A stretch of 37,787 bases of DNA from Ruminococcus sp. (GTDB lineage Bacteria; Bacillota; Clostridia; Oscillospirales; Ruminococcaceae), in NCBI GenBank assembly GCA_017441505.1, contig JAFRXL010000056.1:1-37787 (forward strand), in the 5' to 3' direction. Positions 1-37,787 of the stretch are shown here, in pieces (position 1 is the stretch's first letter; the number at the start of each line of letters is the position of its first letter). The notes under the pieces are model-generated. The model was not told the DNA's origin. It searched no databases and saw only the letters and a program-made list of their open reading frames with translations. A program made the position numbers and the translations under genes.

Positions 1-974
<974 letters not shown>

Positions 975-1032
975 TCTTAAATCGAATATAATTGATTACT
1001 GATAGTGACTCATCAGTAGAGCAGTAACATTT

Positions 1033-1068
1033 ATCCCCCTGTCGTGCTAACCGGCAGGGGGATTTCTT
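1033..1068 (+). terminator. Intrinsic terminator after gdhA
   Basis: The arms ATCCCCCTGTCG (1033-1044) and CGGCAGGGGGAT (1052-1063) form a 12-bp stem with one G-U pair and a 7-nt loop, followed by TTTCTT. It sits 59 nt after the gdhA stop. Confidence 0.9.
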
Positions 1069-1088
1069 GAATGATTAATTCTATAATA

Positions 1089-1117
1089 TTGACTATAAAT
1101 ATCAAAGATGATATAAT
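1089..1117 (+). promoter_or_regulatory. Sigma-A promoter of the orphan gene at 1150
   Basis: TTGACT (1089-1094), a 17-nt spacer and TATAAT (1112-1117) match the vegetative promoter consensus. The predicted start of transcription is about 25 nt upstream of the GTG start codon. Confidence 0.75.
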
Positions 1118-1149
1118 ATTAGTAACAATTATAAAGGAGAGATTTTTTA

Positions 1150-2157
1150 GTGAATGATGTCAATTTGGTTCCAGATGATTTGAATCAATTAATCAATATT
1201 GTACCATGTAATGAAGAAATCGATTTTTCTAATAATAAAAAATATAAAAAATGTGAATTATCTAATATACAAATTGAGGCATTAGCTTCAAAACTTCCTG
1301 AAATATGTGCTGAAAAAATAATATATAATGCATATTCAATATCCTTCCCCAAGGGGCTTCCTAACAATTTAACAGCTCTAAATCAAGGTGGATATGGAAC
1401 AATGCTTCGTGATGATGGTAATAAATTTGTAGGAAGTGCATCTGCAAATCCACTTGAATCAGCATCAATCTTTTTGTCATGTTTTACAGCGATGTCTATT
1501 GCTTCTGGACAATTTTTCTTGAATCGAATTAATTCTGAACTGAACAGTATTAGTAAAAAACTTGATGAAATAATAAATCTTTTAAATATAGAACGAGAAG
1601 AAGATTTAAAATCTAAAATTAATACAGTATATAAGGCATATAATTCATATGAAGATAGTATAAACGATGAAGCATTAAGATATGCTACTCTAGATAATTT
1701 ATTTAGAATAAACGAAGCTGCCGAAACGAAATTGAATACTTATAAAAAGCTATTAGACAAGCAGTCAAAAAAAACAATTAAAAAAATTGATGAAAACTCA
1801 GTAGTTTATTATTATAATGGTATTAAGCTTTCATGTTGCTTATATGTTTTGGGTAATCTAGTAGAAATATTATACTCAAAAAACAATACTAGTGTTTCTC
1901 TAAAAAAGCGTCAAGAAGAAATAAAGGGAATCATCGAAAGAAGTCAAAAAGAAACTCAAACTTATTTTGGAAGAATTCAAAAAAAAGATTTAAAAAAATT
2001 CGAGAAAAAACTTCCTAAATTGAATGAAATAATCAACAGAGAATATGAAAATAATAATTATTGTGAATTTATAGAAATTACAGATAAGTTTATAAATAAT
2101 CTTATCTCCCCTAAATACTATATATCATCAAATAATGAATTATACTATGAGATATAA
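1150..2157 (+). CDS. Uncharacterised AT-rich protein with hydrophobic segment and coiled coil
   Basis: I do not recognise this family. The predicted protein has 335 residues. It starts at a GTG with AAAGGAGA 9 nt upstream (1133-1140). A mildly hydrophobic stretch lies around residues 101-121 (ASIFLSCFTAMSIASGQFF). It is followed directly by a charged heptad-like helix (RINSELNSISKKLDEIINLL), suggesting one membrane-associated helix leading into a coiled coil. The rest is lysine/asparagine-rich and probably helical. Base composition is much more AT-rich than that of gdhA and folC on either side. The gene has its own promoter and terminator, so it looks like a horizontally acquired single-gene insertion. 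A defence, toxin or phage-derived role is possible but nothing in the sequence proves one. Confidence 0.8.
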   Translation: MNDVNLVPDDLNQLINIVPCNEEIDFSNNKKYKKCELSNIQIEALASKLPEICAEKIIYNAYSISFPKGLPNNLTALNQGGYGTMLRDDGNKFVGSASANPLESASIFLSCFTAMSIASGQFFLNRINSELNSISKKLDEIINLLNIEREEDLKSKINTVYKAYNSYEDSINDEALRYATLDNLFRINEAAETKLNTYKKLLDKQSKKTIKKIDENSVVYYYNGIKLSCCLYVLGNLVEILYSKNNTSVSLKKRQEEIKGIIERSQKETQTYFGRIQKKDLKKFEKKLPKLNEIINREYENNNYCEFIEITDKFINNLISPKYYISSNNELYYEI

Positions 2158-2185
2158 AAAGGACGCATTCACGTCCTTTTTTATT
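2157..2185. terminator. Bidirectional terminator between convergent genes
   Basis: AAAAGGACG (2157-2165) and CGTCCTTTT (2172-2180) form a 9-bp stem with a 6-nt loop. T-runs follow on the plus strand and A-runs precede it, so it can serve both the gene at 1150 and folC. Confidence 0.85.
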
Positions 2186-3445
2186 TTATAATAAATTTAT
2201 TAACTTGTAAACTTCACTCGCCAGATAAAGTGAACCGCACACAACTGCGATACCGTCATTTTCTGCTGCAAGTGACTTTGCTTTTTCTATCGCTCCCACA
2301 AGCTCGTCCGTTTCAGCTTCTGTGTAGAATGAAGCGATGTCCACGATGTTTTCAGCCGGAACAGCATTCGGAGCAAAGCCCTCTACTGCGAACAATCGGC
2401 TCGAATTCCTTGAAATAGTCTTTACACATTCAACATAGTCCTTGGAGTCTATCATTCCAATGACTGTGTATATTTTTTTGCCTCTTGTACTGAGATACAT
2501 CAGCATCAGCGAAAGCATATTCACTCCAGCCGGATTATGTCCGCCGTCAATTATCATCGGAGGCTCTCCGTCTATGTAGTGGACTCTCGCCTTGACCTGA
2601 GTTGTCTCTATAGCTTTGATGATGTTTCCATCGCTTACCTCAAATCCCTTTTTACGCAGGTACAGACAAGCGGTTATAGCTGCCTGAGCGTTGTACTTCT
2701 GGTGTATCCCTGGCATCGCCGGAGTTATTTTCACTCCCCTGTACATAAACGGAGCAAAAAGTCCGCCGTCTGAGAAAGGCTTGCATGGTTCACACGGAAT
2801 GTACTCAGCTCCGACCTCTTTCGCAGTATTCTTTACTATCTCAGTGACCGCAGGCGGATTGTCCTCAGCAAGTACGACCGCCGAGCCGCCCTTGATTATG
2901 CCGGCTTTCTGGACTGCAATCTTCTCCACAGTGTCTCCGAGTATCGCAGTATGGTCGAGCGAGATCGAGGTTATGACCGACACCAGCGGCGGAGGTATTA
3001 CATTTGTGGAGTCGAGAAGTCCGCCCATACCGGTCTCAAATACCACCACGTCGCAATTCTGCTGCTCATACCATAGGAGTGCGATAGACATTGTTATCTC
3101 GAACTGAGAGTAAGGTCTGTCCTCAACCTTTTCTTTCACCTGCTCCGCTATTTTGCAAAGAGACTCATCGTCAATATCCCTGCCGTTGATCCTTATGCGG
3201 TCGTTGTACCTGAGCACAAACGGAGATGTGAACTGTCCTGTTTTATAACCTGAAAGGATAAGTGCATTTGATATGTATTCCAGTGTCGAGCCTTTTCCGT
3301 TAGTACCGGCTATATGTACGAATTTAAGCCTTTTTTCCGGCGAGCCTATCCGATCCATAAGCTCCTTTGCACGGGAGAGGTCGGTAATTTTTCCGCCGGT
3401 CTTGGTATAGGAATTAATAAATCCCATTGCTTCATTATAGTTCAT
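2186..3445 (-). CDS. folC: Folylpolyglutamate synthase / dihydrofolate synthase
   Basis: FolC adds glutamate to (dihydro)pteroate and folates in an ATP-dependent cytoplasmic reaction that retains folates in the cell. The 419-residue product has the family's usual length. It shows the P-loop HIAGTNGKGST (about residues 44-54), the acidic/serine motif GMGGLLDSTNV, the SISLDHTAILG segment, QKAGIIKGG and the C-terminal ligase-domain motif IDGGHNP. I chose the ATG at 3445, since GGAGA lies 5-6 nt upstream; an in-frame TTG four codons earlier would overlap that ribosome site. It is the last gene of the valS-GNAT-Dabb run, separated from the Dabb gene by a hairpin with a U-tract that may partly uncouple it. 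Confidence 0.95.
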   Translation of the reverse strand: MNYNEAMGFINSYTKTGGKITDLSRAKELMDRIGSPEKRLKFVHIAGTNGKGSTLEYISNALILSGYKTGQFTSPFVLRYNDRIRINGRDIDDESLCKIAEQVKEKVEDRPYSQFEITMSIALLWYEQQNCDVVVFETGMGGLLDSTNVIPPPLVSVITSISLDHTAILGDTVEKIAVQKAGIIKGGSAVVLAEDNPPAVTEIVKNTAKEVGAEYIPCEPCKPFSDGGLFAPFMYRGVKITPAMPGIHQKYNAQAAITACLYLRKKGFEVSDGNIIKAIETTQVKARVHYIDGEPPMIIDGGHNPAGVNMLSLMLMYLSTRGKKIYTVIGMIDSKDYVECVKTISRNSSRLFAVEGFAPNAVPAENIVDIASFYTEAETDELVGAIEKAKSLAAENDGIAVVCGSLYLASEVYKLINLL

Positions 3446-3455
3446 AATAATCTCC

Positions 3456-3490
3456 AAAAAACGCAGCGGCGAGTAAAAAACTCGCCACTG
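3456..3490 (-). terminator. Intrinsic terminator directly upstream of folC
   Basis: On the minus strand, CAGTGGCGAGT (3490-3480), a TTTTT loop and ACTCGCCGCTG (3474-3464) form an 11-bp stem with one wobble pair. It is followed by CG and six T residues that run straight into the folC ribosome site (3451-3455). It would end the valS-Dabb transcript or attenuate folC. Confidence 0.8.
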
Positions 3491-3493
3491 TAA

Positions 3494-3796
3494 TTAATAC
3501 TCGTAATCTATGCAGGCACGGTCAGTTTTCACAGTGCCGATGAATTTTCCGAACTCAAGATGTGCCGGATGTACCTGATATGCGTTGAGGTCGTCGATAG
3601 TCTCGAAATCGCAGAGCAGGGATATTGTGTAGTTGCTCTCCGGAGCGTCCTTTGAGTTGATAACTACCTCGCCTTTTTTCAGCTCCTTGACGTTAGCAAT
3701 GACATTATCGAATCTCTTCTGAGCCTCAACAGCATTTTCGTACTCACTTCTGCCGTCGGCAGCTTTAAGCTTGAACATTACTATGTGCTTTATCAT
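3494..3796 (-). CDS. Dabb-domain (stress-responsive A/B barrel) protein
   Basis: This 100-residue protein is a single dimeric alpha/beta-barrel (Dabb) domain. The start MIKHIVMFKLK, the central VVINSKD segment, and YTISLLCDFETIDDLNAYQVHPAHLEF are typical. Members are small cytoplasmic proteins linked to stress responses or, in some lineages, to small-molecule chemistry; the substrate here cannot be told. Its start overlaps the end of the upstream acetyltransferase gene by 4 nt, indicating translational coupling within the valS operon. A terminator follows 4 nt after its stop. Confidence 0.88.
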   Translation of the reverse strand: MIKHIVMFKLKAADGRSEYENAVEAQKRFDNVIANVKELKKGEVVINSKDAPESNYTISLLCDFETIDDLNAYQVHPAHLEFGKFIGTVKTDRACIDYEY

Positions 3797-4329
3797 TCTA
3801 ATTCACCTTCATTCAATTCATTTATCTTAGACTTGAAAGTCTTTGTTCCGTCAAAGCTGGTGTACTCACCATACTTTACGAAATGCAGTCCGCATTTTTC
3901 TATAACTCTTCCGGACGCAGGATTGTCCACAGCGTGTTCAGCGGTAAAATTCATTGCACCGTGTTCACTGCGGACAAAGTCCATCATTTTCAGTACAGCC
4001 TCAGTTGTATAACCCATATTCCAGCAGTCATAGCGGACATTGTAGCCAAAGCTCCAGCGGTTTTCGTCAGTTCTGAACCTTATGCTGCCTGAGCCTATGA
4101 GCTTACCGTCCGACTTGCGGACAAATCCCCAAGTATACTCGTTTTCGAGCTTATCCACTGTTGAAAGCCACTGCCTTGTAACTTCCGGACTTTCATGGAC
4201 AGAATATATCATATACTCTGCAACACGAGGGTCACCTGTCCACTCAAATACAGCTTCTGCGTCCTCAATTGTAAGAGGACGCAGTATCAGCCGTTCAGTT
4301 TCAATAGTTGGTATACAAAAGATGCTCAT
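3793..4329 (-). CDS. GNAT N-acetyltransferase, RimJ/RimL type
   Basis: This is a 178-residue acetyl-CoA-dependent transferase of the RimJ/RimL-like GNAT subgroup. It opens with the usual ETERLILRPLTIEDAEAVFEW, has the beta-strand KLIGSGSIRF and the Asn/aromatic region FGYNVRYDCWNMGYTTEAV near the acetyl-CoA site, and ends with NPASGRVIEKCGLHFV. Members acetylate protein N-termini or small amines; the substrate is unknown. It begins 1 nt after the valS stop without a clear ribosome site of its own, so translation probably depends on termination at valS. It also overlaps the Dabb gene by 4 nt. Confidence 0.93.
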   Translation of the reverse strand: MSIFCIPTIETERLILRPLTIEDAEAVFEWTGDPRVAEYMIYSVHESPEVTRQWLSTVDKLENEYTWGFVRKSDGKLIGSGSIRFRTDENRWSFGYNVRYDCWNMGYTTEAVLKMMDFVRSEHGAMNFTAEHAVDNPASGRVIEKCGLHFVKYGEYTSFDGTKTFKSKINELNEGELE

Positions 4330-4330
4330 A

Positions 4331-6949
4331 TTACTTGAAAGCTGCGATAGACTGCTCTATCTTAGCCATTTTCTCCTCAGCCTTTGCGAGCTTAGCCTTC
4401 TCAGCTTCGATGAGCTGTGCAGGAGCTTTCGCAATGAATCCCTGATTATTGAGCTTTCCGCTGAGGAAGTCGATGTCCTTCTGGACCTTAGCCTTTTCCT
4501 TTTCAAGACGAGCTATCTCCTTGTCCTTATCAACAAGCTCGTCCATAGGGATGAATATACGAGCAGCGTCTGTAACAGCATTTGCACAGTTCTCGTGTTC
4601 AAGACTTGCACCGACTTCAACTGTTGATGCAGAAGCGAGCTTCTCGAAGAATACTGAGCAGCTCTTGAAAATCTCTGGCTCAGCAGTCTCGATTATGAGC
4701 TTAGCCTTCTTTGAAGGCGGTACGTTCATGTCAGTACGAACGTTTCTTACAGCCTTGATAGCTGAGATGACCTTCTCAAACGCAGTTTCCTCGGCAGTGA
4801 AGTCGATAGAAGCGTCGTAAGTCGGATATGTTTCGAGGATAATCATGGACTTCTCATTGTTGAGAACCTGCCATATCTCCTCTGTGATGAACGGCATGAA
4901 TGGGTGGAGAAGTTTCAGCATTCCCTGCATTGCCCATACAAGTACAGCCTGAGCCTTAGCCATTGTCTCGCCGCCAGCCTGAATTCTTGGCTTGGTAAGC
5001 TCGATGTACCAGTCGCAGTAAACGTCCCAGATGAAGTCGTATATCTTCTGTGAAGCAACGCCGAGCTCGTACTTGTCGAGGTTCTCGTTAACTTCCTTAG
5101 CGAGCTGATTGAACTTGTTTACGAGCCACTTGTCCTCTAATTCGAGGTCAGCAGGAAGTCCCTTGAACTCAAAGTCCTCAGGGAGATTCATCATGATGAA
5201 ACGTGAAGCATTCCAGAGCTTATTTGCAAAGTTACGTGCAGCCTTTACCTTGTCATCGATATAACGCATATCGTTTCCAGGGGAGTTACCTGTTGCGAGC
5301 ATGAATCTGAGTGCGTCTGCACCGTATTCGTTGATGACCTCAAGCGGGTCGATACCGTTTCCGAGTGACTTGGACATCTTTCTGCCCTGTGCATCACGTA
5401 CAAGACCGTGGATGAGGACTGTATCAAATGGTACTTTGCCCATATTTTCAAGTCCGCTGAACATCATTCTGATTACCCAGAAGAATATGATGTCATATCC
5501 TGTTACGAGGGTATTTGTTGGATAGAAGTAGTCGAGATCGGCAGTCTTTTCCGGCCAGCCGAGTGTTGAGAATGGCCAGAGTGCTGAGCTGAACCATGTA
5601 TCAAGAGTATCAGGGTCCTGTCTCATTGGCTTTCCGCACTTAGGACAAACTGCTCCGCTCTCCTTAGTTACGACCATTTCGCCGCACTCGTCGCAGTAGA
5701 ATGCAGGTATCTGATGTCCCCACCAGATCTGACGGGAGATACACCAGTCACGGATATTATCGAGCCAGTGGAAATATATCTTGTCAAAACGCTCAGGTAC
5801 GAACTTTGTTGCACCGCTCTTTACTGCTTCAATTGCAGGAGCTGCAAGAGGCTTCATCTTAACGAACCACTGAGTTGATACCTTTGGCTCGACTGTTGTT
5901 CCGCAGCGGTAGCAAGTACCTACGTTATGGCTGTAGTCCTCTATTTCAACGAGAGCACCCTCAGCTTCGAGGTCTTCAACTATCTTCTTTCTTGCCTCAT
6001 ATCTGTCCATTCCTGCATAAGCCGGATAGTCGTCAACGATAGTAGCGTCATCGTTCATAACGTTGATAACAGGGAGGTTGTGGCGGAGACCTACTTCAAA
6101 GTCGTTAGGGTCATGTGCAGGAGTTATCTTAACAACACCTGTACCGAAGTCCATTTCAACATAATCGTCAGCAACGATAGGTATCTCACGGTGAACAAGC
6201 GGAAGTATGACCATTTTGCCAACGAGATCCTTGTAACGCTCGTCAGCAGGATTTACAGCTACAGCAGTATCTCCGAGGAGTGTCTCCGGACGTGTTGTAG
6301 CGAGTTCAAGATAATCGTCTGAATCCTTTATCTTATAGCGGAGATGCCAGAAATGTCCAGCCTGATCCTCGTAAGTTACCTCAGCATCAGAGAGTGAGGT
6401 CTTACATTTCGGACACCAGTTTATTATACGCTCGCCACGATAGATAAGTCCTTTTTCGTAATACTTTACGAATACTTCCTTAACGGCTTTTGAGCATCCC
6501 TCGTCCATAGTGAAACGCTCTCTTGACCAGTCGCAGGATGAACCGAGCTTTTTAAGCTGTTCAACGATACGTCCGCCGTACTGTTTCTTCCAAGCCCAAG
6601 CTCTTTCCATGAAGCCTTCTCTGCCGAGGTCTTCTTTGGTAACGCCCTCTTTACGCATAGCCTCAACTATCTTTGCTTCTGTAGCGATAGCAGCGTGGTC
6701 AGTACCCGGAAGCCAGAGTGCACTGTAGCCGCTCATTCTCTTCCAACGGATAAGTATATCCTGAAGAGTTTCATCAAGAGCGTGTCCCATGTGGAGCTGT
6801 CCGGTTATGTTCGGAGGCGGGATAACTATTGTATAAGGTGTTTTCTTAGGGTCAACTTCTGCTCTGAAGCAGCCTTTTTCATTCCATGCAGCATAGATCC
6901 TGTCCTCGAAGTCCTTAGGATCGTAAGCTTTTGCCAATTCTTTTGCCAT
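4331..6949 (-). CDS. valS: Valyl-tRNA synthetase
   Basis: ValS charges tRNA-Val with valine. The 872-residue product has the expected class I features. HMGH (residues 53-56, after PPPNITGQL) is the HIGH signature and KMSKS (524-528) the second nucleotide-binding signature. Between them lie the CP1 editing domain (TTRPETLLGDTAVAVNP) and zinc-type cysteine pairs (CDECGE, CPKCGK). An anticodon-binding domain follows, then the C-terminal coiled coil (about 805-870) that is typical of ValRS and touches the tRNA. Transcription starts about 320 nt upstream and passes through a T-box leader with a valine specifier, so expression should rise when tRNA-Val is uncharged. It is first in an operon with the GNAT and Dabb genes. 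Confidence 0.98.
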   Translation of the reverse strand: MAKELAKAYDPKDFEDRIYAAWNEKGCFRAEVDPKKTPYTIVIPPPNITGQLHMGHALDETLQDILIRWKRMSGYSALWLPGTDHAAIATEAKIVEAMRKEGVTKEDLGREGFMERAWAWKKQYGGRIVEQLKKLGSSCDWSRERFTMDEGCSKAVKEVFVKYYEKGLIYRGERIINWCPKCKTSLSDAEVTYEDQAGHFWHLRYKIKDSDDYLELATTRPETLLGDTAVAVNPADERYKDLVGKMVILPLVHREIPIVADDYVEMDFGTGVVKITPAHDPNDFEVGLRHNLPVINVMNDDATIVDDYPAYAGMDRYEARKKIVEDLEAEGALVEIEDYSHNVGTCYRCGTTVEPKVSTQWFVKMKPLAAPAIEAVKSGATKFVPERFDKIYFHWLDNIRDWCISRQIWWGHQIPAFYCDECGEMVVTKESGAVCPKCGKPMRQDPDTLDTWFSSALWPFSTLGWPEKTADLDYFYPTNTLVTGYDIIFFWVIRMMFSGLENMGKVPFDTVLIHGLVRDAQGRKMSKSLGNGIDPLEVINEYGADALRFMLATGNSPGNDMRYIDDKVKAARNFANKLWNASRFIMMNLPEDFEFKGLPADLELEDKWLVNKFNQLAKEVNENLDKYELGVASQKIYDFIWDVYCDWYIELTKPRIQAGGETMAKAQAVLVWAMQGMLKLLHPFMPFITEEIWQVLNNEKSMIILETYPTYDASIDFTAEETAFEKVISAIKAVRNVRTDMNVPPSKKAKLIIETAEPEIFKSCSVFFEKLASASTVEVGASLEHENCANAVTDAARIFIPMDELVDKDKEIARLEKEKAKVQKDIDFLSGKLNNQGFIAKAPAQLIEAEKAKLAKAEEKMAKIEQSIAAFK

Positions 6950-7013
6950 TGGATATTCTCTCCTTTTTTATAGTGTTAATTTTGCCTGAGTAATAATGTC
7001 GGTTCGTGCATAA

Positions 7014-7272
7014 TAAAAAGCCCCGAACCTTTAACGGTTCAGGGCGAACTAATGTCCGTGTTACCACCTGAATTCGGATATTTCTATCCGCACTCTGCGA
7101 GACCTTACAGCCTCCTCCCCTGTAACGTGAGGAACACGTCACGGACTACTGCTGTTTCACCCGTGAAGCTCCGAAACTACTTCCGCATCCTCCTCACACC
7201 GCTTTGCACCAGACAACGGCTCTCTGTAGATCAGACAAATGCGTACTCCTTTTCATCTCAGCTTTTAAGATA
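7014..7272 (-). promoter_or_regulatory. T-box leader (valine specifier) of valS
   Basis: On the minus strand this leader contains the stem I element ACAGAGAGCC (near 7223-7232), then GGAAGTAGTTTC, in which GTA (7180-7178) after GAA is in specifier position. Further on comes the T-box core CAGGTGGTAACACGGA (7070-7055), where NCCA of uncharged tRNA would pair. It ends with the terminator GCCCTGAACC (7045-7036) / GGTTCGGGGC (7029-7020) and T-run. GTA is a valine codon, in agreement with valS downstream. Uncharged tRNA-Val is expected to stabilise the antiterminator. Confidence 0.93.
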
Positions 7273-7279
7273 TGCTCTT

Positions 7280-7308
7280 ATTATACATGATTAGCGGAGG
7301 TTTGTCAA
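7280..7308 (-). promoter_or_regulatory. Consensus promoter of the T-box/valS operon
   Basis: Minus-strand TTGACA (7308-7303), a 17-nt spacer and TATAAT (7285-7280) match the sigma-A consensus exactly. Strong constitutive initiation is consistent with control at the T-box terminator. Confidence 0.9.
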
Positions 7309-7348
7309 GTGCCTGCTGACCGCATTTTGTAGTTTTCGCATATTCCAC

Positions 7349-7377
7349 TTGACCGCATCCTTTTATTGGTGTATAAT
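7349..7377 (+). promoter_or_regulatory. Promoter of pyridoxamine kinase gene
   Basis: TTGACC (7349-7354), a 17-nt spacer and TATAAT (7372-7377). It diverges from the valS promoter with about 40 nt between the two -35 boxes. Confidence 0.85.
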
Positions 7378-7417
7378 ATAAAAGCAATTGAGATGTTTTA
7401 TGAAAGAAAGTGAACTT

Positions 7418-8260
7418 ATGAAAAAAGTTGTTACTATTCAGGATATATCCTGTTTCGGAAAATGCTCCCTTACCGTTGCACTGCCGGTCATATCGGCAAT
7501 GGGGATAGAAACTGCTGTTATACCTACGGCTGTGCTCTCAACTCACACAGGAGGATTCACAGGATATACATTTCATGATCTTACAAATGATATTCCTGAT
7601 ATTGCTGCTCACTGGAAGTCGCTCGGACTGCGGTTCAACGCTATTTACACCGGTTACCTCGGCTCAAAGGAGCAGGTAAGGATAGTCTCCGACTTCTTTG
7701 ACGACTTCGGAACAGACGATAATTTTATAGTTGTTGACCCTGCAATGGCTGACGGCGGAAAGCTGTATGCCGGTTTCACTGACGATTTCGTTACGGAAAT
7801 GAAAAAGCTCTGCACTAAAGCTGACTACATCATCCCTAATATGACCGAAGCGGCTTTGCTTCTGGGAGTTCCATATACTGAGGACTACGATAGGGCTTAT
7901 GTTGAAGATATACTGAAAAAACTCGCAGCTCTCGGATGTCCTGCACCGGTTCTCACCGGAGTTCATTTCGACAGCGAAAAACAGGGAGCTGCCGCATATG
8001 ATTCACGCACAGGCGAGTTTTTCTACTCGTTCAGAGATAATGTTGACCGCACTATTCACGGTACAGGTGATATTTTTTCAAGCGTATTCACCGGAGCTGT
8101 TACTCTTGGTATGCCGCTCCAGAAAGCTATTGATATTGCAGTAAATTATACTGCCGATTGTATCGAAGCTTCTATGGACTGCTTTGACGACGTATGGTAC
8201 GGAAGCTGCTTCGAGCTTTGTCTCGGCAAGCTCATAGAGTATGCTGCTCAGAATAAGTGA
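7418..8260 (+). CDS. pdxY: Pyridoxamine/pyridoxal kinase
   Basis: This ribokinase-fold enzyme phosphorylates pyridoxal or pyridoxamine to the B6 cofactor form (salvage). Visible motifs include the opening KKVVTIQDISCFGKCSLT, the substrate segment STHTGGFTGYTF, TGYLGS, VDPAMADGGKLYAGF, PNMTEAALLLG and the C-terminal anion-hole motif HGTGDIFSSVFTGA carrying the catalytic aspartate. I place the start at the ATG at 7418, where family similarity begins (280 residues). In-frame TTG at 7388 and ATG at 7400 are alternatives and the ribosome site (AAAGTGA) is weak. The gene has its own promoter and terminator. PdxK/PdxY naming cannot be separated by sequence alone. Confidence 0.92.
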   Translation: MKKVVTIQDISCFGKCSLTVALPVISAMGIETAVIPTAVLSTHTGGFTGYTFHDLTNDIPDIAAHWKSLGLRFNAIYTGYLGSKEQVRIVSDFFDDFGTDDNFIVVDPAMADGGKLYAGFTDDFVTEMKKLCTKADYIIPNMTEAALLLGVPYTEDYDRAYVEDILKKLAALGCPAPVLTGVHFDSEKQGAAAYDSRTGEFFYSFRDNVDRTIHGTGDIFSSVFTGAVTLGMPLQKAIDIAVNYTADCIEASMDCFDDVWYGSCFELCLGKLIEYAAQNK

Positions 8261-8273
8261 CACATAATACATA

Positions 8274-8312
8274 AAGCCGGAAAGCATTTCACTGCTTTCC
8301 GGCTTGTTTTTA
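8274..8312. terminator. Terminator between pyridoxamine kinase gene and thiD
   Basis: AGCCGGAAAGCA (8275-8286) and TGCTTTCCGGCT (8293-8304) form a perfect 12-bp stem with a 6-nt loop, followed by TGTTTTTATTC. The T-run favours plus-strand termination, but the hairpin also lies just beyond the end of convergent thiD. Confidence 0.9.
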
Positions 8313-8363
8313 TTCTTCCGACAAACTTTCACGGCGATAAAAAGATCCAAATCCACATTAGTG

Positions 8364-9161
8364 TTATTCAGTAAATTCATTATTAATAGCAAAAGCGTGG
8401 TTCATCGGACCGGAGCCTTTACCGAGGTCGAGCATAGCTTCGAGAGCACCGGATATATAGGCTTTAGCTTTTTCGACCGCAGTTTTCATATCGTATCCTT
8501 TAGCGAGATTTGAAGCGATAGCACTTGAAAGAGTACAGCCTGTGCCGTGGGTATTTGGATTATCGATACGCCTGCCGCAGAACCAGTCCCCGTGACCGTC
8601 ATGCCAGAGCAGGTCGTTAGCGTCGTTCAGCTTATGACCGCCTTTGCAGAGCACAGCACAACCGAACTCCTCAGAGATAGCTTCGGCAGCACTGAGCATA
8701 TCGTCAGCCGAGGATATTTTTTTACCTGTAAGCACTTCTGCTTCCGGTATGTTCGGAGTAAGGAGGTCAGCAAGCGGCAGAAGCTCTTTTTTCAATATAG
8801 CAACAGCATCGTCAGATATGAGTTTTGCACCGCTCGTAGCGACCATAACGGGGTCTATAACAACGTTTTGGGCGTTATATTCCTTTAATTTTTCAGCAAT
8901 TTTAGCTATGATAGCTCCGGAAGATACCATGCCTATTTTTACTGCATCCGGAAAAATATCGGTGAAAACGCAGTCGAGCTGCTGACCGAGAAATTCCGGA
9001 GTAACGTCCATGATTGCGGTAACTCCGGTGGTGTTCTGAGCGGTAAGGGCAGTTATCGCACTCATAGCATAAACGCCGTTAGCGGTCATAGTTTTGATGT
9101 CTGCCTGTATTCCTGCACCGCCGCTGGAGTCGCTTCCGGCAATAGTTAAAGCAGTCTTCAT
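8364..9161 (-). CDS. thiD: Hydroxymethylpyrimidine (phosphate) kinase
   Basis: ThiD phosphorylates HMP and HMP-phosphate to HMP-diphosphate, the pyrimidine half of thiamine. The 265-residue ribokinase-fold protein opens with the diagnostic ALTIAGSDSSGGAGIQADIK. It contains VVIDPVMVATSGAKL, LTPNIPEAEVLTG and the C-terminal catalytic motif NTHGTGCTLSSAIA. A good ribosome site (GAGAGGAG) precedes the ATG. It lies 13 nt after the small alarmone synthetase gene and is the last gene of that unit. No thiamine riboswitch or other thi gene is near it, so it may serve salvage or B6 metabolism rather than a full thiamine operon. Confidence 0.95.
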   Translation of the reverse strand: MKTALTIAGSDSSGGAGIQADIKTMTANGVYAMSAITALTAQNTTGVTAIMDVTPEFLGQQLDCVFTDIFPDAVKIGMVSSGAIIAKIAEKLKEYNAQNVVIDPVMVATSGAKLISDDAVAILKKELLPLADLLTPNIPEAEVLTGKKISSADDMLSAAEAISEEFGCAVLCKGGHKLNDANDLLWHDGHGDWFCGRRIDNPNTHGTGCTLSSAIASNLAKGYDMKTAVEKAKAYISGALEAMLDLGKGSGPMNHAFAINNEFTE

Positions 9162-9174
9162 AAATACACTCCTC

Positions 9175-9870
9175 TCAGCTTTCTAAAACATTTTTGATAC
9201 TCTGCATACGTTCGTCCCAGCGGGCACTTTCGTCCGCACATTCTTTGAGACTTCCTGCCAGCAGAGAGAGTTTTTCTGCCGGAAGGTCTTTTTTGTATCT
9301 GAGCTTGTGTTCGAGACTTGCCCAGAAGTCCATAGCTATAGTGCGGAGCTGAACCTCTGCTTTTACCATACGTTTCTCGTTTTCGAGAAAGATAGGCACG
9401 GCGACTATAAGATGCAGACTTCTGTAGCCGTTCTTTTTAGGTGAACTGATATAGTCTTTTTTCTCGATAAGGAATATATCGTCCTGATTGAGGAAGCAGT
9501 CTGCGAGTCTGTAGATGTCCTGTATAAAAGAGCAGACGATGCGTATTCCGGCAATATCGTTTATATTTTTTTCCATATCCTCAAGAGTAGGCTGGATGTT
9601 CTTATTAAAAAGCTTTCTTGCGATACTGTCATAGCTTTTTACTCTTGACTGTATGAATTCGATCGGATTACTTTCTCCGTTGAGGGAGAATTGTTCGTTA
9701 AGAACACGGAATTTAGTCTCTATCTCCATGATAGCACAGCGGTAGTAAGTAAAAAACTGCTGTATCGGGATCATATTTTCTTCAATCAGCGAGAGAAACT
9801 CTGGTTCTGACATTTCTTCTGAAACGCTGTTGATAAGATCTTTCTGGGTCACAGGAAAGTTTTTTTTCAT
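9175..9870 (-). CDS. Small alarmone synthetase (RelA/SpoT-domain GTP pyrophosphokinase)
   Basis: This 231-residue protein carries only the RelA/SpoT synthetase domain, as in RelQ/YjbM-type small alarmone synthetases. It would transfer pyrophosphate from ATP to GDP or GTP to make (p)ppGpp. Visible motifs are RVKSYDSIARKL, the NDIAGIRIVCSF segment, the G-loop KNGYRSLHLIV and AEVQLRTIAMDFWASLEHKLRYKK, which holds the conserved glutamate/histidine positions. There is no HD hydrolase, TGS or ACT domain, so it probably only synthesises. It begins 24 nt after a secreted dockerin gene and ends 13 nt before thiD, with no terminator in either gap, so the three are probably cotranscribed. Confidence 0.93.
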   Translation of the reverse strand: MKKNFPVTQKDLINSVSEEMSEPEFLSLIEENMIPIQQFFTYYRCAIMEIETKFRVLNEQFSLNGESNPIEFIQSRVKSYDSIARKLFNKNIQPTLEDMEKNINDIAGIRIVCSFIQDIYRLADCFLNQDDIFLIEKKDYISSPKKNGYRSLHLIVAVPIFLENEKRMVKAEVQLRTIAMDFWASLEHKLRYKKDLPAEKLSLLAGSLKECADESARWDERMQSIKNVLES

Positions 9871-9894
9871 AATAAAAGCCCTTTCGTATGGCGA

Positions 9895-11400
9895 TCATCC
9901 TTCTGCCGGAAGAGAAGGATATATTTTTATCAGGTATTTCTGGATAGCAAGAGCGTCCATGTTGCTTACGCCGTTGTTTTTGCCGTCGCAGTCTGCATTT
10001 ATTTCACCCTGCTCTGATAATTTGAATTCGTCCGGATTAGCTATGGACTGCATTATGAGAACTGCGTCATTCATTTTGACTTCATTGTTGCAGTTAGCAT
10101 CACCGGCAAGATAGAGTGATTTTACATTTATAAGTATAGCACTTGCATGGGAGTCGTAAACAGCAACGATAACGGCAACACCGTCAGCCTTTGAAGTAAC
10201 AACACCGTTCTGGTCGACTTCGGCTGTATCGGGAGTAAGTGACTTCCACTCCTTTACTTCCTTATCGCCGCCGGAAAGTGTAAGCTTAGTACCTATACCG
10301 TTGAGATCAGTCGAGCAGTCCTCAGCGGTCAGCTCAGAGAGCGGTTTGAGATCGGATGTTACGTGTATTATATACTTGACGCCGTTGTACATTATATTGA
10401 CATCACAGCTGCCTTTGCCGACTGCTGTAATGAAACCGTTCTGGTCAGTAACAGCTACGCTCTCATCTGTAGAGCTCCAGACAGCGTCAGCTCCCTCAGG
10501 GATATTCACGCTGAATTTTTTAGCCGGGATAGTCTGAGTAAGGCTTACTGAGCCGAGTTCCTTTTGAGGGATAGTAACGTTTCCGGAATAAGTTGAAGTG
10601 AGAGAAGCTGTGTAGACAGCTGTATCAGTTTCAGCAGTTATTGTGCAGTTTCCGGAGAAATGAGCGATCACCTTTCCGCTGTTGTCAACAGTAGCAATAT
10701 TTTCATCTGAGCTTGTCCACACAACAGCAGTTCCTTCAGGCAGTTTGAGGTCTATTACCGCAGTAGGAGCATCGTCTGAAAGAACGAAACTGCCGAGGTC
10801 ATATTTTGTTTTTGGAGCAGCAGTTGGTACATATGTGGAGTTGATCGTTATTTTGTAGGTGTTTTTGCCAATTACAGCAGTTACAGTGCATGAACCTGTA
10901 TTTACTGCGGTGATATTGCCCTCGTTATCGACGGTGGCAACGTTTGGGTCGGATGATGACCATACCGGAGTACCAGCCGGAGCGTTATTGAGAGTTGCGG
11001 CTGCACTTGGGTGGTCGTTATCTAAATTAACAGTACCGAGGTCTGTTACTTTTTCTTCGTCTTCATCTTTTTGGGATGTATCTTCAGTTACAACTACTTT
11101 GATCTTATATACGGACGTTGGGAATATAGCGTTGACATAAGTTGTTCCGGCACTTACAGCAGTGATTGTACCGTCAGATGAGACTGTTGCAATGCTTATG
11201 TTTTCACTGTTCCACTTTGCCTGTTCACCTGAAGTCTGCGTTGGAGATGCACTTTCTCCGACTTTAAGTGATATAGTTGCGGTCGCCTCATCGCTTTCTG
11301 ACTGTACTGCTGAAAAAGAGATAAGAGCAGTCGGATAATATGCCTGTCCTGCAACGAGACACAAAGCAGCTGCAAAAGCAGCTATTTTTTTTAAATACAT
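9895..11400 (-). CDS. Secreted Ig-like repeat protein with C-terminal type I dockerin
   Basis: This 501-residue protein has an N-terminal signal peptide (MYLKKIAAFAAALCLVAGQA). About five bacterial Ig-like (BIG2-type) repeats follow, each with a W-S-S/S-D-x-x-I/V-A-T-V-D-x-x-G-x-I/V-T-A core. A type I dockerin closes the protein (about residues 433-495), with two calcium-loop repeats starting at GDANCNNEVKMNDAV and NADCDGKNNGVSNMDAL. The dockerin should bind a cohesin on a scaffoldin or the cell surface. No catalytic domain is visible, so it is probably a structural or binding part. I chose the ATG at 11400 because AGGAGGTC lies 7-8 nt upstream and a signal peptide begins there. It heads a unit with the alarmone synthetase and thiD. 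Confidence 0.9.
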   Translation of the reverse strand: MYLKKIAAFAAALCLVAGQAYYPTALISFSAVQSESDEATATISLKVGESASPTQTSGEQAKWNSENISIATVSSDGTITAVSAGTTYVNAIFPTSVYKIKVVVTEDTSQKDEDEEKVTDLGTVNLDNDHPSAAATLNNAPAGTPVWSSSDPNVATVDNEGNITAVNTGSCTVTAVIGKNTYKITINSTYVPTAAPKTKYDLGSFVLSDDAPTAVIDLKLPEGTAVVWTSSDENIATVDNSGKVIAHFSGNCTITAETDTAVYTASLTSTYSGNVTIPQKELGSVSLTQTIPAKKFSVNIPEGADAVWSSTDESVAVTDQNGFITAVGKGSCDVNIMYNGVKYIIHVTSDLKPLSELTAEDCSTDLNGIGTKLTLSGGDKEVKEWKSLTPDTAEVDQNGVVTSKADGVAVIVAVYDSHASAILINVKSLYLAGDANCNNEVKMNDAVLIMQSIANPDEFKLSEQGEINADCDGKNNGVSNMDALAIQKYLIKIYPSLPAEG

Positions 11401-11499
11401 CAAAAGACCTCCTGAAAAATTATGTTGATTAGGACTCCGGTTCAGGGTCGATATGTCGGATATTGCATATATTGCAGCTCCGGAGCCGCTGACTTGTTT

Positions 11500-11528
11500 A
11501 TTATACCATGTAAATGTGAACAATACAA
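11500..11528 (-). promoter_or_regulatory. Promoter of the Ig/dockerin-alarmone-thiD unit
   Basis: Minus-strand TTGTAT (11528-11523), a 17-nt spacer and TATAAT (11505-11500). The 5' leader before the ATG at 11400 would be about 95 nt. Confidence 0.7.
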
Positions 11529-11560
11529 GGATATTTTCTGAAAAATGGGGAGATCACATG

Positions 11561-11592
11561 AAAAATCCGGAAGTCAGACATGACCTCCGGAT
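11561..11592 (-). terminator. Terminator after PIG-L deacetylase gene
   Basis: On the minus strand ATCCGGAGGTCA (11592-11581), a 4-nt loop and TGACTTCCGGAT (11576-11565) form a 12-bp stem with one mispaired or wobble position, followed by TTTTTC. It ends the deacetylase transcript before the next unit's promoter. Confidence 0.85.
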
Positions 11593-11605
11593 AGTTAAAA
11601 ACTAT

Positions 11606-12337
11606 TTAAGATTCAGAGAACTCATCATATTGTACCCAATCCTCATGTGAATTCATATGCTCGAACATTTTAATTGTGTTAGCCTGAGATTTATAGACTT
11701 TTTCGAGTTCTTCCTTATATTTCAGACGTTCTTCCGAGATAGTGCCGAGTGAATCCTCTACGTCTTTTATTTTACTTTTGGTATAGTATTTACCGAAGTA
11801 ATAGAGCATACAATCAGAGCCTTCGAGCTTATCCTTATAGATATTTGTAACGAACTGATTGGTCATTTTGTGGTGGATATGACCGTATTCACCGTCCGGA
11901 TTATGAGTTACTATCAGGTCCCAGTGCTTATAGCACATTATTTTCTGCAAGTCTTTCTGAATATCCTTTTTATTTTTTTTCCAGCTGTCTTTTTTTCCGT
12001 AGGTCTTGTCGGGGTAGGAGAGGATGATACCTCTGTTTCCGGATTCTTTCAGAAATTTACAGAATTCCTGCTTGCGGACAGCATTATTGCCGTTTGTTAC
12101 GACTACTATGAAATAGTCCTTATCCATGAGGTGACCGCCTCCCCAGAGAACATCGTCATCCGGATGAGCCACTATCATAAGCTTTTTGGCAGAATCAATA
12201 TCATGTTCTTTGAGTATATTGTCGGTGACTTTGGTCACATGGAAAGTACTGTATGTATAGCCGGCATACACGCTGACTATGGACATTACGATAAATGCTG
12301 CAATAATTGCTAATTTAGTTTTTATAAATGTTTTCAT
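11606..12337 (-). CDS. Membrane-anchored PIG-L family deacetylase
   Basis: PIG-L/LmbE-type enzymes are zinc-dependent hydrolases that remove acetyl groups from N-acetylglucosamine-containing molecules. This 243-residue protein starts with a hydrophobic signal anchor (about residues 8-28, IAAFIVMSIVSVYAGYTYS) that puts the catalytic domain outside the membrane. The metal-site motif AHPDDD follows VKKLMI-type strand residues, and the second ligand region is DGEYGHIHHKM. Its substrate is probably a surface glycan or secreted sugar derivative; that is inference from topology. It stands alone with its own promoter and terminator. Confidence 0.9.
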   Translation of the reverse strand: MKTFIKTKLAIIAAFIVMSIVSVYAGYTYSTFHVTKVTDNILKEHDIDSAKKLMIVAHPDDDVLWGGGHLMDKDYFIVVVTNGNNAVRKQEFCKFLKESGNRGIILSYPDKTYGKKDSWKKNKKDIQKDLQKIMCYKHWDLIVTHNPDGEYGHIHHKMTNQFVTNIYKDKLEGSDCMLYYFGKYYTKSKIKDVEDSLGTISEERLKYKEELEKVYKSQANTIKMFEHMNSHEDWVQYDEFSES

Positions 12338-12390
12338 TAGCGTTCCCCCATTTTGACATAGTATTTTATTGCTTTGCCTATATCATTAAT

Positions 12391-12420
12391 ATTATACTAC
12401 ATCTGATATTGTTTTGTCAA
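12391..12420 (-). promoter_or_regulatory. Promoter of the PIG-L deacetylase gene
   Basis: Minus-strand TTGACA (12420-12415), an 18-nt spacer and TATAAT (12396-12391). Confidence 0.8.
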
Positions 12421-12501
12421 TATAACAAAAGCAAATATTTCAGTTTATAATTCAGGGATAAGTGAACGGTTTTGTTTAGAGATCATGGCTATTTCCTCCA
12501 T

Positions 12502-13371
12502 TTATTGACCTGCCCGGTCCGACTCCCGCTTGTTTTCACGGTACAGAATATTGAATGCGAAAACCACCATAGGTATCATGCCTATCAGACCTATATCAGA
12601 AGGACCGAATATCTTACGCTCACCATGTTCACCGGTGCTGAACATAAGCGGATCAAATGATGAGTTTATAGCGGCATGGAAAAGTGCCGGCAGCCAGATA
12701 CACTCGGATTTTTCATAAAGAAAGTCAGCGATGATACCCATAGCAGTTGTGTAGATGCAGAATGCGATCAGTCCGAGGAAAGGTGCACCGATATAATCCT
12801 TTCCGTATTCGTAGCCGATAAGCAGCATTAACGGAAAGTGCCATGAACCGTGAATTATTCCGCCGAGCACCAGTCCCTTAGTTCTTCCGAAATTTTCTTT
12901 CAGTCTGGGGAAAAGGAAGCCTCTCCAGCCGATCTCCTCGCCGAGTCCAAGTATAGTTGCGATCACGAGATGCGGCGAAGTAAATGAAAGCACAATCTCA
13001 TTGATAACGTATGATAAGTATGAACTGCCGTTTTCCTTTAGCTTTTCATAAGTATTCGGGTCGGTTTCCTTTAAAAAGGTACCGGAAAAGTCTAATTCGT
13101 CATTAAAGACTATATAAAACAGTATCGCCCCCAGCAGCTGGGTAACAGTTGGCAGCAGCCACGCAATAAGTATCAGTTTTTTGTTATTGTGAATATCAGG
13201 CTTCCAACCCAAATTTTTTATATCTGCTCCGGCGATCAGAGCACCGATAGTCGGCATAAACATACATAAAGCGATCATTCCGCCGGATGGGTCAGAGCCT
13301 TGGGCTGCACTAATCTGAAGAATATATGCACTTATAAATGTAAAAAGAAGATATTTAAGTGCTTTTGACAT
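12502..13371 (-). CDS. CPBP-family intramembrane metalloprotease
   Basis: This is a 289-residue polytopic membrane protein of the CAAX protease/bacteriocin-processing (CPBP, Abi) family. The three catalytic motifs are visible: EEIGWRG (motif 1, about residues 144-150), HGSWH (motif 2, about 175) and HAAINSS (motif 3, about 238). Roughly eight hydrophobic segments surround them. Members process prenylated or secreted peptides or confer immunity to bacteriocins. The gene lies 36 nt downstream of the dockerin/LRR gene with its own ribosome site (GGAGG), so it is probably the last gene of that operon. A role in quorum-peptide trimming next to an agr locus is possible but unsupported. Confidence 0.93.
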   Translation of the reverse strand: MSKALKYLLFTFISAYILQISAAQGSDPSGGMIALCMFMPTIGALIAGADIKNLGWKPDIHNNKKLILIAWLLPTVTQLLGAILFYIVFNDELDFSGTFLKETDPNTYEKLKENGSSYLSYVINEIVLSFTSPHLVIATILGLGEEIGWRGFLFPRLKENFGRTKGLVLGGIIHGSWHFPLMLLIGYEYGKDYIGAPFLGLIAFCIYTTAMGIIADFLYEKSECIWLPALFHAAINSSFDPLMFSTGEHGERKIFGPSDIGLIGMIPMVVFAFNILYRENKRESDRAGQ

Positions 13372-13407
13372 ATGATCCTTGCCTCCGTAACGCTCTGTAG
13401 ATCGAGC

Positions 13408-15570
13408 TTATTTTATAAGCATTCTTCTCATTTTAACAATATCGAAACCGTCTAAAGTACCGTCGCTGCAAAGGTCGCCGAGTATCTGGTCATCAGGAGC
13501 TATAGCTGATTGTCCGAGGATATGACGCTGAAGTGATACGAGGTCAGCGATGTTTGTACTTTCGTCCATATTTACGTCACCGAGCGAGTATTTACACTCA
13601 GGCACTTCATTTTGTTTGAAGGAATGCAGGTTGGAGTATTTATAAATATTCCAGAATGAATGATTGTTCTTTTCTTTTTTGATCTCACGGTCGGGTTTGA
13701 GGAACCATTTATACGAGATGTTATCGCTGTCATCCCAAGTGGTATCTACGTGGAAATAGTGACCGCCGAGCTTCACTATATTCCATGCATGGGTATTATT
13801 GCAGACAGTGTAGCTTTCGATACCGGCTTCACGCAGAAGCAGGTCATAAGCATTTGAGTAGCCCTGACACTGAGTGGAATCGAAGAAGAAAAGTCCGTTA
13901 TCAGAATTATTTTGTACCAGAGCATGGGAGTCTTCATAGTTATACTCTGTATTGCTGCATACCCAGTCGTGAAGTATTTTCACCTTTTGTATATCAGGCA
14001 TATCAGGAGTTGTATTTTCTGCGACGATCTTTTTTACCTGAGCTTTTATATAGTCGTCAATAAAGCCGACTCTTTCAGCATTATTGAAATTTCTGATGAT
14101 ATATTCACGATACTCCGGTATGAATTCAGCTGTCTCGCTGTTGACGATGGTCTGGGAGTTTATGCTTTTTAGTTCCGTACATCCGGAAAAAATTGAGCCG
14201 TCTATATCATATTCAGTATTGATATTTATATTATCTATCGGACACCATGCAAATGCTTTCCATTCAGCAGTTAAGCGTCCGCCTACACCAATGTTTCTTA
14301 GTGATTCGCAGTTCTTGAAAGATTCCTTACCGAAATTGGCATCTCCGGTCGCAGTAACTTCATTCAGTTCTTTGCAATTGTTGAACGACGTAATACCTGT
14401 CTGTAAGTTTCCGTTTACGATAAGCTTTTGCAATTTAGTATTTGTAAAGGAATCGGAATATATCTGAACATCGCAATTTTCCGGGAAATTTATTTCTTCC
14501 AGTGATGTACAGTTTTTGAATGCTTCGTCTTTGATTTCTATTTTTGCAGGGTTACCGGTTATGTTGATCTTTTTTAATGCTTCACAGCTATAGAAATTAT
14601 CCGAAATCAGTGTTTCGGGACTGTTCAGACTTATCTCTTCTATAGCTGAATATCTTAATCTTGCCGGACTATCCAGTTTATCTACTGCTAACAGAGAGGC
14701 ATTTTCTCCCTGAACGTCTAACTTTTTAAGATTTTTGGCAAGTTCAAAATCCATTTTGATCCTTTTAACATTCGGCGGGAATGTTATAGAAGTGATAGTG
14801 TTCAGCCTTTCATCTGGGAAATTGAATTCACAGCCGATTATCGGAATATCATATACGATGCCGGGGACTGTAACATCTCCAGCCTCCATTGGATAATCTA
14901 TCAGTACAGCTTTCATGGTCTTGCCGAAGTCATATGGCATTACCCGCAATTCGTAATCTCCTAATCTGATGTTGAAATTGGAGGATGAATCGATGATATA
15001 GTTCTCATCCTCATAATCTATACCTTTTTCTCTGAGCCAATCCGGCATTTCGTAATCGGTATCTTCAAAAGCATAGCCGTCACATATCATGATATCATCA
15101 TGATAGTTCACTTCTTTAAGGTTTTCACAGCCTTCAAAAGTTCGGCATGGTATAACTTTCAGGCTTTTAGGTATATTCACTGTTTCCACTGAAGAACCAG
15201 AAAAAATACCTTCTCCGAAATAGTATATAGAATCCGGCAAAGTAACATTTTTGATAGATTTGTTATCGCTAAAAGCGTAATCACGTATGCCCTCAACTTT
15301 ATGTCCCTCTACATACTCAGGTACTACAACGTCCGATTCATTTCCGGTATACACAAAAAGCATAAATGGACCGTTTTCGTTTGTATATCTATAGGTAGGT
15401 TGAACAAAGATCATATTATTATATTCAATAGGATTTCCCAAAAAGGAAAAATCTGTGTAATTTCCTCCATTATATGTATTTTCAACTGCTGAAACCTTTT
15501 CAACATTGATTTTTGGAGCTGAAAATACGAGCATTACTGCTGAAACGCAAAGTGCAAATATTTTTTTCAT
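13408..15570 (-). CDS. Secreted leucine-rich repeat / transglutaminase-like / dockerin protein (copy 2)
   Basis: This 720-residue protein opens with a signal peptide (MKKIFALCVSAVMLVFSAP). BspA-type leucine-rich repeats run from about residue 80 to 500, with recurrent C-x-x-L-x-x-I/V and F-x-N-C-x-S-L-x-x-I elements. A transglutaminase-like domain follows with the triad Cys568 (TQCQGYS), His594 (THAWN) and Asp609 (HVDTTWDD). The type I dockerin spans 661-720, with loops DVNMDESTNIADLV and DLCSDGTLDGFDIV. The dockerin implies attachment to a cohesin-bearing scaffold. The intact triad suggests protease, cross-linking or peptide-modifying activity outside the cell. It is a tandem paralogue of the next gene upstream, 18 nt away, and precedes a CPBP protease gene. 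Confidence 0.93.
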   Translation of the reverse strand: MKKIFALCVSAVMLVFSAPKINVEKVSAVENTYNGGNYTDFSFLGNPIEYNNMIFVQPTYRYTNENGPFMLFVYTGNESDVVVPEYVEGHKVEGIRDYAFSDNKSIKNVTLPDSIYYFGEGIFSGSSVETVNIPKSLKVIPCRTFEGCENLKEVNYHDDIMICDGYAFEDTDYEMPDWLREKGIDYEDENYIIDSSSNFNIRLGDYELRVMPYDFGKTMKAVLIDYPMEAGDVTVPGIVYDIPIIGCEFNFPDERLNTITSITFPPNVKRIKMDFELAKNLKKLDVQGENASLLAVDKLDSPARLRYSAIEEISLNSPETLISDNFYSCEALKKINITGNPAKIEIKDEAFKNCTSLEEINFPENCDVQIYSDSFTNTKLQKLIVNGNLQTGITSFNNCKELNEVTATGDANFGKESFKNCESLRNIGVGGRLTAEWKAFAWCPIDNININTEYDIDGSIFSGCTELKSINSQTIVNSETAEFIPEYREYIIRNFNNAERVGFIDDYIKAQVKKIVAENTTPDMPDIQKVKILHDWVCSNTEYNYEDSHALVQNNSDNGLFFFDSTQCQGYSNAYDLLLREAGIESYTVCNNTHAWNIVKLGGHYFHVDTTWDDSDNISYKWFLKPDREIKKEKNNHSFWNIYKYSNLHSFKQNEVPECKYSLGDVNMDESTNIADLVSLQRHILGQSAIAPDDQILGDLCSDGTLDGFDIVKMRRMLIK

Positions 15571-15588
15571 TTTTTATCACCGCCGTTA

Positions 15589-17670
15589 TTATTTTTGTTG
15601 TATTATCATACGTCTCATTTTAATTATGTCGAAACCGTCGAGTATGCCGTCACTGCAAAGGTCACCGAGAATCTGGTCGCCCTGAGCTATAGTGGACTGT
15701 CCCAGTACATGACGCTGGAGGGAAACGAGATCGGCAATATTGGTATTTCCGTCCATATTGACATCGCCCATTGAGTATCTGCACTCAGGAAGTTCAGATT
15801 TCTGAAATGAATGCAGAGCTGAAGGTATCCTTGTCTCCCATGATGCGTGAGCCGAGCTTTCTTCGGCTATTTCCTTGTCTGATTTAAGGAACCAATCGTC
15901 CGTACCTGTATCAAAATCGTCCCATGTGGTATCGACATGGAAATAGTGACCGCCAAGCTTTATGACGTTCCATGCGTGGGAGTCGCTGTTTACTACATAA
16001 GTTTCAATACCGGCTTCGTGCATAAGGAGGTTGAAAGCGTTTGCGTATCCCTGACACTGTGTCGAGCCATAGAAGAACACACCGGCGTCTGTGAATAATT
16101 GTGCAAACGACTTATTATCGTATTCATAAACAGTATTGCTGCAAACCCAGTCGTGAAGCACCTTTGCTTTCTGTACATCTGACATATCAGCGGTAATGTT
16201 ATCTTTCACGGTCTTTTTAACATTAGCCATAATGAAATCGTTGATAAATCCGACATTTTCAACACCGTAAAAGCTATTCATTATAAAATCCTTGAATTCC
16301 GGCTTGAAATCCGCTTTTTCATCATCTACCGGAGATATTGAATTTATAGTTTTCAGCTCAGAACATCTGCTGAACCATTTGCCGTCTATGTCATTGGATA
16401 TATCAATGTTGATATTGGATAATCCGCATCCGGAGAAAGTATCATTTTTTGCAGAAAGAGTACCTTCCACAGTCAGATCATTAAGGGAGCTGCAGTTCTC
16501 AAAACAGCCTTTGTCTAAATATGCGTCACCTTTTATCACAACGTTTTTCAGGTCTTTGCAGTTCTTGAAAGAATAGTATTTTGTTTTAAGGTCTCCGTCA
16601 ATAACGAGTTCTTTGATTCCGGTATTGAAGAATGCAGATGCTTGTATATCAACATCGAAGTTGTCCGGCAAAATAAATTCTTCAAGTGAAGTGCAGTTGT
16701 AAAATGCACTGTCATATATTGTGATTTTATTGGAATCAGTTTTGCTTATGACTTTTGCTAAAGGACTCCAGTTGCCGAGAGCGTTGGACACCATATTGTT
16801 CGTGCTGTCTGAGGCAGTTCCCTCGGCAGGATCACTGCCGTTTTGAAATTCTATTTTTTTAAGATTTTTAGCTTCTTTGATGTCGATATAAATATCTTGT
16901 ACACATGGCGGGAAAGTAAGAGAAGTAAGTTTATCATCAGTTATTTCAAGAGAAACTGTGTATATTTCGATCCCTTCAACACTTTCAGGGATAGTAAGAT
17001 CTGCTTCATTTATAGGGTATGCACATAATGATGCAGCGTATTTCCTTCCGAGATCTAAAGGAAGTACGATCAAAACTACATCACCTATACATAATTCAAA
17101 TGTAGAGGAACAGGTTATAGGAAGGAATTCGTTTCCGCCGGATATATTCAGCCGTTCTGGTATTTCGATTGACGTGCCTGAGAAAGCGGACGCATCAGCT
17201 GCGATTATATCATCATGAAATTTGACCTCTTTAAGGTTAGTGCAGTCTGTAAATGTGTTCATAGGTATGACTCTTAGGCTTTCAGGTATATTTATAGACT
17301 CTAATGATGAATTTTCAAAAACACTATTTCCAAAATAATACATTGAATCGGGCAAGTTTATTTTTTTGATCGTGTTATTATTTTTAAAAACTTCATTGTC
17401 TATACCGATAACGGGGATACCGTTTATTTCTTCGGGGATAGTTATTTCTGTTTCGTTTCCGGAATATCCTGTAACAGCGAGTGTTTGAGTGTGAGCACCC
17501 GGAGTCTGAAATGTGGAATGGATATATGAATATGAAAGCCCGCCGGTCATAGGACCTGACTCAGATGCGGCGTTGATAGCAGGGGCTCTGTATTGGAAGC
17601 TGTTAAGCGGTACTGTCAGAAGTGACGCTGAAATACACAGCGACAGCAATATTTTTTTAGTTATTTTCAT
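15589..17670 (-). CDS. Secreted leucine-rich repeat / transglutaminase-like / dockerin protein (copy 1)
   Basis: This 693-residue paralogue of the downstream gene has the same layout. A signal peptide (about residues 1-35) is followed by BspA-type leucine-rich repeats and then the transglutaminase-like domain with Cys539 (TQCQGYA), His565 (SHAWN) and Asp580 (HVDTTWDD). A type I dockerin occupies about 632-693 (DVNMDGNTNIADLV and DLCSDGILDGFDII). The catalytic and dockerin parts are nearly identical between the copies, while the repeat parts have diverged, as expected when repeats choose different partners. AAAGGAG lies upstream of the ATG. It is first in an operon with the second copy and the CPBP protease gene, from a consensus promoter. 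Confidence 0.93.
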   Translation of the reverse strand: MKITKKILLSLCISASLLTVPLNSFQYRAPAINAASESGPMTGGLSYSYIHSTFQTPGAHTQTLAVTGYSGNETEITIPEEINGIPVIGIDNEVFKNNNTIKKINLPDSMYYFGNSVFENSSLESINIPESLRVIPMNTFTDCTNLKEVKFHDDIIAADASAFSGTSIEIPERLNISGGNEFLPITCSSTFELCIGDVVLIVLPLDLGRKYAASLCAYPINEADLTIPESVEGIEIYTVSLEITDDKLTSLTFPPCVQDIYIDIKEAKNLKKIEFQNGSDPAEGTASDSTNNMVSNALGNWSPLAKVISKTDSNKITIYDSAFYNCTSLEEFILPDNFDVDIQASAFFNTGIKELVIDGDLKTKYYSFKNCKDLKNVVIKGDAYLDKGCFENCSSLNDLTVEGTLSAKNDTFSGCGLSNINIDISNDIDGKWFSRCSELKTINSISPVDDEKADFKPEFKDFIMNSFYGVENVGFINDFIMANVKKTVKDNITADMSDVQKAKVLHDWVCSNTVYEYDNKSFAQLFTDAGVFFYGSTQCQGYANAFNLLMHEAGIETYVVNSDSHAWNVIKLGGHYFHVDTTWDDFDTGTDDWFLKSDKEIAEESSAHASWETRIPSALHSFQKSELPECRYSMGDVNMDGNTNIADLVSLQRHVLGQSTIAQGDQILGDLCSDGILDGFDIIKMRRMIIQQK

Positions 17671-17724
17671 CTGAAATTTCTCCTTTTACTTGTAATTGAC
17701 ATTTCAAGTTCTCTTTTTTGTGTT

Positions 17725-17753
17725 ATTATACCATGAATTTGAGAAAATGTCAA
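17725..17753 (-). promoter_or_regulatory. Consensus promoter of the LRR/dockerin operon
   Basis: Minus-strand TTGACA (17753-17748), a 17-nt spacer and TATAAT (17730-17725). The 280-nt divergent gap to the acyltransferase gene holds this promoter and the one at 17889 and nothing else I can name. Confidence 0.88.
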
Positions 17754-17888
17754 ATTATATTGCTAAATATGCATAGGGGATAACAGTGAATTTTCTTGGC
17801 TTTAGTATAATTTTTTGCACAAATTAGTACTATTTGATCCAGTAAATGCGGTCTGTATAGTTAAATATTATTAGTTGTGCGTACTTGC

Positions 17889-17917
17889 TTGAAAAGTCGG
17901 AACATATGTGGTATAAT
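17889..17917 (+). promoter_or_regulatory. Promoter of the acyltransferase gene
   Basis: TTGAAA (17889-17894), a 17-nt spacer and TATAAT (17912-17917), about 30 nt upstream of the chosen start codon. Confidence 0.75.
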
Positions 17918-17950
17918 TATAGATGTATTTTTTTGATAAGGAGCGTATGT

Positions 17951-19048
17951 ATGCAGGCAAAAAAGCAGCAGTCCCAACATCTTTACGGTATCGATGGATT
18001 AAAGGGGATAGGAGCTTGTATAGTAGCATTTGCATGGCATTATCAGCATTTCAAGCCTCAGAACGGCTCTCCGTTCTATGATCTTATAACTTTTTCTTAT
18101 AAATATGGCTGGTGTATGGTAGAGCTGTTTTTCATGCTTTCAGGCTTTGGAATGATGATAGGTTATGGTGACAGGATAATCAGCAGCAAGATAAATTTCA
18201 AGGAATTTATTTCCAAGAGGATAAAAAAACTCTATCCGATATTTTTATTCGGAACGGTACTTACGATAATTCTGGAGATAATACATCTGAATTATACTGA
18301 TAAGACTTTCATTTACGGTAATTTTAATCTACAGCATCTTTTCATGAACCTGCTGTTTATACAGGACGGGTATATTGGCATAGAGTGGTCGCTGGACTCA
18401 CCTTCGTGGTGCATCAGCATATGTTTTTTCTGCTATATATTGTTTTATTTCATATTATATAAGCTTAAAGATGAGACAAAAGCGTATTATGCTTTCGGAG
18501 CTTTATCGATAGTCGGACTGGCTGTCATAGCGTCAAAGATAAATATGCCTCTTATAAATATTCTCATCGGCAGGGGAGTAGCTTGCTTTTCGATAGGAGT
18601 AGTGCTCAGCTGCATCTACAAGAACCGCAGCAAATTCCGCTCTCAGAAACTTGGATATATGTGTCTGTTCGTAGCGGCAGCATCATACGTGATAATAAGG
18701 TTTTATCCGAAATATACAGGTAATTTCCAGATGACATTTATCCTCGGAATGGCACCGGCTATCGTACTTTGCACAGTACTTCTGCCGTGGGTGAATAAGT
18801 GCTTAGGACTGCTTCCGCTGAGGTATCTCGGACAAATATCGATAGGAATATATCTCCTTCATTTTCCGGTGCAGTGCTTCCTCAGAGATGTGGAGCTGAT
18901 AAGGGATGTTCCCTTCAATTATTCAGGCAGAAAAATGTGGCTGTTATACGTAGTACTGGTTATCGTATCAGCATCGATATACAGATTTTTGATTCAGAAA
19001 TGGTATGAAAAGATGGTGTGCGATTGTTTTAAACTGAAAAAGAAATGA
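17951..19048 (+). CDS. Membrane acyltransferase (acyltransferase 3 / OafA-like)
   Basis: Acyltransferase-3 proteins are integral membrane enzymes that O-acylate surface sugars. This 365-residue protein opens with the family motif YGIDGLKGIGACIVAFAWHYQHF, which includes the conserved histidine, and continues with MVELFFMLSGFGMMIGY. About ten hydrophobic segments follow, with EWSLDSPSWCISI in the middle. The last part (LRYLGQISIGIYLLHFPVQ) is also typical. I chose the ATG at 17951, which has AAGGAG 7 nt upstream; longer in-frame starts lack a ribosome site. The target glycan is unknown. It stands alone with its own promoter and terminator. Confidence 0.92.
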   Translation: MQAKKQQSQHLYGIDGLKGIGACIVAFAWHYQHFKPQNGSPFYDLITFSYKYGWCMVELFFMLSGFGMMIGYGDRIISSKINFKEFISKRIKKLYPIFLFGTVLTIILEIIHLNYTDKTFIYGNFNLQHLFMNLLFIQDGYIGIEWSLDSPSWCISICFFCYILFYFILYKLKDETKAYYAFGALSIVGLAVIASKINMPLINILIGRGVACFSIGVVLSCIYKNRSKFRSQKLGYMCLFVAAASYVIIRFYPKYTGNFQMTFILGMAPAIVLCTVLLPWVNKCLGLLPLRYLGQISIGIYLLHFPVQCFLRDVELIRDVPFNYSGRKMWLLYVVLVIVSASIYRFLIQKWYEKMVCDCFKLKKK

Positions 19049-19058
19049 TATGATAAGA

Positions 19059-19100
19059 AAAACGGAAGAGAACAGGGAGTTTCTCTTCCGTTTTATTTTG
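19059..19100 (+). terminator. Terminator after acyltransferase gene
   Basis: AAAACGGAAGAGAA (19059-19072) and TTCTCTTCCGTTTT (19081-19094) form a perfect 14-bp stem with an 8-nt loop, followed by ATTTTG. Confidence 0.9.
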
Positions 19101-19200
19101 CAATAAAATTATAATTATTTAAGTAAAACAATTGTTTTTTAACCTCTGTCAACGCAGAACATGACTTTTTATCACAGACAAAAAATAAAATAATTAAATA

Positions 19201-19229
19201 TTGATTTTTATTGCGAAATATGATAAAAT
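19201..19229 (+). promoter_or_regulatory. Promoter of the agrA-agrC-like unit
   Basis: TTGATT (19201-19206), a 17-nt spacer and TAAAAT (19224-19229). No copy of the ATTTCGTGCC repeat that precedes agrB is seen here, so this unit is probably not feedback-controlled in the same way. Confidence 0.65.
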
Positions 19230-19282
19230 ATGTAATAGTACTAAAATAAGTTCTTTTATATCATTTATAAGGGGAAATTAAA

Positions 19283-20020
19283 ATGATAAAAGTTGCTATA
19301 TGTGATGATAATGAGTTAACGCTGGTTTCCGTGAAAGAATATGTTGATAAAGGCTTTTCGGCTTATACCGACGATTATTCCATTAATAGCTATACAAACG
19401 GACAATTGATGCTGCAAGACAATGAGCAGACACCTTTTGATGTGATGTTTCTGGACATCGATATGCCTGAGATAAGCGGATTTGATATAGCCAAAAAGCT
19501 AAGGAGCGATTTTTCAAGATGCTTTATAATCTTTATTACGAGCCATTCAAATCTCGTTTATAAGAGCTTTGATTTCCAGCCTTTCAATTTTATCCAGAAA
19601 GACCCTCCGGAGAGCCTTTGCGAGAATATCGGCTCTGTAATAGCCAAGCTCATGGAGCATATGAAGCAGAATGAAAAAATAATCATAGATAACGGAAGCA
19701 AACCGATAGTTGTATATTATCATAATATAATCTACGTTGAGAGCGATAAGCATTATCTTAAACATTTTATCCAGAATCAGGAGTCGCCGCTGCTTGTTAG
19801 AGGCTCGATCAATGATAAAGAGACAGAATTTGAAAAATACGGTTTCATAAGAATTCACAGGAAATTTATAGTCAACCTTAAATTCATAAATTTTGTTGAC
19901 GTAAAGATAGGAAAGGTCTACATAAACTACAACGGCACAAGAAAGTCTCTTCCTATGGGCAACAGCTACAGAGACAATGTTGAGAAAAAATATACAGAAT
20001 ATCTGAGGGATACATTATGA
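19283..20020 (+). CDS. agrA: LytTR-family response regulator (AgrA-like)
   Basis: This 245-residue regulator has a receiver domain (1-120) and a LytTR DNA-binding domain (about 135-240). The acidic pocket DD (residues 8-9), the phosphoacceptor Asp58 in FLDIDMPEISG, and the conserved threonine in FITSHSN are visible. The LytTR part shows the family's IIYVESDKHYLKHF and YGFIRIHRKFIVNLKFI. Such regulators bind paired direct repeats about two helical turns apart, and exactly such repeats precede agrB and a second promoter in this locus. It overlaps the kinase gene by 4 nt (ATGA). The AgrA name rests on context with AgrB/AgrD; homologues elsewhere are called ComE, VirR or PlnC. Confidence 0.92.
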   Translation: MIKVAICDDNELTLVSVKEYVDKGFSAYTDDYSINSYTNGQLMLQDNEQTPFDVMFLDIDMPEISGFDIAKKLRSDFSRCFIIFITSHSNLVYKSFDFQPFNFIQKDPPESLCENIGSVIAKLMEHMKQNEKIIIDNGSKPIVVYYHNIIYVESDKHYLKHFIQNQESPLLVRGSINDKETEFEKYGFIRIHRKFIVNLKFINFVDVKIGKVYINYNGTRKSLPMGNSYRDNVEKKYTEYLRDTL

Positions 20021-21348
20021 CGGATATTTTATGGGATATTTTTGAGATAAGTGTAACTTTTTTTCAGGGATTTATAATGATATATTTCCCGTTTAAATTC
20101 CTGAACGGAAAATTTTCGGACAGCTTCCTGCAAAATCACGGAGCAATGTTCTCGGTGCTGTTGTCGGGGCTTGTGTGCCTTTTTAATAAAGTGACGGTGT
20201 TTGAGCACTTTCTGTTTATCTTTTACATATTACTGATATTTATATACTGCGTTTTGTGTCTTAACGGAAGTTTGATGAATAAGCTTTTTGCTTCTATAGT
20301 GCCTGTTGTAATAGCTTTGACAGTCACCATTCTTGCTGCCGGAGGTTCAGCAGTATTGTTCAATACCTCGATGAGCGATGTAATGTCGAAGCATAATACT
20401 CAGCGAGCGATAACGGTAATAATGGCTCAATTTCTATTTTTGTATATGCACATGATAACGCTGAATATCTTCAAAAAACATTCAGGTAATGGATATCAGT
20501 TATCAAGGAATGAATGGCTTCTCGTATCTTTTACTCTGACACTTAGTATAGTGCTCGGAGTATTATTTGTGCTTATCTCGTTTGATGAACTTAGCTACAG
20601 AAGCCGCATATACATCCTTTTAGGTATACTTACCCTGCTTATCATAAATACAGTTTCTATTTACCTTATTATAGACCTCGGAAGGAAAAATCATACTGTC
20701 AGGGAAAACGAAAAGCTGAAGCTTCAGATGGCATATTATCAGAACTATGTTGAAAACGCAAACACTGAGTTCAATCTGATTCAGAAGCTTCGTCACGACA
20801 GTAAGGCGATATATCAGGTGCTCGGAGATTTCCTTGCAAGGGGAGAGATAGACAAGGCTAACAGCTATCTTAGAAAGTTGACTGATATTGCTGATGACAG
20901 AATAATCTTCATCAACACTGAAAACGATTTTGCGAATTCTATCATAAATGCACGTCTTACAATGGCGAAATCCTTTGGTATACACGCTTCATGCCTGTCC
21001 GTAAACAATTTTGAGGGTATTGACGATACTGACCTTTGCCGTCTGCTGTCAAATATGCTTGATAATGCGATCACCGCAACATCACAGTCTGCTGCAAAGG
21101 AAAAGAAGATAACTGTAAATATCTCCGAAGAAATAGGAACTTACAGGTTCCTTGTGTGCAATACGATAGATGAATCGGTGCTTGAAAAAAATCCGGAGCT
21201 TAATTCTACAAAGAAGAACAAAAAAGTCAGCGGATACGGCACGAAGATTATCAAAGATCTTGCTGAGAAATATCACGGTAAATGTGACTTTTATGAGAGA
21301 GAGTCTCTTTTCTGTTGCTTAGTTATATTAAATACGGATAAAAAGTAA
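20017..21348 (+). CDS. agrC: GHKL sensor histidine kinase (AgrC-like)
   Basis: This 443-residue membrane kinase has about six hydrophobic helices in residues 1-225, the polytopic peptide-sensing part typical of AgrC. A coiled linker follows, then the dimerisation helix with His260 (QKLRHDSKAIYQ). The GHKL ATPase domain has the N-box NMLDNAITAT and the G-box VSGYGTKIIKDLAEKYHG. It should autophosphorylate on binding the cyclic peptide and pass phosphate to Asp58 of the regulator whose gene overlaps its start. A strong terminator ends the unit, so the sensing pair is transcribed apart from agrBD. Confidence 0.92.
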   Translation: MTDILWDIFEISVTFFQGFIMIYFPFKFLNGKFSDSFLQNHGAMFSVLLSGLVCLFNKVTVFEHFLFIFYILLIFIYCVLCLNGSLMNKLFASIVPVVIALTVTILAAGGSAVLFNTSMSDVMSKHNTQRAITVIMAQFLFLYMHMITLNIFKKHSGNGYQLSRNEWLLVSFTLTLSIVLGVLFVLISFDELSYRSRIYILLGILTLLIINTVSIYLIIDLGRKNHTVRENEKLKLQMAYYQNYVENANTEFNLIQKLRHDSKAIYQVLGDFLARGEIDKANSYLRKLTDIADDRIIFINTENDFANSIINARLTMAKSFGIHASCLSVNNFEGIDDTDLCRLLSNMLDNAITATSQSAAKEKKITVNISEEIGTYRFLVCNTIDESVLEKNPELNSTKKNKKVSGYGTKIIKDLAEKYHGKCDFYERESLFCCLVILNTDKK

Positions 21349-21371
21349 ATATTTATCTTATATACTACAAT

Positions 21372-21414
21372 ACAATGGTTTGTTTGGAATAAAAAACAAA
21401 CCATTGTGTTTTTG
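21372..21414 (+). terminator. Terminator between agrAC-like and agrBD units
   Basis: ACAATGGTTTGTTT (21372-21385) and AAACAAACCATTGT (21394-21407) form a perfect 14-bp stem with an 8-nt loop and the tail GTTTTTGT. It separates the kinase/regulator transcript from the peptide transcript. Confidence 0.88.
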
Positions 21415-21421
21415 TATAAAA

Positions 21422-21487
21422 ATTTCGTGCCTAAAAAAACGATTTCGTGCCAAAACTATAGACAAAATTATAATTATGTTGTAAAAT
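21422..21487 (+). promoter_or_regulatory. agrBD promoter with paired LytTR-type direct repeats
   Basis: ATTTCGTGCC occurs at 21422-21431 and 21442-21451 (period 20 bp). It is followed 17 nt from the second repeat start by TAGACA (21459-21464), a 17-nt spacer and TAAAAT (21482-21487). Paired direct repeats at two-turn spacing next to a weak -35 box are the known binding layout for LytTR activators. The likely activator is the AgrA-like protein encoded upstream. The same module recurs at 22839-22904. Confidence 0.85.
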
Positions 21488-21527
21488 AAGATTAATGTAT
21501 GCAAGAGATAATAGAAAGGTGATATAA

Positions 21528-22118
21528 ATGATAAAGCATATCAGTAATAAGCTGGTTCGTTATCTTATCTCATCGGAAGTCATAGATGATAACGCTGACT
21601 GTATTGATTATTATAGATATGGCTTTGAGATCACAATTTCGTCGCTTCTTAATATTGTAATCATTCTTATAATAGGAGCACTAATGCATCATTTTCTGGA
21701 GAGCGTTGCCTTTTTGCTGTGTTTTATACCGGTAAGGCAGTTCACCGGAGGATACCATGCGGATACTTACTTAAAATGTAATGCCAGTTTTGCTATACTA
21801 TTCTCACTATTGATTCTGATATTTTCACTTACTGTAAATTACATAACAGACTATGCAGTTTTAGCCATGATAATATTCAGCCTTACAGTATTCATATCAG
21901 AATGTCCTGTTGAAAATCCGAACAAGAAACTAAATAACGATCAGAAAAAAAGAAGTAAAAAAATCGCAGTACTACTTGGAACAATATTCGGTATATTAGG
22001 ACTGATCTCCGAGATTAAATCATTTGCATTGGGACTTATATTCCCATATACCTTAGTACTTATCTCACTTTTAGTCATAGTTGCAGCATTAAAAAAAATC
22101 AGAGAGGAGGAAGCGTGA
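21528..22118 (+). CDS. agrB: AgrB-like peptide-processing membrane protease
   Basis: AgrB cleaves the AgrD precursor in the membrane and helps close its ring. The 196-residue protein has the usual size and about five or six membrane helices. The catalytic pair is visible as His77 and Cys84 in RQFTGGYHADTYLKCN, the most conserved AgrB motif. AAAGGTGA (21515-21522) precedes the ATG. The stop codon overlaps the agrD start by one base (TGATG), so translation of the two is coupled. Expression should depend on the direct-repeat promoter just upstream. Confidence 0.95.
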   Translation: MIKHISNKLVRYLISSEVIDDNADCIDYYRYGFEITISSLLNIVIILIIGALMHHFLESVAFLLCFIPVRQFTGGYHADTYLKCNASFAILFSLLILIFSLTVNYITDYAVLAMIIFSLTVFISECPVENPNKKLNNDQKKRSKKIAVLLGTIFGILGLISEIKSFALGLIFPYTLVLISLLVIVAALKKIREEEA

Positions 22119-22258
22119 TGAAAAATAATAAAATGACCGCTTCAGTATTAAAGAAAGTTGCAGGAAAGATGGCAGATGTCAGCTGCAGATCAGCTTCTAT
22201 TTTTGGTTTACACCAGCCAAAGGAGCCTGCAAAGTACGTTGCTAAGAACAACAAGTGA
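22118..22258 (+). CDS. agrD: AgrD-like cyclic (thio)lactone autoinducer precursor, 46 residues
   Basis: The gene starts at the ATG overlapping the agrB stop, with GAGGAGGAAG upstream. The 46-residue product has an amphipathic, basic N-terminal helix (KMTASVLKKVAGKMADV), a ring region SCRSASIFGL (22-31) and the conserved recognition tail HQPKEP (32-37), then a lysine-rich end. This is the layout of AgrD-type precursors, where AgrB cuts just before the tail. Aligned on the tail, the ring position five residues before HQPKEP is Ser27, which would give a Ser-Ile-Phe-Gly-Leu lactone. Cys23 could instead start a larger thiolactone. The short length explains why simple gene finding would miss it. 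Confidence 0.9.
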   Translation: MKNNKMTASVLKKVAGKMADVSCRSASIFGLHQPKEPAKYVAKNNK

Positions 22259-22518
22259 AGCACGCATGAAAGGAATATCTGAGATTCCTTTTAAGTCAAA
22301 TGATCCGTATGTCACTGTTCAGTCCCTCATAAACAAAGAATCCAAAGACTATATATCCAATACTTAACACGTCTGACGATCTTGAAAATAATTCAGTAAA
22401 ATCACACTATTTAACTTGTATTATTTACATATCATTTAAATCAAAAAACGAGGGACTGGATAGTTACATTAAGAATACGTTTACTACTGTGAGCATTGCG
22501 TTTGAGCAATGCTTTTTT
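22259..22518 (+). ncRNA. Structured 3' region of the agrBD transcript
   Basis: After the agrD stop the transcript continues 260 nt without a convincing gene. It holds the element TCACTGTTCAGTCCCTCA (22312-22329), of which 22314-22328 can pair fully (15 bp, two G-U pairs) with GAGGGACTGGATAGT at 22450-22464. This encloses about 120 nt, and a terminator follows at once. A small local hairpin AAAGGAA/TTCCTTT lies at about 22269-22292. The same element, long-range pairing and terminator order recur in the second Agr-type transcript, which argues for a conserved RNA domain. Function is inference. Confidence 0.55.
22492..22518 (+). terminator. Terminator of agrBD transcript
   Basis: AGCATTGC (22492-22499) and GCAATGCT (22506-22513) with a 6-nt loop, followed by TTTTTT. 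Confidence 0.85.
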
Positions 22519-22528
22519 ATTGTCTGAA

Positions 22529-22566
22529 CGTCTGTGCTGAGGAGCTTTGGTACAGACGATTTTTTC
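22529..22566 (+). terminator. Second, back-up terminator after agrBD
   Basis: CGTCTGT (22529-22535) and ACAGACG (22552-22558) enclose a 16-nt loop and are followed by ATTTTTTC. Between here and 22838 (about 270 nt) I see no gene or strong signal. Confidence 0.7.
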
Positions 22567-22838
22567 ATCGCAACACTATACGATTTTGTGATATGGTCAT
22601 AGTAATGATCCGCAGATTCAGCTATAGATGCCACTTGTTTTCAGCTTTTAGTGCAGAGTAAAGAATTTAATGAATTATAATATAGTTAAAATTATACGGC
22701 TGGGATTATTGACACTTTTTCGATAATAGTCAATTATGTTACGATGATTTATGCTATATCACAGTCTAAATGCACAAATGAGTGTGCGATAAAAGCTGTT
22801 AGTATGACATAATATCCAAAAGGATTTTTTCAATGAAA

Positions 22839-22904
22839 ATTTCGTGCCAGAAAAAACGATTTCGTGCCAAAAGTATAGACAAACGGGAAAATATGGTGTA
22901 AAAT
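22839..22904 (+). promoter_or_regulatory. Second LytTR-type promoter (P3-like)
   Basis: ATTTCGTGCC at 22839-22848 and 22859-22868 (period 20), TAGACA at 22876-22881, a 17-nt spacer and TAAAAT at 22899-22904. Every spacing equals that of the agrBD promoter, and the core repeats, -35 and -10 are identical in sequence while the spacer has diverged. That is the pattern expected for selection on regulator and polymerase sites. No gene of clear quality lies downstream before a terminator at 23371. Confidence 0.85.
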
Positions 22905-23070
22905 AAAATCATGGTAAAGGACAGATGAAAACAAACCTCAGATTCTTCCTTATCCATAATAGTTTTGTTAATATCACTGTTCAGTCCCTCAGATGCATTA
23001 AACTTTTTATCAACTACTCAATACTAAATCTCACACTTTCAATTTACTAAGTTTTATTCTAATTTCTATC

Positions 23071-23190
23071 TTAATCATCGCAGTTCTAAATGTAATAATA
23101 ATGATCGTTCATCGTCTGAAAATCATCTTAGCTTTAGTTTTAACAACAATATTTACATAGTGTCATTTAATCATCGCAGTTTTTGATCTA
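23071..23190 (+). repeat. Direct repeat with 96-nt period inside the candidate RNA
   Basis: TTAATCATCGCAGTT occurs at 23071-23085 and 23167-23181. Similarity continues loosely after each copy (TAATAATA a few bases on, and CATCGT/CATCGTT about 35 nt on). It may mark a duplicated stem-loop unit of the RNA. Confidence 0.6.
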
Positions 23191-23370
23191 ATAATAGTGT
23201 TCACACATCGTTCTATGTTATGTTTTAGTTTAAATGTAATATTCTATGTTCCACGTCACTTCCCGATCTACTAATTATTTCAATAACAGTTTTAGCGGTA
23301 CTGAAAAAAACTTCTTATCCAAGAGGGGCTGAATGGTCATATTATTGCTTGTATGTTCATCTTGTAAGAG

Positions 23371-23400
23371 ACTCCATTGCGTGTGCAGTGGAGTTTTTTG
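23371..23400 (+). terminator. Terminator of the second Agr-type transcript
   Basis: ACTCCATTGC (23371-23380), loop GTGT, GCAGTGGAGT (23385-23394, one wobble pair), then TTTTTTG. An AT dinucleotide run follows (about 23402-23416). Confidence 0.88.
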
Positions 23401-23441
23401 TTATATATATATATAATGTCGAAGAAACATTGATTTCTTTA

Positions 23442-23613
23442 GGAGACGCCCTCTCGTGCAGGGCGTCTCCTCTTCAAAAACAGTCCACCGGACTGTTTTT
23501 GAATTCACCACTTGCGGAGCGTTTAGAGGCTATATGCGAGGCTTTGCCCCACACCCCACAAGGACTGTCAGCCCTTGACCTGACCAAAGGGTTAATAAAC
23601 CCTTTGGAATCCC
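23442..23613. repeat. GC-rich hairpin cluster, probable dispersed intergenic repeat
   Basis: Three near-perfect hairpins are strung together: GGAGACGCCCT/AGGGCGTCTCC (23442-23470), AAAAACAGTCC/GGACTGTTTTT (23476-23500) and CCAAAGGG/CCCTTTGG (23584-23607). Between them is a GC-richer segment with GAGGCTTTGCCCCACACCCC. The composition differs sharply from the AT-rich RNA region before it. Similar segments recur in many gut Firmicute genomes as intergenic repeats, as far as I recall; no second copy lies in this window. Confidence 0.55.
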
Positions 23614-23658
23614 ATTATTGTGGTCATTCTTTCATTTTATAGTTTTTCAACAGACTGA

Positions 23659-23692
23659 AATGCTGGACTATTTTCAAGTCCAGCATTTTTGT
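23659..23692. terminator. Terminator between repeat region and alcohol dehydrogenase gene
   Basis: AATGCTGGACT (23659-23669) and AGTCCAGCATT (23677-23687) form a perfect 11-bp stem with a 7-nt loop. The T-run TTTTTGTTT favours the plus strand, but the stem also ends the convergent operon. Confidence 0.8.
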
Positions 23693-23699
23693 TTCATAT

Positions 23700-24881
23700 T
23701 CAGATAAGTTCAGGGTCAACAGCTATTTTGTAAATTGCAGTAATATCATCTGCCGAAAGCTTTACGAATCCGCCTGTTCTGCCGCTGCCTATACCAAATT
23801 TATCGACAAGAGCAGGGATGTCCTCAGCTTTTGCACCGAGTTCCTCGAAAGTAAGAGGCATACCGATGCTGCGGAGGAATCTGCGGAATCTGACTATTCC
23901 TTCTCTTGCGGTATTTTCAGGCTCTTCAAAGTCCATCTGACAACCCCATATGCGGGTTGCTGCCTGAGCAAAACGCAGTGGATTGTGCTTGTATACGAAC
24001 TCCATCCATGCCGGCATAATTACAGCAAGTCCTGCACCGTGAGCACAGTCGTACAGTGCGGAGAGCTCGTGCTCGATACCGTGGCTGTTCCAGTCCTGTT
24101 CTCTGCCAACTCCGACTATGTTTGTGTGAGCTACAGTTCCAGCCCACATGATATTAGCTCTTGCATCGTAGTTATCAGGGTCAGCGATAACTCGTGGAGT
24201 CTCCTTTATCATGGTCAGGAGCACAGCTTCGCAGAGCCTGTCTGTTATCTCGACCTCAGTTGTGTTGGTAAAGTATCTCTCAAATACGTGAGCCATTATA
24301 TCTGTTGCACCGCAGGCAGTCTGATAAGGCGGCAGAGTGCAGGTAAGCTCAGGGTCCATTATGGAAAACTTCGGACGGATAAGGTCAGAACCTGCACCAC
24401 GTTTGAGTCCGCCGTCTTCCTTAGTGATAACAGAATCGCCGGAGCCTTCACTTCCGGCAGCAGCAATTGTGAGTACCGTAGCTACAGGCAGAGCCGCTTT
24501 TGGACTTTTGCCGGAATAGAAGTCCCAGAAATCGCCGTCATATGGAACGCCCATTGCTATTGCCTTAGCAGAATCGATAACAGAACCTCCGCCGACAGCA
24601 AGTATGAAATCGATATTTTTCTTACGGCAGAGTTCTATACCTTCGTAAACGAGGGTATCTCTCGGATTTGGCTTAACTCCGCCAAGCTCTGAATATGAGA
24701 TGCCTTCTTTTTCGAGAGAAGCCCTGACTTTGCCGAGCAGACCGCTCTTTACTGCTGAGCCTCCTCCGAAGTGGAGCAAAACGTTAGTGCCGCCATGCTT
24801 TTTCACGTAATATCCTGCCTCATTTTCTGTGCCCTTGCCGAATACAAATTCTGTAGGACTGAAAAACTGAAAATTATTCAT
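23700..24881 (-). CDS. Iron-containing alcohol/aldehyde dehydrogenase (BdhA/YqhD type)
   Basis: This group III, metal-dependent, NAD(P)H-linked dehydrogenase probably reduces aldehydes or butyraldehyde to alcohols. The 393-residue product opens with NNFQFFSPTEFVFGKGTE and has the nucleotide motif GGGSVIDSAKAIAMG. Metal ligands are visible as an Asp and three His in CGATDIMAHVFERYF, GIEHELSALYDCAHGAGLA and nearby. I chose the ATG at 24881 because AAGGAGAGG lies upstream and family similarity begins there; a longer upstream frame would overlap the SDR gene. It is last in the operon MATE-epimerase-SDR-ADH, 13 nt after the SDR gene. The physiological substrate is unknown. Confidence 0.94.
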   Translation of the reverse strand: MNNFQFFSPTEFVFGKGTENEAGYYVKKHGGTNVLLHFGGGSAVKSGLLGKVRASLEKEGISYSELGGVKPNPRDTLVYEGIELCRKKNIDFILAVGGGSVIDSAKAIAMGVPYDGDFWDFYSGKSPKAALPVATVLTIAAAGSEGSGDSVITKEDGGLKRGAGSDLIRPKFSIMDPELTCTLPPYQTACGATDIMAHVFERYFTNTTEVEITDRLCEAVLLTMIKETPRVIADPDNYDARANIMWAGTVAHTNIVGVGREQDWNSHGIEHELSALYDCAHGAGLAVIMPAWMEFVYKHNPLRFAQAATRIWGCQMDFEEPENTAREGIVRFRRFLRSIGMPLTFEELGAKAEDIPALVDKFGIGSGRTGGFVKLSADDITAIYKIAVDPELI

Positions 24882-24894
24882 AGTTATCCTCTCC

Positions 24895-25656
24895 TTAAAG
24901 TCCGATAGTTCCGGTGTAGACCGGTATTTCTGATTCAGCCTTAGCAACTGCTTCTTCAAGGCTGAGTCCATAGAAATCGCTTGCAGCGAAATTTCTGCCG
25001 GAACGCTTATCATCTATGAAAGCTCCGACAACAACGCCCGGGATCGAGCTTTCAGGTGCATTAGGAGCTTTAGGTCCGCCAAGATCAGTTCTGCACCAGC
25101 CCGGATCGGTAAGATTGATGCAGACATCAGTGCCATTGTATTTGGAAGCTATGTCCATAGTTACCTTATCGAGTGCAGCTTTGCTTGCACTGTAGCCAGC
25201 CTGTTCAGGTTCAAGACGGATGCCGCTTGTGGTATTGACGATACGTCCGAAACCACGCTTCTCCATCAGCGGCAGGAAGTGGTAAACTATCATCATAGGA
25301 GCGATAGTGTTTATCTGGAAGCTGTCAACATAATCAGAGATCGGAGTTGTCAGGTAGTCAGTGCGGTAAGCTATCTGGATACCGGCATTATTCAGTACTA
25401 TATCAACATCAACACCAAGAGCGTCTATTTCTTTGAGCATCTTTTCGACCTGTGCCGGATCGGAGAACTCAGCTCCTACAGTATAAGCCTCAACACCGAG
25501 AGCCTTTACCTCAGCAAGCACCTTTTCACAGTGCTGTGCAGTTCTTCCCTGAAGTATCAGATTACAGCCCTGCTTAGCCAGACATAAAGATGCTCCGTAG
25601 CCGATACCTCTTGCCGCACCTGTAACGAGTGCCCAGCGTCCTTTTACATTTATCAT
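24895..25656 (-). CDS. Short-chain dehydrogenase/reductase
   Basis: This 253-residue classical SDR oxidises or reduces an alcohol/carbonyl with NAD(P). The cofactor motif TGAARGIGYG (TGxxxGxG), the NNAG motif in VLNNAGIQ, the catalytic serine in NTTSGIRLE and the YSASKAALD (YxxxK) active site are all present. The C-terminal NLTDPGWCRTDLGG is also typical. The ATG at 25656 has AAAGGAGG upstream and overlaps the end of the epimerase gene by 4 nt. With the neighbouring alcohol dehydrogenase and epimerase it suggests handling of reactive carbonyl or sugar compounds, perhaps exported by the MATE pump. Confidence 0.93.
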   Translation of the reverse strand: MINVKGRWALVTGAARGIGYGASLCLAKQGCNLILQGRTAQHCEKVLAEVKALGVEAYTVGAEFSDPAQVEKMLKEIDALGVDVDIVLNNAGIQIAYRTDYLTTPISDYVDSFQINTIAPMMIVYHFLPLMEKRGFGRIVNTTSGIRLEPEQAGYSASKAALDKVTMDIASKYNGTDVCINLTDPGWCRTDLGGPKAPNAPESSIPGVVVGAFIDDKRSGRNFAASDFYGLSLEEAVAKAESEIPVYTGTIGL

Positions 25657-26666
25657 GATAAATCCTCCTTTAGTTTTGTATATGCTCCAATTACTTTGTC
25701 GCACCATTTATCGAATTCTTCGTCATCGTTCTGTAATTCCGGATGTTTTAAAATATTATGTACTGTATTTTTTATGCCCTGATCTGCACGTATGACCGCT
25801 TTAAAATCCGGTACAGCACGTTTAAGCTTGCTGTTGTCGAAAATAACAGAGTTTGACTTGTCACCGATGAGACTTCCGGTCAGGTCATAGTCACTGACCG
25901 CAGCGAGAAACTCCGAAGGTATGTGGACAGCTTTCAGCTCGACACCGAGGGCATCAGCGATGATATTATATATCTGATCCCACGTCAGACTTTCGTCCGA
26001 TGTTATGTGGAAAGCCTGACCTATAGCGTGGATATTTCCGACGAGTCCGCAGTAACCCTTTGCGAAATCGGTGTTATGTGTCAGAGTCCAGAGCGATGAA
26101 CCGTCACCGTGAATGATGACCGGTTTGCCCTCTGCCATGCGTTTGAGCACCTGCCAGCTTCCGCCTTTTCCGTGAACTCCAAGCGGCACACTGCGTTCGT
26201 CATAGGTGTGGCTCGGACGGACTATGGTCACCGGAAATCCGTTTTCACGGTACTGCTTCATCAGGAACTCCTCGCAGGCTATTTTATCCCTTGAATACTG
26301 CCAATATGGATTAGCAAGGGGAGTGCTTTCAGTTATCACAGGGTCGGAGAGCGGCTTCTGGTAAGCAGATGCAGAGCTGATGTAGATGTACTGCTTTGTC
26401 TTGCCACGGAACAAGCGGAAGTCACGCTCGACCTGTTCTGGAACAAATCCGATAAATTCACCGACAGCATCAAAGATCGTATCACCGATAAGTCCGCTGA
26501 CCTTTTTTTCATCGTTTATGTCACAGTTTAGTACAGTGACATTCTCCGGCAGTTCAGCACTACGGCTGCCACGGTTTATAAGGTACAGCTCATGCCCCTG
26601 TTTTGCGAGCAGATCCGTGATAGCCATGCTTATCGTACCTGTACCGCCTATCAATAGTATTTTCAA
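25653..26666 (-). CDS. NAD-dependent epimerase/dehydratase family protein
   Basis: This is a 337-residue extended-SDR protein. The start segment KILLIGGTGTISMAI carries the GGTGxIS nucleotide motif, and LYLINRGSR supplies the second cofactor strand. YISSASAYQK and the downstream YSRDKIACEEF contain the Ser and YxxxK catalytic residues. Close relatives are plant-type CSP41/RNA-binding or sugar epimerases; the substrate cannot be given. I place the start at the TTG at 26666, because AGGAGG lies exactly 6 nt upstream and the Rossmann strand begins there. It follows the MATE stop by one base, so the operon is tightly coupled. Confidence 0.9.
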   Translation of the reverse strand: MKILLIGGTGTISMAITDLLAKQGHELYLINRGSRSAELPENVTVLNCDINDEKKVSGLIGDTIFDAVGEFIGFVPEQVERDFRLFRGKTKQYIYISSASAYQKPLSDPVITESTPLANPYWQYSRDKIACEEFLMKQYRENGFPVTIVRPSHTYDERSVPLGVHGKGGSWQVLKRMAEGKPVIIHGDGSSLWTLTHNTDFAKGYCGLVGNIHAIGQAFHITSDESLTWDQIYNIIADALGVELKAVHIPSEFLAAVSDYDLTGSLIGDKSNSVIFDNSKLKRAVPDFKAVIRADQGIKNTVHNILKHPELQNDDEEFDKWCDKVIGAYTKLKEDLS

Positions 26667-26667
26667 A

Positions 26668-28059
26668 TTATCGCCTCCTATGAGCAAGTAAAGATTTATT
26701 TATAAAATTTTTATTATGCCTGATAGTGTAAGTGTTTGAGCTTTCTCGTGCGAAGATAACGTAAAAAGCAGAAGCGTTCATCAGAAGAGCTCCCGACCAT
26801 GCCAAGACCTCAGCATAGGCAGTTGCACGGAATCCGAAGCTTCCGATAAGCAGTGAGATAGCTCCGACACGGAGTACCATTTCGAGTATGCCCGAGAGCA
26901 TCGGTACAAACGGGAATCCCATTCCCTGTACAGAGTTGCGGTAAACAAACAGCATATCCACAGCGAACAGCATAACTCCGCATATCGGGAGGAACTGAGC
27001 TGCGTAGGAAATTTGCTCCGAACCTTGCAGAAGAAGTGAAGCAAGCCATTTCGGGAAGAAAAACATCACAGAGCCGAATATGATATAAGCTATCAAGACT
27101 ATCAACAGACAGAAGCGAAGTCCTTCTCTTATCCTGTCGAAACGCTTTGCACCGAAATTCTGTCCGGTGAAGGCAGAAACGGAGTAACCGGCTGTAAATG
27201 CAGGATTCATAAACAGATTTATATATTTGCTGCAAGCAGAGTAAGCGGAAGTGTAAGCAACTCCGAGACCGTTTACATAGTACTGCACCACCATGCATCC
27301 GATAGCTGTTATAGAGTTCATGAGAGCCATTGGAACGCCGTTTTTCAGCAGTTTCAGGTATAGCTGTATGTCGTTTTTCTTTTCTTCCGGAGCGATTTTT
27401 AGGAAATCTATCCCCATTATTCTTTTTATGCACACCATCGCTGATACTAACTGTGAGAGTATCGTAGCGATCGCAGCTCCGCCGACACCTGTTTTCAGCA
27501 CGAAAATGAACAGGCAGTCCATGAGGATATTCAGGACTGACGAGAGGATTATTGCTTTCAGAGGCGTTTTGCTGTCGCCGAGTGAACGGAGTATGCCCGC
27601 ACTCATATTATAGGCAATAGTTGCGATAAGTCCGCCAAAGATGATATAACCGTAGGTGAGACTGTCTTTGATTATTATCTGGTCGGTACGCAGAAGTACA
27701 AGTACCGGATGCAGAAAGAGTATGCTCAAAAAGGTGAGCAGAAGCGTTATAGTTGCCGAGAGTTTTATCATCGAGACAAAAGTCCGGCGAAGCTGAGGAA
27801 AATTCTTTTCACCGAAATGCTGTGCGATAAGGACTGAAAATCCGTTGGCAAGTCCCATTGAAAATCCGACTATCATGAAGCAGAGCGAGGACATATTGCC
27901 GACTGCCGCAAGTGCATTGTCTCCAAGTCCCTTGCCGACTATCGCAGTATCCGCAAAGGAATAGAACTGTTGAAGCATTGCCGTTGCGAGCATTGGAAAA
28001 TAGAAACGTAAAATTACCTTGCTGACTTTTCCTGTTGTAAAATCAGTTGTTGTGCTCAT
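26668..28059 (-). CDS. MATE family multidrug/toxin efflux transporter
   Basis: This 463-residue polytopic membrane protein has about twelve hydrophobic helices in two homologous halves. It opens with DFTTGKVSKVILRFYFPML, and has FADTAIVGKGLGDNALAAVG, typical of the NorM/DinF-like MATE group; GQNFGAKRFDRIREG begins the second half. Such proteins export cationic drugs or metabolites with Na+ or H+. I chose the ATG at 28059, with AGGAG 8 nt upstream. It is first in the four-gene operon and diverges from an AraC regulator across a gap with a 25-bp palindrome, so it is likely regulated from there. Confidence 0.94.
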   Translation of the reverse strand: MSTTTDFTTGKVSKVILRFYFPMLATAMLQQFYSFADTAIVGKGLGDNALAAVGNMSSLCFMIVGFSMGLANGFSVLIAQHFGEKNFPQLRRTFVSMIKLSATITLLLTFLSILFLHPVLVLLRTDQIIIKDSLTYGYIIFGGLIATIAYNMSAGILRSLGDSKTPLKAIILSSVLNILMDCLFIFVLKTGVGGAAIATILSQLVSAMVCIKRIMGIDFLKIAPEEKKNDIQLYLKLLKNGVPMALMNSITAIGCMVVQYYVNGLGVAYTSAYSACSKYINLFMNPAFTAGYSVSAFTGQNFGAKRFDRIREGLRFCLLIVLIAYIIFGSVMFFFPKWLASLLLQGSEQISYAAQFLPICGVMLFAVDMLFVYRNSVQGMGFPFVPMLSGILEMVLRVGAISLLIGSFGFRATAYAEVLAWSGALLMNASAFYVIFARESSNTYTIRHNKNFINKSLLAHRRR

Positions 28060-28092
28060 GCACATCACTCCTGTACTCTAAAATCTAAGGTT

Positions 28093-28117
28093 ATTATACA
28101 GTATGTGACTGTATAAT
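28093..28117. promoter_or_regulatory. Palindromic operator candidate between MATE operon and AraC gene
   Basis: ATTATACAGT (28093-28102), ATGTG, ACTGTATAAT (28108-28117): a perfect 10-bp inverted repeat with a 5-nt centre. Its left half is the likely minus-strand -10 box (TATAAT read on that strand) of the MATE operon, which lacks a well-spaced -35. A bound dimer could repress or activate here. Confidence 0.7.
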
Positions 28118-28130
28118 TATATCAATTCCA

Positions 28131-28159
28131 TTGACTTTTTATCAAAAATATGGTATAGT
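28131..28159 (+). promoter_or_regulatory. Promoter of the AraC-family gene
   Basis: TTGACT (28131-28136), a 17-nt spacer and TATAGT (28154-28159), 14 nt downstream of the palindrome. Confidence 0.8.
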
Positions 28160-28179
28160 CGTGATTGAGGTGAGCATTT

Positions 28180-28938
28180 ATGAATACCAATCGGGAATTG
28201 AATTACAGATTGTTCGTTCAGATAGAAGAGGACTTCAAAAGAACTGAGATAAAAAGTGAATTTTCCAGATATGACGATATAAAAAATGGTGACGTTGAAA
28301 AGGTGCGTGAAAATTTTGAAGATATACGCATCAACTATTATGAGGGCAAGGGAATGCTCTCAGATGACCTGCTGAGGAATACCCAGTACCATTTTGCTAT
28401 TGGAACAGGCATCATAGCCCGTGTGTGCATAGACGGCGGAATGAAGCATAATATCGCATATACTCTCAGCGATATTTACATAAGAAAGTGTGATGCCTGC
28501 CATTTGCCGGAGGAAATTGTCGAGCTGACAGGGGAGATGATGCTCGATTTTGCGGAAAGGATGCGTGACATCCGTAAAGCTGACAGCATCTCACGTCATA
28601 TCCGCCGCACCGTGGACTATATTTATGAAAATTTAGGCAAGCCGCTCACACTGAAAATGGCTGCGGAGCACGAAAAACTCGACCAGAGCTATCTTTCAAA
28701 GCTTTTTGCAAAAGAGATGCACATTTCGTTCAAAGCCTACATTCTGAAAGCGAAAATAACTACTGCACAGAACATCCTTATATTTTCGGATTTCCCTATC
28801 TCAGAAATAGCGGTATCGCTGGGATTTTCGTCGCAAAGTGCATTTTCAGCCGCTTTCAGGAAGCTTACCGGTATGACACCTATGAGCTACCGCAACAGCT
28901 TTGGTGACACTCATTCTATAAACCTTGAAAATAATTGA
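28180..28938 (+). CDS. AraC-family transcriptional regulator
   Basis: This 252-residue regulator has a C-terminal double helix-turn-helix of the AraC/XylS type (about 145-245). It includes YIYENLGKPLTLKMAAEHEKL, YLSKLFAKEMHISFKAYI and the second HTH ISEIAVSLGFSSQSAFSAAFRKLTGMTPMSYR. The N-terminal part (1-140) is helical and unlike the cupin sensor of AraC itself, so the effector is unknown. GAGGTGA precedes the ATG. It is divergent from the MATE-epimerase-SDR-ADH operon, the usual place for its local regulator. Confidence 0.93.
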   Translation: MNTNRELNYRLFVQIEEDFKRTEIKSEFSRYDDIKNGDVEKVRENFEDIRINYYEGKGMLSDDLLRNTQYHFAIGTGIIARVCIDGGMKHNIAYTLSDIYIRKCDACHLPEEIVELTGEMMLDFAERMRDIRKADSISRHIRRTVDYIYENLGKPLTLKMAAEHEKLDQSYLSKLFAKEMHISFKAYILKAKITTAQNILIFSDFPISEIAVSLGFSSQSAFSAAFRKLTGMTPMSYRNSFGDTHSINLENN

Positions 28939-28981
28939 AGCAATACTGCATAAAGCATAACTTACGGTGTTGCCTATAATC

Positions 28982-29014
28982 AAAAAGCTGAACTTTTAAA
29001 AGTCCAGCTTTTAT
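28982..29014. terminator. Terminator between AraC gene and GGDEF/EAL gene
   Basis: AAAAGCTGAACTTTT (28983-28997) and AAAAGTCCAGCTTTT (28998-29012) form a stem with one mismatch. A/T tracts on both sides allow use in both directions. Confidence 0.7.
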
Positions 29015-29029
29015 TGCTCATAGATGATG

Positions 29030-30781
29030 TCAAGCTGTTATCGAATCCTTGACCAGCTGTTCAGCCTGTTCCTTTTGAAGTGGTCTGCCCCAGATATACC
29101 CCTGTATGTAATCGCAGCCTATCTCTTTAAGTACACTTATCTGTTCGTCTTCTTCAACGCCCTCAGAGATAACGTTGAACCCCATTATGTGACCAATAGC
29201 GATGATAGCGGCTACGTATTGCTTTGAGGAGTCGTTATCATTCATCTTGTCAATGAATGATTTATCTATCTTCAGCAAATTAGCAGGGAACTTATTAAGA
29301 TAGCTTAGCGAAGAGTAACCTGTGCCAAAGTCGTCAATAGCTATCTGGACTCCCATTTCTTCGATCGCATTTATTACCTGTAAAGCCTTGTCCACTGAAT
29401 CTATTATGATAGACTCGGTTATTTCGATTTCAAGATTCTTAGGAGGAATATTGCTGTTTTTCAGTATGCTTTTTATCTCTTCAATGAAATCTTTTTTCAT
29501 AAGGTGACGTACAGAAACGTTTACACTTAGAATTATATCAAGATCATATTTTCTCAGAAGCTCGCCGAAGAATTCAGACGATTTACGGAAGACAACATCG
29601 TCCACCTTGTCGACTAATCCGACTTTTTCGGCTACCGGTATGAACTCTCCGGGACTTACAAGATCGCCGTTTTCATCCTTCATACGTGCAAGAGCTTCAA
29701 ATCCACGCAGCTTATGCTCCATATCGTACTGCGGCTGAAGATTGAAGAAAACATTATCTTTTTCAAGAGCAGTTCTTATCTTGTGTTCGATCTCAAGAGT
29801 ACGCTCTAACTTCAGTATATCAGGTGAATAGCGGAGTATATGTTCACTGCTGTTTGCACGTTTCAGCTCTGTCATAGCTGCATCGGCAAATGTGAATAAG
29901 TTATCGATATTATCGGCATCAGTCGGATATTCGGCATATCCGAAGCTTGCAGTTATATAGAGGTCATAACCGTCCACGTACAGCTTGTTGCTGAGAGCTG
30001 ATTCGTACTTCCTGATAGAGTTTTCAATATCCTTGTCAGACTTGTAGTCACGGATAATGATTGCAAATTCATCACCGCTCAGACGTGCTACGAAATCGTT
30101 TGTACCGGATGTTCCTGATTCTGCGATGTGTTTCCATAACATTGCTATACCGGTAAGTACTTTGTTTCCAATATCGAATCCCATTGTGTCGTTTATATTT
30201 TTGAAGTTGTTTATATCTATCGATACAACTACGAAATTTGTTTTGCTGCTCATAAGTTCACGAAAAAGCTCTGAGCAGGCGAATCTGTTAGGAAGACCGG
30301 TAAGTCTGTCGGTTATAGCCTGTTCAGCCATACGTATTCGTAATTTTTCGTTTCTCTTTTTATTTACGAAAATGGCTATACAAACAATGATACTGAATGA
30401 ATTGGAAAAAAGTCCCGGGATATTACCGACAATATTATGTTTGAGGATGCTTGTAATTATTATAGGGAACTGAAGCAGCAGCATAATGATCGATGTCACA
30501 AATCCAAGTGTTCCATAAGCAAGAACAAGCATGATTATACATATATTAGATAATGATGAAAAAACACCTGCAAAAGCTGAAACCGGTATTTTTGTATTTT
30601 TTATGAGCATAGTTCCGTCTGATCGTGAAACTATAGTTATTAGAACGGAAGCTAAAATATACATGAACAAAAAAGCGATATAGCCGTACCAAGGGGCTTT
30701 TGCGGCAGAGTATAGCCTGTCAGACGTTTTTTCGGCAATTTCTTTATGACCTATATGTTCTTTTTCTTTTATCAGTTTCAT
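29030..30781 (-). CDS. Membrane GGDEF/EAL cyclic-di-GMP protein
   Basis: This 583-residue protein carries about four or five hydrophobic helices (30-155), then a GGDEF domain (about 160-320) with RLTGLPNRFA and the active-site variant RLSGDEF (SGDEF, residues 235-239). An EAL domain (about 330-575) shows E362-A-L, IEITES, DDFGTGYSSLSYL, KIDKSFI and SEGVEE, which are the metal and catalytic positions of c-di-GMP phosphodiesterases. Both active sites look largely intact, so it could make and degrade c-di-GMP; net activity cannot be predicted. AGGAGGGG lies just upstream of the ATG. It is monocistronic. Confidence 0.94.
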   Translation of the reverse strand: MKLIKEKEHIGHKEIAEKTSDRLYSAAKAPWYGYIAFLFMYILASVLITIVSRSDGTMLIKNTKIPVSAFAGVFSSLSNICIIMLVLAYGTLGFVTSIIMLLLQFPIIITSILKHNIVGNIPGLFSNSFSIIVCIAIFVNKKRNEKLRIRMAEQAITDRLTGLPNRFACSELFRELMSSKTNFVVVSIDINNFKNINDTMGFDIGNKVLTGIAMLWKHIAESGTSGTNDFVARLSGDEFAIIIRDYKSDKDIENSIRKYESALSNKLYVDGYDLYITASFGYAEYPTDADNIDNLFTFADAAMTELKRANSSEHILRYSPDILKLERTLEIEHKIRTALEKDNVFFNLQPQYDMEHKLRGFEALARMKDENGDLVSPGEFIPVAEKVGLVDKVDDVVFRKSSEFFGELLRKYDLDIILSVNVSVRHLMKKDFIEEIKSILKNSNIPPKNLEIEITESIIIDSVDKALQVINAIEEMGVQIAIDDFGTGYSSLSYLNKFPANLLKIDKSFIDKMNDNDSSKQYVAAIIAIGHIMGFNVISEGVEEDEQISVLKEIGCDYIQGYIWGRPLQKEQAEQLVKDSITA

Positions 30782-30976
30782 ATGATCCCCTCCTAACGTA
30801 TAGGATCTTCATACGTGAGCATATTATTTATGCATATAATGCGATACTTCATAAAATATATTTCAAATCAACATAGTTTCCCTAATTACCGTACTTTTTG
30901 AAGCTGGATAAATCCATATACAGAGAAAACGTTTCGGCAAAATCCACAAATTAATTTCACATAACAATCATAATAT

Positions 30977-31005
30977 ATTATAACATACTTTAGTGACCAA
31001 TACAA
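30977..31005 (-). promoter_or_regulatory. Promoter of the GGDEF/EAL gene
   Basis: Minus-strand TTGTAT (31005-31000), a 17-nt spacer and TATAAT (30982-30977). The leader before the ATG would be about 190 nt. A second minus-strand TTGACA lies near 31099-31104 with TATAAT 19 nt on. The 430-nt divergent gap (30782-31214) holds these, the plus promoter at 31142 and no gene. Confidence 0.65.
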
Positions 31006-31141
31006 TATAAAAATTATATATTGGTAAAAATATTTTATAAGCTTGCCTTTGGCTTCTGTATTTCAATGTATATTATAACATGAGAGCGTGTTGGAATGTC
31101 AAAAAAGTGCAATATTGTGCTATATAAGTTGACAATAGCTA

Positions 31142-31170
31142 TTGCAATAGTCCGAAAAAGATGATATAAT
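31142..31170 (+). promoter_or_regulatory. Promoter of the lipid kinase gene
   Basis: TTGCAA (31142-31147), a 17-nt spacer and TATAAT (31165-31170). Confidence 0.7.
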
Positions 31171-31214
31171 TACATTACTTGGTTTTATTATAAATATTTT
31201 TAAAGGTGATATTA

Positions 31215-32186
31215 GTGCAAAAATTATATTTTATAGTCAATCTCGTAGCTGGAAAAGCTCTAATAGCTGATAAACTCGGAAAAATAATCGATGAATTCGT
31301 CAAAGCAGGTTACGAAGTTACTGTTCACCCGACCCAGAGCGGCGACGATGCTGCCGTTAAAGCGGAGTACGCTTGTGCAAACGGCTTTGACCTCCTTGTG
31401 TGTGCCGGCGGTGACGGTACGCTCAGCCAGTGTCTGCAAGGTATCATGAGAAGCGAAAGACGTATCCCTATCGGCTATATTCCAGCCGGTTCTACTAACG
31501 ATTTCGCTAAAAGTCTCGGAATACCTAAAGATACTATGGCTGCTGTTCAGAGTATAATCAATGGTACTCCCGTTCCTTGTGATGTCGGCGGATTCAACGA
31601 TGAGTATTTCTCCTATATCGTTGCTTTCGGTGCTTTTACAAGTATTACCTACGAGACCTCTCAGCAGATAAAAAATATCTTCGGCCATTCAGCTTATATT
31701 ATGACCGGTTTAACTCAGCTCGCTAATCTGCGTCCTAAAAAGATGCGTATAGAGTACGAGAATACTGTGATAGAAGACGAGTTCCTTTATGGAATGGTGA
31801 CTAATACTGCGTCTGTAGCAGGTATGATGTCTATGAATGACTTCCTTCTCGATGACGGTGTGTTTGAGGTAGTCCTCATAAAAAAGCCTGCTAATCCTAT
31901 CCAGTTCCAGCAGATCATTTCCTCGCTGTTTAATATTAACGAGGAGATAAACAGAGAGTATATTAAGTTCTTCAGAACTAATAAGATCACTTTTACTTCT
32001 CTTGAAGATGAATCCGTCCCATGGACTCGTGACGGCGAATACGGCGGCGTTCAGAAGGTCAATACCGTTTTTAACTATAATAAAGCGGTCTCTTTTATCG
32101 TCGATAATAAGAATATTAACGTTTCCTCCGAGCCATTTCCAGGCTATAAAGAATTGTCTGCAAATGATGAGAATATAGTCGATTAA
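31215..32186 (+). CDS. Diacylglycerol/lipid kinase catalytic-domain protein
   Basis: This 323-residue cytoplasmic kinase of the DagK/YegS/LCB5 fold would phosphorylate diacylglycerol or a related lipid with ATP, recycling lipid from teichoic acid synthesis in Gram-positives. It opens with KLYFIVNLVAGKALIADKL. It has the nucleotide loop VCAGGDGTLSQCLQGI and the conserved IGYIPAGSTNDFAKSLGIP. The C-terminal part contains LDDGVFEVVLIKKP, typical of the family. I chose the GTG at 31215 with AAAGGTG upstream; the GTG at 31206 would overlap this ribosome site. It is followed by tRNA-Gln after about 90 nt. Confidence 0.93.
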   Translation: MQKLYFIVNLVAGKALIADKLGKIIDEFVKAGYEVTVHPTQSGDDAAVKAEYACANGFDLLVCAGGDGTLSQCLQGIMRSERRIPIGYIPAGSTNDFAKSLGIPKDTMAAVQSIINGTPVPCDVGGFNDEYFSYIVAFGAFTSITYETSQQIKNIFGHSAYIMTGLTQLANLRPKKMRIEYENTVIEDEFLYGMVTNTASVAGMMSMNDFLLDDGVFEVVLIKKPANPIQFQQIISSLFNINEEINREYIKFFRTNKITFTSLEDESVPWTRDGEYGGVQKVNTVFNYNKAVSFIVDNKNINVSSEPFPGYKELSANDENIVD

Positions 32187-32274
32187 GTTAAAATAAAAAA
32201 ATATATATTTTCCTATTGACATCCCTTGAATTTGATGATATAATAATAAAGCTGAATCAAGCAAATCAATATTC

Positions 32275-32350
32275 TGGGGTGTCGCCAAGCGGTAAGGCAG
32301 CGGACTCTGACTCCGTTATTTCGAGGGTTCAAATCCTTCCACCCCAACCA
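32275..32350 (+). tRNA. tRNA-Gln (anticodon CTG)
   Basis: The 76-nt cloverleaf has acceptor arms TGGGGTG (32275-32281) and CACCCCA (32340-32346), discriminator A and encoded CCA (32348-32350). The D arm is CGCCAAGCGGTAAGGCAGCG, the anticodon stem GGA/TCC encloses CTCTGAC with anticodon CTG, and the T arm has GGTTCAAATCC. CTG reads CAG, glutamine. Confidence 0.93.
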
Positions 32351-32358
32351 TATTGAAT

Positions 32359-32407
32359 AGACCCACAGATTCGAACCGTTACAAGTTCATTTGTGAGTCT
32401 ATTTTTA
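32359..32407 (+). terminator. Terminator after tRNA-Gln
   Basis: AGACCCACAGATTCGAAC (32359-32376) pairs with GTTCATTTGTGAGTCT (32385-32400) with small internal irregularities, followed by ATTTTTATTT. The 120 nt from here to the transposase gene hold nothing I can name. Confidence 0.75.
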
Positions 32408-32521
32408 TTTGTAGTGCGATATTTAGCCGTTTTCTGCTGTCTTGCGTATGTGACAGATGACCGAAACGATTTAGAATAGAAATCACAAATGAAAAGTAAC
32501 TTTTCGAACCATACGTAACAT

Positions 32522-33631
32522 TCATTTTTTATTGTAATACTTCTCTTCCATTTTGTCTGGAGTGAGATTACCGTTTGTTTTATGAGGTCTTACACTGTTG
32601 TAAAAGTTAATATACCTGGTAATTGCCGTTCTGAATTCATATTCAGAACGGTAATTTGTTCTATATAACTCCTCTGATTTCATGTTTTTGAAAAATGACT
32701 CAATAACAGAATTATCATAGGGATTTCCGGGGTGTGAAAAAGATTGTGTCACTCCAAGAGAGCTTAAATAGCTCATATAAGATTTTGAAGTGTAATTTGC
32801 TCCGCAATCGCTGTGAAATAACAGTTTATCCGGTTTTCTTGATTCATAGGCTTCTTTAAACGTCCTTTTTGTGAGCTGAGTACTATTTCTTAAAGATACA
32901 CGATATCCAACTACTTTTCTTGCATACAGATCCATTATCACGCAAATATAAAAATTTTTCTGTTTGAAATGGTAATATGTAACGTCTCCTACCCAGATCT
33001 CATTCGGGCGTGTTGCTGTAAATTCACGATTCAGTATATTCTTTCTCCAATGCTTCTCCTTCTCATACTGTTTCTTTGCACCACCTCTGATGGAAATCCA
33101 GCCGTTTTCTTTCATAATAGATCGGACAAGTTCCGGCGAAGCGATATATCCTTTTTCTTTGATTATTGCCGCTATCTTTTTTGCACCAAATATCTCATTG
33201 CTTTCATGAAATATTTCATTGACAAGTGCAGTTATTTCCCTTCGATGTTCAGCATAGACTGTTTTATCTTTTTTGTTTCGGAAAATATGATTATAATAGC
33301 TTCCTTTCGGAATATCCAAAGCATCGCATAAAGTATTGACATTATATTTGGACGAAAGTTCCGTTATAAGCTCATACCTTTCCAATTGTGTCAGTTTTTC
33401 AGTTGGCTGAGCATATTTCAATATTTTTATTATGTTTTCAAGCTTTTGGCTGTATCTCTCTAATTCTCCATAGCTTCGGCGTTTGGGCTCAACAAAGTCG
33501 GCGTTTTCAGCTAACCAGCGGTAAATCGTTTGCCTTGATATACCGTACTTTTTAGAAATAGCTGTCACTTTCCCACCTGCTTTGATTTGCTCAATTATTT
33601 CCTTTTTTGTTATTGATGAGTACTTTTTCAC
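32522..33631 (-). CDS. IS3-family transposase (single reading frame)
   Basis: This 369-residue DDE transposase has an N-terminal helix-turn-helix (KKEIIEQIKAGGKVTAISKK, then YGISRQTIYRWL) and a coiled region. An HTH_21-like segment (AEHRREITALVNEIFHES) follows, then the rve integrase core with catalytic D (GDVTYYHF), D (FHSDCGANY) and E (NSVIESFFKNMK). The end YINFYNSVRPHKTNGNLTPDKMEEKYY is typical. OrfA and OrfB functions lie in one continuous frame, so no frameshift is needed. The gene looks intact. I could not find convincing terminal inverted repeats or a target duplication, so the limits of the element are not given. Confidence 0.93.
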   Translation of the reverse strand: MKKYSSITKKEIIEQIKAGGKVTAISKKYGISRQTIYRWLAENADFVEPKRRSYGELERYSQKLENIIKILKYAQPTEKLTQLERYELITELSSKYNVNTLCDALDIPKGSYYNHIFRNKKDKTVYAEHRREITALVNEIFHESNEIFGAKKIAAIIKEKGYIASPELVRSIMKENGWISIRGGAKKQYEKEKHWRKNILNREFTATRPNEIWVGDVTYYHFKQKNFYICVIMDLYARKVVGYRVSLRNSTQLTKRTFKEAYESRKPDKLLFHSDCGANYTSKSYMSYLSSLGVTQSFSHPGNPYDNSVIESFFKNMKSEELYRTNYRSEYEFRTAITRYINFYNSVRPHKTNGNLTPDKMEEKYYNKK

Positions 33632-33743
33632 TGTTATTCTTCCTTATCAAATTATTAGTTCACTCATTGCAAAGCGTCCATCAATTATTATACCATAATT
33701 TTAATGATCAATAAAGAAAAGCGAACAGATTTGTTGATTAACC

Positions 33744-33772
33744 TTGAATCGGCAGAATGTGTATGGTATAAT
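33744..33772 (+). promoter_or_regulatory. Promoter of the helicase/nuclease unit
   Basis: TTGAAT (33744-33749), a 17-nt spacer and TATAAT (33767-33772). Transcription would start near 33779, which rules out the in-frame codons upstream of that point as starts and supports the ATG at 33801 with AGGTGA (33791-33796). Confidence 0.75.
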
Positions 33773-33800
33773 AAAGAAAATGGCGGAAGCAGGTGAAGCA

Positions 33801-36800
33801 ATGAACAGCATTGGCAGAGATATCTTCAAAGCAATACACGAAGGCAAATGGCTTAGTATCGAATACCGCAACAAACAGGGCAGCCTTACAAAGTACTGGA
33901 TAGGCATATATGACATAGATACACAATATAAGAGTCTGCATGTTGAAGGACTTCACCTTGGCAATTTTCAGAATATGGAGCTGACTATCTATATTGATAA
34001 GATTGAGTCATCAAAGCTTCTTGACGGCACATTTCAGCCGATAAATGAAAGGTTAATTGAAGATATAAAGCTGAATCCAAACAAATATGCCTTTATCTTT
34101 ACAAATACTGCCAATCTGAAAATACTGAATTATCTTGCCGACTGCAATAAGTTAGATTCGATACCGTACAAGTCGGAGTATGACCTTATCGAGCGGATTG
34201 ATGGTGATAAGCTTACACCTGCTGGATATATCCTTGACGAAGAACAGTTCAAGGCTATTGTCAAGAGCTTCCGTAAACGTTTTGAAAGTGAATATCAGCG
34301 TCGGAAGGTAACTCAGCTTTGTCTGAATCTGCTCAGTGTAAATACCAAAAGAGGACTTTATGTCCTCGCATATCGCAGACTTGAGCTTGATGTAAAAAGC
34401 CAGACTCTCCGTCCAAGCGAGGATATAACAATATGCAAGGAGTTCACTATTGCTGGTGAAAAGGAAAGTATCCGTCAATTTCTTGACGCAGATGACTACT
34501 ACCTGCTTGAAGATTTTGAAGAGTATGCGGAGGTTATTAAAGACAGAATAACCGCTTCAAATAGCCAGATAAACGGTGTTGATGATATGCCGTATCTTAT
34601 CTGTATCGAAAGCGAGCATCTTGTGGACCTTTCTATTGAGTATCGGGAAATACTTGATATGTATGAAGATGACAGAGTTACAACGCCGATAAAGGCTTTT
34701 TTCGGCGACCTCACTGCACCTTCACGCCGACGCAAGGATTATCCGATAACTCTTCTGAATAATAAAATAAACCTCGACCAGCTTCTTGCTATACATAACG
34801 CATTGAAATACCCTGTGACCTATGTTCAGGGACCTCCCGGAACAGGTAAAAGCAATACCATAGTCAATACAATTATTTCAGCTTTTTTCAATGAGAAAAC
34901 AGTACTTTTCTCTTCATATAACAATCATCCGATTGACGGAGTATTTGATGTTATCAGAGGTCTTAAATATCGTGAGCGTATTATTCCATTTCCTATTCTA
35001 AGACTTGGCAGCAACGCTAAGATTGAAGAAGCTATTGAGCGTATCAAGGGACTTTACGATTACACTAAAACTCTGAACATCTACGAAAAAACACTGAATA
35101 AGAATAAGACCGATAAGACTGAACAGACACAAAAACTCACTGAACTTCTGAAAAAGCATGAGGAGCGTCTTGAACTTAAAGAACGCAGAGACGCAATTTC
35201 TGACCTTTATAAGCTCAATGACAATATGAATTTCCAGACTGATCTTGAGCAGAGACAGCTATATCAGGTCGAGCAGCGTATGAAGGAAATAGGTACAGTT
35301 ACTGATGAAGAAGCACTGGCTCTTCTTACAGACGATCAGGAGGCTTTCCGCAAGTACCTTTTCTATACTTCAGCTATGTATATCAAGCGTCTGGAAGAAC
35401 CAAAATATGCTGACTTTATTAAGATTCTTGATATTACAAATAAAGAAGAACGTATTGCAGAGTTTAATCATTGGGTAAGCGATGAGGATAATCTCCGAAA
35501 GCTGCAAAGAGTATTTCCCGTTATCGCTACGACCTGTATTTCAGCTCATAAGCTCGGTAAGCCGGCACAGTATTTTGATATGGTCATTATGGACGAAGCA
35601 AGCCAATGTAATACGGCTATGTCACTGGTACCTATACTTCGCGGAGAAAATCTCATGCTTGTAGGTGATCCACAGCAGCTAAATCCCGTAGTTCTTCTGG
35701 ATCAGAGCGTAAACGAAAGTTTGCGTAAGAAGTATAATGTTGCTCCCGAGTATGACTATATAGCCAATTCGGTATATAAGACCTTTCTTGCCTGTGACTC
35801 TGTCAGCGATGAGATATTGCTCAGATATCATTATCGCTGCGATAAAAAGATCATCGAGTTCAACAACAAGAAATATTATAACGGAAGATTGAAAATAAAA
35901 ACCGGAAATAAATCAGAAACTCCTCTTATATTCAGCGATATTCAGTGTAATACAACGGATTATAAGAATACTGCTCCCGCAGAAGCAGATCAGATAGTTC
36001 AGTACGTGAAGATGAACAAGGATAAGTCCATAGGCATAATCACTCCGTTTGCAAATCAGCGTAACTGTATACAGAAAGCGCTTCACGAAGCCCGTCTTGA
36101 CAATATCCCCTGCGGAACTGTTCATGCTTTTCAGGGAGATGAAAAGGATATAATCCTGTTTTCGCTTGCACTTACAGATAAAACAGGTCCTAAAACTTAT
36201 GATTGGCTGAAGAATAACCGTGAGCTTGTAAATGTGGCGGTTTCAAGAGCAAAGGAGCAGCTCATAGTTCTTTCAAGTAAAAAGGAACTTGAACGACTGC
36301 ACGATCCTGACTCGCCTGACGATATATATGAGCTTGTCAATTATGTTGGAAGCAATGGCAGAACTGAGGTAACTCCGAAAGATGTATCTTCTCGTGCTCT
36401 CGGAATAAAGCCTTACAGTACGGAAACTGAGGAGGCATTCCTTCAAAACCTTAATCATGCGCTTGATAATATCCTTCTCAACGAAGGTAGATGCAGTGTT
36501 GAACGTGAAGTAGCTATATCACAGGTGTTCTCAGATAATGTATCCTGCTCCGATTTGTTCTATACAGGACGTTTTGATTTTGTCATTTACCAGCGTGATT
36601 ACAGCAACCGGAAAATGCCTGTGCTTGCTATAGAGCTTGACGGCAAGGAGCATATCGAGAGCGAGATAGTCCGTGAACGTGACCGCAAGAAGAATAAGAT
36701 ATGCCGTGACCACGGCTTTGAGCTTATCCGTGTTGAGAATTCATACGCTCGTAGGTATAACTTCATAAAGAATGTTCTTATTGACTATTTCGGCAAGAGG

Positions 36801-36809
36801 CGAAAATAA
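33801..36809 (+). CDS. WYL-like / SF1 (Upf1-like) helicase / DUF2726-type nuclease fusion
   Basis: This 1002-residue protein joins three parts. Residues about 8-75 (AIHEGKWLSIEYRNKQGS and following) resemble a WYL-type ligand-sensing domain. The centre is an SF1 helicase: Walker A GPPGTGKS (344-351), Walker B DE (598-599, VIMDEASQ), VGDPQQLNPV, the RYHYRCDKKI motif, HAFQGDEKDIILFS and VNVAVSRAKEQLIVLSS. About 145 residues between motifs I and II form a charged coiled insertion. The C-terminus (about 875-1000) is a PD-(D/E)XK-like nuclease of DUF2726/DUF559 type, with Asp926, Glu945, Asp947 and Lys949 visible in GRFDFVIY and AIELDGKEH. DNA unwinding plus cleavage is likely; an anti-phage role is inference from architecture and setting. 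It is directly followed by a small coupled gene. Confidence 0.88.
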   Translation: MNSIGRDIFKAIHEGKWLSIEYRNKQGSLTKYWIGIYDIDTQYKSLHVEGLHLGNFQNMELTIYIDKIESSKLLDGTFQPINERLIEDIKLNPNKYAFIFTNTANLKILNYLADCNKLDSIPYKSEYDLIERIDGDKLTPAGYILDEEQFKAIVKSFRKRFESEYQRRKVTQLCLNLLSVNTKRGLYVLAYRRLELDVKSQTLRPSEDITICKEFTIAGEKESIRQFLDADDYYLLEDFEEYAEVIKDRITASNSQINGVDDMPYLICIESEHLVDLSIEYREILDMYEDDRVTTPIKAFFGDLTAPSRRRKDYPITLLNNKINLDQLLAIHNALKYPVTYVQGPPGTGKSNTIVNTIISAFFNEKTVLFSSYNNHPIDGVFDVIRGLKYRERIIPFPILRLGSNAKIEEAIERIKGLYDYTKTLNIYEKTLNKNKTDKTEQTQKLTELLKKHEERLELKERRDAISDLYKLNDNMNFQTDLEQRQLYQVEQRMKEIGTVTDEEALALLTDDQEAFRKYLFYTSAMYIKRLEEPKYADFIKILDITNKEERIAEFNHWVSDEDNLRKLQRVFPVIATTCISAHKLGKPAQYFDMVIMDEASQCNTAMSLVPILRGENLMLVGDPQQLNPVVLLDQSVNESLRKKYNVAPEYDYIANSVYKTFLACDSVSDEILLRYHYRCDKKIIEFNNKKYYNGRLKIKTGNKSETPLIFSDIQCNTTDYKNTAPAEADQIVQYVKMNKDKSIGIITPFANQRNCIQKALHEARLDNIPCGTVHAFQGDEKDIILFSLALTDKTGPKTYDWLKNNRELVNVAVSRAKEQLIVLSSKKELERLHDPDSPDDIYELVNYVGSNGRTEVTPKDVSSRALGIKPYSTETEEAFLQNLNHALDNILLNEGRCSVEREVAISQVFSDNVSCSDLFYTGRFDFVIYQRDYSNRKMPVLAIELDGKEHIESEIVRERDRKKNKICRDHGFELIRVENSYARRYNFIKNVLIDYFGKRRK

Positions 36810-37367
36810 ATGAATGAAATAGATAAACTGAAACGTGCTAAACTGTATATGGACAAGCTCTCCAGTGGCGTTGATCCAAATTCGGGAATGCGTGTACATG
36901 AAGATGATATTGTTCGTGATAGTCGTGTTATAGCCTGCTTCGAGTATATTTCCCGTGTGCTTGAATGGGAGATAGAATCGTTTGAGAAGAGAACTGTGGC
37001 TCCTCAAAAACCCAGAAGAAGACGAGTTTTTATAAATGACGATCAGTTTTCGCAGTTGCAGCTTAATTACGGAGAATGTAAAGTAAGCGATATTTCAAAT
37101 GAGATAAACAGAGTTATTGCTGATAATGGTACAAAGAAAATGCAAGCGGCATGGATAAACGACTGGCTGGAGAGTATTGGTATGATTTGCAGAAATGCCG
37201 ATGGGCAGCGTGTTGCAACGAGCGATGGTGAAGATATTGGAATATCTTCTAAATTGAAGACAAGAGCAAATGGTGAAGAATACTATCTGAATCTGTACTC
37301 AGTTCAGGCACAGTCTTTCATTTATGATAACCTGAGAGCGATCATCGATCATCATTATAACAGATAA
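36810..37367 (+). CDS. Uncharacterised protein coupled to the helicase/nuclease
   Basis: I do not recognise this 185-residue protein. Its ATG follows the helicase stop with no gap (TAAATG), and AGAGGCGA lies just upstream, so the pair is translated together. The N-terminal 75 residues are helical (DKLKRAKLYMDKLSSGVDPNSG). A basic run follows (KPRRRRVF, about 68-75), and the C-terminal half (ISNEINRVIADNGTKKMQAAWINDWLESIGM) looks like a small winged- or helix-turn-helix-type fold. It could be an accessory or regulatory partner of the helicase. The strict adjacency argues that the two form one system. Confidence 0.82.
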   Translation: MNEIDKLKRAKLYMDKLSSGVDPNSGMRVHEDDIVRDSRVIACFEYISRVLEWEIESFEKRTVAPQKPRRRRVFINDDQFSQLQLNYGECKVSDISNEINRVIADNGTKKMQAAWINDWLESIGMICRNADGQRVATSDGEDIGISSKLKTRANGEEYYLNLYSVQAQSFIYDNLRAIIDHHYNR

Positions 37368-37403
37368 TGATACAAATCAGCGTAAAATAGCCATTTTACA
37401 TAT

Positions 37404-37453
37404 GTCATCAATTTAGTTACGCCCATACATGATGGCATAACAAAATTGATGAC
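37404..37453. repeat. Extended inverted repeat after the helicase unit
   Basis: GTCATCAATTT (37404-37414) and AAATTGATGAC (37443-37453) are perfect 11-bp inverted repeats. The pairing continues inside with GTTACGCCCA against TGGCATAAC. It lies directly before a terminator and could be an element end, an operator or RNA structure. Confidence 0.65.
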
Positions 37454-37460
37454 GTGCCCC

Positions 37461-37488
37461 AAAAAAGCCCGAAATATCGGGCTTTTTT
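37461..37488. terminator. Terminator after the helicase unit
   Basis: AAAAAAGCCCGA (37461-37472), loop AATA, TCGGGCTTTTTT (37477-37488): a symmetric stem with T-runs in both directions. Confidence 0.9.
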
Positions 37489-37536
37489 GCTACCCAAATC
37501 TCGATTTTGTCGCCAAAAAATAGTATACAAAGTTTC

Positions 37537-37595
37537 GGACTCGGTTTTAGTGGTTTTCACGAAATGTGAAAACACTGGAATCGAGTCCTTTTTTG
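37537..37595 (+). other. Long hairpin with T-run, in a gene-free region
   Basis: The arms 37537-37560 (starting GGACTCGG, ending GGTTTTCAC) and 37566-37588 (GTGAAAACACT ... CGAGTCC) fold into a hairpin of over 20 bp with a GAAAT loop and a small internal bulge, followed by TTTTTTG. It acts as a terminator in form, but no gene lies between it and the previous terminator, so it may end a small RNA or be part of a repeat. Confidence 0.6.
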
Positions 37596-37787
37596 TTTCT
37601 CCGAAAACCAAGTGATAGAAAACCTATCAGCGATTTGTGAGCCGTTTTTGACGGCATCGGTGGCAGGTCGGAAAACTACACAACCAAGAGCAACTAAAGC
37701 CGTTGTGTACGATTTTTGAGCCTCCTGTGGCAGATACATAGAAAGCAGATCACGCCTGCTGTCTATGGAATAATTCTGTCAGAACAG
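37596..37787. other. Gene-free region rich in small hairpins
   Basis: No convincing gene is seen to the window end. Several inverted repeats are: GCCGT/ACGGC (37641-37655), TACACAAC/GTTGTGTA (37677-37709) and CATAGA-A-AGCAG/CTGCT-G-TCTATG (37737-37767). They may belong to a structured RNA, leader or repeat element that continues beyond the window. Confidence 0.4.

Follow-up and report, generated by a model that had tools for sequence, protein, structure and literature searches.

Candidate quorum-controlled RNAs sharing a long-range clamp helix in the agr system of a Ruminococcus sp. genome

In a 37,787-nucleotide stretch of Ruminococcus sp. DNA (contig JAFRXL010000056.1 of assembly GCA_017441505.1; hereafter the window), the segment from 22911 to 23400 has features that make it reasonably probable, on its sequence, that it specifies a quorum-controlled regulatory RNA belonging to a three-member family whose RNAs are each closed by the same helix, here called the clamp. 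We refer to this segment as unit B, to the 3' end of agrBD as unit A, and to a third, unlinked copy as unit C. Together, the three units probably form a small family of quorum-controlled RNAs specific to this lineage, as judged from a comparison of three paralogues within one 79.55%-complete assembly. The relevant features of the window are as follows.

13408 to 15570 and 15589 to 17670, minus strand: two adjoining dockerin-type proteins near agr, with BspA-type leucine-rich repeats and a transglutaminase-like domain
19283 to 20020, plus strand: agrA-type response regulator with a LytTR domain (PF00072 and PF04397), the probable activator
20017 to 21348, plus strand: agrC-type sensor kinase (GHKL; PF14501)
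21423 to 21487, plus strand: LytTR-type repeats and promoter of agrBD (unit A), with repeats at 21423-21451, the -35 at 21459 and the -10 at 21482-21487
21528 to 22118, plus strand: agrB (PF04647, E 1.3e-38)
22115 to 22258, plus strand: agrD (TIGR04223, 35.7 bits against a cut-off of 19; no Pfam match)
22309 to 22328, plus strand: 5' strand of the unit A clamp, in the 3' region of agrBD
22329 to 22449, plus strand: G-poor loop of unit A, 121 nt, 6.6% G
22450 to 22469, plus strand: 3' strand of the unit A clamp
22491 to 22514, plus strand: terminator of agrBD and unit A, from a terminator consensus scan
22840 to 22868, plus strand: tandem LytTR-type repeats of unit B, TTTCGTGCC-N11-TTTCGTGCC (copies at 22840-22848 and 22860-22868), from an exact-pair search
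22876 to 22904, plus strand: unit B promoter, with -35 TAGACA (22876-22881), a 17-nt spacer and -10 TAAAAT (22899-22904)
22911 to 23400, plus strand: RNA B, a putative transcript (about 490 nt) proposed from promoter, terminator and absence of a coding signal
22970 to 22990, plus strand: 5' strand of the unit B clamp, containing the box CTGTTCAGTCCCTC
22991 to 23322, plus strand: G-poor loop of unit B, 332 nt, 9.6% G
23323 to 23343, plus strand: 3' strand of the unit B clamp, 21 nt identical to that of unit C
23371 to 23399, plus strand: intrinsic terminator of unit B, with a 10-bp stem (23371-23380/23385-23394) and six T (23394-23399)

The agr genes lie on one strand in the order agrA-agrC-agrB-agrD (19283 to 22258), and the locus of unit B contains a LytTR response regulator (PF04397 within 19283 to 20020). 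Consistent with the LytTR-type promoter proposed for unit B in a preliminary description of this DNA, tandem TTTCGTGCC repeats are positioned 7 nt upstream of TAGACA-17-TAAAAT. A search of the assembly with unit B returned unit B itself, the agrBD promoter (84% identity to the unit B promoter region across 77 nt), and a site at C35:16785. Units A, B and C have a common geometry of 9-nt repeats with a 20-nt period, the second repeat ending 7 nt before the -35, and all three possess paired direct repeats just upstream of the -35, a feature of LytTR-controlled regulatory RNAs. Exact TTTCGTGCC repeat pairs occur three times in the genome and no more; tolerating 3 mismatches added one genomic site, compared to three sites for a reversed-pattern control. 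Matches to the -35 and -10 hexamers alone were at chance (15 in the region versus 12.2 +/- 3.5 in shuffles); it is the TTTCGTGCC repeats, not the hexamers, that mark the promoter. Proximity leads us to infer that these repeats are bound by the AgrA of this locus and not by a different LytTR regulator.

Unit B was also thought to be a discrete transcription unit without a convincing gene and with a strong terminator, and our analysis of 22911 to 23400 upheld these proposals. The longest open reading frame encodes 41 amino acids, a length that 589 of 1000 dinucleotide-shuffled sequences equaled or surpassed, and this frame had no match in Pfam or NCBIfam. The terminator is a 10-bp hairpin with six T (23371 to 23399), the first T of the run closing the stem. 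This hairpin was not among the sites listed by the terminator consensus scan, probably since its stem pairs into the T-run as well. The predicted fold of the whole RNA was no better than that of shuffled sequences (z -1.0, with 16 of 100 shuffles equally or more stable). As for the C-rich stretches, most of TTCTTCC pairs with the leader, and most of CTTCCCG stays unpaired. Past unit B, we observed AACCCTTTGGAATCCC (window 23598 to 23613), which occurs again on the minus strand at L037 1655-1670 on contig C29, near the end of another gene, and is perhaps an interspersed repeat.

For unit A, the consensus scan detected no terminator-like sites from the agrD stop to 22491, and the agrBD transcript thus probably reads through unit A to end at the terminator at 22491 to 22514. 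A terminator-like hairpin with 5 pairs lies within agrD itself (22181 to 22195) and is possibly a chance occurrence.

The shared RNA element noted in the preliminary description proved to be the box CTGTTCAGTCCCTC, which is common to units A, B and C and paired in each. Its exact sequence has three genomic occurrences, all of them within putative transcripts with the shared promoter type, and a search with one mismatch yielded one further place, as did the control. The box follows the promoters of units B and C at near-equal distance, starting at 22977 in unit B and at L003 1639 in unit C, 137 nt and 134 nt, respectively, from the first repeat. Unit C, with an expected RNA length of about 300 nt, is an unlinked orphan on contig C35, situated between a divergent gene and a convergent VanZ-like gene; the product of the divergent neighbor looks secreted by eye and has sub-threshold similarity to prenyltransferase toroids. 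The loops between the clamp strands are poor in G (6.6% in unit A, 9.6% in unit B, and 12.2% in unit C versus 19.2% in window positions 20000 to 25000). Loop alignments of A with C and of B with C were no better than shuffles, and that of A with B was slightly high across an AT-rich 25-nt stretch (4 of 200 shuffles equal or better). The leaders and tails of units B and C aligned at chance level. The loops differ while promoter, clamp, and terminator are kept, as expected if the interiors serve different pairing roles or are free to vary.

The long-range pairing suggested for unit B was recovered between 22970-22990 and 23323-23343, and each CTGTTCAGTCCCTC box pairs over its full length with a second strand 121 nt (A), 332 nt (B), or 123 nt (C) later. 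Helices of this quality were attained by none of 200 shuffles for unit A, none of 200 for unit B, and 1 of 200 for unit C. The clamp comprises 20 positions in all three units, with base-pair probabilities of 0.91-1.0 outside a mismatch (0.93-1.0 in unit B). This mismatch, at position 16 counted from the loop, is pyrimidine-pyrimidine in every unit (C-U, C-C, and U-C in A, B, and C). Position 18 has a compensatory change, G-C in unit A and A-U in units B and C; positions 6, 10, 13, and 15 show half-changes (A-U in some units, G-U in others); and all three units have G-U at position 12. On the transcribed strand, 21 clamp positions in A, B, and C contain 17, 17, and 16 Watson-Crick pairs and 2, 3, and 4 G-U pairs, whereas the opposite strand would have 4, 4, and 5 mismatches and no G-U pair. 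This pattern argues for selection on the plus-strand RNA and against inverted repeats at the DNA level.

The pairing was likewise distinctive when approached from other directions. All 14 nt of the box are paired in units A, B, and C, compared to at best 10-12 of 14 at 13 unrelated occurrences. In a blind helix scan that made no use of the box and covered both strands of the window (37.8 kb) plus 5.7 kb of contig C35 in 568 overlapping segments, the three clamps took the second, third, and fourth ranks after overlaps were merged. The top helix of that scan, on contig C35 at about L097 1192-1452, is longer and imperfect. Unlike that of unit B, the whole-RNA folds of unit C (z -7.4, 100 shuffles) and unit A (z -4.3, 200 shuffles) were clearly stable.

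No copy of the unit turned up in the 124 remaining genus genomes or in a sample of 388 genomes from other genera within the family. BLAST of unit B against 125 genus genomes (its own included) produced six short matches in five others, confined to query positions 10-116, which are promoter and leader. The exact 14-mer of the box was present in six other genomes among 396 of the family (including its own and seven others of the genus), with best pairing of 10-12 of 14, and the exact 13-mer in nine others of the 125 genus genomes, with best pairing of 9-11 of 13; all nine foreign 13-mers overlap an open reading frame of at least 100 amino acids on one of the two strands. The promoter-plus-box pattern gave six matches in assembled genome contigs (best pairing 10-12 of 14). 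Zero matches were obtained for the 19-nt 3' strand of the clamp in viral contigs and for the unit B sequence in phages and plasmids. These orthologue searches were keyed to the box and promoter, and copies with both changed would escape them.

AgrB matches were present in 57 of the 125 genus genomes (own included), and comparison of 49 agr loci located AgrB in 48 (own included). A repeat pair with at most one mismatch lies upstream of agrB in 24 of the 48 loci (own included), in three of these at a distance of about 170-200 nt, and the other 24 showed no clear motif; because several contigs end early, this survey is not exhaustive. Second copies of the same motif outside its own neighborhood were, besides that of the window, only matches with 3 mismatches (two in L008 and one each in L015 and L026), and an exact second copy of a locus's own repeat downstream of agrD was seen in the window's locus alone. 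On this distribution, the clamp RNAs look young or fast-changing, much as virT of Clostridium perfringens is reported to be patchy among strains in the available part of PMC2838878.

Several other observations arose from these loci. The tandem-repeat promoters of agr loci differ in sequence across the genus, and single genus genomes carry as many as nine (G030) and eight (G144) AgrB matches. In loci L049, L053, L058, and L064, a second tandem repeat of different sequence (TTTCACTGC-like, by eye) lies roughly 100-400 nt beyond the LytTR-type repeats, an arrangement that possibly represents double quorum promoters. In L020, a degenerate site resembling a promoter lies downstream, and the open frame after it is truncated where the contig stops. 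The agrB matches at G073:C19:184398-184985 and G133:C57:8029-8610 each carry one TGA flag, which may be just the terminal stop, and both loci read as a 600-nt frame, stop included. TAA flags were seen on the agrB matches at G114:C9 and G098:C46.

We also looked for messages with which these RNAs might pair. Target prediction did not support the proposal that the C-rich stretches of unit B pair with dockerin ribosome sites, at least as regards the window's two dockerin genes, whose duplex energies with B and C were inside the shuffle range; both proteins match dockerin at their C terminus, the second falling slightly short of the Pfam cut-off. When B and C were each paired with 16 gene starts from the window (32 pairings, each with 8 shuffled controls), the duplex energies of two pairings beat all 8 shuffles, B with the gene at 2186-3457 and C with the EAL gene, no more than chance. 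Unit C with the agrB start tied with the best shuffle control, and the agrB start was 5.1 (B) and 3.6 (C) kcal/mol below the shuffle mean, making it a weak lead as a duplex partner of B and C. A scan for trans targets of the box identified 14 genomic sites with at most one mismatch to the 3'-strand pattern, six of which are the family itself, and the remaining eight were not in excess of nine reversed-pattern controls. Two of the eight have a frame starting at or just past the site (L126, 193 amino acids; L124, 77 amino acids), both of which look antisense to other genes, and by eye none of the eight has a convincing ribosome site. On contig C37, a 605-amino-acid frame contains a solitary exact match to the 3'-strand pattern. 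Since the box core of unit B is predicted to be fully paired, it is unlikely to serve as a free seed.

The anatomy of the units is what this analysis demonstrates, and from their sequences we infer how they might work. Phosphorylated AgrA would bind the three repeat sites at high cell density and activate agrBD, B, and C together. The clamp would close each RNA into a G-poor loop, and it may stabilize the RNA, provide a docking site for a binding protein or a nuclease of double-stranded RNA (RNase III, for example), or do both. The diverged single-stranded loops could then pair with different messages, and a clamp on the agrBD message would subject that message to handling by the same machinery as B and C.

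A different use of the same helix is conceivable, in which clamp strands act in trans, the 5' box of B or C swapping its pairing with the 3' strand of the agrBD end and the reverse, so that free RNAs tune the agrBD message. All nine combinations of 5' and 3' strands have favorable energies (-25.4 to -28.8 kcal/mol), the box is unchanged over 14 nt with a 3' strand that varies only in G-U-compatible ways, and, family aside, full-length complements in the genome are at control level. The intramolecular partner, however, has the better energy and a base-pair probability of about 1, and it would be kinetically favored once transcribed, and we regard pairing in trans as unlikely. A strand-exchange layer, with interchangeable clamp halves and relative RNA amounts that set cis and trans clamps and hence the fate of the agrBD message, seems to us slightly less likely still. 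Another explanation retains the clamp as a generic stabilizer of mRNA 3' ends and views B and C as duplicates of the agr promoter and such an end that have decayed and regulate nothing. The loops are indeed not clearly related, targets were not found, and unit A is no more than the end of the agrBD message, but promoter, clamp, and terminator are intact in both B and C, and the register of promoter to box is held within 3 nt despite diverged loops, so we give this explanation little credence.

RNAIII encodes delta-haemolysin, and unit B could by the same token be a messenger for the 41-amino-acid peptide at 22925-23050. The frame has an ATG with AAAGGA three bases upstream, and the box reads T-V-Q-S-L in B and in one frame of A. 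Its chance length and lack of a family match speak against translation, as do peptides from A, B, and C that by eye share little past the box, a frame in C that has no ATG start and stops three codons past the box, and a leader fold that pairs most of AAAGGA; a coding role appears very improbable. Even less probable, in our view, is that A, B, and C are remnants of a mobile element or of duplication whose terminal inverted repeats mimic an RNA helix. Ends that are common to the three copies with interiors that are not clearly so would fit such remnants, but B and C share an upstream promoter in register, base changes preserve pairing on the transcribed strand, and neither phage or plasmid matches nor a further complete genomic copy was found. 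The reading that we prefer, by analogy, is that A, B, and C are most likely AgrA-activated effector RNAs comparable to RNAIII, FasX, VR-RNA/VirT/VirU, and SpoZ.

RNAIII is similar in length to unit B, and VirR is a regulator of the LytTR type. The view of unit B as an agr-controlled noncoding RNA is well supported by its sequence and by the unlinked unit C with the same promoter and clamp, and its RNAIII-like aspect gained no support from Rfam, where RNAIII had no match in the window at gathering score or in 21300 to 23700 at E <=5. At the latter threshold, that region gave 10 matches, all under their own gathering scores. At gathering score, the window contained T-box and tRNA matches only; the T-box leader (129 bits, 7037 to 7268, minus strand) immediately precedes a valyl-tRNA synthetase-like gene (4331 to 6949). 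The statement in the preliminary description that no counterpart is described may hold literally for Ruminococcus-type bacteria, for which we found no report of one, but it needs narrowing, as LytTR-controlled RNAs are known in related clostridia and in Streptococcus. Literature on Ruminococcus agr, Ruminococcus small RNAs, and RNAIII-like RNAs of Firmicutes, in a search outside of which many subscription papers lay, did not report such an RNA. For rumen bacteria, the available part of PMC10838665 mentions agr genes with limited evidence.

RNAIII and FasX are described as LytTR-driven regulatory RNAs (PMC3673130, available part). Like unit B, RNAIII has its own AgrA-type promoter beside agrBDCA (available parts of PMC3673130 and PMC3754575). 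RNAIII is divergent from agrBDCA, whereas unit B is on the same strand, downstream of agrD; unit B also lacks an Rfam match, its 41-amino-acid ORF is of chance length, and it is one of three copies that have a clamp in common. According to the accessible text of PMC3754575, no RNAIII transcribed divergently has been identified in Clostridioides difficile 027. FasX of Streptococcus pyogenes is a small RNA with an AgrA-like activator, as proposed for unit B, and it is reported to act on the streptokinase message (PMC3673130, available part); its homology to unit B was checked through the Rfam scan alone.

The clostridial systems offer parallels by description. C. perfringens VirR/VirS drives VR-RNA, virT, and virU via paired direct repeats just upstream of the -35 and resembles the arrangement proposed for units A to C in having several regulatory RNAs, one regulator, and paired repeats; the available part of this source (PMC2838878) mentions neither a shared clamp nor a copy at an agrBD end. 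In C. difficile RgaS/RgaR, one VirR-like regulator activates both agrB1D1 and SpoZ, making SpoZ a small RNA coactivated with agrBD genes (PMC10602386, available part), as is proposed for unit B. In that system, agrB1D1 is without an apparent agrAC and the peptide does not act via RgaS (PMC10602386, available part), whereas here agrAC adjoin agrBD and unit B adjoins agrD. By these analogies, the Ruminococcus RNAs would be of a known kind in their mode of working and different in sequence as far as compared, in the shared clamp, and in the agrBD-borne copy.

Genes of the agr type are common in this genus. The candidate regulon of three units, two of them apparently pure RNA, would provide a small set of targets for cell-density signaling in dockerin-carrying bacteria. 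The shared RNA clamp would tie effector RNAs to the message of the signaling operon itself, and these findings suggest that agr may have gained an RNA arm anew in a further lineage.
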